Positions 1 to 64,000 of a stretch of DNA of 64,000 bases are shown here, one piece after another. Location of the stretch: assembly GCA_024763075.1 (NCBI GenBank), contig JANTGF010000003.1:1-64000 (forward strand), written 5' to 3'. Every line of letters begins with the position of its first letter. Within the stretch, counting starts at the first letter, position 1. Under the pieces are notes generated by a model. The model was given only the letters and a program-made list of their open reading frames with translations. It was not told the origin of the DNA and searched no databases. Position numbers and translations under genes: made by a program. This DNA comes from Bacteroidales bacterium. GTDB taxonomy: Bacteria; Bacteroidota; Bacteroidia; Bacteroidales; VadinHA17.

Positions 1-256
1 ATCGACAAGTAGAGGGCTTCTGTTTTTTAGATTAATCCAACAGGCAGTTAACACTCCTCCTGTATCATATAAAGAAATAATTAATCAAAATCACGGGTAA
101 TGATGACATACCCCATTTAAATTTATTCGTACAAAAAGAGCCATAGGCTCTGGTAGCAATGGATTTAACTGGAATGTAGATATAGATGAAAAAAATATTA
201 TAGAAGGTACATTTTACGTAGTTTTTACCGCAATAGGTTCCCCTGCCGGTTTTACA

Positions 257-1516
257 ATGTGTCAAATGACAAGTATTGAAGAGGATATGCATTTTGAGAA
301 TTCAATTAAGAATGAAGCCAGCGAAGAGAGGATATCCCAGGGATGTTCTGATGATAGATATAAACGTACACGAACTGTTACTCCGGGAGATTCCCGTACT
401 TATAAACAAACTGTAGAACATGTTAGGTTAGATCCTAAGAAACCTTGTATTGGTAAAGGCACCATGACAATAACCAGCCCAAATTCTACAGGTAAAAAAG
501 AGCTTTCTAGCGGAAAGTATTCAGTTATGTTGGGTGGAGTAATTGAAACTGAGATGACATCAGAAGTTTATTCAGAACATAAATTTGCCTGTAACCCGGA
601 CCGCAATACCCCTCCCGATATAATTTCACAAACTATGAAAATGCCGATTCCTGTTTCAATAGTTTTTGAAGAAGATTTTGATGGTTCAGATGATCTTAGA
701 GGCAGGCAGGTAATTTTAGAACACCATAAAACCGACTGTGGTCCTGGTAGTCCTTACGCAAATATGACACATGGAGAAGTTGATTGTGCTTTTGATGAAA
801 GTATAGTTGTATCATGGACATTGATAAAAAGAACTACAGAATGCAATGCAAATTTATCCAGTACAAAAGGCAATGTGAAAATAAATGGTGTACTTGTAAA
901 AAATGGGAATATTAAGGTTGGTGCCGGAGATATGATTTCAACAGGTGGTAAATCGAGAATAAGAATTGCTATGTCAGATGGTTCTATCCTGGCAGTAGGT
1001 TCAAACTCTCGTTTAATTCTTGGGGATCCTTGCAATCTTGCAACACCAACAGAAAAAAAAGTTTCCGAACATTTCAAATTATGGCTTTTGGCTTTAGACT
1101 GGAAAATAAAAATTGCGTTAGGGGCACCTCGTGGTTTTGAAATAAGAACGGGAAAGGGAGGAGCAGCAGGGGGAATCAGAGGCCATATAGCTCCATCCAA
1201 AAAGGGATACTATTCTTTAAACGACAATAATTTAGAAATCAGAAGTGGACTTTGCTGTGATTTTTATGATAAACCAATAACGGTTGACCCTGAGAAAATC
1301 TGTTTAACCAATGAATTAGGCGACCTAAAAAATTTTAAACAGGCATTTTATCTACATTCCGATTCGCAAGGGGTTCATGATATCTCGGCACTTAAAGGAG
1401 ATATTGAGGTAGAAAATGTTGACGGATTGAGAAAAATGGTGGTTAAAGAGGGGAAAACTGTAACTTCATGGTCCGATGGATCTCCATTTTTAGAAATCTA
1501 TATAAGGGCAAAATAA
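257..1516 (+). CDS. FecR-domain protein, 5' end uncertain
   Basis: A 419-residue protein read from the first ATG. Residues about 203-313 resemble a FecR domain: a short beta-rich stretch (KGNVKINGVLV, then GAGDMISTGGKSRIRI, SDGSILAVGSNSRL) followed by a GKGGAAGGIRGH segment like the A-G-x-R-G ending of FecR domains. In other proteins this domain senses or displays a signal in the periplasm or at the surface. The first 200 residues are cysteine-containing and not recognised. The frame stays open and protein-like upstream to base 107, giving about 50 further residues, and is then closed by three consecutive stops (TAA TGA TGA, 98-106). No ATG, GTG or TTG lies in that extension and no signal peptide is visible. 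The gene is therefore probably truncated or frameshifted at its 5' end, or it starts outside the usual codons. Domain call moderately sure; function unknown. Confidence 0.6.
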   Translation: MCQMTSIEEDMHFENSIKNEASEERISQGCSDDRYKRTRTVTPGDSRTYKQTVEHVRLDPKKPCIGKGTMTITSPNSTGKKELSSGKYSVMLGGVIETEMTSEVYSEHKFACNPDRNTPPDIISQTMKMPIPVSIVFEEDFDGSDDLRGRQVILEHHKTDCGPGSPYANMTHGEVDCAFDESIVVSWTLIKRTTECNANLSSTKGNVKINGVLVKNGNIKVGAGDMISTGGKSRIRIAMSDGSILAVGSNSRLILGDPCNLATPTEKKVSEHFKLWLLALDWKIKIALGAPRGFEIRTGKGGAAGGIRGHIAPSKKGYYSLNDNNLEIRSGLCCDFYDKPITVDPEKICLTNELGDLKNFKQAFYLHSDSQGVHDISALKGDIEVENVDGLRKMVVKEGKTVTSWSDGSPFLEIYIRAK

Positions 1517-1691
1517 AGTTAATCGGAGACTTATAAAAAAATAAAGAAATTATGCCCACCTGGAGAATTATGTTTTTTACAATTATGGATTTATTTTTTC
1601 TAATTTTCCATTGTTGCAATATTCCACCCGAAAACTTTCGGGATTCCAATATCCATACTTTCTAACTTAAAAACTTTTATACTTAAATATC

Positions 1692-2654
1692 ATGAGTAAT
1701 TATAACAATTTCAAGGAATTCTACGAAACAAAACTGCTCCCTGACCTAAAAATTCTTGACAGGGAGAGAAAACAGGTTGACCGGCGTGTAATAATTATAG
1801 CATTGATCGCCTTTGTACTGATAATTCTTATAGGGAAATTCATCCCATCCAGCGCCGGGAAATTGAGTGGGATATTACAAGTAACTACCGGAGTTTTGGG
1901 TTTTATTATGGTCAGCCTGGTTAGTAAAAAATTCAGACTGGGATTTAAGAATAAAATCATTGCCAAAATAACAGGTTTTGTAGATGAAAGCCTAACTTAT
2001 ATGCCTGAGGGATCGGTGTCACGGGATGAATTTGTAAAAAGTGCGATTTTTCAAAAAACATGCAATAGTTTTAAGGGAGAGGATTATATTCAGGGGAAAA
2101 TAGGTAAAACAACCATCGAATTTTCTGAGGTGTTAGCCAGGCATAAAACCACAACCGGTACCGGATCAAAACGTAAAGAACACTATACTACCATTTTTAA
2201 AGGGATATTCTTTATAGCTGATTTTAATAAGCATTTTAAAACCCACACTATTGTTTTACCTGATACTGCTGAGAAAATGTTTGGAAAATTTGGTCAGAGT
2301 TTACAGTCAATGAATATAACAAGAGGTGAGCTCATTAAGCTTGAAGATCCGGAATTCGAAAAGGAATTTTGTGTTTATGGTGATGATCAGGTTGAAGCCA
2401 GGTATATTCTTACCCCTGCCCTGGTCAGGAGCATACTGGAAGTTAAAACAAAATGGAATACTAAAATTTACCTGTCGTTTGTTGATTCAAAAGTATATAT
2501 CGCAATCAGTATAAAAAAGAATTTATTTGAAACCCGGCTGTTTAAAACCATTGTTGACTATTCCTTTATTGAGGAAAATGTAAAATATCTTTTGCTTCTG
2601 ATCGGGTTAGTAGAAGATCTGAATCTTAATACCCGGATCTGGACTAAAGACTAA
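1692..2654 (+). CDS. DUF3137 family membrane protein
   Basis: A 320-residue protein with two hydrophobic segments near the N-terminus, about residues 33-50 and 58-78, and a soluble C-terminal part of about 230 residues. The motif FFIADFNKHFKTHTIVLPD near residue 175 and the later FGKFGQSLQS match what I know of the DUF3137 family, whose function is unknown. The topology suggests a double membrane anchor with a cytoplasmic sensing or binding domain. The ATG at 1692 follows an AT-rich leader with no clear Shine-Dalgarno sequence, which is normal in this phylum. It is separated by about 175 bases from the FecR-domain gene, so co-transcription is possible but not evident. Confidence 0.75.
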   Translation: MSNYNNFKEFYETKLLPDLKILDRERKQVDRRVIIIALIAFVLIILIGKFIPSSAGKLSGILQVTTGVLGFIMVSLVSKKFRLGFKNKIIAKITGFVDESLTYMPEGSVSRDEFVKSAIFQKTCNSFKGEDYIQGKIGKTTIEFSEVLARHKTTTGTGSKRKEHYTTIFKGIFFIADFNKHFKTHTIVLPDTAEKMFGKFGQSLQSMNITRGELIKLEDPEFEKEFCVYGDDQVEARYILTPALVRSILEVKTKWNTKIYLSFVDSKVYIAISIKKNLFETRLFKTIVDYSFIEENVKYLLLLIGLVEDLNLNTRIWTKD

Positions 2655-2808
2655 TAACCTTTGTCAGGTCCTATGGCTTTGACTTGTCAATAATTACAAA
2701 TGTTTCGCACTTAAAGTTAGTTGTGTGGTATTAAATAAGTTATAAATTCATAATTTTATCATATCCCTGATAATTAATTACTTAATATTTCCATTTTTGA
2801 ACTTTTTA

Positions 2809-2934
2809 CTTTGTGGTACTTTGTGCATTCCTTAGTGTTCCTTTCGCCACAGGCATTCCTTTGGAAGTGGTAATAAAGAGAATCCAATTTTAACCACAAA
2901 GGCTCCAAAGGATATCACGAAGGATTCACGAAGT
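2809..2934. repeat. Imperfect inverted repeat of CACAAAG-type units
   Basis: This lies in the gene-free stretch 2655-2993. The left arm carries CTTTGTGG, CTTTGTGC, CCTTAGTG and CCTTTCG. The right arm carries CCACAAAGG, CCAAAGG, CACGAAGG and CACGAAG. The arms are roughly reverse complements around a spacer near 2850-2890 and could fold into a long imperfect stem. Short CACAAAG/CACGAAG strings of this kind are familiar as intergenic repeats in Bacteroidota. The rest of the gap, 2655-2808 and 2935-2993, shows nothing I recognise. Confidence 0.5.
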
Positions 2935-2993
2935 TTAACAATCTTAATATCTGTATATTATATCTAATTATTTTACCTGCGAAACTTTAATAA

Positions 2994-3152
2994 TTATTTA
3001 TCCGGACATCCGATTTCCCCTTCATATTTTGTATAGCCATCGCTGGTTCTTACCGATATGGCCGGCGTGCGATTTCCCCGTATTGTTGCACAACCGGTTT
3101 CGCCTGATTTATTTATGGCAAAAATTTTAAGAGCTTTTTTGGTGAATTTCAT
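2994..3152 (-). pseudogene. C-terminal fragment of a second glycosylasparaginase
   Basis: A 52-codon open frame starts at an ATG that overlaps the RhuM-family stop codon (ATGA, 3149-3152). From residue 9 on it matches the last 44 residues of the intact glycosylasparaginase at 4311-5381. The shared core includes INKSGETGCAT, RGNRTPA and VRTSDGY, both copies end in PDK, and about 34 of 44 positions are identical by eye. The DNA of the two copies differs at roughly one base in eight, so this is a diverged paralogue and not a recent copy. The N-terminal domain, the catalytic threonine and the substrate pocket are absent, so it cannot be a working enzyme. It may still be translated through coupling to the gene before it. 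Confidence 0.85.
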
Positions 3153-4129
3153 TTCTTCAAGCCTTTAGTTCTGGTTTCAATTTGCTTTATAAAATCCTTT
3201 TCAACCTGTGTGATTCTATTCTTTATTTTCTCTTTATAAAATTCGTATTCGCTGTGGGCTTTTTCAATTGCTTTTTGATGGCTGATTGTTCCTGAATGTT
3301 GTAAAATATTTTTGTTAGTCATTTTTAGAAAAGTATCTAACTGCTTAATCCAATCCTCCATATACATTGGTGTACGGTCTAATGCCTGGATTTCTGCAAT
3401 CTCCAAAAATGCTGTTACCATTCGGTTTAAGATATTCAGTTCGTCTTCTGATAAATAATTTTTAGCGATTTCAACTTCTTGTTTTGTTGGTATTTTACCT
3501 TTAAAATTGGTAAGTCCAATATGTTGTTTTGACGAATCTACTCGTTTATAAACAGTTTCGGCTGCTGTTTCTCCGTGACTTGCCCAGTGCATTTTATTTT
3601 GTACGGTTTTAAAAAACTCAATTGACTGTTCTGTATTTGGGTCGTAATCAATACTTGTTGCATAAATATCTAAAACTTTTCGCCAAAAAATCTTTTCAGA
3701 TGAACGAATATCGCGGATACGGGCCAAAAGCTCATCAAAGTAGTTTCCGCCTCCTGCTTCTTTCAGCAGTTCATCATTCATTGCAAAGCCTTTTATCAAA
3801 TACTCCTTGATAAGTGCTGTTGCCCATTTTCTGAAATGCACACCTCTGTGAGATTTTACTCTGTAACCAACCGAAATAATAACATCAAGATTGTAAAACT
3901 TAACCGGCTTATCCGAACCACTAATGTGCAAATTTTGCACATTGCTTTTTTCGATCAATTCACCGTCTTTAAATATATTTCTAATGTGTTTAGTGATTAC
4001 ACTTCTCTCTTTTTGAAACAATTCAGAAATTTGAGCCTGATTTAACCAAACAGTCTCATTCTCAAAATGAGTTTCTATTTTGACTTTGCCGTCTTCGGTT
4101 TGATAGATTATGAGTTGGTTGTTTTTCAT
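3149..4129 (-). CDS. RhuM family protein
   Basis: A 326-residue protein of the RhuM family, named after an ORF in a Salmonella pathogenicity island. Members are scattered through mobile and accessory DNA and their biochemical role is not established. The N-terminal 110 residues look like a DNA-binding module: VWLNQAQISELF has the form of a helix-turn-helix, and it is followed by ITKHIRNIF, KFYNLDVIISVGYRV and the RGVHFRKWAT motif typical of the family. The C-terminal half is helical and charged. The start at 4129 lies three bases after the stop of a 42-codon gene fragment. The stop overlaps the ATG of the glycosylasparaginase tail fragment. The gene is intact while both neighbours are fragments of different genes, which suggests it arrived by insertion or recombination. 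Confidence 0.85.
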   Translation of the reverse strand: MKNNQLIIYQTEDGKVKIETHFENETVWLNQAQISELFQKERSVITKHIRNIFKDGELIEKSNVQNLHISGSDKPVKFYNLDVIISVGYRVKSHRGVHFRKWATALIKEYLIKGFAMNDELLKEAGGGNYFDELLARIRDIRSSEKIFWRKVLDIYATSIDYDPNTEQSIEFFKTVQNKMHWASHGETAAETVYKRVDSSKQHIGLTNFKGKIPTKQEVEIAKNYLSEDELNILNRMVTAFLEIAEIQALDRTPMYMEDWIKQLDTFLKMTNKNILQHSGTISHQKAIEKAHSEYEFYKEKIKNRITQVEKDFIKQIETRTKGLKK

Positions 4130-4132
4130 AAC

Positions 4133-4261
4133 CTATAATTTTGTCATTTTTAAAAGATAATTAGAATTAGTTCCGGGTACTTTTTGATAATGATGCTTTT
4201 CTCCGGCAAATTTCATTGTTCTCTGATATAAATCCTGGGGCATTTTATAATTTTCATCCAT
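4133..4261 (-). pseudogene. N-terminal fragment of an HD-type (RelA/SpoT-like) hydrolase
   Basis: A 42-codon frame from ATG at 4261 to TAG at 4133. It reads MPQDLYQRTMKFAGEKHHYQ followed by KVPGTNSNYLL, then departs into KMTKL and stops. This pattern (A-x-K-F-A-x-x-K-H, then GT, then a Y-L/I before the expected His of H-x-x-x-V) is what I recall from the first helices of small HD-domain phosphohydrolases of the MESH1/SpoT kind. The match breaks exactly where the catalytic histidines should begin, so the fragment is not an enzyme. It sits 50 bases after the glycosylasparaginase stop and three bases before the RhuM start. The family assignment rests on about 35 residues and is tentative; that it is a broken gene is more certain. 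Confidence 0.55.
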
Positions 4262-4310
4262 TCAATAAATATTTTTTGGAGCTTCAGAAAGATGGTAAAA
4301 AAAATAGCAA

Positions 4311-5381
4311 TTATTTATCCGGATACGCTACCTTCCCTTTATATTTAGAATAGCCATCGCTGGTTCTTACCGACATGGCCGGCGTGCGGTTTCCCCTCAT
4401 TGTTGCACAACCGGTTTCCCCTGATTTATTTATGGCTACAAACTTTTCACCGGGATAAAAGTCCGGATTTACTTTCCGGTACTTATCAATGATCATGTGC
4501 AAAGCATCTTCACAGGCCTGCTGCGGATTCCGGCCATCTTTCATTCGCAATACAATATAATAAGATGCCAGGGATTTTATCACATCTTCGCCTCTGCCGG
4601 TGGCTCCGGCAGCGCCTACTTCGTTATCCACGTAAAGTCCTGCACCAATAATGGGAGAATCGCCAACTCTGCCCGGGATTTTAAAACTTAATCCGCTTGT
4701 GGTTGTAATTCCGGCAATATCTCCGTTTTTGTCAATGGCCAGAACATTGGTGGTTCCGTAATGATGTTCAACCTCCGGAAAACCTTCCCAGTAGGATTCT
4801 TTCTTTTGCAGATTTTTCAGATGATCCGGTGGTCCCCAGTCATCATTTTCATTCATGTTTTCTTTCCACCTCAGCCAGATTTTCCGGGCTTTTTCGGTTA
4901 AAAGGTCCTCATCTTTAAAACCCCATTTACGGGCAAAATCCAGTGCACCCTGTCCAACCATCAGTACATGATCCGTTCGTTCCATTACCACACGGGCAAC
5001 GGAAGACGGAGTTTTAATATTCTCCAGGCAGGCAACCGCACCGGCATTGTATGTTTTACCATCCATTATGGAAGAATCCAGTTGAACGATTCCGTTTTCG
5101 TTGGGCAATCCTCCGTAACCCACACTGGTATCTTCCGGATCCACTTCAATTACATTTGCGGCCTTTTCAATGGCATCCAATGCTGAACCACCATCCGCAA
5201 GTATTCTCCATCCGGCTTCCATAGCCATTTGTCCGGTCTGGTTGGTATGACTGGTAACAATTATCGGAGTGATCCCTTTGGCAGATGAGCCGAATATGGG
5301 AATGCTTTTGAAAAACAGAGCCCCTGCACTCAGGCCCATTGTTTTATTAAAAAAGTTTCTTCTTGAAATTTTTGATGACAT
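4311..5381 (-). CDS. Glycosylasparaginase (N4-(beta-N-acetylglucosaminyl)-L-asparaginase)
   Basis: A 356-residue Ntn-hydrolase that would cleave the GlcNAc-Asn bond of N-glycoproteins, releasing aspartate and sugar. The ATG at 5381 was chosen over the upstream one at 5444 because it follows a strong GAGGAGGT ribosome site and gives an N-terminus with a twin-arginine motif (SRRNFF) and a hydrophobic stretch to about residue 30, that is, a Tat-type signal. The precursor would be autocleaved before the threonine in HYGTTNV, near residue 210. The downstream FKIPGRVGDSPI and GAAGATGRGED motifs are hallmarks of the family and form the active site. The length fits the periplasmic enzyme known from Elizabethkingia. 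A diverged copy of its last 44 codons lies at 2994-3152. Confidence 0.93.
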   Translation of the reverse strand: MSSKISRRNFFNKTMGLSAGALFFKSIPIFGSSAKGITPIIVTSHTNQTGQMAMEAGWRILADGGSALDAIEKAANVIEVDPEDTSVGYGGLPNENGIVQLDSSIMDGKTYNAGAVACLENIKTPSSVARVVMERTDHVLMVGQGALDFARKWGFKDEDLLTEKARKIWLRWKENMNENDDWGPPDHLKNLQKKESYWEGFPEVEHHYGTTNVLAIDKNGDIAGITTTSGLSFKIPGRVGDSPIIGAGLYVDNEVGAAGATGRGEDVIKSLASYYIVLRMKDGRNPQQACEDALHMIIDKYRKVNPDFYPGEKFVAINKSGETGCATMRGNRTPAMSVRTSDGYSKYKGKVAYPDK

Positions 5382-5461
5382 GGTGACCTCCTCTGATTTT
5401 ATGAATAATAACGGCAAATTAGTAAAAACCATTAAGAGGATCAATGAAAAGATCAGTTTTT

Positions 5462-5617
5462 TTAATTTTTATCAAAATCAGGAATGATTAATCTTTTCCC
5501 GTTTTGAAGTGCGGATTGATGTGCAACAATTCCGGGTGCGGTCATCGCAATGCCTTCATACTTTGCTCCGATGCCTTTTCCTATATGTAAAACATTTGTA
5601 AGGTTAAATAACAGCAT
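5462..5617 (-). pseudogene. C-terminal gene remnant, probably a Gfo/Idh/MocA oxidoreductase
   Basis: A 51-codon frame, 80 bases upstream of the glycosylasparaginase, reading NLTNVLHIGKGIGAKYEGIA followed by MTAPGIVAHQSAL and GKRLIIPDFDKN before the stop. It looks like the end of a normal soluble enzyme and resembles, from memory, the C-terminus of sugar-type Gfo/Idh/MocA dehydrogenases of Bacteroidota. There is no Rossmann domain and nothing coding-like between 5618 and the end of glnS at 5722. The gene was evidently deleted except for its 3' end. The family is a guess; that it is a remnant is better supported by the smooth protein-like composition of so short a frame. Confidence 0.5.
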
Positions 5618-5721
5618 TTATCTATTATCTTACTAAATTAATGAAAAGAAGATAAATTCTTTGAGATTTCACTTTCTTTCTTTTATAATTTATATGTTAA
5701 GTGCCTTGAACAGATCTGAAA

Positions 5722-7410
5722 TTAACTTTTTTTCGCCAGCTTAGCCCATGAATCCCTTAAAGGAACCGTCCGGTTGAAAACCGGTTTGCCGGGTAGTGAA
5801 TCCTGATCTGCGCAAAAATACCCGATGCGCTGGAACTGAAAATGATCCAGCGCTTTTACATCTTTTAAAGAGGGTTCTACTTTTGCATTGCTCAGTATTT
5901 TCAGTGAAGCAGGATTCAAAAAGTCTTTAAAATCTTTGTCCTTATGTCCGTCCGGATCTTCATCATTAAACAACCGGTCATATAAACGCACTTCTGCATT
6001 TATAGCATGTGGAGCCGATACCCAGTGCAGCGTACCTTTTACTTTTCGGGTGCTTCCGCTGCCACTGCGGGTCTCCGGATCATAAGTGCAAAGTAATTCT
6101 GTTATATTGCCCTTTTCATCCCTGATCACTTCCTCACATTTAATAATATATGCACTTTTAAGGCGGACTTCCCTACCGGGTGCCAGTCTGAAAAATTTAC
6201 GTGGTGGGTCTTCCATGAAATCGTTTTTTTCAATGTAAATTTCCCGGCTAAAAGGAATGATTCTGGAACCCATACTTTCATCTTCCGGATTATTAATGGT
6301 TTCCAGATTTTCAATATTACCTTCCGGATAATTTGTTATGGTGATTTTTAATGGATCCAGAACAGCCATCACACGGGTTGCCTTTTTGTTTAAATCTTCC
6401 TTTACGCTGTGTTCAAGCAAACCCACATCAATTACATTATCCCGTTTTGCCACACCTATGCGGTCTGAGAAATCTCGAATAGACTCCGGTGTATAGCCTC
6501 TGCGCCGCAATCCGGAGATGCTTGGCATTCTGGGATCATCCCAGCCTGTTACCCGTTTTTTCTCAACCAGTTCCAGGAGCTTTCGCTTACTCATAACCGT
6601 ATAGCTGAGATTTAGCCGGGCAAATTCAATTTGTCGCGGACGGTATCCGGTATCAATGATCTGATCCAGAAACCAGTTATACAGCGGACGGTGTACTTCA
6701 AACTCAAGTGTACAAAGAGAATGGGTAATTCCCTCCAGATAATCGGATTGTCCGTGCGTAAAATCATACATGGGATAGATACACCATTTATCACCGGTGC
6801 GATGATGAGGTTTGTGCATGATCCGGTACATGATCGGGTCCCTCATATGCATATTGGGAGAAGACATATCAATTTTTGCACGGAGTATTTTTTCACCTTC
6901 CTTGTATTTCCCTGCTTTCATTTCCCTGAATAATTTCAGGTTCTCTTCAACGCTGCGGGATCTGTACGGACTTTCCTGGCCGGGTTCGGTTGGTGTACCT
7001 TTTTGAGCTGCAATTTCTTCTGCGGTTTGATCATCTACATAAGCTTTGCTCTTTTCAATTAGCTTTTCAGCCCAGGAATACAACTGGTCAAAATAGTCGG
7101 AGGCGTATTTTGGTTCTCCTTCCCATTTAAAACCAAGCCATTGAACATCTTTTTTAATTGAGTTTACATACTCTTCCTCTTCTTTTTCAGGATTGGTGTC
7201 ATCAAACCGGAGGTTACATTTGCCATTGTATTTTTCAGCAAGTCCGAAATTCAGACAGATTGACTTTGCATGGCCAATATGCAGATATCCATTTGGCTCA
7301 GGTGGAAAACGTGTATATACTTCTCCTTTATTTTTCCCTTCTTTCAGATCTTCTTCAATAATGTTCTCAATGAAATTGAGTGATTTTTTATCTTCATTTT
7401 CCACTTTCAT
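5722..7410 (-). CDS. glnS: Glutaminyl-tRNA synthetase
   Basis: Charges tRNA-Gln with glutamine in the cytoplasm. The ATG at 7410 gives 562 residues, close to the usual 550-560; the in-frame ATG at 7470 would add 20 residues that look like untranslated leader. Class I signatures are present: [15 protein letters not shown] (HIGH motif) near residue 45, [10 protein letters not shown] shortly after, and VMSKRKL (KMSKS-type loop) near residue 265. The C-terminal beta-barrel anticodon-binding domain follows from about residue 335. The sequence is of the true GlnRS type, not a non-discriminating GluRS. It is divergent from the aminopeptidase gene at 7666, so the 255 bases between hold promoters for both. 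Confidence 0.97.
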
Positions 7411-7617
7411 AATGTTTGTCCGTTTTATTGTATGATGAACCCCTGTTTCAGGAGTTTTGCAAAAATACAATGATTTTCTGATTACAAGCCAAAATCAAAC
7501 ACACTTTTAGGGTCCATTGGATTTTAAAAACAGATCATCTTGCTTTTTCTGTCATGCAAAACAACGGGTTTTAATAATAAATGCAGAAAGAAACTTTTTT
7601 GGATGGTTATTTCAGGC

Positions 7618-7625
7618 TAACTTTG
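7618..7625 (+). promoter_or_regulatory. Bacteroidetes -7 element before the aminopeptidase gene
   Basis: TAACTTTG followed by C fits the TAnnTTTG(C) -7 consensus of the Bacteroidetes primary sigma factor. It lies about 40 bases before the ATG at 7666. A TTTG at 7598-7601 is only 16 bases away, shorter than the usual 19-21, so the -33 part is doubtful. Confidence 0.5.
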
Positions 7626-7665
7626 CACGATACAAAAGAAGTACAAATTACAAGCTTATAAAAAT

Positions 7666-9111
7666 ATGAAGATAAAGCTTTCCGGTCAGGATAGAATAAA
7701 GAATAATCAAACGGTTATTTACCTTATCCCAAAGGAATATAACATGGAGAACCTTGATTTTTCAGTGGATGCAATAAGGTTCATTGAGAAAAAGATGGAG
7801 GCAAAAGAAAATAGAATTCATTTAAATCTATTTAACAGATGGATCTTTTTGCTGATAGTGGAAGATGGGAAAAATGAAAATGAGCTGCTTGAGTGGATCA
7901 GAGTTGAAGGTTCCAAATTACATAAAGTTATTGTAGGAGAGAAATTAGAAGAAATAACCATCATTGACAGAACAGACAATAAATCATGGTTATTAGCTCT
8001 TGCTGAAGGGATTGCCCTGAGTAACTATCAGTTTCTGAAATACTTTAAAGATAAAAAAGACAAAGAGTTTTCCCTTGGAAACATCCATTTGACCGGTGCG
8101 AAAATCAGTGATAATGATCTGAAGGAATTGCAATTGCAGATTGAAGCCGTTTTCTTCGCCCGTGATTTAATTAATGAACCGGTTTCAGCCCTGAATGCAG
8201 TTTCTCTTGCAGAGGAGTTTCAGAAAATGGGTAAGAAAGGCAACTTCAGGGTGGATGTTTTCGGAAAACAAAAAATTAAGGCATTGAAGATGGGCGGCTT
8301 ACTGGCTGTAAATAAAGGAAGCATAGATCCTCCAACATTTTCAGTGCTGGAATGGAAGCCTGAGAACCCTAAAAATAAAAAACCGGTTATTTTAGTGGGT
8401 AAAGGAGTCGTTTTTGATACGGGAGGATTGAGTCTTAAACCTACAAAGGACAGCATGGATTACATGAAATCGGATATGGGCGGAGCAGCCGTTGTTGCCG
8501 GTACTATGTATGCAATTGCCAAAACCGGAATTCCGGTCCATGTTGTCGGACTTATACCTTCTACCGATAACAGGCCTGATGGAAATGCCTATGCTCCGGG
8601 AGATATAATAAAAATGGGGAATGGTCTTACTGTTGAGGTCTTGAATACAGATGCTGAGGGACGTATGATTCTGGCAGAAGCATTGCATTATGCCAGCCGG
8701 TACAAACCGGAATTGGTGATTGACCTGGCTACTCTTACCGGTGCTGCTGCTGTAGCCATTGGAAAGTTTGGAATGGTGGGTATGGGAAATGCTGATTCGG
8801 CGGTTTTTAACAGACTGAAAGTGAGTGGCGAGAAGGTAGGGGAAAGGATTGTAGAGTTTCCGTTTTGGGATGAGTACAATGAATTGCTGAAATCTGATGT
8901 GGCAGATCTTAAAAATGTGGGTGGAAGAGACGGGGGAGCGATCACTGCCGGTAAATTTTTGGAACATTTTACGGATTATCCTTTTATTCATCTTGACATT
9001 GCCGGAGTTGAATTTTTACAAAGCAACCTTAATTACAAGGGGAAAGGGGGAACCGGGATTGGCATTCGTTTGCTTTTCGATTTCATTCAAAATTTTCCAT
9101 GGACCAGCTAA
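7666..9111 (+). CDS. pepA: Leucyl aminopeptidase (M17 family)
   Basis: A 481-residue M17 metallopeptidase that removes N-terminal residues from peptides in the cytoplasm. The N-terminal domain, about residues 1-175, is poorly conserved. The catalytic domain shows VGKGVVFDTGGLSLKP near residue 245, DMGGAAVV, and the family signature NTDAEGRMILAEAL near residue 328, which supplies the two-zinc ligands and the catalytic arginine. The next gene, pdxA, begins 27 bases downstream on the same strand, so the two are probably one transcript. The symbol follows the M17 family name; substrate preference cannot be read from sequence. Confidence 0.93.
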   Translation: MKIKLSGQDRIKNNQTVIYLIPKEYNMENLDFSVDAIRFIEKKMEAKENRIHLNLFNRWIFLLIVEDGKNENELLEWIRVEGSKLHKVIVGEKLEEITIIDRTDNKSWLLALAEGIALSNYQFLKYFKDKKDKEFSLGNIHLTGAKISDNDLKELQLQIEAVFFARDLINEPVSALNAVSLAEEFQKMGKKGNFRVDVFGKQKIKALKMGGLLAVNKGSIDPPTFSVLEWKPENPKNKKPVILVGKGVVFDTGGLSLKPTKDSMDYMKSDMGGAAVVAGTMYAIAKTGIPVHVVGLIPSTDNRPDGNAYAPGDIIKMGNGLTVEVLNTDAEGRMILAEALHYASRYKPELVIDLATLTGAAAVAIGKFGMVGMGNADSAVFNRLKVSGEKVGERIVEFPFWDEYNELLKSDVADLKNVGGRDGGAITAGKFLEHFTDYPFIHLDIAGVEFLQSNLNYKGKGGTGIGIRLLFDFIQNFPWTS

Positions 9112-9138
9112 ACCGGAAATGTAGAATCAAATATTATA

Positions 9139-10203
9139 ATGATGATAAAGCCTAATATAAAAATCGGAATAACACAGGGAGATATCAACGGCATCAGTTA
9201 TGAAGTGATCATAAAAACTTTACTGGATAACCGGATAAATGAACTTGGATCAATTATTGTTTATGGATCACCAAAAGTTGCTGCCTATCACCGGAAAGCT
9301 TTGAATATTGATAATTTCAGCTTCAATAATATCCGTACACCTGATGAGGCCAATTTTAAGCGTCCGAATATAATTAATTGTCTGGACGATGAGGTTAGAG
9401 TGGAATTGGGAAAATCCACCCGGATTGCGGGCGAAGCTTCACTGAAAAGTTTGCAAAAAGCAGTTGAAGACTTAAAAAAAGGGAAACTGGATGCTTTGGT
9501 AACCGCTCCCATAAATAAAGATAATATACAATCTGCAGATTTTAGTTACCCGGGTCATACCGAATATCTTGAGGCTGAATTTAATTCCGGTTCCGGCACC
9601 CTCATGATTATGGTGGGTGAAAATTTCAGAGTAGGTGTGGTAACCGGTCATGTGCCTTTGGCAGAGGTGCCTGAAATCATTACAAAAGAAAGGATACGCT
9701 CGAAATTGCAGATATTAAATAAATCTTTGAATATCGATTTTGGGATCCGTAAACCGAATATTGCCGTTCTCGGGTTAAATCCTCATGCAGGAGATAATGG
9801 TTTTTTAGGCAAAGAGGAAAAAGAGATCATTGAACCTGCCATTAAGGAGGCAAGGGATGAAGGAATACTGGCTCTTGGCACATTCCCAGCTGATGGTTTT
9901 TTTGGTTCGGCCAGTCAGCTGAAATTTGATGCCGTGCTGGCTATGTACCATGATCAGGGATTGACTCCGTTTAAGAGTCTGGTTTCCAATGGTGTGAATT
10001 TTACAGCAGGCCTGACTGTTGTGCGTACTTCTCCGGCCCATGGCACAGGGTATAGTATTGCCGGCAAAGGACTTGCCTCACCCGACTCCTTCAGGAATGC
10101 CTTTTATATGGCTTTGGATATATTGAAACAGAGGAAGCTTCACGATGAATTGACAGAAGATCCGCTTTTAATAAAAACTTCCGGAAACGGGAAACGCAAC
10201 TAA
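9139..10203 (+). CDS. pdxA: 4-hydroxythreonine-4-phosphate dehydrogenase
   Basis: Oxidises 4-phosphohydroxy-L-threonine in the DXP-dependent route to pyridoxal phosphate. The 354 residues are close to the family length. Recognisable segments are GITQGDINGISYEV at the N-terminus, VTAPINKDNI near residue 120, a GHTEYLE segment, GLNPHAGDNG near residue 213, MYHDQGLTPFKSL near residue 272 and TSPAHGTGYSIAGKG near residue 300; the conserved histidines and aspartates bind the metal and substrate. Two adjacent ATG codons open the frame and either could be used. It follows the aminopeptidase by 27 bases. Confidence 0.95.
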   Translation: MMIKPNIKIGITQGDINGISYEVIIKTLLDNRINELGSIIVYGSPKVAAYHRKALNIDNFSFNNIRTPDEANFKRPNIINCLDDEVRVELGKSTRIAGEASLKSLQKAVEDLKKGKLDALVTAPINKDNIQSADFSYPGHTEYLEAEFNSGSGTLMIMVGENFRVGVVTGHVPLAEVPEIITKERIRSKLQILNKSLNIDFGIRKPNIAVLGLNPHAGDNGFLGKEEKEIIEPAIKEARDEGILALGTFPADGFFGSASQLKFDAVLAMYHDQGLTPFKSLVSNGVNFTAGLTVVRTSPAHGTGYSIAGKGLASPDSFRNAFYMALDILKQRKLHDELTEDPLLIKTSGNGKRN

Positions 10204-10284
10204 ATTAATAAATAATCTGCTGTAAAACATGTAATTTTTGTCGGGAATATGATGAATGTTATTCATTTTGGAGTTTAGATACGC

Positions 10285-10292
10285 TAACTTTG
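10285..10292 (+). promoter_or_regulatory. Bacteroidetes -7 element before maeB
   Basis: TAACTTTG, a match to TAnnTTTG, 27 bases before the ATG at 10319. This position also argues that translation does not begin at the earlier in-frame ATG at 10256, which would lie upstream of the promoter. A TTTG at 10267-10270 is too close (14 bases) to be a standard -33 element. Confidence 0.5.
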
Positions 10293-10318
10293 AGAAGAAT
10301 TTATTAAAAATTAATATC

Positions 10319-12595
10319 ATGGGTAAACTATTAAAAAAAACAGCATTGGAATACCATTCTTCCGGCCGCCCCGGAAAGGTAGAAGTTATTCCTACAAAAC
10401 CATATTATACTCAATATGATTTATCTCTTGCCTATACACCGGGTGTTGCAGTTCCCTGTCTGGAAATAGAAAAGAATCCGGCGGATGCTTATAAATATAC
10501 ATCAAAAGGGAATCTGGTAGCAGTAGTTTCAAACGGAACAGCTGTATTGGGACTTGGTAATATTGGTGCCCTGGCAGGAAAACCTGTAATGGAGGGGAAA
10601 GGCCTGCTCTTTAAGGTTTTTTCTGATATTGATGTTTTTGACATTGAGGTAAATGAAAGAGACATTGATAAAATAGTTGAAATTGTAAAAGCCATATCCC
10701 CGACCTTCGGCGGGATTAATCTGGAGGATATAAAAGCTCCGGAATGTTTTGAAATTGAAGACCGTTTGAAAGAGGCACTGGATATTCCGGTTTTTCATGA
10801 TGATCAGCATGGTACGGCGATCATTTCAGCTGCAGGCCTGGTAAATGCTCTTGAATTGTCAGGAAAGGATATTACTAAAGTGAAATGTGTGGTAAACGGA
10901 GCCGGGGCTGCTGCAGTTTCCTGCACCCGTTTGTATTATCAGTTGGGATTAAAGCCCGAAAATACAGTGATGGTTGATAGCAAGGGGGTTATAAACAGGA
11001 AAAGAACAGGCCTCAATGATATAAAAAAGCAGTTTATAACAGACAGGGATATTGATACACTCGAAGATGCCATGAAAGGTGCCGACCTGTTTCTGGGATT
11101 ATCTGTTGCCGGTGCTGTTTCTAAAAAAATGCTGGCATCCATGGCTCCTAATCCAATTGTCTTTGCAATGGCTAATCCTAATCCCGAAATTAGTTATGAG
11201 GATGCGTTTTCTGTCAGGAAAGATATAATTTTTGCAACCGGAAGGTCTGATTACCCGAATCAGATTAATAATGTGCTGGGTTTCCCTTTTATATTCAGGG
11301 GAGCGTTGGACGTTCGTGCTACAAAGATTAACGAAGAAATGAAAATTGCAGCGGTCAAGGCATTGGCTGACCTTGCAAAAGAGCCTGTTCCTGAAAATGT
11401 TAATAAAGCTTACAATGTAAAAAACCTGGTATTCGGGCCTGATTATATCATTCCCAAGCCACTGGATCACCGTCTGCTTGTGAAAGTAGCTACTGCTGTG
11501 GCTAAAGCAGCTATGGAATCAGGTGTTGCACAAAAGCCCGTTACCAACTGGACTGCCTATGCTGAAGAATTGAATAAAAGAATGGGTTATGATGAGAAGA
11601 CATTACGCTCAATCCGGCTGAAGGCTAAGGAAAGCCCGAAAAAAGTCTTATTTGCAGAAGCTCAGAACCTGACTGTTCTGAAAGCGGTTCAGAGTGTTAT
11701 TTATGAGGGGATTGCAGAGCCGGTTTTGCTAGGGAATAAGGAGAAAATCAAACAAATTATCCGGAATAACGGCCTGGAAATACATGATGTTACAATTGTT
11801 GACCCGGAAAGCAGGGAAGAATCCGGAAGAGTAAAAGAATTTGCAAATATCTATTACCAAAAACGTCAGAGGAAAGGAGTAAACATAGAAGAGGCCAGAG
11901 AAAAAATAATACACCGTGATTATTTTGCAGTGATGATGGTTGAAACCGGAGAAGTGGATGCAGTCATTTCAGGTATGACAAGAAAATATGCGGATACTAT
12001 CAAACCGGCATTGGAGATTATTGGAGCTAAAGAAGGCAGGAATATTGCAGGAATGTACATGCTTATTACCAAAAAGGGACCGTTCTTTTTTGCTGATACA
12101 ACCGTAAATATAAACCCCGGTGTTGATGAACTTGTTAATATCGCCATTTTGACAGCCGCACAGGTTCGTAGTTTTAATATTGAACCCCGGCTTGCAATGG
12201 TTTCTTATTCTAATTTTGGAGCTTCGAAAGATAAAAGTCCGGAAACGGTAAGAAAAGCAGTTGAGATTCTTCACAAAAATCACCCAGAAATAATTGTTGA
12301 CGGTGAGATGCAGGCTAATTTTGCATTAAATACGGAATTGCGAAACAGACTGTTCCCATTTTCGAAACTTAATAATGTGGAAGTAAATACACTAATTTTC
12401 CCTGATCTGAACTCAGGTAATATTGCGTATAAAATGATGCAACAAATAGGAGGAGCTGATGTGATTGGGCCTATTTTGCTTGGTATCCGTAAACCGGTCC
12501 ATATTATTCAGCGTGAAAGTTCTGTGAAAGAAATTGTTGATATGACAGCGATTGCTGTAATTGATGCGCAGAATCTGGAAGAAGAATCTGAATAG
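10319..12595 (+). CDS. maeB: NADP-dependent malic enzyme fused to a phosphotransacetylase domain
   Basis: Converts malate to pyruvate and CO2, feeding carbon and NADPH into biosynthesis. The ATG at 10319 gives 758 residues and the usual N-terminus (SSGRPGKVEV); the ORF opens earlier at 10256, but that ATG precedes the probable promoter. Malic enzyme motifs are SLAYTPGVAVPC, VLGLGNIGALAGKPVMEGK, FHDDQHGTAI and the nucleotide-binding VNGAGAAAVSC, spanning about residues 1-425. The remaining 330 residues are a phosphate acetyltransferase-like domain. In MaeB enzymes this domain is generally thought to be regulatory rather than catalytic. The gene stands alone and is followed by a strong terminator. 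Confidence 0.95.
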   Translation: MGKLLKKTALEYHSSGRPGKVEVIPTKPYYTQYDLSLAYTPGVAVPCLEIEKNPADAYKYTSKGNLVAVVSNGTAVLGLGNIGALAGKPVMEGKGLLFKVFSDIDVFDIEVNERDIDKIVEIVKAISPTFGGINLEDIKAPECFEIEDRLKEALDIPVFHDDQHGTAIISAAGLVNALELSGKDITKVKCVVNGAGAAAVSCTRLYYQLGLKPENTVMVDSKGVINRKRTGLNDIKKQFITDRDIDTLEDAMKGADLFLGLSVAGAVSKKMLASMAPNPIVFAMANPNPEISYEDAFSVRKDIIFATGRSDYPNQINNVLGFPFIFRGALDVRATKINEEMKIAAVKALADLAKEPVPENVNKAYNVKNLVFGPDYIIPKPLDHRLLVKVATAVAKAAMESGVAQKPVTNWTAYAEELNKRMGYDEKTLRSIRLKAKESPKKVLFAEAQNLTVLKAVQSVIYEGIAEPVLLGNKEKIKQIIRNNGLEIHDVTIVDPESREESGRVKEFANIYYQKRQRKGVNIEEAREKIIHRDYFAVMMVETGEVDAVISGMTRKYADTIKPALEIIGAKEGRNIAGMYMLITKKGPFFFADTTVNINPGVDELVNIAILTAAQVRSFNIEPRLAMVSYSNFGASKDKSPETVRKAVEILHKNHPEIIVDGEMQANFALNTELRNRLFPFSKLNNVEVNTLIFPDLNSGNIAYKMMQQIGGADVIGPILLGIRKPVHIIQRESSVKEIVDMTAIAVIDAQNLEEESE

Positions 12596-12620
12596 CAGTT
12601 AGGTTTTTAAAAAGAGTATT

Positions 12621-12651
12621 CAGGGAGTGAGTTTTCATTCCCTGTTTTTTT
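12621..12651 (+). terminator. Rho-independent terminator after maeB
   Basis: CAGGGAGTGA pairs with TCATTCCCTG (one G-T pair) around a GTTT loop and is followed by seven T residues. It lies 26 bases after the maeB stop. Confidence 0.85.
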
Positions 12652-12800
12652 ATAAGCTCTTGTTGAAAGGAAATTTTTAAAGCCTGATTGTATCGATGAA
12701 TAACAATAATTCATTGATTCAAAACACAAGAGCTAATCTATTTTCAGTCTATATAATTCTAAAACATTTTTACTTAAATTAGCAGTTTTAAAAAAACAGG

Positions 12801-13382
12801 ATGTTTGATTATATAAAAGGTGAAATAGACCAGCTTACACCCACAAATGTAATAATTGAAAGCGGGGGTATTGGTTATCTGATGCATATTTCCCTAAATT
12901 CATACGCACAGTTGAATGAGAAAACCAACGCAAAGGTTTTTATCCATCAGGTCATTCGTGAGGATGCGCATTTGCTTTATGGTTTTTTTTCGAAGGAAGA
13001 AAGAGAGATTTTCAGACTATTAATCAGCGTTTCCGGAATTGGGCCAAACACCGCCAGAATGATTTTGTCTGCATTGTCTCCCATGGAAACAATTGAAGCA
13101 ATAACTACAGGAAATGTTATGGTTTTGAAAAGTGTAAAGGGGATTGGTGCAAAAACAGCACAACGTGTTATTGTAGATTTAAGGGATAAAGTAGGAAAAA
13201 CAGTTGAAAAGGATGAAATTTTTGATGTTTCAAGCAATAGGATTAAAGAAGAATCGTTATCTGCTTTAGCAACTCTGGGATTCTCGAAATCCTCAGTAAT
13301 TAAGATAGTAGAAAGTATAATTTCAAAAAATCCGGAAATATCGGTAGAACAACTACTCCGAGAGGCACTTGGTAAACTTTAG
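12801..13382 (+). CDS. ruvA: Holliday junction branch migration protein RuvA
   Basis: A 193-residue RuvA, the tetrameric platform that holds four-way junctions for the RuvB motor. The N-terminal OB-fold begins MFDYIKGEIDQL. Two helix-hairpin-helix motifs follow, SGIGPNTARMIL near residue 78 and KGIGAKTAQRVI near residue 113. The C-terminal domain III, from about residue 148, binds RuvB. Size and layout are standard. sprA starts 15 bases downstream, so the pair is probably co-transcribed. I know of no functional link between junction migration and secretion, but the neighbourhood is one I recall as common in Bacteroidota. Confidence 0.95.
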   Translation: MFDYIKGEIDQLTPTNVIIESGGIGYLMHISLNSYAQLNEKTNAKVFIHQVIREDAHLLYGFFSKEEREIFRLLISVSGIGPNTARMILSALSPMETIEAITTGNVMVLKSVKGIGAKTAQRVIVDLRDKVGKTVEKDEIFDVSSNRIKEESLSALATLGFSKSSVIKIVESIISKNPEISVEQLLREALGKL

Positions 13383-13397
13383 TTTTTTAAAAACCTG

Positions 13398-16300
13398 TTG
13401 AATAAGAAATTAAAATATTTTATTTTCGGGTCGGGATTGTTTTTTGTTTTGTTTGTATTCTCTGGTATGGGGTATGCTGAAGGGTTTATTTCTCCTTTCA
13501 TCAATATAGAACTCTTTTTACAGGATACTAGCCGCACAGATACCACTCCTGATTTAAAATACCCTTTTCAGGATGAGTCCGGGAACCCGTTTCTTCCGGG
13601 CTATAAGTCTGCGTTATATCTGAATCCTCCTTCAAATATCAAGAGAGAAGTAGTTTTTGATGAAAAAACCGGAAAATATACGGTTTATGAAAAGATTGGG
13701 GCTCTTGATTACCGGCCTCCGGTTACCATGAGCCTGGAAGAATATAAAAAATGGAAATTTGACCAGGAAATGCGTTCCTATTGGAGACAAAGAGCTTCAG
13801 GAACAGTTCAGGATTTTAAGAAATCGCTTATTCCTGAAATTCATGTGGGAGGAGCTGGATTTGACAAAGTTTTTGGCAGCAATGTTATCAATATAACTCC
13901 TCAGGGTTCAGCTGAATTAATTTTTGGTATAAATACTTCCCGGATAGATAATCCTGCTTTATCAGAAAGACTACGTAAGGTGACAACATTCGATTTTCAG
14001 GAGAAAATTCAGATGAATGTTACGGGAACAATCGGAGATAAAGTAAAACTGGGTGTAAATTACAATACTGAAGCAACTTTTGACTTTGAGAATCAAACAA
14101 AACTGGAATACGCAGGGAAAGAAGACGAGATTATAAAGAAAATTGAGGCGGGAAATGTAACTTTCCCCTTACCCGGAACATTGATTACCGGAAGCCAGAG
14201 TTTATTCGGTTTAAAAACAGACCTGCAATTCGGGAAGTTAAGTGTTTCAACGGTCTTTTCGCAGCAGAAAGGAGAAACTTCAGTGATTGATGTGAAAGGG
14301 GGTGCTCAGATTCAGGATTTTGAGGTTGAGGTAATAGATTATGAGCAAAATAAACACTTCTTTCTGTCTCATTTTTTCAGAGATAATTATGATAAATCTT
14401 TGAAAAACCTGCCGGTAATTAATACCGGGGTTAATATTGAAAAAATTGAAGTTTGGATTACAAATAAGTCTAACAAATTTGAGGAGTCAAGAAATATTGC
14501 AGCATTCATGGACCTGGCAGAGTCTTCTGCAAACATATTTAATACAGTTCCGGAGTTCCAGCAAACTCAGCCGGGCATTTTGCCCGATAACGGACTTAAT
14601 GGCCAGTATAATGCGATGAATACAACCTATTCGGGAATCCGGGATGTGAATAATATTACAACCACTCTTGCACCCTTGGAACCGGGTTTTATAATCGGTC
14701 AGGACTATGAAAAGATAGAAAATGCAAGAAAGCTTACGGAGAGAGAGTACACGGTTAACAGGCAATTGGGATACATTTCGCTGAATACGGCATTGAATGC
14801 AGATGAAGTCCTAGCGGTTGCATATGAGTACACTTACCAGGGGAAAGTTTACAAAGTAGGAGAACTCACCATAGATGGAATAAGTGCTCCAAAAACCCTG
14901 GTGCTTAAGTTGCTGAAGGGTACAAGCCTGACTCCTAAGCTTCCGACCTGGGATCTGATGATGAAAAATATATACTCCCTTGGGGCTTACCAGTTAAGTC
15001 AGAAAGATTTTCAGCTGCATGTTTTGTATCGCGACGATAATAATGGGAATGCCGTAAATTATATAACAGAAGGAGCCATCGCAAATAAAATTTTACTGGA
15101 AGTATTAAACCTGGATAATCTGGATTCTCAACTGGCACCCAATCCTGATGGACGATTTGACTTTATGCGTGGAATTACAATTAACCCTGAAAACGGCCGG
15201 GTTATATTCCCCGTGCTGGAACCATTCGGTAGTTATCTCAGGGAGAAAATAGCGGATGATGCCATTGCGGACAAATATGTATTTGAAGAATTATATGATT
15301 CAACCAAAGTAAGAGCGGAACAGATTTCTGAAAAAAACAAATTCCTTTTAATGGGTTCGTATTCTTCATCTTCAAGTTCTGATATCCCTTTAAATGCCAT
15401 TAATGTCCCGAAAGGATCGGTCAAAGTAACAGCAGGAGGAATACAATTAACAGAGAATGTTGACTATACGGTAGATTATAACCTGGGTAGAGTGAAGATT
15501 ATTAATCCCGGTTTACTTCAGTCCCAAACACCTATCAGGGTTTCTCTGGAGAGTAACCAGCTTTTTGCTTTTCAAACCAAGACCTTATTGGGAACTCACC
15601 TTGAATATCAGATCAATGATAATTTCAACGTTGGGGGTACTTTCATGAATCTGACCGAGCGTCCCCTGACCCAAAAAGTTAACATTGGTGATGAACCTAT
15701 GTCTAATATTATCTGGGGACTAAATACTTCTTATGAGAAGAAATCGAGATTTTTAACAAATCTGGTTGACTGGTTACCATTAATCCAGACGAAGGCTCCT
15801 TCATCGATTCGTTTTTCCGGTGAATTTGCCCAGCTTGTACCCGGTCATTCCAAAGCAGTAGGGAAAGCAGGTACTTCCTATATTGATGATTTTGAGGGTA
15901 GTGAGACCTCAATTGACTTAAAATCCCTGAATGCCTGGGTAATGGCCAGTATTCCTTTTGGCCAACCGGACATGTTTCCTGAGGAGCAGGTGAACAATAG
16001 CAGGGTTTCAGGTTTTAACAGGGCAAAACTGGCATGGTATTTTATTGATCCCTTGTTTTTAAGAAACAATTCATCTACACCTGCACACCTGAAAAATAAT
16101 CCGGATGCACAATCAAGTCATTATGTCCGGGAAGTTTTTGAAAAGGAAATATGGCCAAATAAAGAAACTCCCAGTGGAATTCCCACAAATATTGCTGTTT
16201 TAAACCTTGCATTTTACCCACAGGAGAAAGGACCGTATAATTACGATCTTGTTCCGAACAGGTATTCTTCCGGTTTAAATACAGATGGTTCATTACGCGA

Positions 16301-19300
16301 TCCGGAAACCAGGTGGGGAGGAATTATGCGTGAGGTACAAACAAATGATTTTGAAGCGGCCAATATTCAGTATGTGAAATTCTGGCTGATGGATCCTTTT
16401 GTAGAAGATCCGGATAACCCAGGAGGGGATCTTTACATTAACTTTGGGGATATTTCTGAGGACATATTACTCGATTCAAGGAAAAGTTTTGAAAATGGCC
16501 TGCCAATCGGTCCTGAAGTCATTGATGTGGATACGACCATATGGGGACGTGTTCCCACAAAGCAATCACTGGTGAATGCATTTGATAATGATATTAACTC
16601 AAGAATCTATCAGGACGTTGGACTGGAGGGGTTGATGGACTCCGATGAAGCTACTTTTTTTAATGATTATCTGGATTCATTGAAAAATATAGTAAACCCT
16701 GATATTTATGAAAAAATGGCTGAAGACCCTTCCACCGATGATTTTCATTACTTCAGAGGAAGTGATTATGATGGCCAGGAACTTGGAATTCTTGACAGGT
16801 ATAAGAAGTACAACGGTCTGGAAGGGAATTCTCCTACTGCCGAACAATCAGAAGAAAATTACCCTACTACCGGATCAACTTTGCCGGATGTTGAAGACAT
16901 CAACAGGGATAATACATTAAGTGAAACGGAAAGTTACTACCAATATAGGGTTAAAATTGATCAAAACAACATGAAAGAAGGCCAGAATTACATTACCGAT
17001 GTAGTAACTTCTACGGTTACACTGGCAAACGGGCAGCAATCTTCGGTGAAGTGGTATCAGTTTAAAGTGCCTTTGTCTGATTATCAGAGAAGAATCGGGT
17101 CTATACAGGATTTTAAATCAATCCGTTTTATGAGGATGTTCCTGCGTGGTTTCAGCAAACCGGTTATTATGCGTTTTGCAGAACTGGAACTGGTAAGAGG
17201 AGAATGGAGAAAATATGATTTTTCATTGTTACAGGGTGGTGAAAATATTACGGTGCCTCAGCCTTCCAGCGGAGCTTTTGAAATATCTGCTGTGAATATT
17301 GAGGAGAATTCAAGTAAAGAACCTGTAAATTATGTACTGCCTCCGGGTTTTGACAGAGAGATTGACCCGACCAACCCTCAGTTGCAACAATTGAATGAAC
17401 AATCTATGGTTTTGTATGTTAAAGATCTTGGCGATGGGGATGCCAGAGCTGCTTTTAAAACTACAAGCTATGATTTCCGGAAATACAAAAAGGTACAGAT
17501 GGAAATCCATGCGGAAGCTTTTCCGGGGGAAATACTGGGGGATGATGATTTGACAGCATTCATCCGTTTGGGTACAGATTACCGTAATAACTATTATGAA
17601 TATGAAGTTCCTTTGAAAGTTACTCCTCCCGGAAGATATAGCAATGATTCTGAAACAGACAGGCTGATTGTCTGGCCTGAAGAAAATAGAATGGAAATTG
17701 ACCTTAAAATATTTCAGGAACTTAAAATGGCAAGAAATGATGCCTTAAGAAGAGCAGGATCAAATATAAAACCCAATGATATTTTCGTTAGTATTACTAA
17801 GGATGGCAGGTCAGTGAAAATTGCCGGAAATCCGAACCTTAGTAATGTCCGGACAATTATGGTTGGTGTACGTAACCCGCACAGGAATCCGGATGACATG
17901 AATGATGATGGTTTAAGTAAATCAGGAGAGATTTGGGTAAATGAACTTCGTTTAACAGACTTTGACAGCAAGAGTGGATGGGCAGGAAATGCCAGACTTC
18001 AGGCACAACTGGCTGACTTGGGTTCCATTGACCTTGCAGGCCAGACGGTAAAACCAGGTTTTGGTAGTATTGAGAAAAAAGTCAGTCAGCGAAGTACCGA
18101 AGAAATCCTGGAATATGATATTTCAACCAACCTCGAGCTGGGTAAGTTTTTTCCTGAAAAAGCCAATGTTCATATACCTCTTTACATGGGATTTTCAGAG
18201 TCCAGAACCAATCCTGAATACAATCCCATGGATCCTGATATCCCCTTGAAGGCTGCTTTGGATCATGTGGAAACAAAAGAAGAAAAAGACTCCATTAAGT
18301 ATTATGCACAGGATTATGTAAAAAGGAAAAGCCTGAACCTGACGAACGTGAATGTTGGTATCCGGAGTAAAAAACCTAAAATTTATGATCCGGCTAATTT
18401 CGCTATTAATTATTCCTTTAATGAAATTCTTGCTAGAAATGTGAAAACGGAAATTAACCTTGAAAAAAATTACAGAGGTGGGTTTTCGTACATTTATAAT
18501 ACCAGACCTAAAGTTATTGAACCATTTCGGCAAACAAAGGCACTGAATGCGAAAGCATTAAGATTAATTAAGGATATTAACTTTTCTTTATACCCGAGTT
18601 ACTTGTCATTCCGTACTGATTTGACCAGACATTACAATGAAGTAAAAACCCGTAATATTGACAATCCACAATTAAAAATTAACCCGACATTCCGTAAAGA
18701 TTTCTCATGGAACAGATATTATGATGTGAAGTGGGATTTGACAAAAGCTTTGAAATTTGATTTTAATGCCGGAAATATTGCACGGATTGATGAGCCCCAG
18801 GGTGGAGTGGATCGTGATAGGTATAAGGATGAATATCAACTTTGGAAAGATTCAGTATTGGTGAACTTGAAAAACTTTGGAAGGAATACACATTATTATC
18901 ACACCTTTAATGTTTCTTATACCATACCTATTAATAAATTGCCTTTACTTGACTGGGTTACACTTACAGCCAGATATACAGGTACATATGACTGGTACGC
19001 CGGGCCTTTATTCGCCGATTCTGTGAAAATAAACCTCGGTAACCGGATACAAAACTCCAATACAGGCCAGTTGAATGGTCAGTTAAATATGATAAACCTT
19101 TATAATAAAATAGGTTTCCTCAGGGATATTAATCAGAAAAGCCGTTCGGGAAAGTTGGGCAAATCAGATCAGAAAAGGTTTAAAAAGGTAGTTTATACCA
19201 GGGAAAACATGCGGTTAAAGGCAAACGAACCCAAGGCCATCTATCATAAATTGGGTACTGAAAATGTAACAGTAAAGGTTTATGACAGTGATAATAACGA

Positions 19301-20843
19301 AATTAAAGGGGATGTAAAAATTGACAATGACCGGCGGATTACATTTACACCGGATAAAGATTATAAGAATACATCTATTATAGTTGAAGGGCAAAAGGAG
19401 CGAAAACCGAATCCAATGATCTATATTGGCGAAGTTTCTGCGAGGGTTCTAATGGGCCTTCGAAATATTTCTTTGTCATACTCTCAGAATGAAGGTACGG
19501 TTTTGCCCGGTTATTTACCGAAAACGGATATTATGGGTATTCAGCGGGTGGGTCCTAACCTTGCTCCCGGCATTCCGTTTATCATGGGTTATCAGGACCG
19601 GGGTTTTGCTGAGCAGGCGGTCAGAAACAATTGGTTAACAACAGATACTGTATTGAATGCAGCTTATTTAATGACACATAGTGAGAATTTTAATTTCAGA
19701 AGTACCATTGAACCTTTCAGAGGATTAAGAATTGATCTTACCGCAAACCGAAGGATATCCAAGAACTTCAGTGCTTACTATTTGGCCGATAGAAACGGGA
19801 ATTTTCCTGACAGTACAAGAAATGATATCTATTCCGGAAATTTCAGCATGTCTTATATTACTTTGGGTACTGCTTTTGAAAAAGTCTCAAGAAAGAATAA
19901 TTACGAGTCGGAAAATTTCAATAAGTTTGTTAAATATACTGAAATTATTTCTCAAAGACAGGCGGATATTAAACAACAGGAAGACCCGTCTTATGATCCC
20001 GATATGGACCCGGAAACAGGATTGCCAATTGAAGGACCCTATAAAAACGGCTATTCCATTACTTCTCAGGATGTGTTGATTCCCGCATTTCTGGCTGCTT
20101 ATGCAAATCGTGACCCCTACCGGATAGGGCTGGATGCCTTGCCTTCTATTCTGGATATTCTTCCTAACTGGAGAATTACTTTTGACGGGCTGGGAAGGCT
20201 GGATTTCTTTAAAAAATATTTCCGTTCCATTACCTTATCTCATGCTTATCGTTCCACATATGACATTGGAGCATATAAAACCAATTTAAATTACGATGAT
20301 ATTGAAAGTATCCGGGGATTGAATTATAATTTTCTCCCTGAGTTTGATATTGCAGCGGTTGCATTGAATGAACAGTTTAGTCCCTTAATTAATTTTGATA
20401 TGGTTTGGAAAAACGGGATTACATCCAGGTTTGAAATGAAAAATTCCAGAACCCTGTCACTTAGCCTCTCAAATAACCAACTTACTGAGATTGTGAATAA
20501 TGCAATTGTTGTTGGCACAGGATACAGGTTTAACAACCTGAAATTTTCGATTAAGACAGGTGGAAGTAAAAAAGAATTAAAAAGTGACCTTAACCTGAGA
20601 GCTGATGTGGAGATCAGGGATAACGTTACGGTTATGAGAAAAGTGCTTGAAGCCACCAATGAACCAACTGCCGGACAACGTATCATCACAATTAAACTTA
20701 CGGCTGATTATGTTTTGAGTGACCGGTTTAATCTGCGGATTTTCTTTGACAGAATGGTAAATAAGCAGCCCTATATTGCCAGGACTTTCCCAACTTATAA
20801 CACCAATGCGGGTTTCAGCCTTCGCTTTACACTCTCACAATAG
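13398..20843 (+). CDS. sprA: Type IX secretion outer-membrane protein SprA/Sov
   Basis: A 2,481-codon gene for the giant outer-membrane protein SprA (called Sov in Porphyromonas). It forms the translocation pore of the T9SS, which exports proteins carrying a C-terminal sorting domain and supports gliding in some species. The length is typical of the family. A TTG start is used here because it gives a proper signal peptide (KKLKYFIFGSGLFFVLF, cleavage near YAEG); no earlier start is available after the ruvA stop at 13382. Recognisable are the N-terminal repeat-like region with LGVNYNTEATFDFENQ near residue 217 and the SYIDDFEGSE motif near residue 830. The C-terminal part is rich in alternating aromatic residues typical of beta strands and ends in FSLRFTLSQ, a terminal beta signal. 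The phospholipase D-like protein at 52783-55296 is a likely cargo. Confidence 0.95.
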   Translation: MNKKLKYFIFGSGLFFVLFVFSGMGYAEGFISPFINIELFLQDTSRTDTTPDLKYPFQDESGNPFLPGYKSALYLNPPSNIKREVVFDEKTGKYTVYEKIGALDYRPPVTMSLEEYKKWKFDQEMRSYWRQRASGTVQDFKKSLIPEIHVGGAGFDKVFGSNVINITPQGSAELIFGINTSRIDNPALSERLRKVTTFDFQEKIQMNVTGTIGDKVKLGVNYNTEATFDFENQTKLEYAGKEDEIIKKIEAGNVTFPLPGTLITGSQSLFGLKTDLQFGKLSVSTVFSQQKGETSVIDVKGGAQIQDFEVEVIDYEQNKHFFLSHFFRDNYDKSLKNLPVINTGVNIEKIEVWITNKSNKFEESRNIAAFMDLAESSANIFNTVPEFQQTQPGILPDNGLNGQYNAMNTTYSGIRDVNNITTTLAPLEPGFIIGQDYEKIENARKLTEREYTVNRQLGYISLNTALNADEVLAVAYEYTYQGKVYKVGELTIDGISAPKTLVLKLLKGTSLTPKLPTWDLMMKNIYSLGAYQLSQKDFQLHVLYRDDNNGNAVNYITEGAIANKILLEVLNLDNLDSQLAPNPDGRFDFMRGITINPENGRVIFPVLEPFGSYLREKIADDAIADKYVFEELYDSTKVRAEQISEKNKFLLMGSYSSSSSSDIPLNAINVPKGSVKVTAGGIQLTENVDYTVDYNLGRVKIINPGLLQSQTPIRVSLESNQLFAFQTKTLLGTHLEYQINDNFNVGGTFMNLTERPLTQKVNIGDEPMSNIIWGLNTSYEKKSRFLTNLVDWLPLIQTKAPSSIRFSGEFAQLVPGHSKAVGKAGTSYIDDFEGSETSIDLKSLNAWVMASIPFGQPDMFPEEQVNNSRVSGFNRAKLAWYFIDPLFLRNNSSTPAHLKNNPDAQSSHYVREVFEKEIWPNKETPSGIPTNIAVLNLAFYPQEKGPYNYDLVPNRYSSGLNTDGSLRDPETRWGGIMREVQTNDFEAANIQYVKFWLMDPFVEDPDNPGGDLYINFGDISEDILLDSRKSFENGLPIGPEVIDVDTTIWGRVPTKQSLVNAFDNDINSRIYQDVGLEGLMDSDEATFFNDYLDSLKNIVNPDIYEKMAEDPSTDDFHYFRGSDYDGQELGILDRYKKYNGLEGNSPTAEQSEENYPTTGSTLPDVEDINRDNTLSETESYYQYRVKIDQNNMKEGQNYITDVVTSTVTLANGQQSSVKWYQFKVPLSDYQRRIGSIQDFKSIRFMRMFLRGFSKPVIMRFAELELVRGEWRKYDFSLLQGGENITVPQPSSGAFEISAVNIEENSSKEPVNYVLPPGFDREIDPTNPQLQQLNEQSMVLYVKDLGDGDARAAFKTTSYDFRKYKKVQMEIHAEAFPGEILGDDDLTAFIRLGTDYRNNYYEYEVPLKVTPPGRYSNDSETDRLIVWPEENRMEIDLKIFQELKMARNDALRRAGSNIKPNDIFVSITKDGRSVKIAGNPNLSNVRTIMVGVRNPHRNPDDMNDDGLSKSGEIWVNELRLTDFDSKSGWAGNARLQAQLADLGSIDLAGQTVKPGFGSIEKKVSQRSTEEILEYDISTNLELGKFFPEKANVHIPLYMGFSESRTNPEYNPMDPDIPLKAALDHVETKEEKDSIKYYAQDYVKRKSLNLTNVNVGIRSKKPKIYDPANFAINYSFNEILARNVKTEINLEKNYRGGFSYIYNTRPKVIEPFRQTKALNAKALRLIKDINFSLYPSYLSFRTDLTRHYNEVKTRNIDNPQLKINPTFRKDFSWNRYYDVKWDLTKALKFDFNAGNIARIDEPQGGVDRDRYKDEYQLWKDSVLVNLKNFGRNTHYYHTFNVSYTIPINKLPLLDWVTLTARYTGTYDWYAGPLFADSVKINLGNRIQNSNTGQLNGQLNMINLYNKIGFLRDINQKSRSGKLGKSDQKRFKKVVYTRENMRLKANEPKAIYHKLGTENVTVKVYDSDNNEIKGDVKIDNDRRITFTPDKDYKNTSIIVEGQKERKPNPMIYIGEVSARVLMGLRNISLSYSQNEGTVLPGYLPKTDIMGIQRVGPNLAPGIPFIMGYQDRGFAEQAVRNNWLTTDTVLNAAYLMTHSENFNFRSTIEPFRGLRIDLTANRRISKNFSAYYLADRNGNFPDSTRNDIYSGNFSMSYITLGTAFEKVSRKNNYESENFNKFVKYTEIISQRQADIKQQEDPSYDPDMDPETGLPIEGPYKNGYSITSQDVLIPAFLAAYANRDPYRIGLDALPSILDILPNWRITFDGLGRLDFFKKYFRSITLSHAYRSTYDIGAYKTNLNYDDIESIRGLNYNFLPEFDIAAVALNEQFSPLINFDMVWKNGITSRFEMKNSRTLSLSLSNNQLTEIVNNAIVVGTGYRFNNLKFSIKTGGSKKELKSDLNLRADVEIRDNVTVMRKVLEATNEPTAGQRIITIKLTADYVLSDRFNLRIFFDRMVNKQPYIARTFPTYNTNAGFSLRFTLSQ

Positions 20844-21005
20844 CTAAGAAATTTTTTTAAGGAAAATCGAAATCCTGTCTGATATATTTTCCGGGAAAAA
20901 ATATTTTTCAGGAAACATTGAATAAATATTTCACTCACAGGAAAATTCTTCTTACTTTTAGCAGTTAAATCATTTGTATTATTGCTTAAACCAAAATTTG
21001 AAATT

Positions 21006-21386
21006 ATGAATATACCTGAAAATCTGAAGTACACGAAAGACCATGAATGGCTGAGACTTGAGGGTGATGAAGCCTATGTGGGAATCACTGATTTTGCCCA
21101 GGGAGAACTGGGAGATGTTGTTTTTGTAGAAATTGAAACGGAAGGCGAAAGTCTGGATAAAGAAGAAGTTTTTGGTACAATTGAAGCGGTGAAGACAGTA
21201 TCGGATCTGCTCATGCCTGTAGGTGGTGAGGTTTTAGAGATAAATTCTTCTCTTGAAGATACACCTGAGCTAATCAATAGCGATCCTTACGGGGACGGAT
21301 GGCTGATTAAGATGCGGGTAGCTGATCTTTCTGAAGTGGATTCACTTGCAGATGCAGCCGCTTATAAAGAAATGGTTGAGGGTTGA
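21006..21386 (+). CDS. gcvH: Glycine cleavage system H protein
   Basis: The lipoyl carrier that shuttles the aminomethyl group between the P and T proteins of glycine cleavage. Read from the ATG at 21006 it has 126 residues and starts [15 protein letters not shown], as expected; the in-frame start at 20982 would add eight unlikely residues. The lipoylated lysine is in [12 protein letters not shown], near residue 63. The other glycine cleavage genes are not in the window. The gene is 162 bases after sprA and convergent with infB, sharing a terminator with it. Confidence 0.95.
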
Positions 21387-21510
21387 TCAGGTTCTCTCCC
21401 TGATTTTCGGTCGAAGGTTTTTCATGATTCAGGCAGGTATTTATTTGCTTTTATGAAAGATATCTTATTCCGGGACCCGGGCGCCTTTGAATAACATTTG
21501 AAAAAAAATA

Positions 21511-21540
21511 AAAGGGGCAAATTTGCCCCTTTATTTATAT
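21511..21540. terminator. Bidirectional terminator between gcvH and infB
   Basis: A perfect 22-base palindrome, AAAGGGGCAAA joined to TTTGCCCCTTT, flanked by A-rich DNA on the left and T-rich DNA on the right. It can act on both converging transcripts, gcvH from the left and infB from the right. Confidence 0.85.
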
Positions 21541-21559
21541 TTATAGGAAAGAATGAAAT

Positions 21560-24400
21560 TTATAAAGTCTTTTTTATCTCGGTTTCTGTAAAGGCTTCAA
21601 TCATATCTCCCACTTTTATATCATTGTAATTCTTAATATTCAATCCACATTCCAGGCCGCTAACTACTTCTTTTACATCATCCTTAAATCTTTTCAGTGA
21701 GCCCAGCTCACCTGTATAAATAACAATTCCTTCCCTGATTACCCGAATCTTGTTATCCCTTTTTATTTTACCTTCCCGTACAATACATCCTGCGATGGTT
21801 CCAACCTTTGTAATCTTAAAAACTTCCTGAATCTCAACTGTTGCAACAATTTCCTCCCTTATCTCAGGAGAAAGCATTCCCTCCATAGCTGCTTTAATCT
21901 CTTCAATCGCGTCATAGATAATGGAATGTAAACGGATATCAATTTGTTCTTTCTCGGCAAGTTGTCTTGCTCCCAGTGAGGCCCTGACCTGGAATCCAAT
22001 AATAACAGCATCGGATGCCATGGCCAGCATGATGTCTGATTCTGTGATCTGACCCACGGCTTTATGAATAACATTAAGACTGATTTCTTCAGTTGACAGT
22101 TTTTGTAATGAGTCTGAAAGAGCTTCAATGGAGCCGTCAACATCTCCTTTCACAACAACATTGAGTTCCTGGAAGCCACCAACAGCTATTCTTCTGCCAA
22201 TTTCATCAAGGGTAATATGCTTTTTAGTTCGCAGGCTTTGTTCCCTTTGGAGTTGACTTCTTTTGGTGGCAATTGCTTTTGCTTCTCTGTCATTATCCAT
22301 AATATTAAAGGTATCACCTGCTTTAGGTGCACCATTCAATCCCAATAAAATCACCGGAGAAGAAGGCCCTGCACTTTCCATTACCCTGCCTTTTTCATTA
22401 TACATTGCTTTTGCGTGGCCATAATGGTTTCCTGCCAGTACAATATCTCCGGCATTAAGAGTGCCATCACTTACAAGCAAAGTAGTTACAAAACCTTTTC
22501 CTTTATCCAGGGTTGATTCAAGAACGATTCCTTTGGCTTTTTTATTAGGATTTGCTTTTAATTCAAGCAGTTCTGCCTCCAATAATACTTTTTCCAAAAG
22601 TTCATCAACATTTTTACCATTAATGGCTGAGATTTCCTGTGATTGATATTTTCCACCCCAGTCTTCAACCAAAAGGTTCATGTTTGAGAGTTCCTCCTTA
22701 ATTTTTTCAGGGTTGGCAGTTGGCTTATCCATTTTATTTATGGCAAAAACAATAGGTACATCAGCTGCAAGTGCATGGTTTATTGCTTCAACCGTTTGAG
22801 GTTTAACACCATCGTCAGCTGCAATTACAATAATAACAATATCAGTAACCTGAGCTCCACGTGCCCTCATAGCTGTAAATGCCTCATGGCCCGGAGTGTC
22901 CAGAAAAGTTATTTTTCTGTCACCTTCCAAATTCACACTGTAGGCACCGATATGCTGGGTAATCCCTCCGGCTTCACCGGCAACCACATTTGCCTTACGG
23001 ATGTAATCAAGAAGTTTTGTTTTACCATGATCCACATGACCCATAACAGTTACAACGGGAGGCTTGGGTATAAGATCTTCCTCCAGGTCTTCCTCAACTT
23101 CCAGTTTATCCGTTAGTTCAACACTAACAAATTCAATTTTATAACCAAATTCATCGGCAACAACGGTCATGGTCTCAGCGTCCAGTCTTTGATTTATGGA
23201 AACCATCAGACCCAGGCTCATACATGTGGAAATGATGTCTGTTACAGGAACTTCCATTAAACTGGCCAATTCATTTACCGATACAAATTCTGTAACCTTT
23301 AAAACATTCTTTTCCTGTTCTGTTTTGTCAAGTTCAATTTTTTGCCGTTCACTTATAGCATCTCTTTTTTCCCGTCTGTATTTGGCACCTTTTGATTTCC
23401 CTTTACTACTTAGGTTGGCAAGTGTATCTCTGATTTGTTTCTGAACATCTTCAGCGCTTATCTCCGGTCTTGCAGCTCTTCTTTTCTTCCCTGGTTTATG
23501 TTCTTTTCTTTTCTCTCCCGGTTTTGGCGCATGTCCACCGGTGGAAGAATCATCTGCAGGCTTGTTTTTCCTTATTCTCTTCCGTTTCTTTTTGCTAATT
23601 TCCGTATCTTTCGAAGAGGCAACGGGTTTTTTCTTAGGTTCCGCCACGGGAAGGTCAATTTTGCCTACAACCGTTGGCCCGTTAAGTTTTTCAATTTTAG
23701 ACTTAAATATCTCCTCTGTTTTCTCTTCAGGAATTTCTTGAACAGGTTCTTTCTTTTCTTCCTTTACAGGTTCTTCAGCAGGAAGATCTTTTTTAATTTT
23801 AGCTGCAGGTGCCTTTTCCTTCTTTTTAGGTTTTATTTCTTTTTCAACCTGAACCTTTTCAGTTTCCGGTTCCTTCTTACTTACTTTTTCTTCTTTCTTT
23901 TTCGCAGGCTTCGTTTTCCTGGCGACTGTTCCCAGGTCAATCTTCCCAACTACTTTGACTTCGACATCTTTTTTTGCTTCCTTCTTTTTCGGAGGTTTAG
24001 CTTCTTTTTTCTCTGTTTTTGGTTCAGGTACTTCCTTTTCCTTTTCCTTTTCCTTGATTTCCGGAACAGATGGGGAAGTACTTGAATCCTTGATAAAAAC
24101 TTCTTCTTCCGGTTTTTGAGTAACAATTTCTTTTGATTCCTTTGAATCAGTTATTGAAACATCTCCATGCTTACTTTCTTTATCTCTAAAATGTAAAAGA
24201 CTAAATTCCTCAGACTTTTTCTTTATGGATAGATCAGTACTGTATTCTCTGGCCAGCATTTCATAAACTTCAGGGTCTATCTTCGTATTGGGATTACTGT
24301 CAATATCAACACCTTTCTTATGCAGAAAATCAACAATGGTTGATATTCCCACATTGAAGTTACGGGCTGCTTTACTTAATCTGGTTGCTTTTTTATCCAT
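21560..24400 (-). CDS. infB: Translation initiation factor IF-2
   Basis: The GTPase that brings initiator tRNA to the 30S subunit. It has 946 residues. The N-terminus, KATRLSKAARNFNVGISTIV, is the typical IF-2 N domain. Residues about 85-370 are a long low-complexity Lys/Glu/Pro linker. The G domain begins near residue 445 with VMGHVDHGKTKLLD (P loop), AGGITQHIGAY (switch I), DTPGHEAFTAMRARGA and NKMDKP. Domains II-IV follow and bind fMet-tRNA. The linker is long, as in other Bacteroidota. The gene is the last of rimP-nusA-infB, 74 bases after nusA. Confidence 0.97.
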   Translation of the reverse strand: MDKKATRLSKAARNFNVGISTIVDFLHKKGVDIDSNPNTKIDPEVYEMLAREYSTDLSIKKKSEEFSLLHFRDKESKHGDVSITDSKESKEIVTQKPEEEVFIKDSSTSPSVPEIKEKEKEKEVPEPKTEKKEAKPPKKKEAKKDVEVKVVGKIDLGTVARKTKPAKKKEEKVSKKEPETEKVQVEKEIKPKKKEKAPAAKIKKDLPAEEPVKEEKKEPVQEIPEEKTEEIFKSKIEKLNGPTVVGKIDLPVAEPKKKPVASSKDTEISKKKRKRIRKNKPADDSSTGGHAPKPGEKRKEHKPGKKRRAARPEISAEDVQKQIRDTLANLSSKGKSKGAKYRREKRDAISERQKIELDKTEQEKNVLKVTEFVSVNELASLMEVPVTDIISTCMSLGLMVSINQRLDAETMTVVADEFGYKIEFVSVELTDKLEVEEDLEEDLIPKPPVVTVMGHVDHGKTKLLDYIRKANVVAGEAGGITQHIGAYSVNLEGDRKITFLDTPGHEAFTAMRARGAQVTDIVIIVIAADDGVKPQTVEAINHALAADVPIVFAINKMDKPTANPEKIKEELSNMNLLVEDWGGKYQSQEISAINGKNVDELLEKVLLEAELLELKANPNKKAKGIVLESTLDKGKGFVTTLLVSDGTLNAGDIVLAGNHYGHAKAMYNEKGRVMESAGPSSPVILLGLNGAPKAGDTFNIMDNDREAKAIATKRSQLQREQSLRTKKHITLDEIGRRIAVGGFQELNVVVKGDVDGSIEALSDSLQKLSTEEISLNVIHKAVGQITESDIMLAMASDAVIIGFQVRASLGARQLAEKEQIDIRLHSIIYDAIEEIKAAMEGMLSPEIREEIVATVEIQEVFKITKVGTIAGCIVREGKIKRDNKIRVIREGIVIYTGELGSLKRFKDDVKEVVSGLECGLNIKNYNDIKVGDMIEAFTETEIKKTL

Positions 24401-24474
24401 TTACTAACTTTCTCAGTAATCTTAATAAAAATTCTCTAATAAGTCCATAATAGACTCATCAAATGAATTAAATG

Positions 24475-25713
24475 TTATTCAAACTCTGCCTTTAAAATTT
24501 TTAGTACTTCCTGTACAGTTTCCTCTTCCAGGTCTGTTCTTTTAACAAGTTCTTTTTCCGGAATCTCCAGAACACTTTTTGCTGTATCACATCCAATTGC
24601 CTTTAATTCAGATATAATCCACTCCTCAATCTCATCAGAGAACTCTTCCAGGTTCACATCTTCATCGTCCATACCTTCCTGATCCCTGTAAACATCCAGG
24701 TCGTAGCCGGTAAGCTGGCTGGCAAGCCTTATGTTTAATCCGCCTTTTCCAATTGCCAGAGATACTTCTTCAGGCTTTAGGAAAACATCGGCCTTGTTAT
24801 CATCAGGATATAGTTTTATTGAAACTATTTTTGCAGGACTCAGTGCCCTTTGAATAAACAATTGAGTATTTGCCGTATAATTTATTACGTCAATATTTTC
24901 ATTTTTCAATTCCCTTACGATCCCATGAATTCTGGACCCTTTCATTCCAACACAGGCACCAACCGGGTCGATCCTTTCATCATAAGACTCAACGGCAACT
25001 TTTGCTCTCTCTCCCGGAACTCTAACAATTTTCTTAATGGTAATCAGCCCGTCAAATATTTCCGGAACTTCAAGCTCAAACAAGCGCTCCAAAAATACAG
25101 GAGAGGTACGTGAAAGAATAATCACCGGATTATTGTTTTTAAATTCTACCTTAACAACAACAGCGCGTATAACATCACCTTTATGAAAATAATCAGAAGG
25201 AATCTGCTCGCTTTTAGGTAAAAGGAGCTCATTTCCTTCATCATCGAGAATAAGAATTTCCCTTTTCCAGACCTGGTAAACTTCACCGGTGATCAACTCT
25301 CCGATTCTGTCTTTATACTTATTGAAAATATTTGTTTTCTCAAGATCAAGAATGCGTGAGGTAAGATTCTGACGCAGGGACAAAATAGCCCTTCTTCCAA
25401 AATCAGGAAGTTTTACCTCATCCGTGACATCTTCCCCAACTTCATAATCTTCATCTATTTTTTTAGCTTCAGAGAGGGAAATTTGCAAATTATTGTCTTC
25501 TACTTCACCATCTTCCACTACTTCCCTGTTTCTCCAGATTTCAAAGTCACCCTTATCGATATTAATAATGATATCAAAATTTTCATCCGTTCCGTATTTC
25601 TTTAGCAGCATGTTTCTGAAAACATCTTCAAGCACACTCATCATGGTGGCCCGGTCAATATTTTTTAACTCTTTGAACTCAGAAAAAGTATCTATGAGAT
25701 TAATATTTTCCAT
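24475..25713 (-). CDS. nusA: Transcription termination/antitermination factor NusA
   Basis: Binds RNA polymerase and nascent RNA, promoting pausing and hairpin-dependent termination. The 412 residues comprise an N-terminal polymerase-binding domain (about 1-125), an S1 domain (from about 137, ITGEVYQVWKREILIL), and KH1 and KH2 domains. KH1 contains RIDPVGACVGMKGSRI near residue 250 and KH2 contains SLAIGKGGLNIRLASQL near residue 320. A short acidic, helical C-terminal part follows. It lies between rimP (13 bases upstream) and infB. A terminator-like hairpin in the operon leader makes self-regulation plausible. Confidence 0.97.
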   Translation of the reverse strand: MENINLIDTFSEFKELKNIDRATMMSVLEDVFRNMLLKKYGTDENFDIIINIDKGDFEIWRNREVVEDGEVEDNNLQISLSEAKKIDEDYEVGEDVTDEVKLPDFGRRAILSLRQNLTSRILDLEKTNIFNKYKDRIGELITGEVYQVWKREILILDDEGNELLLPKSEQIPSDYFHKGDVIRAVVVKVEFKNNNPVIILSRTSPVFLERLFELEVPEIFDGLITIKKIVRVPGERAKVAVESYDERIDPVGACVGMKGSRIHGIVRELKNENIDVINYTANTQLFIQRALSPAKIVSIKLYPDDNKADVFLKPEEVSLAIGKGGLNIRLASQLTGYDLDVYRDQEGMDDEDVNLEEFSDEIEEWIISELKAIGCDTAKSVLEIPEKELVKRTDLEEETVQEVLKILKAEFE

Positions 25714-25726
25714 TATATTTTAAATG

Positions 25727-26200
25727 CTATTTAAATGATAAAATTAGTTTTGCCGATTTAATATTTTTCAAAGGCAATGTTACTTTCTTTTTTATTACTT
25801 CTTTCTTTTTTCTCCCGGGAACCTTAATAACTCTTTCATTCTCAATGATAACATGGTCATCTTTCGTTTGCAGGAGAGTGCCTTTTATTTTATTGTCTTT
25901 TAGGTCAATAAGCTCTATCTTCTTCCCTACACTTTTCTCGTATTGTTGTTTAACCTTAAAAGGAGTATCAATTCCGGGTGAAGACACATTTAACTCAAAA
26001 ACCAGGTTCTCATCTGCTTCAAGAAGTTTTTGCTCAAGAAGTTTTGATATTCTGGCGCACTCACCAATCGTTATCCCTTTTTTGTTATCCACAGAGACCT
26101 GTATCCTGTTGCTTGCCTGAATCCTGATATCAACAACAAAAAATTCAAAATCCAGTTCTCCGGAATCAAGTATCTGCTCTATTTGACGCTTAATATTCAC
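25727..26200 (-). CDS. rimP: Ribosome maturation factor RimP
   Basis: Assists 30S subunit maturation. The GTG at 26200 gives 157 residues beginning NIKRQIEQIL, the expected length and N-terminus. The longer open frame beginning at 26260 was rejected because it would start inside the -7 promoter element and would read through the leader hairpin. Family features are the N-terminal domain with FFVVDIRIQASNRIQVSVDN, then CARISKLLEQKL, and VSSPGIDTPFK near residue 83; the C-terminal Sm-like domain carries a lysine-rich loop. First gene of rimP-nusA-infB. Confidence 0.9.
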   Translation of the reverse strand: MNIKRQIEQILDSGELDFEFFVVDIRIQASNRIQVSVDNKKGITIGECARISKLLEQKLLEADENLVFELNVSSPGIDTPFKVKQQYEKSVGKKIELIDLKDNKIKGTLLQTKDDHVIIENERVIKVPGRKKKEVIKKKVTLPLKNIKSAKLILSFK

Positions 26201-26212
26201 TAATAATTTGTA

Positions 26213-26238
26213 CAAAAATAGGGGACCTCTGTCCCCTA
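26213..26238 (-). terminator. Terminator-like hairpin in the rimP-nusA-infB leader
   Basis: On the minus strand TAGGGGAC and GTCCCCTA form a perfect 8-bp stem with an AGAG loop, followed directly by TTTTTG. It lies between the promoter (26258-26289) and the GTG of rimP (26200), about 13 bases before the start codon. The divergent gene on the other side begins at 26410, so no upstream transcript needs this terminator. It is therefore best read as an attenuator of its own operon. Confidence 0.7.
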
Positions 26239-26257
26239 CAATCAATCTTTCAGGCGG

Positions 26258-26289
26258 CAAAGATACATATTATCTGATAATTTTACAAA
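26258..26289 (-). promoter_or_regulatory. Bacteroidetes promoter of rimP-nusA-infB
   Basis: On the minus strand TTTG (26289-26286), a 20-base spacer, and TATCTTTG (26265-26258) match the -33/-7 consensus TTTG-N19-21-TAnnTTTG exactly. Transcription would start near 26250, giving a leader of about 50 bases that holds the hairpin described separately. Confidence 0.8.
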
Positions 26290-26396
26290 TTTATTAAAAT
26301 TGATATATTGAAACCTAATTATTGCACTCTGCTTCCTCTACTATATTATTGTTTGTTAATGTAATCGAAAATTGCATGGAATAATTTTTTTATCTG

Positions 26397-26404
26397 TATT
26401 TTTG
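26397..26404 (+). promoter_or_regulatory. Bacteroidetes -7 element before the HD phosphohydrolase gene
   Basis: TATTTTTG fits TAnnTTTG. A TTG at 26372-26374 lies 22 bases upstream as a weak -33 element. The GTG start at 26410 is only five bases after the element, so the mRNA may be almost leaderless. Confidence 0.5.
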
Positions 26405-26409
26405 CCCCT

Positions 26410-27672
26410 GTGAATTCTCTAAATAAAAGAAAAATAATTAACGACCCGGTTTATGGGTTTATAGATATTCCTTCAGACCTTATTTTTAACATCCTGGAAC
26501 ATCCTTATTTCCAGAGACTTTCCAGGATTAAACAGCTGGGGCTGACCTACTTTGTATATCCAGGTGCACAGCATTCAAGATTTCAGCATTGTCTGGGAGC
26601 TTTGCATTTGATGTGCTCATGCATCTCTGCATTAAGAGGGAAAGGGGTAGAGATAAGCAGCGAGGAAGCCCAGGCTGTATCAGCAGCGATTTTGTTACAC
26701 GATATTGGTCACGGCCCTTTTTCACACGCCCTGGAAAAAAGTCTGATTGAAGGAATATCACATGAAGATCTGTCAGGGTTATTTATGGAGGAAATAAATC
26801 AGCAGTTTTCAGGTAAACTTGATCTTGCGATACAGATTTTTAATAATAAATACAAAAAGAAATTCCTTCATCAGCTGGTGGCCGGGCAACTGGATATGGA
26901 CAGGCTGGATTACCTGAGACGCGATAGTTTTTTTACAGGAGTGAGTGAGGGAACTATTGGTTCTGACCGGATTATAAAAATGATGAATGTGGTTGACGAT
27001 CAGCTTGTGATTGATGTAAAGGGGATTTACTCACTGGAAAAATTTCTCATTGCCCGAAGATTGATGTATTGGCAGGTTTATTTACACAAAACTGTACAAT
27101 CAGCAGAGTTTCTCCTGGTGAAAACCCTGCAAAGAGCCAGGGAACTTGCCAGGCAAGGTGGGGAGGTTTATGGAACGCCTTCGTTAAAGTTCTTTTTATA
27201 TAATAACATTAATTATTTTTCCGTTTTTAATGAAAATCCGGACTGGGAATCAAAGGAAATTATCGAAAAATTTGCAATGCTTGATGACAGTGATATCATT
27301 ACATCAGCCAAAGTTTGGGCGGAAGGAGGAGACAAAGTATTACAATTGTTGAGCAGGAGGCTTATAAACCGGGATTTGTTTAAAGTGGAATTATCAGATA
27401 ATCCGTTTTCTTCAAGTTTTCTGGCTTCTGTAAAGGAATGGGTGGCAAGTGCATATAATATTGAAAAAGAGCAAGCAGATTATTTCGCTTTCTCAGAAAT
27501 GATCAGTAATTATGCGTTTGATCCTGATGACCATAATATGCAGATTCTCTTTAAAGATGGTAGCCTGCACAATATAACTCAGGTTTCAGACATTTTAAAT
27601 TCACGTGTTTTATCAATGAAGGTGAAAAAATACTGTCTTTGTTATCCTAAAAAATATAAGAATATTAACTAA
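26410..27672 (+). CDS. HD-domain phosphohydrolase (dNTPase-like)
   Basis: A 420-residue HD-superfamily protein of the deoxynucleoside triphosphatase-like group (SAMHD1/YdhJ type). The N-terminus reads IINDPVYGFIDIP. The metal-binding residues are visible as RFQHCLGALHLM near residue 57 and LHDIGHGPFSHALE near residue 96, with the later aspartate in QLDMDRLDYLRRDS. Homologues hydrolyse phosphate esters of nucleotides; the substrate here is unknown. The GTG start follows a -7 promoter element by five bases. lpxD begins 18 bases after the stop, so the gene may head the lpxD-lpxC-lpxA cluster transcript. Confidence 0.88.
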   Translation: MNSLNKRKIINDPVYGFIDIPSDLIFNILEHPYFQRLSRIKQLGLTYFVYPGAQHSRFQHCLGALHLMCSCISALRGKGVEISSEEAQAVSAAILLHDIGHGPFSHALEKSLIEGISHEDLSGLFMEEINQQFSGKLDLAIQIFNNKYKKKFLHQLVAGQLDMDRLDYLRRDSFFTGVSEGTIGSDRIIKMMNVVDDQLVIDVKGIYSLEKFLIARRLMYWQVYLHKTVQSAEFLLVKTLQRARELARQGGEVYGTPSLKFFLYNNINYFSVFNENPDWESKEIIEKFAMLDDSDIITSAKVWAEGGDKVLQLLSRRLINRDLFKVELSDNPFSSSFLASVKEWVASAYNIEKEQADYFAFSEMISNYAFDPDDHNMQILFKDGSLHNITQVSDILNSRVLSMKVKKYCLCYPKKYKNIN

Positions 27673-27690
27673 TAATTTAAATAATTAAGA

Positions 27691-28728
27691 ATGGAATTTA
27701 CTGCTAAAGCTGTTGCAGAGTTTTTAAAAGGGGAAGTCGTTGGCGATCCTGAAATAAAGGTGAATAAGGTATCGAAAATTGAAGAAGGAACGGAGGGGTC
27801 TTTATGCTTTCTGTCGAATCCAAAATATGAAGAATACCTCTATACTTCGGAGGCATCCATTATAATAATAAACAAGGATTTTACTCCGGCTAAAAAGACG
27901 AATTGTACTCTGATAAGGGTTGAGGATTCCTATCAGGCAATTGCTGCCCTGTTGCAGTTACAGGAGTCTGTAAAGCCTGTAAAAATTGGAAAGCATCCGC
28001 AATCATGGATGGAAGAATCATCTGAAGCTGGGGATGAACTTTATCTTGGGGCTTTTGCATATGTAGGTGAAGATTGCAAACTTGGTAATAAGGTGAAAAT
28101 CTATCCCCAGGTATTTGTCGGCGACAATGTTGAGATTGGAGACAATACGGTTATCTTTCCAGGAGCTAAGATTTATCCCGGTTGTAAAATTGGAAAAGAC
28201 TGTATCATTCATGCGGGTGTAATTATTGGATCGGATGGATTTGGTTTCGCCCCTGATGCTGAAAATGATTACAAGAAAATTCCTCAGACCGGGAATGTTA
28301 TTCTGGAAGATCGTGTGGAGGTTGGTTCCAACACAACCATTGACCGTGCCACCATGGGCTCAACGCTTATTAAGAAGGGAGTGAAACTTGACAACCTCAT
28401 CCAGGTGGGGCATAATGTAACCATTGGTGAAAATACTGTTATGGCTGCACAAACGGCAATTGCAGGTTCGGTAAAGATTGGCAGGGATTGTATGTTTGGG
28501 GGACAGGTGGGAATTGCCGGTCATATTGAGATTGCCGATAAGGTTAAAATGGCTGCAAAATCAGGTGTTGCAAAAGATATTAAGAAAAAAGGTGCAGTCC
28601 TGATGGGTGGCCCTGCTTTTGACTTTATGGATTATCAGAAATCATACGTGTATTTTAAAAATCTTCCCAGGTTGGCCGATCGTATTACAAGATTGGAAAA
28701 AAGTATGAATAATCAGAAAAAAGAATAA
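27691..28728 (+). CDS. lpxD: UDP-3-O-acylglucosamine N-acyltransferase
   Basis: Adds the second (N-linked) hydroxyacyl chain in lipid A synthesis. The 345 residues have the usual layout. An N-terminal uridine-binding domain (about 1-100, with GSLCFLSNPKYEEYL) is followed by a left-handed beta helix of hexapeptide repeats, for example VFVGDNVEIGDNTVIFPGA and GVIIGSDGFGF. The catalytic histidine is in LIQVGHNVTIG near residue 243. A C-terminal helix follows. It belongs with lpxC-fabZ and lpxA just downstream. Confidence 0.96.
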   Translation: MEFTAKAVAEFLKGEVVGDPEIKVNKVSKIEEGTEGSLCFLSNPKYEEYLYTSEASIIIINKDFTPAKKTNCTLIRVEDSYQAIAALLQLQESVKPVKIGKHPQSWMEESSEAGDELYLGAFAYVGEDCKLGNKVKIYPQVFVGDNVEIGDNTVIFPGAKIYPGCKIGKDCIIHAGVIIGSDGFGFAPDAENDYKKIPQTGNVILEDRVEVGSNTTIDRATMGSTLIKKGVKLDNLIQVGHNVTIGENTVMAAQTAIAGSVKIGRDCMFGGQVGIAGHIEIADKVKMAAKSGVAKDIKKKGAVLMGGPAFDFMDYQKSYVYFKNLPRLADRITRLEKSMNNQKKE

Positions 28729-28846
28729 TCAGAAAATAAGGTAAATCTCTGTTTTGGCATCCTGATTTTGACTTTTTTTTGAGGTTTAATTACTCATTTA
28801 CTGAATTTTTGTATCTTGCGCCCGTTTTAAAAACGGAATAAATTTT

Positions 28847-30250
28847 ATGTCTCATAAACAAAGAACCATTAAAAAGCCGGTTTCTTTAACAGGCAGGGGG
28901 TTACATTCAGGAATTGACGTACAAATAAGCTTTAAACCCGCACCTGAGAATCATGGCTTTAAATTTATACGCACCGATATAGAAGGCTCACCCGTAATTA
29001 ATGCATTAGCGGAAAATGTTGTTGATACATCCAGGGGAACAACCCTTGAGCAGAATGGAGTAAGAATAGCTACCATTGAACATGTTCTTGCGGCATTTTC
29101 AGGACTTGAGATTGATAATGCTTTAATTGAAGTGAAAGGACCGGAAGCTCCCATAATGGGGGGTAGTTCAAAAAGATTTGTAGATGCTATTCTGGAAGCG
29201 GGAATTCAGGAGCAAAACAAAGAAAGGGATTATTTTAGAATTACTGAGAAAATAGCTTTTTCAGATGAAGAAAATGGTGTTGACCTGATGGTTTATCCGG
29301 ATGATCACCTGAGTTACAATGTGTTAATCGATTATAATTCTAAAATTCTTGGCAATCAGTATGCTATTTTAAATGAAGTGTCTGATTTTGCTGAGGAGGT
29401 TTCAGCCTGCCGCACCTTTGTTTTCTTTCATGAGTTGGAAACTCTTGCAAAACAGGGATTGATTAAAGGAGGTGACCTGGATAATGCTATAATAATTATG
29501 GATCGCGTTGTTGACCAGTCTGAAGTAGACAGGGTGGCAGATTTATTTAATAAACCACACATTAAGGTAAATTCCGAAGGAATATTGAATAATATTAAAC
29601 TGAGGTATCCAAATGAACCAGCCCGCCATAAATTGCTTGATATCATGGGAGATATTGCTCTGGTTGGACAACCCATCATTGGGAAGGTCGTTGCTACCCG
29701 GCCGGGCCATCATGCAAATACAGAACTGGCAAAAAAGATAAGACAGGAGATTAAAAAGTTAAAACTGAAAAGTCAAATTCCGGTTTATGATCCAACACAG
29801 ACTCCTGTATTAGACATACTTCAGATAAAAAAGATGCTTCCTCACCGGTATCCTTTTTTATTGGTAGATAAGATTATTCACCTGGATGAAACTTCTATAG
29901 TTGGTCTGAAGAACCTGACTTTTAATGAAACCTTTTTTCAGGGTCATTTCCCTGAAGAACCGGTTATGCCGGGAGTCCTTCAGATCGAGGCAATGGCGCA
30001 GGTAGGTGGAGTATTGGTACTTAATCAGGTAGAAGACCCTGAAAATTATTCAACATACTTTCTGAAGATTGATAAAGTGAAATTTAAGAGGAAAGTAATA
30101 CCCGGTGATACAGTATTATTTAAATTATCAATGACCCAACCCATGCGGCGGAGTATTATTACCATGTTTGGGCAGGGGTTTGTAGGAGACAAACTTGTAC
30201 TGGAGGGAGAAATAACAGCAAGTGTTGTAAGAAACAAAGTTTCGGAATGA
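28847..30250 (+). CDS. lpxC-fabZ: Bifunctional UDP-3-O-acyl-GlcNAc deacetylase / 3-hydroxyacyl-ACP dehydratase
   Basis: A 467-residue fusion that is characteristic of Bacteroidota. Residues about 1-310 are LpxC, the zinc deacetylase of the committed step of lipid A synthesis: TIEHVLAAFSGLEIDN supplies one zinc histidine, HKLLDIMGD a histidine and an aspartate, and RPGHHANTELA the catalytic histidine. From about residue 318 comes FabZ, which dehydrates 3-hydroxyacyl-ACP: LPHRYPFLLVDKI and FQGHFPEEPVMPGVLQIEAMAQ with its histidine and glutamate. Both halves compete for the same hydroxyacyl-ACP pool, so the fusion fixes their ratio. The stop overlaps the start of lpxA by four bases. A TATCTTGC at 28812-28819 may be the -7 element of a local promoter. 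Confidence 0.96.
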   Translation: MSHKQRTIKKPVSLTGRGLHSGIDVQISFKPAPENHGFKFIRTDIEGSPVINALAENVVDTSRGTTLEQNGVRIATIEHVLAAFSGLEIDNALIEVKGPEAPIMGGSSKRFVDAILEAGIQEQNKERDYFRITEKIAFSDEENGVDLMVYPDDHLSYNVLIDYNSKILGNQYAILNEVSDFAEEVSACRTFVFFHELETLAKQGLIKGGDLDNAIIIMDRVVDQSEVDRVADLFNKPHIKVNSEGILNNIKLRYPNEPARHKLLDIMGDIALVGQPIIGKVVATRPGHHANTELAKKIRQEIKKLKLKSQIPVYDPTQTPVLDILQIKKMLPHRYPFLLVDKIIHLDETSIVGLKNLTFNETFFQGHFPEEPVMPGVLQIEAMAQVGGVLVLNQVEDPENYSTYFLKIDKVKFKRKVIPGDTVLFKLSMTQPMRRSIITMFGQGFVGDKLVLEGEITASVVRNKVSE

Positions 30251-31023
30251 TACATAAATTAACAAGTATTCACCCCGATGCAAAGATTGGGAAAAATGTA
30301 ACCATTGAAGCATTCAGTTCCATTTCAGGAAATGTGACAATTGGTGACGGAACATGGATTGGTCCGAATGTCAGTATCATGGATGGTGCCATAATCGGGA
30401 AGAACTGTCAGATCTTTCCTGGGGCAGTTATCTCAGCGATTCCTCAGGATATGAAATACAGAGGGGAAAAAACGACCGTTAGGATCGGGGATAATACCAT
30501 AATAAGAGAATTTGTAACAATAAACAAGGGAACCAATGCAAAAAATGAAACAAGCATTGGCAACAATACCCTGATAATGGCATATGCTCACGTTGCCCAT
30601 GATTGTAAAATTGGCAATAATTGTATTCTGGTCAATTATGTAGGCCTGGCCGGAGAGGTTGAAATTGATGATTATGCGATTTTGGCCGGGGGATCCCTGG
30701 TTCATCAGTTTGTAAGAATTGGAAAACATGTAATGATTGGTGGTGCTGCCAAGGTAAGAATTGATGTTCCTCCTTATATTAAAGCAGACAGAGACCCTTT
30801 GTCATATGTGGGTGTTAATTCGATAGGGTTGCGGCGTCGCGGTTTTTCAAATGAAAAGATCAATGAAATTCAGGATATATATCGTGAGTTGTACAGCAAC
30901 AAACAAAATAACAGCAAAGCCCTCGAGCGAATTAAAAATAACTATGCCGAATCTGTTGAAAGAAATGATATTATTAGTTTTTTCAAAGCTTCAACCAGAG
31001 GGGTGATCCATAGTTCGGTTTAA
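30247..31023 (+). CDS. lpxA: Acyl-ACP--UDP-GlcNAc O-acyltransferase
   Basis: Performs the first acylation of UDP-GlcNAc in lipid A synthesis. The 258 residues form a hexapeptide-repeat beta helix (IHPDAKIGKNVTIEAFSSIS and later turns), with the catalytic histidine in AYAHVAHDCKIGNN near residue 117 and a C-terminal helical domain with RRRGFSNEKINEIQDIYR. The ATG overlaps the end of lpxC-fabZ (ATGA), indicating translational coupling. It converges on the oxidoreductase gene 10 bases away on the minus strand. Confidence 0.97.
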   Translation: MIHKLTSIHPDAKIGKNVTIEAFSSISGNVTIGDGTWIGPNVSIMDGAIIGKNCQIFPGAVISAIPQDMKYRGEKTTVRIGDNTIIREFVTINKGTNAKNETSIGNNTLIMAYAHVAHDCKIGNNCILVNYVGLAGEVEIDDYAILAGGSLVHQFVRIGKHVMIGGAAKVRIDVPPYIKADRDPLSYVGVNSIGLRRRGFSNEKINEIQDIYRELYSNKQNNSKALERIKNNYAESVERNDIISFFKASTRGVIHSSV

Positions 31024-31033
31024 TAAACCCAGG

Positions 31034-32026
31034 TTATAGCAAAATTTCCGAATTCATACTTTCTATAATTTTAAAAGCTAACTTGAGTGCTTCGTAACCA
31101 TCTTCAATGGATACTTCGGGTGTGGTATTATTTATGATTGCATCGTAAAAGCTGTGAAGCTCTTCAACCATAGCATTTACTGGTTTGACCTCAGGTTTTT
31201 CAAAAAAGATCTGCTTTTTCGGTTTCCCTTCTCCAAGATCCATAATCAATGCAAAAGGATCATCAACTTCTTTCCCGGTAATATCATCAACCTGAACAAT
31301 CTCTGCTTTTTTCTCAAGAAAATCAATAGAAATATATGCATGAGGCTGGAAAAGACGTAATTTTCTCATCTGCTTCATACTGATCCTGCTGGATGTCATG
31401 TTAACCACACAACCGTTTTTAAACCGTACCCTTGAATTTGTAATATCCGGAGAATCACTGATGATATTCACACCACTCGTGTGGATTTCTGCTGGTTCAG
31501 ATTGAATGATATTTAAAATAATATCAATATCATGTATTTGAAGATCAAGAACTACCGGAACATCTTTATTCCTCGGATGAAACTGTCCAAGCCGGTGCAA
31601 TTCAATAAATTTTGGATCTTTTATCAGGTTTCTAATTGCAGTAAATGCAGGATTAAAGCGTTCAATATGACCTACCTGGATCTTAACCTGATGGATTTCG
31701 GCCAGTTCTTTTAATTTCAGTGCTTCTTCAAGTGTGGAAGTAACCGGTTTTTCAATAAATACGTGTTTCCCATTGAGGACAGCTTTTTCAGCAACTTCAA
31801 AATGTGATACCGTTGGAACAACCACATCAATTACATCAACCTGTTTTAGCAATGCATCATAGGAGGGAAACTGTGGAACACCAAATTCTTTTTCCACCTG
31901 ATCGGAGGTGGCTTTATCAATATCATAAAATCCGGTAAGTTCGTATTTGCTATTGGTTAATGATCTTACATGATTCTTTCCAAAATGGCCAACCCCAACA
32001 ATCCCTATTCTTAATTTCCGGTTCAT
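31034..32026 (-). CDS. Gfo/Idh/MocA family oxidoreductase
   Basis: A 330-residue NAD(P)-dependent dehydrogenase. The N-terminal Rossmann fold carries GIVGVGHFGKNHVRSL (residues 7-22), followed by the EKPVT motif near residue 94, which holds the lysine typical of the family, and HIERFNPAF near residue 123. A putative catalytic site lies in DLQIHDIDIILNI. Substrates of such enzymes are usually sugars or their nucleotide-linked forms. Downstream of lipid A genes, a UDP-sugar substrate is a reasonable guess, but nothing in the sequence decides it. It follows the beta-barrel gene by eight bases on the same strand. Confidence 0.88.
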   Translation of the reverse strand: MNRKLRIGIVGVGHFGKNHVRSLTNSKYELTGFYDIDKATSDQVEKEFGVPQFPSYDALLKQVDVIDVVVPTVSHFEVAEKAVLNGKHVFIEKPVTSTLEEALKLKELAEIHQVKIQVGHIERFNPAFTAIRNLIKDPKFIELHRLGQFHPRNKDVPVVLDLQIHDIDIILNIIQSEPAEIHTSGVNIISDSPDITNSRVRFKNGCVVNMTSSRISMKQMRKLRLFQPHAYISIDFLEKKAEIVQVDDITGKEVDDPFALIMDLGEGKPKKQIFFEKPEVKPVNAMVEELHSFYDAIINNTTPEVSIEDGYEALKLAFKIIESMNSEILL

Positions 32027-32034
32027 TTCTATTT

Positions 32035-33177
32035 TTATTTTACTTTATTCAGAAAAAAATCGCGGTTAAAGTTAATATAAACTCCGTAAGAAAAGTCATT
32101 ATGTGGCGTCTTTTCAATATTTGTATCTCCCAAAATGTCATAATAACTTTCAAATCTTCCTCCAATATATATCCCGTTTGCTATTTTATGATGCAAGTCG
32201 ATTTTAAAGCTAAGTACTTTCCTTTCAGGGAAAACGACTTGATCATCAATGGTGGAAACAGAAGAAAAAAGAGGCTCGCCAAGGGGTGCAATGAAGTCAT
32301 TTGCTTTCCAGTAGAAGAAGTACAGGTTAATGATTTTGGATTTTGTATAAATACCCGGGTAAAATCCGTTTCCCTGATTGAACGATTGATTTTTCTCATG
32401 TGACAGGTCTCTGTAAAAAGGGAAATATACAGTGGCTCCTACTTCTTTAAAAAATCCGGTAAAATGATAACTTACTCTGGTACCGGCAACCAGGTTCATA
32501 AGAGTAACAACCGGGAGATCAAGCGTATCTATCTGTCCGCCTTTATGAGTGGATAAAAATTGAACAGGAATTTCAACTTGTAATTTATGTTTTGGTTTGA
32601 GAAGTTTAAAATTCCCGGAAAAACCCATCGTAAATTGCTCTTGTTCGGAATAACTGTTTCGTAAAAGGTAGTTTTGCCAGTTCAAATACAGATCTGTACG
32701 AATTCTGTCTGTCTGGTAAAGAAATTGCAGCCCTGTTTCCGGCGGTTGTTCAATAATATTCTCAAACCTGAATAAAGGCTCAATAAATCCATGATTCAGG
32801 CTGCCGAACAGGTTTCCAAAGACAATTTGCAGACCTCTGAATGGCGAATACTGAAAACGAAACAGAGGAAGCACCCTGTTGAGTTTATCTGTTCCATAAT
32901 AGTAAAGCAGGTGTATTCCTCCTTCAATTAGCGTATTAGAAGTGGGAAAATATTTCAGGGAGGTATTTAGCTGGGACCCAAAAATTGTAAAACCCGGTTC
33001 AATCAAATTAGAATATTCATTATTTTTAAAAATATTTTCATTTTGGATTTTAAAATAAAATTTTTGTTTTTTCTTCTTTGGGAAAGAACTTTTTTCCAGG
33101 AATGGCCTTTGATCCGGTTGAGCAAATGATACTCCGGAAATAATAAAGAAAAGTAAAAACAATATTTTTTGGTTCAT
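32035..33177 (-). CDS. Predicted outer-membrane beta-barrel protein, unknown function
   Basis: A 380-residue protein with a clear signal peptide (KILFLLFFIISGVSFAQ). After it comes a basic patch (KKKKQKFYFKIQNE), then alternating hydrophobic/aromatic segments that look like outer-membrane strands: SLKYFPTSNTLIEGGIHLLY, LQIVFGNLFGSLNHG, DLYLNWQNYLLR, RVSYHFTGFFKEVGATVYFP and others, ending in FSYGVYINFNRDFFL. I do not recognise a named family. It is transcribed with, and just ahead of, the Gfo/Idh/MocA gene and is divergent from lpxB 85 bases away. A role in the outer membrane is likely; substrate unknown. Confidence 0.7.
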   Translation of the reverse strand: MNQKILFLLFFIISGVSFAQPDQRPFLEKSSFPKKKKQKFYFKIQNENIFKNNEYSNLIEPGFTIFGSQLNTSLKYFPTSNTLIEGGIHLLYYYGTDKLNRVLPLFRFQYSPFRGLQIVFGNLFGSLNHGFIEPLFRFENIIEQPPETGLQFLYQTDRIRTDLYLNWQNYLLRNSYSEQEQFTMGFSGNFKLLKPKHKLQVEIPVQFLSTHKGGQIDTLDLPVVTLMNLVAGTRVSYHFTGFFKEVGATVYFPFYRDLSHEKNQSFNQGNGFYPGIYTKSKIINLYFFYWKANDFIAPLGEPLFSSVSTIDDQVVFPERKVLSFKIDLHHKIANGIYIGGRFESYYDILGDTNIEKTPHNDFSYGVYINFNRDFFLNKVK

Positions 33178-33236
33178 TGATTTGGAATTTATTTTTCAAA
33201 AGTAGTGTATTTAAGCAAAACTTGATAAAATTGATT

Positions 33237-33244
33237 TACCTTTG
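33237..33244 (+). promoter_or_regulatory. Bacteroidetes -7 element before lpxB
   Basis: TACCTTTG matches TAnnTTTG and lies 18 bases before the GTG at 33263. No good TTTG is found at -33 spacing. Confidence 0.45.
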
Positions 33245-33262
33245 TAAAAAGCTGGATTAATT

Positions 33263-34402
33263 GTGAAATATTACATTATTGCAGGCGAGGCGTCCGGAGA
33301 TTTGCACGGATCAAACCTGATAAATGCTTTAAAGAAGGAAGATCGGGATGCTCAATTCAGAGTTTGGGGCGGGGATAAAATGCAGGCCGCTTCCGGGAAT
33401 CTGGTGAAGCATTATAAAGAACATGCTTTTATGGGGATTGTTCCTGTGATAAGGAATTATTCTATTATCCGGAACAATTTCAAACTTGCTGAAAAAGATA
33501 TTGCTGAATATGCTCCGGATGCATTAATACTGATTGACTTTTCCGGTTTTAATCTGCGCATTGCAAAAAGGGTAAAGCCCCTGGGTTTTTCAATTTTTTA
33601 TTACATTTCTCCACAGGTGTGGGCCTGGCGTCAACACAGGGTTTATAAGATCAGGGAACTAATTGACAGGATGTTTACCATTCTTCCTTTTGAAAAGGCT
33701 TTTTATAAAAAATATAATTACAATGTTGAGTATGTTGGCCATCCGTTGCTGGATTCCATAGCTGAATTCAAGAAAGGATTTACAATGGAAAAACAGGAAT
33801 TCCTTGAAAAGAATAAGTTGTCCGGGAAGCCTGTTATTGCTATACTCCCCGGTAGCAGGAAGCAGGAACTTCAGGCACAGCTTCCCATTATGGTTGAGAC
33901 ATCCCGCAATTTTCCGGATCATCAGTTTGTTGTTGCAGGAATGAGCTCACTGAATCGGGAAATATACACAGGCTGTTTTAAGGATTTTGATGTAAAAATG
34001 GTTTTTGACCAAACCTATGCGCTTTTATCCTTTGCTGAGGCAGCATTGGTAACAAGCGGAACGGCAACTCTGGAAACAGCGTTGTTTAAAGTTCCGGAAG
34101 TAGTTTGCTACCGGGCAGGCTACTTTTCCTATTTTCTGGTAAAGGCACTGATAAAAATAAAGTTTATTTCTGTTGTCAATCTGATCATGGATAAACCGGT
34201 AGTTAAGGAATTAATACAAAATGAACTGTCAGTTCAAAACGTAAATAAGGAATTGAATAAGTTGTTAAATGACACTTCCTACCGGGAACAGATGCTTCAG
34301 AATTATACCAAACTGGAAAAAATGCTGGGTGGAGAGGGTGCTTCTTTACGTGCAGCACAGGGAATGGTTAAGTTTTTGGATCAGAACTCTAATCAGACCT
34401 GA
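33263..34402 (+). CDS. lpxB: Lipid-A-disaccharide synthase
   Basis: Joins UDP-diacyl-GlcN and lipid X into the lipid A disaccharide at the inner membrane. The 379 residues start at a GTG with YYIIAGEASGDLHGSNLI, the family N-terminus. Other hallmarks are ISPQVWAWRQHRVYKI near residue 118, VGHPLLDS near residue 157, ILPGSRKQELQ near residue 195 and TSGTATLETAL near residue 266. It is the only lpx gene here not in the lpxD-C-A cluster, being separated from it by the two minus-strand genes. Confidence 0.96.
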   Translation: MKYYIIAGEASGDLHGSNLINALKKEDRDAQFRVWGGDKMQAASGNLVKHYKEHAFMGIVPVIRNYSIIRNNFKLAEKDIAEYAPDALILIDFSGFNLRIAKRVKPLGFSIFYYISPQVWAWRQHRVYKIRELIDRMFTILPFEKAFYKKYNYNVEYVGHPLLDSIAEFKKGFTMEKQEFLEKNKLSGKPVIAILPGSRKQELQAQLPIMVETSRNFPDHQFVVAGMSSLNREIYTGCFKDFDVKMVFDQTYALLSFAEAALVTSGTATLETALFKVPEVVCYRAGYFSYFLVKALIKIKFISVVNLIMDKPVVKELIQNELSVQNVNKELNKLLNDTSYREQMLQNYTKLEKMLGGEGASLRAAQGMVKFLDQNSNQT

Positions 34403-34448
34403 GCTTTTTAGTCAGGGAGCCTGATACAGAGTAATAAACAATGGATAA

Positions 34449-34467
34449 CCATGGGCGCAACCCATGG
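34449..34467. repeat. Short palindrome, REP-like
   Basis: CCATGGG and CCCATGG form a perfect 7-bp stem around CGCAA, in the gap between lpxB and the deacetylase gene. No T run follows, so it is not a usual terminator. ATGGATAA occurs just before it and again over its right edge. It looks like a repetitive extragenic palindrome, but only one copy is seen here. Confidence 0.4.
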
Positions 34468-34526
34468 ATAAACAAAGAATACAAAAAGAATCCCGAAACG
34501 AGTTCAACTCTTGATTTGTTTTAATA

Positions 34527-35333
34527 ATGAATAGGGACTTTAAGAAAATACTAATTTTCCTTCTTTTAATTTTGCTGAAATCCCTTGTTTATGCACAGGA
34601 TTCATTAAAAGTAGTGGCACTAAATCATGCCATATTTCAATATGGAGGACTGGTACGTGCGGATACTACCAAAAAGTATATTTATCTCACATTTACCGGT
34701 GGTGAATTCAATGATGGCGGAAAATGGATAGAAAATGTTTTGAAAAGGAAGGAAGTCCCTGCAAATTTTTTCTTTACAGGCGATTTTTATCGTTTTCCAG
34801 GAAATAAGCAGCTGATAAAAAAGCTGAAAAAACAGGGGCATTATCTGGGGCCGCATTCGGATAAACATTTGCTTTATGTTTCATGGGAAAACCGCGATTC
34901 TCTTTTAGTAAGCAGGGAGGAATTCATAAATGATCTTATAAATAATTTCAGGGTGATGAATTCTTTTGGTATTTCCAGAAAAAAGTCTCCATTTTTCATG
35001 CCTCCGTACGAATGGTATAATCAGGTAATTAGCAGCTGGGCGGCTGATTCAGGGCTTATTCTAGTAAATTATACACCGGGAACCAGGTCAAATGCAGATT
35101 ATACAACTCCTGATATGGGTGACCGGTATGTGAGCAGCGATCAAATCCACCGGAACATTCTCAAATATGAAAAAAACTCTTCCAATGGTTTGAACGGATC
35201 TATTTTATTGCTCCACATTGGAACTGCCCCTGAACGTACTGATAAGTTTTATTTTAAACTTGAAGATTTACTTACTGAATTGAAAGAGAGAGGATATCAA
35301 TTTAAAAAATTAACTGAATTACTGAATAAATAA
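34527..35333 (+). CDS. Secreted polysaccharide deacetylase-like protein
   Basis: A 268-residue protein with a signal peptide (KKILIFLLLILLKSLVYAQ). The rest has the NodB homology fold: IYLTFTGGEFNDGGKWIENV in place of the usual T-F-D-D segment, VPANFFFTGDFYR, GHYLGPHSDKHLLYVSW near residue 112 and PFFMPPYEWYN near residue 153. The second conserved Asp of the TFDD motif is not at its normal place (TFTGGE), while the H-x-x-x-H pair is present as HSDKH, so metal binding may be altered. Homologues remove acetyl groups from carbohydrates. The GH9 gene starts one base after its stop, so the two are almost certainly co-expressed and probably act on the same kind of glycan. Confidence 0.8.
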   Translation: MNRDFKKILIFLLLILLKSLVYAQDSLKVVALNHAIFQYGGLVRADTTKKYIYLTFTGGEFNDGGKWIENVLKRKEVPANFFFTGDFYRFPGNKQLIKKLKKQGHYLGPHSDKHLLYVSWENRDSLLVSREEFINDLINNFRVMNSFGISRKKSPFFMPPYEWYNQVISSWAADSGLILVNYTPGTRSNADYTTPDMGDRYVSSDQIHRNILKYEKNSSNGLNGSILLLHIGTAPERTDKFYFKLEDLLTELKERGYQFKKLTELLNK

Positions 35334-35334
35334 C

Positions 35335-37146
35335 ATGATCTCCGGAAAATTTATTTTTCTTTTAACGGTTTTCCTTGCTTTCTCACAGATTGCTAATTCA
35401 GGTTCTGTGGAATCATCAGGGGAAATTTATATCAGGATCAATCAGGTAGGTTATTTGCCAAATGATACTAAAATTGCCATTGTATTTTCACATAAACCGG
35501 TGAAGGAAAATTTCTTTTTATTTTCAAAAGACAATAAATCTTCTGTTGCTACCTTAAAAGCAAAGCTTGTAAAATCAAATTCATGGGGTACATTTGGTTA
35601 TTATTATGAAGTAGATTTCACGCATATAAAAATGCCGGGAAATTATTATCTCCGGGAAAAAAAATCTAACAGCAAGTCCCAGCCATTCCGGATTTCAACA
35701 GAAGTTTATCAAAATCAAACGAAAAAGCTTCTGGGTTTTATGCGTCAGCAACGGTGTGGGTACAATCCTTTTTTAGATGTGGTTTGTCATAAAAAGGACG
35801 GCAGATCCATGTATGGTCCTATGCCGGATTCTACCTATACAGATGCAAGTGGTGGCTGGCATGATGCTGGTGATCAACTAAAATATTTGATAACAGGCAG
35901 TTATGCCACCGCTCATATGCTTATGGCATTTGAGTTATTCCCAAACATTTTTGCTGATGAAACAAATGCATTGGGTCAGCCAGTCCCAAATGGTATTCCT
36001 GATGTGCTGGATGAGGCGAAATGGGGCCTGGACTGGATACATAAGCTTCACCCTACACCTTCTAAGCTTATACATCAGGTAGGTGATGACCGGGATCATG
36101 TGGGATGGAAATTGCCTGACAATGACCCTTCTGATTATGGATGGGGGCCCAATAGTTACCGGGTAGCTTATTTTGCAACAGGTAAACCACAGGGGCTTAA
36201 TAAATATAAAAGTAAGGCCACCGGATTTGCAAATTTAGCGGGCAGGTCTGCTGCTGCCATGGCTTTGGCTGCCCGTATTTGGGAAGAATATATGAAAGAT
36301 ACAGTATATGCTAAAGAATGTCTTCGTTCTGCTCAGACTCTTTATCAGTTAGGCAAAGAGAATGAAGGTTATCAGCAAGGGAATTCTTATGGCGCTCCAT
36401 ATCGCTACAATGAAGAAACATGGGCGGATGATATGGAATGGGGAGCAGCTGAACTCTATCGTATAACAGGAGATGCATCCTATCTTGAAGATGCTATGAA
36501 ATATGCAAAAATGGCGAATACAATATCCTGGATGAATCGTGACACTGCCAGTCATTATCAATACTATCCGTTTGTTAATCTGGGTCATTTTGCATTGTTT
36601 GACTTGGTTGACGAAAAATTCCAGGACACTTTGATCAGGTATTATCAGGAGGGGATTAAATATACTTTTAATAAGGCTAAAACCAATTCATATAAAATTG
36701 GAATCCCGTTTATCTGGTGTTCAAATAATTTGCTTACCAGCCTGATCACACAGGTAATCCTATATGAGAAAATGACTTCTGACACACGGTATCATCAATT
36801 TTTAATAGAACAACGGGACTGGCTTTTTGGTAGAAATCCCTGGGCTACTTCCATGTTTACAGGTATTCCTTCCGGAGGTGAGTATCCGGTGGATGTGCAT
36901 ACCAGTATCCGTGCGCTGAAAAATAAAGAAGTCCCTGGCGGTTTGGTTGATGGCCCGGTGTTTACTTCGATTTTCAACTCTCTCAAAGGATTAACTCTTA
37001 TCAATTCCGATGAATTTGCGGAAGTCCAGAACAGGTATGTTGTGTACCACGATGATATAGGGGATTATTCAACAAATGAACCAACCATGGATGGTACGGC
37101 AGGAGCTATCCTGATGATGGCCTACTGGGAGTCATTTTCCAGGTAA
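35335..37146 (+). CDS. Glycoside hydrolase family 9 protein (cellulase-like)
   Basis: A 603-residue secreted enzyme. The signal peptide is followed by an N-terminal Ig-like cellulase domain (about residues 28-120, IRINQVGYLPNDTKIAIV) and an alpha/alpha barrel GH9 domain. Catalytic features are DASGGWHDAGDQLKY near residue 178 (the base aspartates in D-A-G-D) and DYSTNEPTMDGTAGA near residue 580 (the proton-donor glutamate). GRNPWATSMFTGIP near residue 500 is the usual third signature. GH9 enzymes cleave beta-1,4-glucans, and some act as exo-glucosaminidases or on related glycans. The exact substrate cannot be read off; the deacetylase partner makes an acetylated or amino-sugar polymer possible. 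No T9SS sorting domain or SusD/SusC pair is present. Confidence 0.9.
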   Translation: MISGKFIFLLTVFLAFSQIANSGSVESSGEIYIRINQVGYLPNDTKIAIVFSHKPVKENFFLFSKDNKSSVATLKAKLVKSNSWGTFGYYYEVDFTHIKMPGNYYLREKKSNSKSQPFRISTEVYQNQTKKLLGFMRQQRCGYNPFLDVVCHKKDGRSMYGPMPDSTYTDASGGWHDAGDQLKYLITGSYATAHMLMAFELFPNIFADETNALGQPVPNGIPDVLDEAKWGLDWIHKLHPTPSKLIHQVGDDRDHVGWKLPDNDPSDYGWGPNSYRVAYFATGKPQGLNKYKSKATGFANLAGRSAAAMALAARIWEEYMKDTVYAKECLRSAQTLYQLGKENEGYQQGNSYGAPYRYNEETWADDMEWGAAELYRITGDASYLEDAMKYAKMANTISWMNRDTASHYQYYPFVNLGHFALFDLVDEKFQDTLIRYYQEGIKYTFNKAKTNSYKIGIPFIWCSNNLLTSLITQVILYEKMTSDTRYHQFLIEQRDWLFGRNPWATSMFTGIPSGGEYPVDVHTSIRALKNKEVPGGLVDGPVFTSIFNSLKGLTLINSDEFAEVQNRYVVYHDDIGDYSTNEPTMDGTAGAILMMAYWESFSR

Positions 37147-37583
37147 CGGATTTTTTTCTTTAAATTTTTCTCCATAATTTTTACAAAGGAAATGGCAAAG
37201 GTAGAGTTCATCCTTCAACCTTCACTTTAACCGTTCACTTTTGTTTGTTCGACGGAAAGCATTCCGTCGCTACGATAAGATTAATAATAATTTATGGTTC
37301 AACGATTATCCTTCATCATTTCGTGGATCTTGTCCCGAAAACCTGCAAATTTAAGCACCCTGAGCTGGGTTGAAGGGTAATTCCAACTGTTTTCAGGATC
37401 TCTTGATTCTTGATTCTTGGATCTTGTGACCGTTGACTCGTTGACTCGTCCTGATTTTTGTTTATTGATCCCTGTTCAACCTTCAAGTTACTCGCACCCA
37501 CAGGCCACCTCTTAAAAGCTGCTTAGTGAGGTTTTCCCTCCTTTGTCGCTCAAACGTTCAACCTTCAACCTTTGATTGTCCTT
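37147..37583. other. Gene-free stretch with short direct repeats
   Basis: 437 bases with no gene that I can support. They contain the palindrome noted at 37250-37269, two tandem doublets (TTGATTC repeated at 37403-37416 and GTTGACTC repeated at 37432-37447), and several copies of CTTCAACC or CGTTCAACC, at about 37212, 37480 and 37555. This kind of repeat-rich spacer is familiar between convergent genes in Bacteroidota. GH9 and thiL converge on it. Confidence 0.5.
37250..37269. repeat. Short palindrome, REP-like
   Basis: CGACGGAA and TTCCGTCG form a perfect 8-bp stem around AGCA. No T run follows, so intrinsic termination is unlikely, although it lies between two converging genes. A search of the whole genome would show whether it is a dispersed family. 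Confidence 0.45.
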
Positions 37584-38621
37584 CTATTGGTGTTTCCAGC
37601 CCTGAGCCTTTAAACTTATGCTGTTGCCCTCAGGGGTTACAAGCTGATTACCCGCTTTTCTGTCTGTTATTTGACCAATAACATAGATGTCTTTCAACTC
37701 ACTGACCTTTTCAATGTCTTTTTTGTTCACGGTGAACAGCAATTCATAATCTTCTCCACCGTTTAATGCAGCTGTTAGCGGATCCATGTTAAATTCCTCA
37801 GCCGTTTTTATGGTTTCCTCAACCAGGGGGATTTTTTCACTATTGATTTTACATCCGCACCCTGAGTTTTTTGTAATATGCATAATATCTGAAGATAATC
37901 CATCTGAAATATCTATCATAGAAGTAGGTAAAATTGAGTTTTCACTAAGGCGTTCAACAATATCTTTTCGGGCTTCCGGTTTTAATTGTCTGCCAATAAT
38001 GTATTCATAACCACCCAGCTGAGGTTTAATGTTATAATCTTCTTCAAATATTTTTCTTTCACGCTCCAGGAGCTGAAGTCCAAGGTAGGCTCCGCCCAGG
38101 TTCCCGGAAACACAGATAATATCCCCTTTCTTTGCATTGTTTCGGTAAACTATTTTCTCCTTTTGTGCTTCTCCCAGTGCAGTGATGCTAATAGCCATGC
38201 CGGTTAAGGATGACGAAGTATCTCCGCCAACCAGATCCACCCCATATGTTTCACAAGCCAGATGAATCCCCTCATACAGGGCATCAATATCTTCAAGATG
38301 GAACCTGGATGAAATGCCAAGTGAAACGGTAATTTGTTTGGGTTGTCCGTTCATTGCATAAATATCTGAAAGATTTACAACTACCGATTTATATCCGAGA
38401 TGCTTTAACGGGGTGTAAACCAGGTTAAAATGTATTCCTTCAAGCAGTAGATCAGTGGTAACAAGCACTTCTTTTTCAGGGTAGCTAAGCACAGCAGCAT
38501 CATCCCCCACACCGGTTCTTGTACCCGTGTTCACATGTTTTATCTTTTGTGTAAGATGCTCAATCAAACCGAATTCCCCGAGGGTTGAAATATCTGTTTT
38601 ATTTGTACTTTTCTTGTCCAT
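37584..38621 (-). CDS. thiL: Thiamine-monophosphate kinase
   Basis: Phosphorylates thiamine monophosphate to the diphosphate cofactor. The 345 residues show the family signatures: GEFGLIEHLTQKI near residue 16, VGDDAAVLSYPEKEVLVTTD near residue 39 (metal-binding aspartates), LGYKSVVVNLSDIYAMNGQP near residue 74, VGGDTSSS near residue 131, SMIDISDGLSSDI near residue 234 and NGGEDYELLFTV near residue 288. It is divergent from the SUF operon. No TPP riboswitch was seen in front of it. Confidence 0.95.
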   Translation of the reverse strand: MDKKSTNKTDISTLGEFGLIEHLTQKIKHVNTGTRTGVGDDAAVLSYPEKEVLVTTDLLLEGIHFNLVYTPLKHLGYKSVVVNLSDIYAMNGQPKQITVSLGISSRFHLEDIDALYEGIHLACETYGVDLVGGDTSSSLTGMAISITALGEAQKEKIVYRNNAKKGDIICVSGNLGGAYLGLQLLERERKIFEEDYNIKPQLGGYEYIIGRQLKPEARKDIVERLSENSILPTSMIDISDGLSSDIMHITKNSGCGCKINSEKIPLVEETIKTAEEFNMDPLTAALNGGEDYELLFTVNKKDIEKVSELKDIYVIGQITDRKAGNQLVTPEGNSISLKAQGWKHQ

Positions 38622-38684
38622 ATAAATAGAGTTTAAATAATCGTCATTTTATAAATTCCTTGTACACTCTGATTAAAAAATGTG

Positions 38685-38692
38685 TATCTTTG
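38685..38692 (+). promoter_or_regulatory. Bacteroidetes -7 element before the SUF operon
   Basis: TATCTTTG followed by TG matches TAnnTTTG. A CTTG at 38659-38662 lies 22 bases upstream as a weak -33 element. The leader to the sufB ATG at 38759 is about 60 bases and contains a small GATGAAA/TTTCATC hairpin at 38724-38744. No IscR-type site was recognised. Confidence 0.6.
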
Positions 38693-38758
38693 TGCTTATT
38701 TAGATTAAATTCTAATAGTGAGTGATGAAAGAGAAGATTTCATCCAGGATGTAAAAGT

Positions 38759-40207
38759 ATGGAAAAAGATCAAGATAAAATATTAAATGATGTAACACAG
38801 AGTGATTACAAGTATGGATTTATCACTGATGTGGAAACAGATTATATTGCTAAAGGCCTGAACGAGGATGTTATACGATTGATTTCATCTAAAAAAAACG
38901 AACCAGAATTTTTACTGGAATATCGTTTAAAAGCATACAGGCACTGGAAAAAAATGAAAATGCCAAAGTGGGCTCATTTGAAGATTCCTGAAATTGACTA
39001 TCAGGAAATCATTTATTATGCAGCTCCAAAACAAAGGCCCGTATTAAATAGCCTGGATGAGGTGGATCCTGAATTAAAAAAAACATTTGATAAACTTGGG
39101 ATTCCTCTTGAGGAGCAAAAAAGACTTACCGGCGTTGCTGTAGATGCTGTAATGGATAGTGTTTCTGTAAAAACAACTTTCAGGGAAACGCTGGCTGAAC
39201 TTGGAATTATATTTTGTTCTTTCGGAGAGGCTGTACAGGAATACCCGGATCTGATTAAGCAATACATGGGGAAAGTGGTACCTTATACAGATAATTATTT
39301 TGCTGCGCTCAATTCGGCTGTTTTCAGCGATGGTTCTTTTTGTTACATTCCCAAAGGAGTACGCTGCCCGATGGAGCTGTCCACATATTTCAGAATCAAT
39401 GCTGCGAATACAGGACAATTTGAGAGAACCTTGTTAATAGCCGACGAAGGTGCTTATGTTAGTTATCTGGAGGGATGTACAGCTCCCCAAAGAGATGAAA
39501 ATCAATTACATGCTGCAATTGTAGAGATCATCGCCATGGATGATGCAGAAGTGAAGTATTCAACAGTACAAAACTGGTATCCCGGAGATAAGGACGGGAA
39601 AGGCGGAATATTTAATTTTGTTACGAAAAGGGGTCTTTGTAAAGGGGATCATTCAAAAATTTCATGGACGCAGGTGGAAACGGGATCGGCAATTACGTGG
39701 AAGTATCCGGGCTGTATTCTGAAAGGGGATAACTCAGTTGGAGAGTTTTACTCAGTAGCGGTAACGAATAATCACCAACAGGCAGATACTGGTTCAAAAA
39801 TGATCCACATTGGTAAAAATACAAAAAGTACTATCGTTTCAAAAGGTATCTCGGCTGGCAAAAGCCAGAACAGCTACCGGGGACTGGTAAAAGTGCTGAA
39901 AAATGCAGAAGGTGCCAGGAATTTTTCGCAATGCGATTCATTACTTATGGGTGATCAGTGTGGTGCACATACCTTTCCTTATATGGAGGTGGATAACAAC
40001 AGTGCTATTGTGGAGCATGAAGCAACTACCTCAAAAATTGGGGAAGATCAGATTTTTTATTGCAATCAGAGAGGGATTTCTACCGAAGATGCGATTGGGT
40101 TAATTGTAAATGGTTATGCAAAAGAGGTTTTAAATCAACTGCCTATGGAATTTGCAGTGGAGGCTCAGAAATTATTGGAAATTAGTCTGGAAGGAAGTGT
40201 AGGATAA
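38759..40207 (+). CDS. sufB: Fe-S cluster assembly scaffold SufB
   Basis: Core of the SufBC2D complex on which iron-sulfur clusters are built. The 482 residues match the usual length. The N-terminal part holds [18 protein letters not shown]. The beta-helix core includes [29 protein letters not shown] with a conserved cysteine near residue 239, and [20 protein letters not shown]. The C-terminal segment [14 protein letters not shown] carries the cysteine near residue 400 thought to take part in cluster assembly, followed by the [16 protein letters not shown] signature. First gene of sufBCDSE-sufT. Confidence 0.97.
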
Positions 40208-40232
40208 TAAAAAAATTTAAGAATAGAATAAA

Positions 40233-40988
40233 ATGCTTGTTATAAATAATTTACACGCTGAAATAAACGGCAAGGAAATATTAAAAGGGATCAGCCTGAA
40301 GGTGAATCCGGGAGAGGTACATGCCATTATGGGACCCAATGGATCGGGGAAAAGTACACTGGCATCGGTGCTTGCAGGTAGGGAACTGGTAATGGTTACT
40401 GCCGGTGAGGTTCTTTGGGAGGGAAAGAATTTGCTGGATCTTTCTCCTGAAGAAAGGTCACATGAAGGAATTTTTCTGGGATTTCAGTATCCGGTTGAAA
40501 TACCCGGGGTGAGTATGGTTAATTTTATGAAAACAGCCATTAATGAGTCCCGAAAAGCCAAGGGGATGGAACCACTTTCTCCATCAGACTTTTTGAAACT
40601 AATGCGGGAAAAGAAAAATCTGGTGGAAATAGAATCCGGACTAACCAGCCGCTCGGTAAATGAAGGTTTTTCCGGGGGGGAGAAAAAGAAAAATGAGATT
40701 TTTCAGATGGCTATGCTGGAGCCAAAACTTGCGGTCCTGGATGAAACGGATTCCGGTTTGGATATTGATGCCCTCAGGGTGGTTGCCAATGGTGTGAACA
40801 AGTTGAAAACCCCGCAGAATTCAAGTATTGTCATTACACACTATCAGCGCTTACTGGATTTTATTATACCTGATTTTGTACACGTTCTTTATAAGGGTAA
40901 AATCGTAAAATCCAGTGGGAAAGAACTTGCCCTGGAATTGGAAGAGAAAGGTTATGACTGGATTAAAAAGGAATTGGAACAGGCTTGA
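40233..40988 (+). CDS. sufC: Fe-S assembly ATPase SufC
   Basis: The ABC-type ATPase of the SufBC2D scaffold; its dimerisation opens SufB-SufD for cluster assembly. The 251 residues show the Walker A GPNGSGKSTL near residue 35, the Q loop in GFQYPVEIPGVS, a signature FSGGEKKKNE near residue 148, Walker B LAVLDETDSGLDIDAL, and the H loop in VITHYQRLL. The D-E-T-D-S-G-L-D form is specific to SufC. It follows sufB by 25 bases and its stop lies 11 bases before the ATG chosen for sufD. Confidence 0.97.
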   Translation: MLVINNLHAEINGKEILKGISLKVNPGEVHAIMGPNGSGKSTLASVLAGRELVMVTAGEVLWEGKNLLDLSPEERSHEGIFLGFQYPVEIPGVSMVNFMKTAINESRKAKGMEPLSPSDFLKLMREKKNLVEIESGLTSRSVNEGFSGGEKKKNEIFQMAMLEPKLAVLDETDSGLDIDALRVVANGVNKLKTPQNSSIVITHYQRLLDFIIPDFVHVLYKGKIVKSSGKELALELEEKGYDWIKKELEQA

Positions 40989-40999
40989 AACTTGGGTTG

Positions 41000-42364
41000 A
41001 TGAAAGAATTATCTATATACGAAGAACAGAACCTCAATTTTAGTCATCTGACAGATCATATGGAGAAACTGAATGATCCCTTGCCCCGGTTCTTTCGGGA
41101 GGCGAGAGAAAAAGCAGCTGTTTCATTTGGTGAAAAGGGTTTACCGGATAAAAAAGATGAGGATTACAGGAATTTTCCAATAAATAATCTTTTTGAAAAG
41201 GATTTCAAATATCGGTTTTTTAAGGAGATTGTACATTTTGATATAAATCATATTTTTAAATGCGATATACCAAATCTGGATACACATGTGATCATTTTAC
41301 TGAATGGTTTTTATCATGGGGGAGATGATCAACTGACTGAATTACAGGATGGAATCAAATTCGGGAGCTTGCTTGCAGCCACAAAAGAACTGCCGGAGGT
41401 AGTTGAAAAACATTTTTCTAAATATTCCGGATTTGGCAGGGATGGCTTTGTTGATCTGAATACTTCGCTTGCAAGAGATGGTGTTTTTATTTATGTACCG
41501 GAAAATTCAGTCCTGGAAAAACCGGTTCAGATTGTAAACCTGATATTTTCCAATAAGGAATTATTCATTCAACCGCGTAATCTTATCGTGTTGGAAAGGA
41601 ATTCCACATTTCGTCTTGTGGTATGTGATCATGCTTTAACTACTAATCATTCATTGGGAAATTCAGTAACGGAAAGTTATATTGCGAAAAATGCAAAGTA
41701 TGACTTTACCCTGCTTCAGAATGAACATAACAATGCTTCGTTGATCAATCATCATTTTATTTATCAGGAGGAAAACAGCAGGGTGGAAACAAATACCATT
41801 TCATTGCATAGTGGCCTGATAAGAAATAATCATTTTGTAACACTGGACGGTGAACGTGCTGAAAATATTGCCAATGGGCTTTATCTTATGGATAAGAATC
41901 AGTATGCTGATAATCATGTCTTTATAGATCATGCTAAGCCAAATTGCAGAAGTGATCAGCTTTATAAAGGAGTGATGGATGATCAGGCAAGGGGTGTTTT
42001 TAGCGGAAGAATCCTGGTTAGAAAAGACTCACAGTCCACGGAAGCCTATCAGAGGAACAATAACATCTTGCTTACCGATGAAGCACGTATGAATTCGAAA
42101 CCTCAACTGGAAATTTATGCCGATGATGTGAAATGTTCTCATGGAGCTACGGTGGGTCAGATTGATGAAGAAGCAATGTTTTATCTGAGGTCGAGGGGCA
42201 TCTCTGAAAATGAGGCCAGGTTAATGATGATGTATGGTTTTACACACGATGTGATAAAAAATATACATGTAGACTCCCTGAGGGGGAGAATTGAAGAACT
42301 TGTATATAAGCGTTTACAGGGGGAACTGGCAAAATGTGAGAATTGTGGATTTGTTAATGTATAG
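41000..42364 (+). CDS. sufD: Fe-S cluster assembly protein SufD
   Basis: The SufB paralogue that completes the SufBC2D scaffold and helps iron enter the cluster. From the ATG at 41000 it has 454 residues; an in-frame TTG at 40985 overlapping the sufC stop would add five. The N-terminal helical region is followed by the beta helix and the C-terminal signature ADDVKCSHGATVGQIDEEAMFYLRSRGI, cut here into recognisable parts: KCSHGATVGQ with the conserved histidine near residue 380, and AMFYLRSRGISENEAR. Length and order in the operon are standard. Confidence 0.95.
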   Translation: MKELSIYEEQNLNFSHLTDHMEKLNDPLPRFFREAREKAAVSFGEKGLPDKKDEDYRNFPINNLFEKDFKYRFFKEIVHFDINHIFKCDIPNLDTHVIILLNGFYHGGDDQLTELQDGIKFGSLLAATKELPEVVEKHFSKYSGFGRDGFVDLNTSLARDGVFIYVPENSVLEKPVQIVNLIFSNKELFIQPRNLIVLERNSTFRLVVCDHALTTNHSLGNSVTESYIAKNAKYDFTLLQNEHNNASLINHHFIYQEENSRVETNTISLHSGLIRNNHFVTLDGERAENIANGLYLMDKNQYADNHVFIDHAKPNCRSDQLYKGVMDDQARGVFSGRILVRKDSQSTEAYQRNNNILLTDEARMNSKPQLEIYADDVKCSHGATVGQIDEEAMFYLRSRGISENEARLMMMYGFTHDVIKNIHVDSLRGRIEELVYKRLQGELAKCENCGFVNV

Positions 42365-42466
42365 AATTGTAATGCTGAAAGTCCTAAGAAGAAGTTGAAA
42401 TATTATTCTATAGTCCTTAGCTTCTGAACTTGGATTTGTTTATTTTAAAATTTTAGTCACTTCTAC

Positions 42467-43684
42467 ATGCTTAATATTCAAACAATTAGAGAAGATTTCC
42501 CCGTTTTAAGCCAAAAGGTTTACAATAAACCATTGATTTATTTTGATAATGGTGCAACCAGTCAGAAACCGGAGATTGTTATTCATAAACTGCGGGAACT
42601 TTATGCTGAACAAAACAGCAGCATTCACAGGGGGGTGCATTATCTGAGTTCAAAAATGACAGAGAGGTATGAAGCGGCCAGGGAAACAGTAAGAGAATTT
42701 ATTCATGCCGGTAAAGTTGAGGAAATAGTTTTTACAGCCGGGACTACAGCTTCGATAAATCTGGTAGCTTTTTCTTTTGGTGAAGCTTTTATTCATCCGG
42801 GGGATGAAATCCTGGTTACGGAGCTGGAACATCATTCAAATATCGTACCCTGGCAATTGCTCGCGGAAAGGAAAGGTGCAAGCCTGAAAGTACTCCCCAT
42901 AAATGAGAAGGGTGAATTGAAACTGGAGATGCTGGATGAGTTGCTTACTGAGAAAGTGAAAATATTAGCAATCACCCAGGTTTCAAATGCAATAGGAACG
43001 ATAAATCCGGTAAAGGAGATAATACAGAAAGCACATGATAAAGATATTCCGGTTTTGCTGGATGGGGCTCAGGGGGTTCAACATGGTGAGTTAGATGTTC
43101 AGGAGCTGGAATGTGATTTTTATGCTTTCTCGGGACATAAGGTTTTCGGGCCAAATGGTACAGGGGTCCTTTACGGGAAGGAAAAGTGGCTGGAGTCTAT
43201 GCCTCCCTGTCAGGGTGGTGGGGATATGATTGCAAATGTGAGTTTTGAAAAAACCACCTGGGCTGATCTGCCCTTGAAGTTTGAGGCGGGTACTTCCAAT
43301 TACCCCGCTGCAATTGCCCTGGCTGAGGCGTTGAATTATGTTACCTCCGTGGGGAGGGATAATATTGTGACTTATGAAAAGGAATTACTGGGATATCTTT
43401 CGAAAAGTCTGCAAATGATAGAGGGTTTGAAAATTTACGGGACTTCACAGGATAAAATAAGTACCATATCCTTTCTGATAAACGGAATACATCATCAGGA
43501 TACCGGGATGATTCTTGATAAACTGGGTATTGCGGTCAGAGTGGGGAATCATTGTGCCCAGCCTTTAATGAAAAGTTTAGGAATTGAAGGAACGGTAAGG
43601 GCTTCTTTATGCTTTTATAATACAAAAGAAGAAATTGATCAGCTGTGTAATGGACTGGAAAAGGTAAAACAAATGTTTGGATAG
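42467..43684 (+). CDS. sufS: Cysteine desulfurase SufS
   Basis: A PLP enzyme that takes sulfur from cysteine and passes it as persulfide to SufE. It has 405 residues. Visible are YFDNGATSQKP near residue 26, NSSIHRGVHYLS near residue 50, HHSNIVPWQLLAE near residue 125, the PLP lysine in FYAFSGHKVFGPNG near residue 227, and the catalytic cysteine in VRVGNHCAQPLM near residue 364. It is a group II desulfurase, as expected for a SUF operon. About 100 bases separate it from sufD. Confidence 0.96.
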   Translation: MLNIQTIREDFPVLSQKVYNKPLIYFDNGATSQKPEIVIHKLRELYAEQNSSIHRGVHYLSSKMTERYEAARETVREFIHAGKVEEIVFTAGTTASINLVAFSFGEAFIHPGDEILVTELEHHSNIVPWQLLAERKGASLKVLPINEKGELKLEMLDELLTEKVKILAITQVSNAIGTINPVKEIIQKAHDKDIPVLLDGAQGVQHGELDVQELECDFYAFSGHKVFGPNGTGVLYGKEKWLESMPPCQGGGDMIANVSFEKTTWADLPLKFEAGTSNYPAAIALAEALNYVTSVGRDNIVTYEKELLGYLSKSLQMIEGLKIYGTSQDKISTISFLINGIHHQDTGMILDKLGIAVRVGNHCAQPLMKSLGIEGTVRASLCFYNTKEEIDQLCNGLEKVKQMFG

Positions 43685-43756
43685 TATTTATAACGGATAG
43701 TTATTCAGGCTTATATGCTAAAAGAGAATAAGAGTAAAGAACAAAAGTATTTGAAG

Positions 43757-44185
43757 ATGACCATAAATGAAGTACAGGATGAAATCATAGAAGAGTTTCA
43801 GGCTTTTGATGACTGGATGGACCGGTATAATTACCTGATTGAGTTGAGTAAAGATCTGAAACCCTATGATCCGGAGAATAGAACGAAGGATAATTTGATT
43901 GAAGGATGTCAGTCCAAAGTCTGGCTCCATGCAGAACCGGAAGGAGAAATCATCCACTTTACTGCGGATAGTGATGCCATCATTACAAAAGGCATTGTAG
44001 CTTTGTTAATTCGTGTATTGTCGGGAAGAAAAGCAGAAGAAATTAAAGATGCGGATCTGTATTTTATTGAAAAAATCGGGCTGAAAGATAATTTAAGCCC
44101 GACAAGAGCAAACGGATTGCTGGCGATGCTGAGGCAAATGAAATTATATGGCCTCGCATATTATGCAAAACAACAAAAAAATTGA
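43757..44185 (+). CDS. sufE: Sulfur acceptor protein SufE
   Basis: Accepts persulfide sulfur from SufS and relays it to the SufBCD scaffold. The ATG at 43757 gives 142 residues starting TINEVQDEIIEEF, the common N-terminus; an earlier in-frame ATG at 43715 would add 14 charged residues and cannot be excluded. The acceptor cysteine is in IEGCQSKVWL near residue 52. The rest is the single-domain SufE/IscU-like fold. It lies between sufS and the sufT-like gene. Confidence 0.94.
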   Translation: MTINEVQDEIIEEFQAFDDWMDRYNYLIELSKDLKPYDPENRTKDNLIEGCQSKVWLHAEPEGEIIHFTADSDAIITKGIVALLIRVLSGRKAEEIKDADLYFIEKIGLKDNLSPTRANGLLAMLRQMKLYGLAYYAKQQKN

Positions 44186-44190
44186 ATGCT

Positions 44191-44514
44191 ATGAAAAAGG
44201 AAGATAATCACTTTACATTGGAGGCCAGGATCGTAGATGCCCTGAAGAATGTATATGATCCTGAAATTCCTGTTAATATTTATGACTTGGGCCTGATTTA
44301 TGAAATTCTGGTAGATGATGATCAAACGGTTCATGTTACCATGACATTAACAGCACCCAATTGCCCCATGGCAGATGATATGCTTGCCGATGTGGATCAG
44401 AAAATAAGAGGTGTGGAAGGTGTCAAAGACCTGGATTTAAAACTAACCTTTGATCCGCCCTGGGACAAAAGCATGCTTACGGAAGAAGCTGCACTTGCTT
44501 TGGGTCTTCTTTAG
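44191..44514 (+). CDS. sufT: SufT-like MIP18/DUF59 family protein
   Basis: A 107-residue protein of the DUF59 family that helps iron-sulfur cluster maturation or delivery. The ATG at 44191 was preferred to an in-frame TTG at 44182 that overlaps the sufE stop. Signatures are NVYDPEIPVNIYDLGLIYEI near residue 22 and TLTAPNCPMADDM near residue 55 with the conserved cysteine, and a C-terminal FDPPWD. It is the last gene of the SUF operon, and its stop overlaps the stop of the convergent M20 gene by a few bases. Confidence 0.9.
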   Translation: MKKEDNHFTLEARIVDALKNVYDPEIPVNIYDLGLIYEILVDDDQTVHVTMTLTAPNCPMADDMLADVDQKIRGVEGVKDLDLKLTFDPPWDKSMLTEEAALALGLL

Positions 44515-45668
44515 TTCCGGAAACTATCTGACTGGGATAAAAAACTTATAAATCCTGCCAGTATTTCAACAGTGGGTTGCAATAATTTGTCGTCCAGTAC
44601 CAGATCACCACTATGCAAAACACCTGATCCCTTTCCACCGGCAGAAAGATAAAGTCCAGGGACTTTTTGTGAAAAAAAAGCAAAATCATCAGCACCCATC
44701 GAGGGTTTTTCATGGGTAAGAAGATTGGCTTCCAGTCCGGCCATTTTCATGAAATGCCGGAACTCATCATACAGAAGAGGATCATTGATGGTTGCGGGGC
44801 AGTTGGTTGGAAACAGAAGGTTTATATGAATTCCGTAGAGCCTGGCAAAATCCTTTGAAAACTTCCGAATGCTGTTTAATGTTTGTTCCAGGATTTCATT
44901 ATTGAGTGTTCTGAGTGTCCCTCTCAAATGTATTTTCTCAGGGATGATATTATGCCTTGACCCGCCATGAACGGACCCAAAAGCCAATGCGAGTGTTTCC
45001 TGTACATTTGTTATCTGCTTAATAAAAGCTGTAAGCTGAACTATATACTGACTGCTGATTGGTATCAGATCATCAGTAAGAAAAGGCCGGGAAGTATGTC
45101 CGCCTCTGCCCGTAATTTCTATACTTATAGATGTAGATGAAGCCTGTACAGCTCCTTTCCTCATCAGGATCTTTCCCGGGGGAACAGTGGGGTCAACATG
45201 GGTTGTCAATACGTATTTCACCTCGTCCCAGATTTTTTCCAGGATTACTTTTTCTGCCCCGCCAGGGGCCGCTTCTTCTGCAGGCTGAAAAATAAGCCGG
45301 AGCGTTCCTTTAAGTTGCGCTCTGTTTTCAGAGAAGTACTTCAGCAAGCCCAGCCCGATGCTTGTATGGTAATCATGTCCGCAGGCATGCATCACCCCCG
45401 GGTATTGCGACAAAACCCTGTGTTCAGAATTTTCCTGAACAGGCAGGGCATCAATATCCGAGCGGAAAGCAATTACCGGACCGCTGCCCAAGTCGCAGTA
45501 TCCACCCGTGTCAATATTTTCAAAATGCTTGAGCTCAAGTCCCCAGGTCTTTAAAGTTTCCTCAATAAAACGGGTGGTCTCAAACTCCTGCCAGGAGAGT
45601 TCAGGAAACTCATGCAGATGTTGCCGTATATCCAATAATTCTTGCCAGATTGTATTTTTTGTTTTCAC
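44511..45668 (-). CDS. M20 family amidohydrolase
   Basis: A 385-residue metallopeptidase of the hippurate hydrolase/N-acyl-amino acid amidohydrolase group. Metal-binding motifs are FRSDIDALPVQE near residue 74, MHACGHDYHTSIG near residue 97 and FQPAEEAAPGGA near residue 133; a dimerisation domain occupies about residues 175-290, and the last ligand is the histidine in GSGVLHSGD near residue 355. It would remove acyl groups from amino acids or peptides; the substrate is not predictable. No signal peptide is seen. Its 3' end overlaps that of the sufT-like gene. Confidence 0.9.
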   Translation of the reverse strand: MKTKNTIWQELLDIRQHLHEFPELSWQEFETTRFIEETLKTWGLELKHFENIDTGGYCDLGSGPVIAFRSDIDALPVQENSEHRVLSQYPGVMHACGHDYHTSIGLGLLKYFSENRAQLKGTLRLIFQPAEEAAPGGAEKVILEKIWDEVKYVLTTHVDPTVPPGKILMRKGAVQASSTSISIEITGRGGHTSRPFLTDDLIPISSQYIVQLTAFIKQITNVQETLALAFGSVHGGSRHNIIPEKIHLRGTLRTLNNEILEQTLNSIRKFSKDFARLYGIHINLLFPTNCPATINDPLLYDEFRHFMKMAGLEANLLTHEKPSMGADDFAFFSQKVPGLYLSAGGKGSGVLHSGDLVLDDKLLQPTVEILAGFISFLSQSDSFRN

Positions 45669-45711
45669 CAGTAATAAGACTTTTCTAAAAATGATATTTT
45701 CATTTTTGGGT

Positions 45712-45861
45712 TTATTTGTATTTTTTTAGAACTACTTCCAATGAAACTGATCGGATTTTTCCTGATTCATAAGCATCAACTCGATCTTCAACCTCCTTTG
45801 CCCATAATTTGTCAAATTCTTTATCAGGGCCACCAAAGCTGGAAAGTAATTTGAAAATTAT
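45712..45861 (-). pseudogene. Truncated addiction-module antitoxin-like fragment
   Basis: An open frame of about 50 codons with no ATG, GTG or TTG near its upstream end. It reads LLSSFGGPDKEFDKLWAKEV, then EDRVDAYESGKIRSVSLEVV and a short lysine-rich end. The W-A-x-E-V-E-x-R-x-x-A-Y-x-x-G-x-x-x-x-x-x-x-E-V pattern is what I know from the C-terminus of the small 'addiction module component' antitoxins that pair with RelE/ParE-type toxins. The N-terminal half is missing, and no toxin gene follows before the M20 gene. It fills most of the gap 45669-45974. Confidence 0.6.
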
Positions 45862-45974
45862 TTAGTGCAATTTACCATATTAAAGTTGATTTTTCAAATA
45901 TATGTGGTTAGGAGAATAAGGCTTCTTTGAAAATGTTGTTTGGTTTATGATATGAGAATTACCAGATGCAAACG

Positions 45975-46235
45975 CTAATTCTCCTGAGTAATTTTCCAAA
46001 TTCCGTTTGGACCTTTTTCTAATTTATAAAAGGAAACATTTTTATTTATTATTACCTTATATTTGATCAGCTTTTCGGATTCCTTAAAAACTTTAATCTC
46101 TACATTTTTAATATCAATATTCTGGTCTGTTAGTTTATATTTTAAGATTGTATAAGTTTCATCAGAAGAATTTTCTGCTGGCGAAAATGTTTCATATTTC
46201 TCTCCGACAATATTTTCGTACATATTTAGTACCAA
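45975..46235 (-). CDS. Small membrane-anchored protein of unknown function, start unclear
   Basis: From the TTG at 46235 this is an 86-residue soluble protein ending in YKLEKGPNGIWKITQEN. The same frame is open upstream to the stop at 46320-46322, adding about 28 residues that read like a signal anchor (KFIIINAVVLIILAFAIF). The full protein is therefore probably about 114 residues, yet that extension has no ATG, GTG or TTG; only ATT, ATA or CTG could start it. An out-of-frame ATG lies near 46305, so a one-base change may have destroyed the start. The C-terminal part resembles short lumazine- or NTF2-like membrane proteins of Bacteroidota only in a general way. Family not recognised. Confidence 0.5.
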   Translation of the reverse strand: MVLNMYENIVGEKYETFSPAENSSDETYTILKYKLTDQNIDIKNVEIKVFKESEKLIKYKVIINKNVSFYKLEKGPNGIWKITQEN

Positions 46236-46482
46236 CTTCTTCCCGTTTCCAGAAAAAATAGCAAAGGCCAGAATAATAAGTACAACAGCATTAATTATTA
46301 TGAACTTAACATTTTTAAACTAATCGATGAATGGAGTTAATTTTTTATTTATTTCTTCCGGTTTTTCTTATTCCATGGAGTTATCTGATTAGTTTTGTAA
46401 ACAATTTAGTATATTAGCTTTGGAAATATAAATGAAAAAGAAGTTAATGCGCCTAGCTGATTTCGGAAACAGGAGGTAAATT

Positions 46483-46836
46483 TTACTCCAAAAGCCACTC
46501 CTCTGCCAGCTTATAGTCTGAAAAAATTTTAAAAAAAGCCCCCCTGTTTACAGCTACAGTCTCTCCAAAATAGTTTATGTTACTCTTTTTCCCTACAACT
46601 GCCAGTTTTATCTTATACCCGGTTTGTTTTGCAATCTCCTTACCTATATAAAAACGCTCCATTTCTGTTTTGAATATATCCCTGGCCCTTGTTGTGTCAC
46701 ATATAGCCTTGAAAATCTGCCTGTTATGACATTCAGTTTTTATTATAGAAAACAGGTGTTGAAAATACTTAAATTCATAATCCCCTGATACTTCAAACAG
46801 GATATATCTACTTTTATCAATGATTTTATGTTTCAT
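46483..46836 (-). CDS. Small STAS/SpoIIAA-like domain protein
   Basis: A 117-residue cytoplasmic protein with alternating beta strands and helices: YILFEVSGDYEFKYFQHLFS, then KAICDTTRARDI, FYIGKEIAKQT, KIKLAVVGKK and AVNRGAFFKIFSDYKLAEEWL. This layout resembles the STAS/SpoIIAA-like domains of unknown function found widely in Bacteroidota, where the last helix carries an A-x-x-W-L-like end. No partner gene is adjacent. The fold call is tentative; the gene itself is well supported by its composition. Confidence 0.6.
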   Translation of the reverse strand: MKHKIIDKSRYILFEVSGDYEFKYFQHLFSIIKTECHNRQIFKAICDTTRARDIFKTEMERFYIGKEIAKQTGYKIKLAVVGKKSNINYFGETVAVNRGAFFKIFSDYKLAEEWLLE

Positions 46837-46965
46837 AACCCTTTTCTCTGATAACTACAAAGTTAAGCAATGATCAAGAATAAATAGTATTTTTTATATG
46901 ATAATTAAAAGTCAGCCCATTTGAGTTAAATATCGGTTCCAGTACCGGTTTTTTATTGAAAAAAT

Positions 46966-46973
46966 TACCTTTG
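46966..46973 (+). promoter_or_regulatory. Bacteroidetes -7 element before queG
   Basis: TACCTTTG matches TAnnTTTG and lies 22 bases before the ATG at 46995. It supports that ATG over the earlier one at 46956, which would lie upstream of the promoter. Confidence 0.5.
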
Positions 46974-46994
46974 TATCTGCAGATATCCGGAGGA

Positions 46995-47921
46995 ATGAAC
47001 CAATTTAAAGTAAATAGTAGCAGAATAAGGGAAAAAGCCTTAGAACTGGGTTTTGATGCCTGTGGCATTTCAAGAGCCGAATTTATGGAGGATGATGCGC
47101 AAAGGTTACAAAAATGGCTGGAAAGAGGAATGCAGGGAGAGATGAGCTATATGGCCAATTATTTTGATAAGAGAGCGGATCCCCGGAAACTTGTTCCGGG
47201 AGCAAAATCCGTGATATCTGTTATTCTGAATTACTATCCGGGTGAAAAGCAGCAGGCTTCCGATGCACCTGTCATCTCAAAGTATGCCTATGGTGAGGAT
47301 TATCATTTTGTGATGAAAAGGATGTTGAAAAAACTATTGGAATTTGTAAGGGAAAACTTCGGCCAGGTAGAAGGGCGGGTTTTTGTGGATTCTGCTCCGG
47401 TACTTGAAAGAGCGTGGGCTGTGAAGGCTGGTCTTGGCTGGGTTGGTAAGAATGGTATGCTGATTTCAAAAAAATATGGTTCTTTTGTGTTCCTTGGGGA
47501 ACTGATTATTGATATGGAACTGGAATATGATAAAAGCGAAATGAAAGACCATTGTGGTTCATGTAGTGCCTGTTTGGATGCTTGTCCTACAAAAGCAATT
47601 ATGCCAGGTAGGGTGGTGGACGGGAGTTTATGTATTTCATATTTTACCATTGAAAAAAAGGGAGAAATCCCTGTTGAAATGAAAGACCGTTTTGAAAACC
47701 GGTTATTTGGTTGCGATATTTGTCAGGATGTTTGTCCATGGAACAAAAAAGCGAAGCCACATAATGTACGGGAATTCAATCCGGCCCGGGAATGGCTGAG
47801 AATGACTGATTCAGATTGGAAGAATTTGAAGGAAATAGATTTTAACCGGATATTTAAAAACTCAGCTTTAAAAAGGACAAAATATAAAGGTTTGATGAGG
47901 AATCTGGAGTTTTTGCAATAA
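46995..47921 (+). CDS. queG: Epoxyqueuosine reductase
   Basis: Reduces epoxyqueuosine to queuosine at the wobble base of certain tRNAs, using cobalamin and two 4Fe-4S clusters. The ATG at 46995 follows a GGAGGA ribosome site and gives 308 residues. Signatures are LGFDACGISRA near residue 20, YEMSYMANYF-like MSYMANYFDKR, RVFVDSAPVLERAWAVKAGLGWVGKNG (read in parts near residues 130-155), and the two cluster motifs CGSCSACLDACP near residue 189 and CDICQDVCPWN near residue 240. It is somewhat shorter than the proteobacterial enzyme, which carries extra C-terminal HEAT repeats. The queuosine biosynthesis genes are not nearby. Confidence 0.93.
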   Translation: MNQFKVNSSRIREKALELGFDACGISRAEFMEDDAQRLQKWLERGMQGEMSYMANYFDKRADPRKLVPGAKSVISVILNYYPGEKQQASDAPVISKYAYGEDYHFVMKRMLKKLLEFVRENFGQVEGRVFVDSAPVLERAWAVKAGLGWVGKNGMLISKKYGSFVFLGELIIDMELEYDKSEMKDHCGSCSACLDACPTKAIMPGRVVDGSLCISYFTIEKKGEIPVEMKDRFENRLFGCDICQDVCPWNKKAKPHNVREFNPAREWLRMTDSDWKNLKEIDFNRIFKNSALKRTKYKGLMRNLEFLQ

Positions 47922-47960
47922 CACTTTATCCGGTGCGTTTTTTTTAATAATATATTCTGC

Positions 47961-48404
47961 GTGGTTAACTTTTCTTTTGATATATTAACTGTATTCCTTG
48001 TTGCAATTACCGGGATGTGGAAAGCAATTCCTCTGGGTTTCATATTAAAGGTTTCCCCTTTGTACATTTTTTTGATGACTGCTACCGGGTCTGTCCTCGG
48101 CGTGTTGATCCTGTTCTTTTTTGGCACAAAAATCCGGAGGTTTATTTTAAACAGACAATTAAAAGATACTCAGTCAAAAAAAAGAAAAAGGGCTTTAGAG
48201 ATAATGAACAAATATGGTTTGATTGGCCTTGGTTTTTTCGGAACTTTGATATTTGGTCCGCCTATGACAATTGTTCTGGGGATGTCTCTGATACAAAGAC
48301 AAAAACAATTTTTATACTGGACCCTTGCAGGAACAGTTGTCTGGAGTCTTGTATTAACAATTATGGGAACATTAAGCATTGATATTATAAGCAGGTTTGC
48401 CTAA
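47961..48404 (+). CDS. Small integral membrane protein (small multi-drug export/DedA-like)
   Basis: A 147-residue protein from a GTG start. It has about four hydrophobic segments: residues 5-20, 26-50 (LGFILKVSPLYIFLMTATGSV), 83-105 (YGLIGLGFFGTLIFGPPMTI) and 117-140 (WTLAGTVVWSLVLTIMG). The GFFGTLIFGPPMTIVLG segment with its double proline resembles the small multi-drug export/DedA-like membrane proteins. Substrate and direction of transport are unknown. It follows queG by 39 bases and may be transcribed with it. Confidence 0.65.
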   Translation: MVNFSFDILTVFLVAITGMWKAIPLGFILKVSPLYIFLMTATGSVLGVLILFFFGTKIRRFILNRQLKDTQSKKRKRALEIMNKYGLIGLGFFGTLIFGPPMTIVLGMSLIQRQKQFLYWTLAGTVVWSLVLTIMGTLSIDIISRFA

Positions 48405-48433
48405 AGATGACCACTTTTAGGTTTTGTATGCTT

Positions 48434-48844
48434 TTAGCCTGAACTATTGCTTAAGGTAACTACAATCTCCCTGTTTTTTCTCGGCCCGTCAAATTCACAG
48501 ACAAAAATATTCTGCCAGGTGGAAAGACCCAACTTCCCATCAATAACCGGAATGGTTTCAGAAGGCCCGACAAGCCCGGCTTTCAAATGTGCATCGCCGT
48601 TATTATCCTGTCTGTCGTGTTCCCAAACACCTGAAGGAATGAGCTTTTTGAGTAAGTGGATCACGTCATTCTGAACAGACTGGTCCCAGTTTTCCTGTAT
48701 CATAACAGCAGCGGTGGCCCCCCGTACATAAACATTCACCGTACCTTCTTTTACCCCGCTTCTTACAACCATTGCATTTACCTCAGCGGTAATATCAAAT
48801 AAACCGTTATGTTTTGGTGTCCTGATTTGTATTACTTCCTGCAT
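48434..48844 (-). CDS. YjbQ/UPF0047 family protein
   Basis: A 136-residue protein of the YjbQ (UPF0047) family. The ATG at 48844 was chosen because MQEVIQIRT is the usual start; the open frame extends to 49009 but the extra residues are not family-like and cover the promoter region of the next gene. Signatures are GLFDITAEVNAMV near residue 14, ENWDQSVQNDVIHLL and EHDRQDNNGDAHLKAGLVG near residue 85, and LGLSTWQNIFVCEFDGPR near residue 113. Some members have weak thiamine phosphate synthase activity, but the physiological role is unresolved. Confidence 0.9.
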   Translation of the reverse strand: MQEVIQIRTPKHNGLFDITAEVNAMVVRSGVKEGTVNVYVRGATAAVMIQENWDQSVQNDVIHLLKKLIPSGVWEHDRQDNNGDAHLKAGLVGPSETIPVIDGKLGLSTWQNIFVCEFDGPRKNREIVVTLSNSSG

Positions 48845-48927
48845 TTCTTTAACTTTAAATCGTTTTTCAAATTTAAGAAATTCCCTGAAAACCAACAGAT
48901 GATGCACTGAAAATTGGGGTACTTTTA

Positions 48928-49764
48928 ATGAAACAAGAAGGTTTTGAAATAAAAGGTTCCGGTGAACGGACTTTGTATGCACAATTATGGGCACCTGATG
49001 AGGTTTCAAATGGGGTGATTTGCCTGATTCATGGAATAGGAGAACATGTTAACAGATATCATTACTGGGCAGAAAGGGCTGTTTCAGAGGGTTTTGTTTT
49101 TATGGGTTTTGATTTGTGTTGCTCAGGCAGGTCGGAAGGGAAAAGGGGATTAATGCCATCCTTTGATTCTGTACTGGATGATATTGAATTGTTAATAAAG
49201 CAGGCGAAGCACAGATTCCCGGATATTCCGGTATTTCTTTATGGTCACAGCATGGGGGGAACGCTGGTTTTGAACTATGCCATCAAAAGGGATGCTAAGA
49301 TTAATGGCTTGTTTGTGACATCTCCCTGGTTACTACTGAAAAATAAGCCTTCCGGTTTTATGGTTTCACTGGTTCGGATGCTTTCGGGTGTTTTTCCAAA
49401 CCTTACGATTGATACAGGATCATCATCCGGGGTGGAACGCCTTTCAAGGGATATGGATGTTGTGGAAAATTACAAAAATGATCCCCTGGTACATAGTAAG
49501 ATCTCATTAAAAATGATAATATCACTGCTTGATGCTGCTTCATTCGCCCTTGATAATGCTTCAAAATTGAAATTGCCGGTATTGTTAATGCATGGGAGTA
49601 GTGACCAGATTACAGATCCGGAAGGCAGCCGGCTTTTTGCAGAATCAAATGAAGAAAAATGCACTTTAAAGATATGGGAAGGTCTATACCATGAAATGTA
49701 TAATGAACCTGAAAAAGAAGAGGTATTCAATTATCTGATGAACTGGATTAATAAATTTCTTTAA
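48928..49764 (+). CDS. Alpha/beta hydrolase (monoacylglycerol lipase-like)
   Basis: A 278-residue serine hydrolase of the lysophospholipase/S33 type. After the N-terminal strand (GERTLYAQLWAP) come GVICLIHGIGEHVNRY (oxyanion region), GFDLCCSGRSEGKRG, the nucleophile elbow FLYGHSMGGTLVL near residue 108, the acid in MHGSSDQITDPEGS near residue 222, and the catalytic histidine in GLYHEMYNEPEKEEV near residue 253. It probably hydrolyses lipid or acyl esters in the cytoplasm; no signal peptide. The GSCFA gene starts four bases after its stop, so the two are co-expressed. Confidence 0.88.
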   Translation: MKQEGFEIKGSGERTLYAQLWAPDEVSNGVICLIHGIGEHVNRYHYWAERAVSEGFVFMGFDLCCSGRSEGKRGLMPSFDSVLDDIELLIKQAKHRFPDIPVFLYGHSMGGTLVLNYAIKRDAKINGLFVTSPWLLLKNKPSGFMVSLVRMLSGVFPNLTIDTGSSSGVERLSRDMDVVENYKNDPLVHSKISLKMIISLLDAASFALDNASKLKLPVLLMHGSSDQITDPEGSRLFAESNEEKCTLKIWEGLYHEMYNEPEKEEVFNYLMNWINKFL

Positions 49765-49768
49765 TAAA

Positions 49769-50764
49769 ATGGGTATGGATCAGTTCAGAACAGAACTAAT
49801 ATTAAAGGATTTTCCTTTTCAAATCTCACACAGGGATGCTTCGCTGTTTATTGGCTCCTGCTTTACCGATCATATTGGTTCCAAAATGCAAAATGCAGGA
49901 TTCAGGACAGAACTAAACCCTTTTGGAGTGGTTTATAACCCTTCCTCCGTTAAGAAAAGCCTGGAGATCCTCATTGAAAACAGAGATTTTACAGGGGAAG
50001 ACCTTCATTTTTTTAATGATCGCTGGTTTAGTTTTTATCATCATTCTTCTTTTTCAAGTCAGGACAAAAAAGCCTGTCTGCATGATATTAACTCCGGGAT
50101 TTCCAGGGCTTCCGGTTTCCTGAAGGATGCATCTTTTTTGTTTATTACATTTGGCACGGCCAGGGTGTATAAGCACAAAGAATCCGGAGAGGTGGTTTCA
50201 AACTGTCATAAACTACCTGCGGCAACTTTTTCCCGTGAACTTTTGAGTGTGGAAGAAATTGTAAAGGACTATGATGAATTTTTCATCCGGTTAAAACAAT
50301 TTAATCCAAATCTTAAGATAATTTTTACGGTTAGTCCCGTCCGACACTGGAAAGACGGAGCTATAGGAAATCAGTTGAGCAAATCTGTTCTGCTACTTGC
50401 TGTTCACCGGCTTGTTGAAAAGTACAGGGATGTCCATTATTTCCCTTCTTACGAAATAATGATGGATGATTTGCGTGATTACCGGTTTTATACGGATGAT
50501 ATGATTCATATTTCAACGGTGGCGGTAAATTACATTTGGGGTAAGTTCAAAAATGCGTTTTTTGATCAGAAAACATGTGAGATAATAGGTAAAGTTGAAA
50601 AAATCAAAAAGGCACTTGATCATCGTCCGTTTGATAGAAAAGCTAAGGCACATCAGCTTTTTTTGAAAAATATTCGCCACGATATCGAAGAAATGGAGAA
50701 GGAGTTCTCTTTTCTGGATTTTAGAAAAGAGAAAGAGTTTCTGTTTAAACAATCTGTTTTATAG
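49769..50764 (+). CDS. GSCFA domain protein
   Basis: A 331-residue protein of the GSCFA family, which is SGNH-hydrolase-like and common in Bacteroidota. The name motif is LFIGSCFTDHIG near residue 26, followed by LNPFGVVYNPSS, ITFGTARVYKH near residue 127, IFTVSPVRHWKDG near residue 189 and DDMIHISTVAVNYIW near residue 247. The Ser of GSCF, with Asp and His of DDMIHIS, would form the catalytic site. Substrates are unknown, but acyl-ester cleavage on a glycan or lipid would fit. Two in-frame ATGs (49769, 49775) are possible. It is coupled to the alpha/beta hydrolase upstream. Confidence 0.85.
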   Translation: MGMDQFRTELILKDFPFQISHRDASLFIGSCFTDHIGSKMQNAGFRTELNPFGVVYNPSSVKKSLEILIENRDFTGEDLHFFNDRWFSFYHHSSFSSQDKKACLHDINSGISRASGFLKDASFLFITFGTARVYKHKESGEVVSNCHKLPAATFSRELLSVEEIVKDYDEFFIRLKQFNPNLKIIFTVSPVRHWKDGAIGNQLSKSVLLLAVHRLVEKYRDVHYFPSYEIMMDDLRDYRFYTDDMIHISTVAVNYIWGKFKNAFFDQKTCEIIGKVEKIKKALDHRPFDRKAKAHQLFLKNIRHDIEEMEKEFSFLDFRKEKEFLFKQSVL

Positions 50765-50848
50765 AATGTTAACTGATAAACTCAAGATTGTAGATTTGGT
50801 GTACGATTTTTTATATTTATCTTGCAGGTTTTAATAGGAAGATTATTT

Positions 50849-52636
50849 ATGATTGAAGAAAACCTGCTGGACGGCAGAATGTTTTTTTATCTTTTTTATT
50901 CAGGCGGGAAAAAAGTTCTTGAATATCAGCAGGAAATCAATAAGATAAATGTATTTCCAGTTCCGGATGCAGATACGGGTACCAACCTGGCTTCAACAGT
51001 ACGGTCGGTGATGGATATGATCAGGCCTGATCAGTCTTTCAAAATTATCACAAACTCAATTGCTGAGGCTGCTCTGATCGGAGCAAGAGGGAATTCAGGA
51101 GTGATATTTGCCCAGTTTTTAAATGGTATTAATGAACAAACCTGCGATTGCCATGCCATTAGCCTGAAAGAATTTGCAACAAGCCTGAAGAATTCTGTGA
51201 GGTATTTGTATGAGGCGATCTCCGAACCGGTGGAAGGTACCATGCTCACAGTAATCAGGGAGTGGTCTGAATTTATGTATAAACATAAAGATGGACTAGA
51301 TTTTCGCTCGGTTTTTATTAAGTCCATTGAAGCTGCTGAAAAGTCCCTGAGAGAAACACCTGAAAAGCTGAAAGCACTGGCAAAATTTAATGTAGTGGAT
51401 GCCGGAGCTAAAGGATTTGTTGTTTTTTTGCAAGGAATCCTGGATTTTCTGAAACATCAGAGTATTAAAAGTCTGCTTTCATCTCATCGTTCTATTGAAA
51501 TTGTAGAGGATATACCGGAATTATTACATGAGAAATTCAACTTTCGCTATTGTACGGAGGCCTTGATTAAGGGAGAAGATCTGGATCAAAGGGAAATTGA
51601 GTCCATCATTCATTCATTTGGTGATTCTGCGGTGATGGCAGGAACGAAAAAGCTGACACGAATACATGTGCATACCGATCGTCCCGACCACTTAATGAAT
51701 GAACTGAGGCATACCGGAACGCTGACTTACCAAAAAGCGGATGATATGATGATGCAGTATGCCGCAGCACATGAACGCAAATGGAATATTGCTCTGGTAA
51801 CCGATTCGGTTTGTGATCTTCCTTCAGAGGTTTTAAATGAATACCAGATTCATATGGTTCCCCTGAACCTGTTCTTTGGTGAGAATCAATACATTGATAA
51901 GGTTACGATTACTCCTGATAAGTTTTATCATCTGATGGAGGAAAGTGAAAATCTTCCAAGCACATCCCAACCCAGTGTAAAGTCATTTGTAAATTTATAT
52001 TCCCAGTTGTTAACAAATTATGATTCGGTTATTTCTGTTCATTTATCAGAGCATCTCAGCGGAACTTTTAACGGAGCACAAACTGCGGCTGATAAAGTAA
52101 GCAAGGAAGCCGGAAAGAGAATCACTGTGCTGGATACCAAAACCCTGTCAGGTTCGGAAGGCTTGCTGGTGTATCGTTTGTCCCTTGAAATAGCAAAGGG
52201 AAAAACACATGACGAAGTGCTGACTGCCTGGAAGAAATGGTCCGTAAATACACGGGTGCTTGTAAGTGTAAAAAATATGAAAAACCTGGTGAAAAGCGGC
52301 CGGGTGAGCTTGTTAAAAGGCCAGTTGGCAAAAGTCCTTGGCATTAAACCGATCATTGCTGTGAACAAAGAGGGAAAAACCTATCTGATGGATAAAACCT
52401 TGTCACAGAAAGGCAACATGAAGCGGGTAATGAAGCATCTGAAATTATTGATCAATGAAAGGAAAGTCTGGCAATATGTTGTACTGCATGCAAATAACGA
52501 GGAAGGTGCCGGTTGGTTTACCAATCAAATGAAAGAGCTGTCCGGGCAGGAACCCTTTGCTGTGATTAATTCCTCACCTGTGGTAGGAGCACATCTGGGG
52601 AACAAAACCGTTGCAGTTGCATTTATGTATGAATAG
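50849..52636 (+). CDS. FakA-FakB-like fusion: DhaL/DAK2 kinase domains joined to a DegV fatty-acid-binding domain
   Basis: A 595-residue protein from the ATG at 50849; an in-frame TTG at 50822 was not used. Residues about 1-200 are a DhaL/DAK2 nucleotide-binding domain: INKINVFPVPDADTGTNLA supplies the magnesium aspartates, IGARGNSGVIFAQF the phosphate loop, and PVEGTMLTVIREW. Residues about 205-310 match the middle domain of FakA (FRYCTEALIKG, GDSAVMAGTKKLTRIHVHTD). From about residue 314 a DegV domain begins (IALVTDSVCDLPSEVL, STSQPSVKSF, SVHLSEHLSGTFNGAQTAAD). In Firmicutes FakA phosphorylates fatty acids held by the separate protein FakB, a DegV protein. Here FakB takes the place of the FakA C-terminal domain in one chain. 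The activity is inferred. Confidence 0.85.
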   Translation: MIEENLLDGRMFFYLFYSGGKKVLEYQQEINKINVFPVPDADTGTNLASTVRSVMDMIRPDQSFKIITNSIAEAALIGARGNSGVIFAQFLNGINEQTCDCHAISLKEFATSLKNSVRYLYEAISEPVEGTMLTVIREWSEFMYKHKDGLDFRSVFIKSIEAAEKSLRETPEKLKALAKFNVVDAGAKGFVVFLQGILDFLKHQSIKSLLSSHRSIEIVEDIPELLHEKFNFRYCTEALIKGEDLDQREIESIIHSFGDSAVMAGTKKLTRIHVHTDRPDHLMNELRHTGTLTYQKADDMMMQYAAAHERKWNIALVTDSVCDLPSEVLNEYQIHMVPLNLFFGENQYIDKVTITPDKFYHLMEESENLPSTSQPSVKSFVNLYSQLLTNYDSVISVHLSEHLSGTFNGAQTAADKVSKEAGKRITVLDTKTLSGSEGLLVYRLSLEIAKGKTHDEVLTAWKKWSVNTRVLVSVKNMKNLVKSGRVSLLKGQLAKVLGIKPIIAVNKEGKTYLMDKTLSQKGNMKRVMKHLKLLINERKVWQYVVLHANNEEGAGWFTNQMKELSGQEPFAVINSSPVVGAHLGNKTVAVAFMYE

Positions 52637-52782
52637 TAGTCAGTTATTTGTTAACATTAACAGCTAACAGTTATCAAGGAAGAGGGGGCAGTTTGCAACG
52701 TTCAATTGAAAAGGAGGTAAAGAATTTATGGAATCTTATTCGTTTCCTTTCATGACCTTTAATATCCGGTTCCTGACCATCC

Positions 52783-55296
52783 TTACCTTTGTATCACAAA
52801 CTTCCTGTATCCTGACCAGCTCTCCGCTTTCAATCTTAAAATGTAAACTCCCGGGAGGAGTCCGTTCAAATTAAGTTCAAACCTTTGTTCATTTCCTGCA
52901 GATGTAAAAGTACTTTTTTTAAGAATTTGCCCTGTCAGGTCAAGAATATCTGCCTGGATATTTGAAGAAAGTCCTGGTTGAAAATTTATACAAAGTAAAC
53001 TTTCAGCCGGATTCGGATATAAGTTCCATAAATCCTCACTCAAAAGATTGCCTGTAGAAGAGGAAAGTTGCGTAAAGATGACAAAAATAGCAGAATCACA
53101 CAAAGCCGGATCATTCAGCATACAAACTTTATAGACAATAGTATCTATACCGGTAAATCCTGTATTGGGAGTATAAGTGATATTTTTTTCATCGGGCAAA
53201 CCGGCACTTCCGTTAGCAGGTTCTCTTACTATATTGAGCTGGTAGCTTCCGTAAATCCTGTCATTTTGAATTACATTATAAGTCAGGCTTGTACCCATAG
53301 CTGTACCGGATGAATCAAAGATACATTCCGGAGGAACAACAATAACTTTCCCATTGCCAAAGCGTTCGACAAACTCCTGGTAATACAGGTTTGCAATGGT
53401 ATCGTCATGTATAATAAGAGTATTCTCGTCATTTCTTAATTCTGCTGCCGAGCTCCAGTTATGACTCCCTGTAAGCACCACCGGAGCCTGTCCAATACCA
53501 GCATGATCAGTGATTATATATTTATGATGAAGGAGTCCTGTTTCTCCCGAATCCCTGAAGTTTTCATTCAACGCATCTGTTAAAATATTTACCACTTCTT
53601 CCATCCCTGACTGGTTTTTAGAGTTTATCACTATCTCACTATCTGTATCTCCAATTGTTTTTTCTGCTATTAAACTACCGATATCCGTCCGGGTAATTAG
53701 CATGGTGGAAATATTCAGGCTGGAGCTTGCATTGTTTATGGTTTCCAGAATGCGGGCATTGGTTTTATCCGATGGGCTGAAATAACATTCTGTTTCATGT
53801 CCTCCTATTTTGAAAAAATGAGCTGTTTGGTCTTTTTTGTCCGGTCCGAATTTTGATTTTAAGGGATCAGGACTTAGTCCTTCACTTCCGAACATTTCTT
53901 CAAATTCCAGTTGATAAGCGATGGCAAGACTCTGATCCTGAATAATGATCACATTATTGGCATCCGTATTGATCTGGTCTCGTGTAAGATTGGTTGAACC
54001 TGTCCACACCAGAGGATCCTCAGGATTGGGAGAATGCGCATCAAAAATAAGGAACTTATTATGCATGATCCCGTAATTCGGATAATCACTTTCAGGACTG
54101 GCTATTTTCCCAATATTACTGTAAAGATCGCGTATTCCGTTGTTATTGGTGTTCCCGTCATAGACGACCCTGACTTTAACTCCCCTGTCATAAGCCTGGT
54201 TCAGGGCAGTACTTATATTTGAGATGCCATCGTTATTCAAATTATAAATAGCCATGTCAATGCTGTATTTTGCCCGGTTTATGTAGGCGATCAGGGTGTC
54301 ATCTATTGCATAATCCAGCATGATGGCATTTTCTCCGGTTGAAACGGAATGATCTACACTCCGGTTAAAATACACTTTTATGTTCCCTGAAGAAAGTGAT
54401 TGGGTGATAAATATTTGGGTTGGAGTAAAGGCTGTATCCACGCCGTTTGTTGAAAAAGCTTTAATGTATAAGATTTCGGATGGTGAACCTCCGGTTACCG
54501 GAATCGTATGGTTTTGTGTGGCTTCGGAAATACTGATTTTACCAAGCTCCAGATTTTCGGTTTTCCCATAAAAGATTTCGGTTGTCCCATCTGTATCGGT
54601 CTGCCAGTGCAGGTCAAATCCGGAAGTAGTAATACCGGAGGCTGTAAGTCTGCTTACCATGTTTATGGAGCTTTCGGAAATGATATCTTCTTTACTACGG
54701 AGGAGCAACTGGTAACCCTCATCGGGTTGATCCCAGCTGTATTGTCCCAGAATACCTGTAATACTCACGGTTCCTGTGGGAATGGCTTCTCCCGGAATGT
54801 TTGAACTGCTATTAATCCTTACTTCAAAACTTTGTCCGTTTGCTTTGGCAGCGTAGTTCTTATTTCCTTCAAAAGTCTCAGAAGAAGTTTCAAAAGATGC
54901 CTGGTGAATTTTTATAAGCATTCCTTCCAGAGATTCTTTGATCTCATCCGGAGTGATTTCTACAGGGTCAGGGAGATTATGGTTCTGGCTTAATACGGTG
55001 AACTCTGAAACCGGATCCAGTTCCAGCAATCCGGCATAGTTTTTCAGGGTTCCTGAAATAAGAATACTGTCACCTTGTTTTAGATTTCCAAGACTATAGC
55101 TGTAAGCTGCAAGCCCGGCTGTGGTATCCTGAAAAAACCGGATGCTTCCAAGCTCGGAACCATTTGTTACGATTCCTGTAAGCCTTACATTATGACCCGG
55201 GCCCAGTGTCCGTGCTTCTTTAACTGAAATTAACTGGGAATAGGAAAATCCTGTAAAAATAAAAAACAAGAGTATGATGTAAATTAATTTTTTCAC
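52783..55296 (-). CDS. Secreted phospholipase D-like protein with T9SS sorting domain
   Basis: An 837-residue exported protein. The order is: signal peptide (KLIYIILLFFIFTGFSYSQ); OB-fold-like region (about 20-200, VRLTGIVTNGSEL and GDSILISGTLKNY); a fibronectin III-like domain (about 215-305); two PLD domains with complete HKD motifs HNKFLIFD near residue 411 and HHKYIITD near residue 587, each followed by TGSTNLT or TGSHNWS; an Ig-like domain with YTPNTGFTGIDTIVYKV near residue 715; and a type A C-terminal sorting domain (NLYPNPA near 755 through GLLPGVYILRL and FVIQR). The paired HKD motifs suggest phosphodiesterase activity on phospholipids or nucleic acid. Secretion would be by the T9SS, whose SprA is in this window. 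Confidence 0.9.
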   Translation of the reverse strand: MKKLIYIILLFFIFTGFSYSQLISVKEARTLGPGHNVRLTGIVTNGSELGSIRFFQDTTAGLAAYSYSLGNLKQGDSILISGTLKNYAGLLELDPVSEFTVLSQNHNLPDPVEITPDEIKESLEGMLIKIHQASFETSSETFEGNKNYAAKANGQSFEVRINSSSNIPGEAIPTGTVSITGILGQYSWDQPDEGYQLLLRSKEDIISESSINMVSRLTASGITTSGFDLHWQTDTDGTTEIFYGKTENLELGKISISEATQNHTIPVTGGSPSEILYIKAFSTNGVDTAFTPTQIFITQSLSSGNIKVYFNRSVDHSVSTGENAIMLDYAIDDTLIAYINRAKYSIDMAIYNLNNDGISNISTALNQAYDRGVKVRVVYDGNTNNNGIRDLYSNIGKIASPESDYPNYGIMHNKFLIFDAHSPNPEDPLVWTGSTNLTRDQINTDANNVIIIQDQSLAIAYQLEFEEMFGSEGLSPDPLKSKFGPDKKDQTAHFFKIGGHETECYFSPSDKTNARILETINNASSSLNISTMLITRTDIGSLIAEKTIGDTDSEIVINSKNQSGMEEVVNILTDALNENFRDSGETGLLHHKYIITDHAGIGQAPVVLTGSHNWSSAAELRNDENTLIIHDDTIANLYYQEFVERFGNGKVIVVPPECIFDSSGTAMGTSLTYNVIQNDRIYGSYQLNIVREPANGSAGLPDEKNITYTPNTGFTGIDTIVYKVCMLNDPALCDSAIFVIFTQLSSSTGNLLSEDLWNLYPNPAESLLCINFQPGLSSNIQADILDLTGQILKKSTFTSAGNEQRFELNLNGLLPGVYILRLKAESWSGYRKFVIQR

Positions 55297-55300
55297 CGGA

Positions 55301-56089
55301 TTATTCAGGTAATATATAAACTTTCAAAAGTCCTACGGATTCCATTCGTTTGAGGTCTTCTACCGAATCAACAGATAAGGAGTCAATTTTTGTTTCAAGG
55401 CACTTGATCCTGAGTCCGGTCTCCAACCACCGGAGCTGTTCCAGGGACTCTGCTGATTCCAGTCTGGTTTTTTTCAGACCGGCAATAAACCTTAAGGTAT
55501 CTCTTTTAAAAGCATACATGCCGATATGCTTAAAATAATCCGTATGGCTGATCCACTCGCTTTTATCAATATTCCGAAGATACGGAACAGGTGACCGGCT
55601 GAAATACAGGGCATAATTGTTTTTATCAATCACTACTTTTGGTTCGTTCGGGTCAAACACATCTTCATTCTCATATAACTTTTTTATCAAAGTGGCAATT
55701 TTTGTTTCGGGGTCTTCGTAGGCTGCCATCAGCTCTTTTATTTGCTCCGGATCAAGAAAAGGTTCATCTCCCTGTATGTTCAGTACTACATCAATACTCT
55801 GCCCGGAAGTTTGTTCATATAGATCGACCGCCTCGGCACACCTGTCTGTTCCGCTGGGATGCTCCGGGCTGGTCATGATCACTTTCCCTCCAAAATTTTC
55901 TACTTCCGCTTTGATTTTTTCATTTTCCGTTGCCACAACCACCTTTTCCAATGCGAGGGTAGCATTTTCCCATACTTTGCGGATCATGGTTTTTCCGTCA
56001 ATTTTTACAAGTGGTTTTCCCGGGAACCTGGTGGATTGATAACGGGCGGGGATTATGCCCAGAAAATTTAATTTATTTGAAGTTTGCAT
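55301..56089 (-). CDS. kdsB: 3-deoxy-manno-octulosonate cytidylyltransferase
   Basis: Activates Kdo as CMP-Kdo for the LPS inner core. The 262 residues show IIPARYQSTRFPGKPLVKI near residue 11, MTSPEHPSGTDRCAEAV near residue 71, LNIQGDEPFLDPEQI near residue 97 and a C-terminal HIGMYAFKRDTL near residue 188, the expected signatures and length. It lies four bases after the phospholipase D-like gene's start on the same strand (it is upstream of it), so the two may be read from one transcript. Confidence 0.96.
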   Translation of the reverse strand: MQTSNKLNFLGIIPARYQSTRFPGKPLVKIDGKTMIRKVWENATLALEKVVVATENEKIKAEVENFGGKVIMTSPEHPSGTDRCAEAVDLYEQTSGQSIDVVLNIQGDEPFLDPEQIKELMAAYEDPETKIATLIKKLYENEDVFDPNEPKVVIDKNNYALYFSRSPVPYLRNIDKSEWISHTDYFKHIGMYAFKRDTLRFIAGLKKTRLESAESLEQLRWLETGLRIKCLETKIDSLSVDSVEDLKRMESVGLLKVYILPE

Positions 56090-56114
56090 ATTATTTTGTA
56101 TTCAGGAGTTTCGT

Positions 56115-57350
56115 TTATTTTTTCTTTTTTCCTTTTCGTTTTTTACCATTTTTTTCTTCCTCCCTAAGCAAAGATTTCCAGTCATTTGTTTTATCAGTTG
56201 AAAATTCAATGGTTTCGGTATAATCGGTTTTGCTTATTTTTATGAGTTCAATGGGTTTGCGCAGAAATTTTTCAATTTCAGCCAGCATTTCTTTTTCTTC
56301 TTCCGCACAAAAAGCGATTGCTATTCCTTTTTGATTTCCTCTGCCGGTCCTGCCTACCCTGTGAACATAGGTTTCTGCCTGTTCCGGGAGGTCGTAATTA
56401 ATTACGTAATGAATATTGGGAATATCCATCCCTCTGGCACTGACATCGGTTGCAATGAGGACTTTACTTTCGCCTTTCTTGTATTCATCCAGGGCATTTA
56501 TACGCTCGTTGTGTGAAAGATCTCCATGTATGGTTCTGCTTTGGATACCCACCCGTTCCATGGCTTTATTCACTCTTTCGGCCCGCACTTTGGTTCGGAC
56601 AAAAACCAGAAATTTATTGTCCGGGTGATCCTTTATCAGCCTTTCAAGAAAAAACCGTTTATCATCTTTTTTTATATGTGCAACGGCATGTTCAACATTT
56701 TTAGCTACCGGATCTTTGGGGGAGATTTGAATCCGGATGGCATTTTTTACAAGGGAATATGCAAGTTTTTTTATTTTTTTATTGATGGTTGCAGAGAAGA
56801 AAAGGGTTTGTCTGTTTTTTGGCAGAAACCGTATAAGATCCTGAATGTCTTTTATAAACCCCAGATCCAACATATGGTCAGCTTCATCCAGTATGAGAAT
56901 TTCAACCCTTTGTAAGCGCAAATGTCCCTGGCTGACAAGGTCGAATAAGCGTCCTGGTGTTGCAATCAGAACATCAAAGCCTTTTTCCAATGCATCAATC
57001 TGAGGTTCCTGTTCCACTCCTCCAAAAATACCATAAACCTTTATTCCGGTATGTTTTCCCAGTTGTTTAAAAACATCTGCAATCTGGATTCCCAGTTCAT
57101 GCGTAGGAACCATAACTACACAATTGATTGCATTTCCTCTCCTTTTTCTCTTTTTCCCTTTTAACAGATGCAGTACCGGTATTACAAATGCTGCAGTTTT
57201 TCCGGTCCCGGTCTGAGCAATGGCAAGTACATCTTCTCCCTTTAATATGGGGGGGATGGCTTTAAACTGAATATCCGTAGGTTTCTTAAAGCCTGATTTT
57301 TCAAGATTCGTAATTATTTCAGGTATAATGGGATATTCTTCAAACTTCAT
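56115..57350 (-). CDS. DEAD-box RNA helicase (RhlE-like)
   Basis: A 411-residue ATP-dependent RNA helicase, probably involved in ribosome assembly or RNA turnover. The ATG at 57350 (MKFEEY) was taken; an in-frame start at 57362 adds four residues. All motifs are present: Q motif with FKKPTDIQFKAIPPIL, Walker A AQTGTGKTAAF near residue 47, PGRLFD, DEAD in LILDEADHML, SAT in FFSATINKK, then ATDVSARGMDIPN and HRVGRTGRGNQKG. The tail is short and ends in a lysine-rich stretch (KRKGKKKK), probably for RNA contact. kdsB lies 25 bases downstream. Confidence 0.93.
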   Translation of the reverse strand: MKFEEYPIIPEIITNLEKSGFKKPTDIQFKAIPPILKGEDVLAIAQTGTGKTAAFVIPVLHLLKGKKRKRRGNAINCVVMVPTHELGIQIADVFKQLGKHTGIKVYGIFGGVEQEPQIDALEKGFDVLIATPGRLFDLVSQGHLRLQRVEILILDEADHMLDLGFIKDIQDLIRFLPKNRQTLFFSATINKKIKKLAYSLVKNAIRIQISPKDPVAKNVEHAVAHIKKDDKRFFLERLIKDHPDNKFLVFVRTKVRAERVNKAMERVGIQSRTIHGDLSHNERINALDEYKKGESKVLIATDVSARGMDIPNIHYVINYDLPEQAETYVHRVGRTGRGNQKGIAIAFCAEEEKEMLAEIEKFLRKPIELIKISKTDYTETIEFSTDKTNDWKSLLREEEKNGKKRKGKKKK

Positions 57351-57541
57351 AAAAGAAAGCATTAAAAAGATCAGGACATATTCAAAATTAATAAAATCAG
57401 TTGCAATCTGTTAGAAAATACATTTGAAATATTTGGGTTAAAAGTATAGAAAATTATTCATTTCCGGTCCGGAAATTAAATAAACTACACCTCAATTTAG
57501 CAGTCTTATCTAAATATCTTTTCTTCATTTGAAACATGTAC

Positions 57542-57572
57542 TTTCCAAATTGTTAAAATTTAGCTAATTTCG
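57542..57572 (+). promoter_or_regulatory. Possible Bacteroidetes promoter of the sigma-54 activator gene
   Basis: TTTC (57542-57545), a 19-base spacer and TAATTTCG (57565-57572) are one mismatch each from the -33/-7 consensus. The ATG is at 57597. Confidence 0.35.
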
Positions 57573-57596
57573 CATTATTCTAGGAATTGATATTTT

Positions 57597-58826
57597 ATGG
57601 AAGAATTACAAAGAATAAAACAAAGGTTTGGGATCATTGGAAATCATCCGGGACTGAACCGTGCAATTGAAACAGCCATACAGGTAGCACCTACTGACCT
57701 GTCAGTATTGATAACCGGGGAAAGTGGCAGTGGAAAGGAGGTTTTTCCTCAGATCATACATCAGTTTAGTTCACGGAAGCATAATAAATACATTGCTGTA
57801 AACTGTGGTGCTATTCCTGAAGGCACCATTGATTCAGAGCTTTTCGGACATACCAAGGGTTCTTTTACGGGAGCTACGGATAGCAGGAAAGGTTATTTTG
57901 AAGTTGCCGATGGAGGTACCATTTTTTTGGATGAAGTTGCAGAACTTCCATTGGCTACCCAGGTGAGATTACTTCGTGTTCTTGAAACCGGAGAATTTAT
58001 GAAAGTTGGTTCCTCTGTGGTTCAAAAAACAAATGTCAGGGTAGTTGCTGCAACAAATGTGAACATTATTAGTGCCATTCAGGATGGAAAATTCAGAGAA
58101 GATCTTTACTACAGACTTAATACAGTACCCATTCATGTGCCGCCATTACGTGACAGGGGTGAGGACATTGCTTTGCTTTTTAGAAAATTTTCAGGGGATT
58201 TCGCTGAAAAATACAGAATGCCTCCGATTCAGCTTGGAGAAGAAGCAATCAGGGTTTTAAGTACTTACCGTTGGCCGGGGAATATAAGGCAGTTAAAAAA
58301 TATTACCGAGCAGATTTCGGTGATTGAACAAAAACGGGAAATTAGTACTGAAACTTTAAGGGAATACCTGCCTGATTACCAGGGAGTAAAACTTCCGGCT
58401 TTGGTTAAAAAAGTAGATCAGGAAACGTTTACATCGGAAAGGGAAATCCTTTATAAAGTTCTCTTTGATATGAAGAATGACATGCATGACCTGAAAAAAC
58501 TGGTGGTTGATCTTCTGAACAAAGGATACGATGAAACCACAATGGAGGGAAACCATGCAGAAATGGTTCAGAAATTGTACCAAAGTGTTGAACCTCCACT
58601 TGAAAATACGCCTGCTCCCATTATTGATCTGAATAAGCCTGAGTCATTGAATATTCAGGATACTGAAGAAGTTATCGAGGAATCTCTTTCGCTGGAAGAA
58701 AAAGAAATAGAGATGATTAAAAAAGCACTGGATAAGTACCATGGAAAACGGAAACAAGCTGCGGTAGAACTGGGTATTTCAGAAAGAACACTTTACAGAA
58801 AGATTAAGGAATACAATTTGAATTAA
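57597..58826 (+). CDS. Sigma-54-dependent transcriptional activator without receiver domain
   Basis: A 409-residue AAA+ enhancer-binding protein. The central domain starts almost at the N-terminus: ITGESGSGKEVFPQII (Walker A) near residue 40, the sigma-54 contact loop as GSFTGATD near residue 87 (GAFTGA with Ala to Ser), GGTIFLDEVAELP (Walker B), and the arginine-finger region near YYRLNTVPIHVPPLRDRGED. The C-terminal Fis-type helix-turn-helix is GKRKQAAVELGISERTLYRKI. There is no receiver or PAS domain. The linker from about residue 250 to 370 is unusual and acidic. lptE starts three bases downstream, so activator, lptE and secG form one operon. Confidence 0.92.
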   Translation: MEELQRIKQRFGIIGNHPGLNRAIETAIQVAPTDLSVLITGESGSGKEVFPQIIHQFSSRKHNKYIAVNCGAIPEGTIDSELFGHTKGSFTGATDSRKGYFEVADGGTIFLDEVAELPLATQVRLLRVLETGEFMKVGSSVVQKTNVRVVAATNVNIISAIQDGKFREDLYYRLNTVPIHVPPLRDRGEDIALLFRKFSGDFAEKYRMPPIQLGEEAIRVLSTYRWPGNIRQLKNITEQISVIEQKREISTETLREYLPDYQGVKLPALVKKVDQETFTSEREILYKVLFDMKNDMHDLKKLVVDLLNKGYDETTMEGNHAEMVQKLYQSVEPPLENTPAPIIDLNKPESLNIQDTEEVIEESLSLEEKEIEMIKKALDKYHGKRKQAAVELGISERTLYRKIKEYNLN

Positions 58827-58829
58827 TAG

Positions 58830-59384
58830 ATGGGAAGGCAAACAATTATCAGAAAATCACGTAAAATAATCCACCTCCTGATAACAGGAAAAGTCTTGTT
58901 GATTCCCGTTCTTTTTTTATTTTTTGTAACAGGATGTAAAGTAAGCTATTCTTTTTCAGGAGCTTCTATTTCTCCAGAGGTAAAAACGGTATCTGTTAAA
59001 TATTTCCCCAACCGTGCCAGAATTATTAATCCGGCATTGAGTCAGGAATTTACAGATGCATTAATGGATAAGATAAAAAGTCAGACAAATTTGGTTTTTG
59101 TTGACGACGGAGATGTGAGTTTTGACGGAGAAATTGTGGATTATAAAACCTCTTTTCTGGCTGTGACAGGTGATGACAAGTCGGCAATGACAAGATTTAC
59201 CATTTCTATAAAAGTGAGGTTTACCAATAATGTTGATGAAGACCAGGATTTTGACCAGGTATTCAGCCGTTATAAAGATTATGATGCCACCAAAGATTTG
59301 AGTGAAGTAGAAGATGCTCTGGTTGAAGCCATTATTACAGATATTGTTGAGGATGTGTTTAACCAGGCTTTTGTGAACTGGTAG
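58830..59384 (+). CDS. lptE: LPS assembly lipoprotein LptE
   Basis: A 184-residue outer-membrane lipoprotein that plugs and helps fold LptD, the LPS insertion channel. An unusually long N-terminal charged part precedes the signal sequence, and the lipobox is FVTGC near residue 36. Family features are SYSFSGASISPEVKTVSVKY just after it, INPALSQEFTDALMDKI near residue 66 and FDGEIVDYKT near residue 103. An internal ATG is not better placed, so the 58830 start is kept. It lies between the sigma-54 activator and the acidic protein in a compact operon. Confidence 0.88.
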   Translation: MGRQTIIRKSRKIIHLLITGKVLLIPVLFLFFVTGCKVSYSFSGASISPEVKTVSVKYFPNRARIINPALSQEFTDALMDKIKSQTNLVFVDDGDVSFDGEIVDYKTSFLAVTGDDKSAMTRFTISIKVRFTNNVDEDQDFDQVFSRYKDYDATKDLSEVEDALVEAIITDIVEDVFNQAFVNW

Positions 59385-59414
59385 CCCCATTATTTTAGAT
59401 TAAGATACAATTTT

Positions 59415-60641
59415 ATGAACAGGGAGGAATTTATATCTTTTGTCAAAGACCCGGCAAAGCTTGGTAAAGAAAGTTTGCCGGAGGTGAATGAATTAATTGA
59501 AGAGTTTCCCTATTTCCAAACCGGACATTTATTATTTCTAAAAAATCTACATCTCATCGATCATATCAGATTCGGAAGCCAGTTGAAAAAATCAGCTGTG
59601 TTTGTTTCTGACAGAGAGGTGCTTTATCGTTTGCTGAATACGCAAGTCCCTGCTGATAAAGGTGGGGAATTAACACAACAAGGCCAGGAGAAGAATGTGG
59701 AACCACCTCCGGCAGAGGGACAGGAAAAACTTAGCCGGGAGGAGCTTACACCAAAAACCGTGAAAGAGCCACTGGAAGCTAAACCTCTGGCAGATAAACA
59801 AGAGCAAACACCCCCGGAATCAGAAGAAAAACCCAAAGAGGATGTTGTTAACGGTACCAGATCAAAAGAGGAACTTGCAGAAGAACTTAAAAACCGGTTG
59901 GCTGAAATTTCAGGAGCTAAACCTGATAAACAATCTGTTTCTGAGGTAAAAAATACTGCAAAACCGGTTGTCAAAGATGAACCAGATGAAAGTAAAGTGC
60001 TGGAGGAGGAACCGGAAGACGGGATATTTCTTCTGGATGATGACCAGGACATGGAATCCGTTTCAGGACCAAAAAATGATTTAAGATCGGAATCCCCGGA
60101 TATCAATGTTACGCAAACTTCTTCTGAAGGTCTTCTTGAACTGGAAGATGCGGAAAAGGCAGAAAAAACGAGAACGGAAAAAATTCAGGTACCAAAAGAA
60201 ACAGGTCCCCTAAAGGAAGAAAAAAAAAACCTGAAACCGGAGGGTCCTTTAAAAACCGGAATTAAGGAGACTCATTCTTTTGCTTCGTGGTTTGGTGTTC
60301 TGGAAACAGGGAAATCAGAGTTCGTTTCACCTTTTCGAAAAGAGGATCAACAAAAATTAAAGAAGGAGAAACAAAGACAAATACTTGAAAAATTTATTAA
60401 GGAAGACCCAAGAATCCTCCCGTCAGAGCAGGTTCATACAGAAAACCCGGACATCTCCGTTGAAAGTTCACACGAAAAAGATACCATGTTAACTGAGACC
60501 CTGGCGAAGATTTATATCAAACAAGGGTATTATTCAAAGGCTATAATTATTTATGAAAAATTAAGTTTGAAGTTTCCGGAAAAAAGTATTTACTTTGCAG
60601 GTCAAATTGAAAAAATAGAAAAACAAATTAATCAATTATAA
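59415..60641 (+). CDS. Acidic low-complexity protein with a C-terminal TPR-like end
   Basis: A 408-residue protein of unknown function. Residues about 1-85 look folded and helical (FVKDPAKLGKESLPEVNELI, FPYFQTGHLLFLKNL). Residues about 95-290 are a disordered linker rich in Glu, Lys, Pro and Asp. The last 120 residues become ordered again, with FASWFGVLETGKSE and a helical repeat (LTETLAKIYIKQGYYSKAII, IYEKLSLKFPEKS) that resembles one tetratricopeptide unit. No signal peptide. In other Bacteroidota a gene of this kind stands between lptE and secG, as here, which suggests a link to LPS or protein export, but no function is known to me. Confidence 0.7.
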   Translation: MNREEFISFVKDPAKLGKESLPEVNELIEEFPYFQTGHLLFLKNLHLIDHIRFGSQLKKSAVFVSDREVLYRLLNTQVPADKGGELTQQGQEKNVEPPPAEGQEKLSREELTPKTVKEPLEAKPLADKQEQTPPESEEKPKEDVVNGTRSKEELAEELKNRLAEISGAKPDKQSVSEVKNTAKPVVKDEPDESKVLEEEPEDGIFLLDDDQDMESVSGPKNDLRSESPDINVTQTSSEGLLELEDAEKAEKTRTEKIQVPKETGPLKEEKKNLKPEGPLKTGIKETHSFASWFGVLETGKSEFVSPFRKEDQQKLKKEKQRQILEKFIKEDPRILPSEQVHTENPDISVESSHEKDTMLTETLAKIYIKQGYYSKAIIIYEKLSLKFPEKSIYFAGQIEKIEKQINQL

Positions 60642-60653
60642 ATCAATACAAAA

Positions 60654-61013
60654 ATGGGTGGCCTTTATACTTTATTTACAGTCCTGATTATTATTGCAAG
60701 TGTTTTACTGATACTTGTTGTTTTGGTTCAAAATTCAAAAGGAGGAGGTCTGGCAGCAAACTTTTCCTCTTCAAATCAGGTAATGGGTGTTCGGAAAACG
60801 GCTGATTTTCTTGAAAAATCTACCTGGACGCTCATCATAGGCGTTTTCCTGTTTAGTTTGCTTGCAAGTGCTTCAGTCAGGAAAGGGAGCAATGCTCCGC
60901 AATCTAAAATTCAAAATCAAATTGACAGGGCTATTGATCCTTCACAGGTACCTAATCTGCCAACTGCTTTACCGCAGGAAAACCCTCCGGCTGAAGATCC
61001 GAATAATAAATAG
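60654..61013 (+). CDS. secG: Preprotein translocase subunit SecG
   Basis: The small accessory subunit of the SecYEG inner-membrane channel. The 119 residues have a first membrane segment (TLFTVLIIIASVLLILVVLVQ, residues 5-25), the conserved NSKGGGLAANFSSSNQVMG loop, a second membrane segment near residues 61-78, and a cytoplasmic proline-rich tail, which is longer than in E. coli SecG. It is 12 bases after the acidic protein and is followed by a strong terminator that separates it from groES. Confidence 0.95.
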   Translation: MGGLYTLFTVLIIIASVLLILVVLVQNSKGGGLAANFSSSNQVMGVRKTADFLEKSTWTLIIGVFLFSLLASASVRKGSNAPQSKIQNQIDRAIDPSQVPNLPTALPQENPPAEDPNNK

Positions 61014-61036
61014 GTTTCTTGTTTATTGAAAATATC

Positions 61037-61073
61037 AGTGTCAGTCTGTCATAAACAGGCTGACACTTTTTTT
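61037..61073 (+). terminator. Rho-independent terminator after secG
   Basis: AGTGTCAGTCTGT pairs with ACAGGCTGACACT (one G-T pair) around CATAA and is followed by seven T residues. It closes the sigma-54 activator-lptE-secG operon. Confidence 0.9.
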
Positions 61074-61283
61074 ATGCACTTTTTTTACAAAGTTTGCATG
61101 CGTATAATACTGTAATACAGCTTAATGCTGTACCAGGCAAGTATCCTGTCACCCTTTGGGAAGTATGAGCGAAACTGTAATTCTGTCTTTTACCTTGCAA
61201 AATATTTCCATTATTCCCATTTGGCATAAAATATGATGATTCAAGTCGGAAATTAGTAGATTGTTTAACTAAAATAAAATGAA

Positions 61284-61562
61284 ATGTCTGGAGTAAAAAT
61301 TAAACCATTAGCTGATCGGGTTTTGGTAGAACCCATGCCGGCTGAAGAAAAAACGGCCAGTGGCATCATTATACCTGACAGTGCCAGGGAGAAACCCCAA
61401 AAAGGCACGGTTGTAGCCGTTGGAAGTGGATCCGGTGATGTAAAAATGGAAGTTAAGGTTGGAGATACCGTTCTGTATGGAAAATATGCAGGAACAGAAG
61501 TGTCTGATAATGATAAGGATTATCTGATCATGAATCAGTCCGATATTCTTGCAGTAGTATAA
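61284..61562 (+). CDS. groES: Co-chaperonin GroES
   Basis: The 10-kDa lid of the GroEL folding chamber. The 92 residues show [20 protein letters not shown] at the N-terminus, the mobile loop [18 protein letters not shown] near residue 25, and the C-terminal [13 protein letters not shown]. The 221 bases between the secG terminator and this gene hold the promoter. No CIRCE operator (TTAGCACTC-N9-GAGTGCTAA) was found there, so HrcA control is not indicated; a TACCTTGC near 61192 is a weak candidate -7 element. Confidence 0.97.
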
Positions 61563-61596
61563 AACTGAAAATATTAATAAATTCTAAAAATTATAA

Positions 61597-63243
<1,647 letters not shown>

Positions 63244-63271
63244 CATCCTCCTCTGCTTTATTGAATAGAAA

Positions 63272-63301
63272 AGATCCCCGTAAGCTTATGGGGGTCTTTT
63301 T
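63272..63301 (+). terminator. Rho-independent terminator after groEL
   Basis: AGATCCCCGTA pairs with TATGGGGGTCT (with two G-T pairs) around a short loop, followed by a T run. It lies 29 bases after the groEL stop. Confidence 0.85.
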
Positions 63302-63430
63302 ATTTTTGTAGTACTTTTCGATGAAAGAAATGTTACATTTGTGCAAAAATGTTATTTTTCTTTCGGTTTTATGGATGGCAATAAAAAATCTGTTAAAAGT
63401 TACCGGACAAATAAAAATCTGAATTTAATT

Positions 63431-64000
63431 ATGGCCAATTCCCTGAAGAGAAAAATCCTGATTTCAGGTCTAACAGTATTCTTTATTTACCTTTTTTTGA
63501 ATAAGGCTTATGCGGGTTGGATTGTATATGAGCAAAGTTATGAGTTGGGTTCAAAACAGAAGTCAAAAGTCGTTTATTACATTTCAGATCAGAAACTGAA
63601 ACTTGTAGAAGACGGGGTGGAAACCATTTTTGACTTGAGAAGTAATATTATCTCAATCATACTGCCCGGAGAATCAGTTTTCTGGACAGGTACATCCGGA
63701 GAGTTGAAAAATGCAATGCAGGAAGCCCTGGAAAATACCCTGGATGAAAAACTAAAGGATGTGCCTGCTGAAAAAAGGGAAAACCTGAGAAAATATTATC
63801 TGGATCTTCTAAATGGTCAGGGTACGGAAGGTGAAAATGATCTGTTGGATGCTTTACTTGTAAATACTGGTAAGAATGAAAAAATTGCAGGACATAACAG
63901 TACACGGTACGCTTTGTATGTAAATAAGGATCTGAAAGAAGAATTCTGGATTTCTCCGGAAATCCCGGTAAACAGGGAGTTTGATATGATCCGCTTTAAA
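63431..64000 (+). CDS. Secreted protein of unknown function, cut by the window end
   Basis: An open frame of 190 codons that continues past the window. The ATG at 63431 gives a good signal peptide (KRKILISGLTVFFIYLFLNK, cleavage near YAG); an in-frame ATG at 63371 would put 20 polar residues in front of it and is less likely. The mature part begins GWIVYEQSYELGSKQKSKVV, then YYISDQKLKLVEDGVETIF and SIILPGESVFWTGTSGE. The pattern of strand-turn pairs with a 'records a variable after a method call' look resembles DUF4412-type periplasmic proteins, but this is weak. Later residues are helical (LKDVPAEKRENLRKYYLDLL). Confidence 0.75.
   Translation, partial: MANSLKRKILISGLTVFFIYLFLNKAYAGWIVYEQSYELGSKQKSKVVYYISDQKLKLVEDGVETIFDLRSNIISIILPGESVFWTGTSGELKNAMQEALENTLDEKLKDVPAEKRENLRKYYLDLLNGQGTEGENDLLDALLVNTGKNEKIAGHNSTRYALYVNKDLKEEFWISPEIPVNREFDMIRFK

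Follow-up and report, generated by a model that had tools for sequence, protein, structure and literature searches.

The rimP-nusA-infB operon and its leader

The window, by which we mean the whole 64-kb stretch of DNA analysed, carries rimP, nusA and infB on one strand, their identities assigned by domain search, and the leader considered here is the 5' UTR of rimP. The upstream neighbour of rimP is a divergent ORF (26410-27672, plus strand), so no gene reads into the leader hairpin and a terminator at this position acts on its own operon only. The features of the locus are:

26289-26258, minus strand: Bacteroidota-type promoter, TTTG-N20-TATCTTTG, read from the sequence and made up of TTTG (26289-26286), a 20-base spacer and TATCTTTG (26265-26258)
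about 26254-26251, minus strand: predicted transcription start, placed by promoter spacing
about 26254 to 26239, minus strand: short stretch of leader 5' of the hairpin, poor in C and rich in purines, a composition shared with relatives
26238-26219, minus strand: stem-loop UAGGGGAC-AGAG-GUCCCCUA, with 8 pairs and a 4-nt loop
26218-26214, minus strand: U-run (TTTTT in the DNA), followed by G at 26213; the predicted 3' end of a short transcript
25727..26200, minus strand: rimP, first gene of the operon, GTG start (RimP_N, 43.3 bits; the RimP C-terminal domain fell below the cut-off)
24475..25713, minus strand: nusA, the candidate regulator (NusA_N, S1 and KH domains)
21560..24400, minus strand: infB, encoding IF2 (IF-2 and GTP_EFTU domains)

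An earlier sequence-only reading of this DNA had described an exact promoter, a short leader, an 8-bp hairpin and a U-run close to the rimP GTG, and all of these elements were found on the minus strand. A pattern search of the window returned a single match (in 64 kb) to the exact promoter pattern. With one mismatch allowed, about one chance match is expected per window, and the evidence for the promoter is therefore its location and its conservation among relatives. From the predicted start to the GTG the leader spans 51-54 nt, and the U-run ends about 13 bases before the GTG at 26200 (12 bases after G 26213). An open frame running from a TTG at 26260 through the hairpin was taken as a frame accident.

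The stem-loop has a fold energy of -13.2 kcal/mol, its test pair formed with a probability of 1.00 at all leader lengths tried, and a ninth pair (G.U, between 26239 and 26218) is possible. Taken from the window sequence alone, the stability of the leader relative to shuffles was modest (z -1.5), and a generic terminator scan of 12 kb returned 12 sites versus 11.0 in shuffled DNA, i.e. no excess. Given this modest single-sequence evidence, the case for the hairpin was decided by comparison with relatives. The core hairpin pattern occurred once in the 4.6-Mb genome. Scored with a covariance model trained on 32 leaders, its own included, the window leader reached 41 bits, compared to 19.9 bits at the next best site. 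A regulon sharing this hairpin at other genes of the genome was considered and rejected, as the covariance model scan found none. Rfam gave no gathering-level match in the window, and the leader itself gave chance-level matches only (E values of 4-10).

At the far end of the operon, infB and gcvH are convergent, and the symmetric hairpin between them (AAAGGGGCAAATTTGCCCCTTT, 21511-21532) has A/T runs and is likely a two-way terminator. gcvH comes after a gene (13398-20843) whose 2481-aa product matches the T9SS outer membrane translocon Sov/SprA (TIGR04189, 2781 bits).

Conservation and turnover of the leader hairpin across Bacteroidota

We fetched 80 nusA loci and inspected the region upstream of rimP. 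A hairpin followed by a U-run was present in nearly all of the loci that contain this region. A mechanical test, conservative and defined in a way that favours hairpins, was applied to the 110 nt before rimP and identified a terminator in 132/139 Bacteroidia loci (77/79 of the first set and 55/60 further loci of the same class), compared to 2.3% of dinucleotide shuffles. At other gene starts in the same loci, a hairpin with a U-run occurred in 5/218. Among the missed loci, one (L021) does not extend far enough upstream of nusA, and in several more a hairpin does appear once larger loops or a different start codon are allowed. The sequence-only reading had named in advance a lack of stem conservation in relatives as the outcome that would count against it; on inspection both the position and the structure of the stem were kept, and the terminator stood.

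The promoter was likewise conserved. The motif TAnnTTTG preceded rimP in 129/139 Bacteroidia loci, with a TTG 18-22 bases further upstream in 101/124, and a terminator was located between this promoter and the start codon in 124/129 cases for rimP versus 0/28 for other genes. The U-run immediately after the stem was conserved among relatives, the stem ending 10-30 nt from the start codon in most of them. Spacing from hairpin to promoter (sd 5.0) was somewhat tighter than from hairpin to start codon (sd 7.3, the start codons being predicted), which lends weak support to a transcriptional over a translational role. In a few genomes with a longer leader, the hairpin lay near the promoter and not near the start codon. 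Across 124 Bacteroidia leaders, the segment between promoter and hairpin was C-poor and purine-rich compared to the DNA upstream; this composition could keep the G-rich arm free or could represent a binding site. A comparison of U-run strength with 3'-end terminators drew on only seven such terminators.

A whole-phylum search was made with a covariance model (R1), which matched 78/296 genomes, with some matches located away from nusA. As R1 depends on the GGGGAC stem and on strict filters, the region upstream of nusA was read directly instead. In the other classes of the phylum, a leader terminator was found in 52/56 loci (23/24 and 29/32 in two sets) by a looser test that also passes 10-23% of shuffles (28/120 and 10/96, respectively). 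These classes carry full or tandem terminators with 5-8 U. Tandem terminators before rimP were observed at eight loci (L179, L180, L182, L184, L186, L190, L191 and L193), mostly with GGGG..CCC first and GCGCCCG..CGGGCG second. In 7/8, cross-pairing between the arms of the two hairpins would be possible, with energies of about -7 to -11 kcal/mol, weaker than each hairpin alone. Tandem terminators with inverse motifs, in the opposite order, have been described in some Gammaproteobacteria (Naville and Gautheret, PMC2965389).

Pairing was maintained while the letters of the stem changed. Almost all loci had a loop of between 3 and 6 nt. Among the 63 rows selected with the model, the outermost position held U-A, G-C or C-G, with both partners altered in 23 cells, and an inner A-U pair was replaced by G.U in 10/63; six stem pairs were invariant, an outcome that model-based row selection favours. 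Within one family (13 sequences, gap-free flanks), 5/8 pairs had changed on both sides and 99% of cells paired, with a covariation of 0.46 versus 0.14 for shuffles and ≤0.18 when the partner was slid, although these rows were picked for an 8-5-8 hairpin and the choice favours pairing. The mean alignment puts no gaps in the loop and was left out of the pair counts. Elsewhere the stems were unrelated yet paired, including GAAGGGAACG/CGUUCCCUUC, GAGGCACGC/GCGUGCCUC, AAGGC/GCCUU, AAAGUCCCGC/GCGGGACUUU, GCGCCCG/CGGGCG and AAGUGGGG/CCCCACUU. In one genus (g7), the loci L157-L159 and L162 have both flanks of the hairpin in common with L160 and L164, and their stems are swapped (GAGGGGAC, GAGGCACG, GAGGGAAG) and fully paired, a clean case of fast stem turnover. 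As the letters change under kept pairing, the conserved object is a terminator and not one sequence; a conserved terminator explains the turnover, which one protein-recognised sequence does not.

In many Bacteroidia, AGGGGAC/GUCCCCU was nearly constant letter for letter. This constancy exceeds the needs of a plain terminator and counts against an explanation by a terminator and NusA. One possibility, to which we give a small share of credence, is that the Bacteroidia stem is itself read by a protein, either through the RNA-binding domains of NusA or by another factor, and serves as a sequence-specific feedback site, families with other stems having lost or changed this recognition.

Probable attenuation and the candidate role of NusA

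Comparison across the phylum makes it very probable that the leader hairpin is an intrinsic terminator, and the expectation that it stops its own operon only was borne out by the divergent upstream neighbour. The terminator would sit about 15-40 nt after the transcription start. Some RNA polymerases would stop at the U-run (26218-26213), releasing an RNA of about 40 nt, and the remainder would continue into rimP-nusA-infB. As the U-run of the window leader is short (UUUUUG), termination there could be weak. From the geometry, the rimP start codon would still be unmade when this decision falls, so that ribosomes on rimP could not influence it. Nor was an antiterminator or alternative fold apparent, complementarity of the 5' segment to either stem arm being no higher than in shuffles (116 leaders). 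With no competing RNA structure seen, the simplest account is that polymerase-bound proteins determine the split between termination and read-through.

In other bacteria, hairpin-dependent termination is strengthened by NusA, which is encoded in this operon. Negative feedback on rimP-nusA-infB is therefore proposed: NusA would strengthen termination in the leader, so that the operon would be expressed less when NusA is abundant and more when it is scarce. Termination in vivo, its partial nature and the setting of its extent by NusA are all inferred, the role of NusA from precedent in B. subtilis, Streptococcus agalactiae and E. coli. For the complete reading, an early attenuator under NusA negative feedback, we estimate a probability of about 65%.

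The terminator could instead be constitutive, partial and unregulated, simply setting the output of a strong promoter at a fixed lower level. Without an antiterminator or sensing element, the RNA itself demands no regulation; but a weaker promoter would give the same result, the upkeep of the terminator throughout the families sampled, at the operon of a termination factor, suggests a purpose, and in B. subtilis this operon is known to be under NusA feedback (PMC12288461), so we consider a terminator of this kind unlikely. A slightly poorer prospect is that attenuation is real and set by another factor, whether RimP, IF2, NusG, a ribosomal protein or nucleotide supply. RimP and IF2 are also made by the operon, NusG is reported to act on intrinsic termination in B. 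subtilis (PMC8060035), and the letters of the stem are unusually constant in many Bacteroidia families, as if read. The unrelated stems that keep a terminator in other families argue against a general sequence-specific binder.

The sequence-only reading had also suggested that the hairpin might hide the ribosome site. In its broader form, where the main effect of the hairpin would be on translation or on the stability of the mRNA (through masking of the start region or protection of the 5' end) and no termination would occur, this proposal draws on the short distance between stem end and start codon in most relatives. It fared less well in the comparison and we hold it to be improbable: the U-run right after the stem is kept, also where the stem is replaced, other classes carry full or tandem terminators, and, more weakly since start codons are predicted, the hairpin is spaced somewhat more tightly to the promoter and stays beside it in a few long leaders. 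A near-perfect inverted repeat downstream of a promoter could, lastly, be a DNA operator bound by a dimeric repressor. This was rejected, and we give it next to no weight, as the distance between the arms varies (between 3 and 6 nt for almost all loci), wobble pairs break the DNA symmetry in 10/63 rows and the letters of the stem turn over. The variable loop and the wobble pairs largely refute it. An early attenuator under NusA feedback thus remains our preferred reading.

Evolution has kept the position, the hairpin and the U-run and let the letters of the stem drift, which suggests a device that acts at the level of transcription and predates its present sequence. How termination is regulated has been little studied in Bacteroidota, and for gut and environmental members of the phylum the leader provides a simple system in which feedback on a general transcription factor can be tested.

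Relation to known rimP and nusA leaders

The leader belongs to a known kind, of which we found a single mention for Bacteroidota, without a mechanism. The sequence-only reading knew of no description of the device in this phylum; it is less new than that reading supposed, the general element having been named in 2010 and a rimP element listed in Flavobacteriaceae in 2021. The latter comes from a transcriptome of F. psychrophilum, which reported a structured 5' element before rimP, conserved in Flavobacteriaceae and lacking an Rfam match (PMC9723704). It is almost certainly the same element as the window leader. In that paper it is listed as an original cis-regulatory element, and the main text gives no terminator, mechanism or link to NusA. 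Neither rimP nor nusA is mentioned in the main text of the transcriptome paper on B. thetaiotaomicron (PMC7366714).

The general element is the rimP-leader of Naville and Gautheret 2010 (PMC2965389), whose main text ranks the gene first for predicted attenuation, calls the attenuator the "most ubiquitous", describes a G-rich 5' arm and a C-rich 3' arm without an antiterminator, and proposes NusA as the regulator. As in the rimP-leader, the window has a predicted premature terminator directly before rimP-nusA-infB, with a U-run and without a larger conserved element or antiterminator. The hairpin and U-run of the rimP-leader lie 4-130 nt before the gene, a range into which the window leader falls (stem end at 26219, five U, GTG at 26200). 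The motif of the rimP-leader is GGGc..gCCC; the window has a G-rich and a C-rich arm but reads GGGGAC..GUCCCC, the usual form here, and other lineages of the phylum have unrelated stems. The main text names Firmicutes and Gammaproteobacteria, and the word Bacteroid does not occur in it. A terminator known mainly from those two groups is now extended to the sampled families of Bacteroidota; what is added here is its phylum-wide extent, the turnover of its stem and the tandem terminators of other classes.

In E. coli, rimP is preceded by the two terminators of the metY-nusA-infB leader, t1 and t2, and the operon is a target of its own product NusA (PMC6511841); feedback by NusA was reported by Bylund et al. 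2011, as cited in PMC4448216. That leader is much longer than the one described here and includes metY, three promoters and RNase III sites. In B. subtilis, NusA is autoregulated through NusA-stimulated termination in the leader (PMC12288461). There, as proposed for the window, an intrinsic terminator ahead of nusA limits transcription into the gene. The B. subtilis leader is longer (about 180 nt, PMC2965389, compared to about 50 nt), and its NusA dependence was shown by experiment, whereas that of the window leader is proposed from precedent. The rimP-nusA-infB leader of S. agalactiae has the same short architecture as the window leader. RNA-seq revealed a transcript that stops 31 nt downstream of its start, where an intrinsic terminator is predicted, together with a longer transcript from the same start, and NusA feedback was proposed (PMC4448216). 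The short transcript seen there by RNA-seq is the counterpart of the one that we predict for the window from sequence and comparison.
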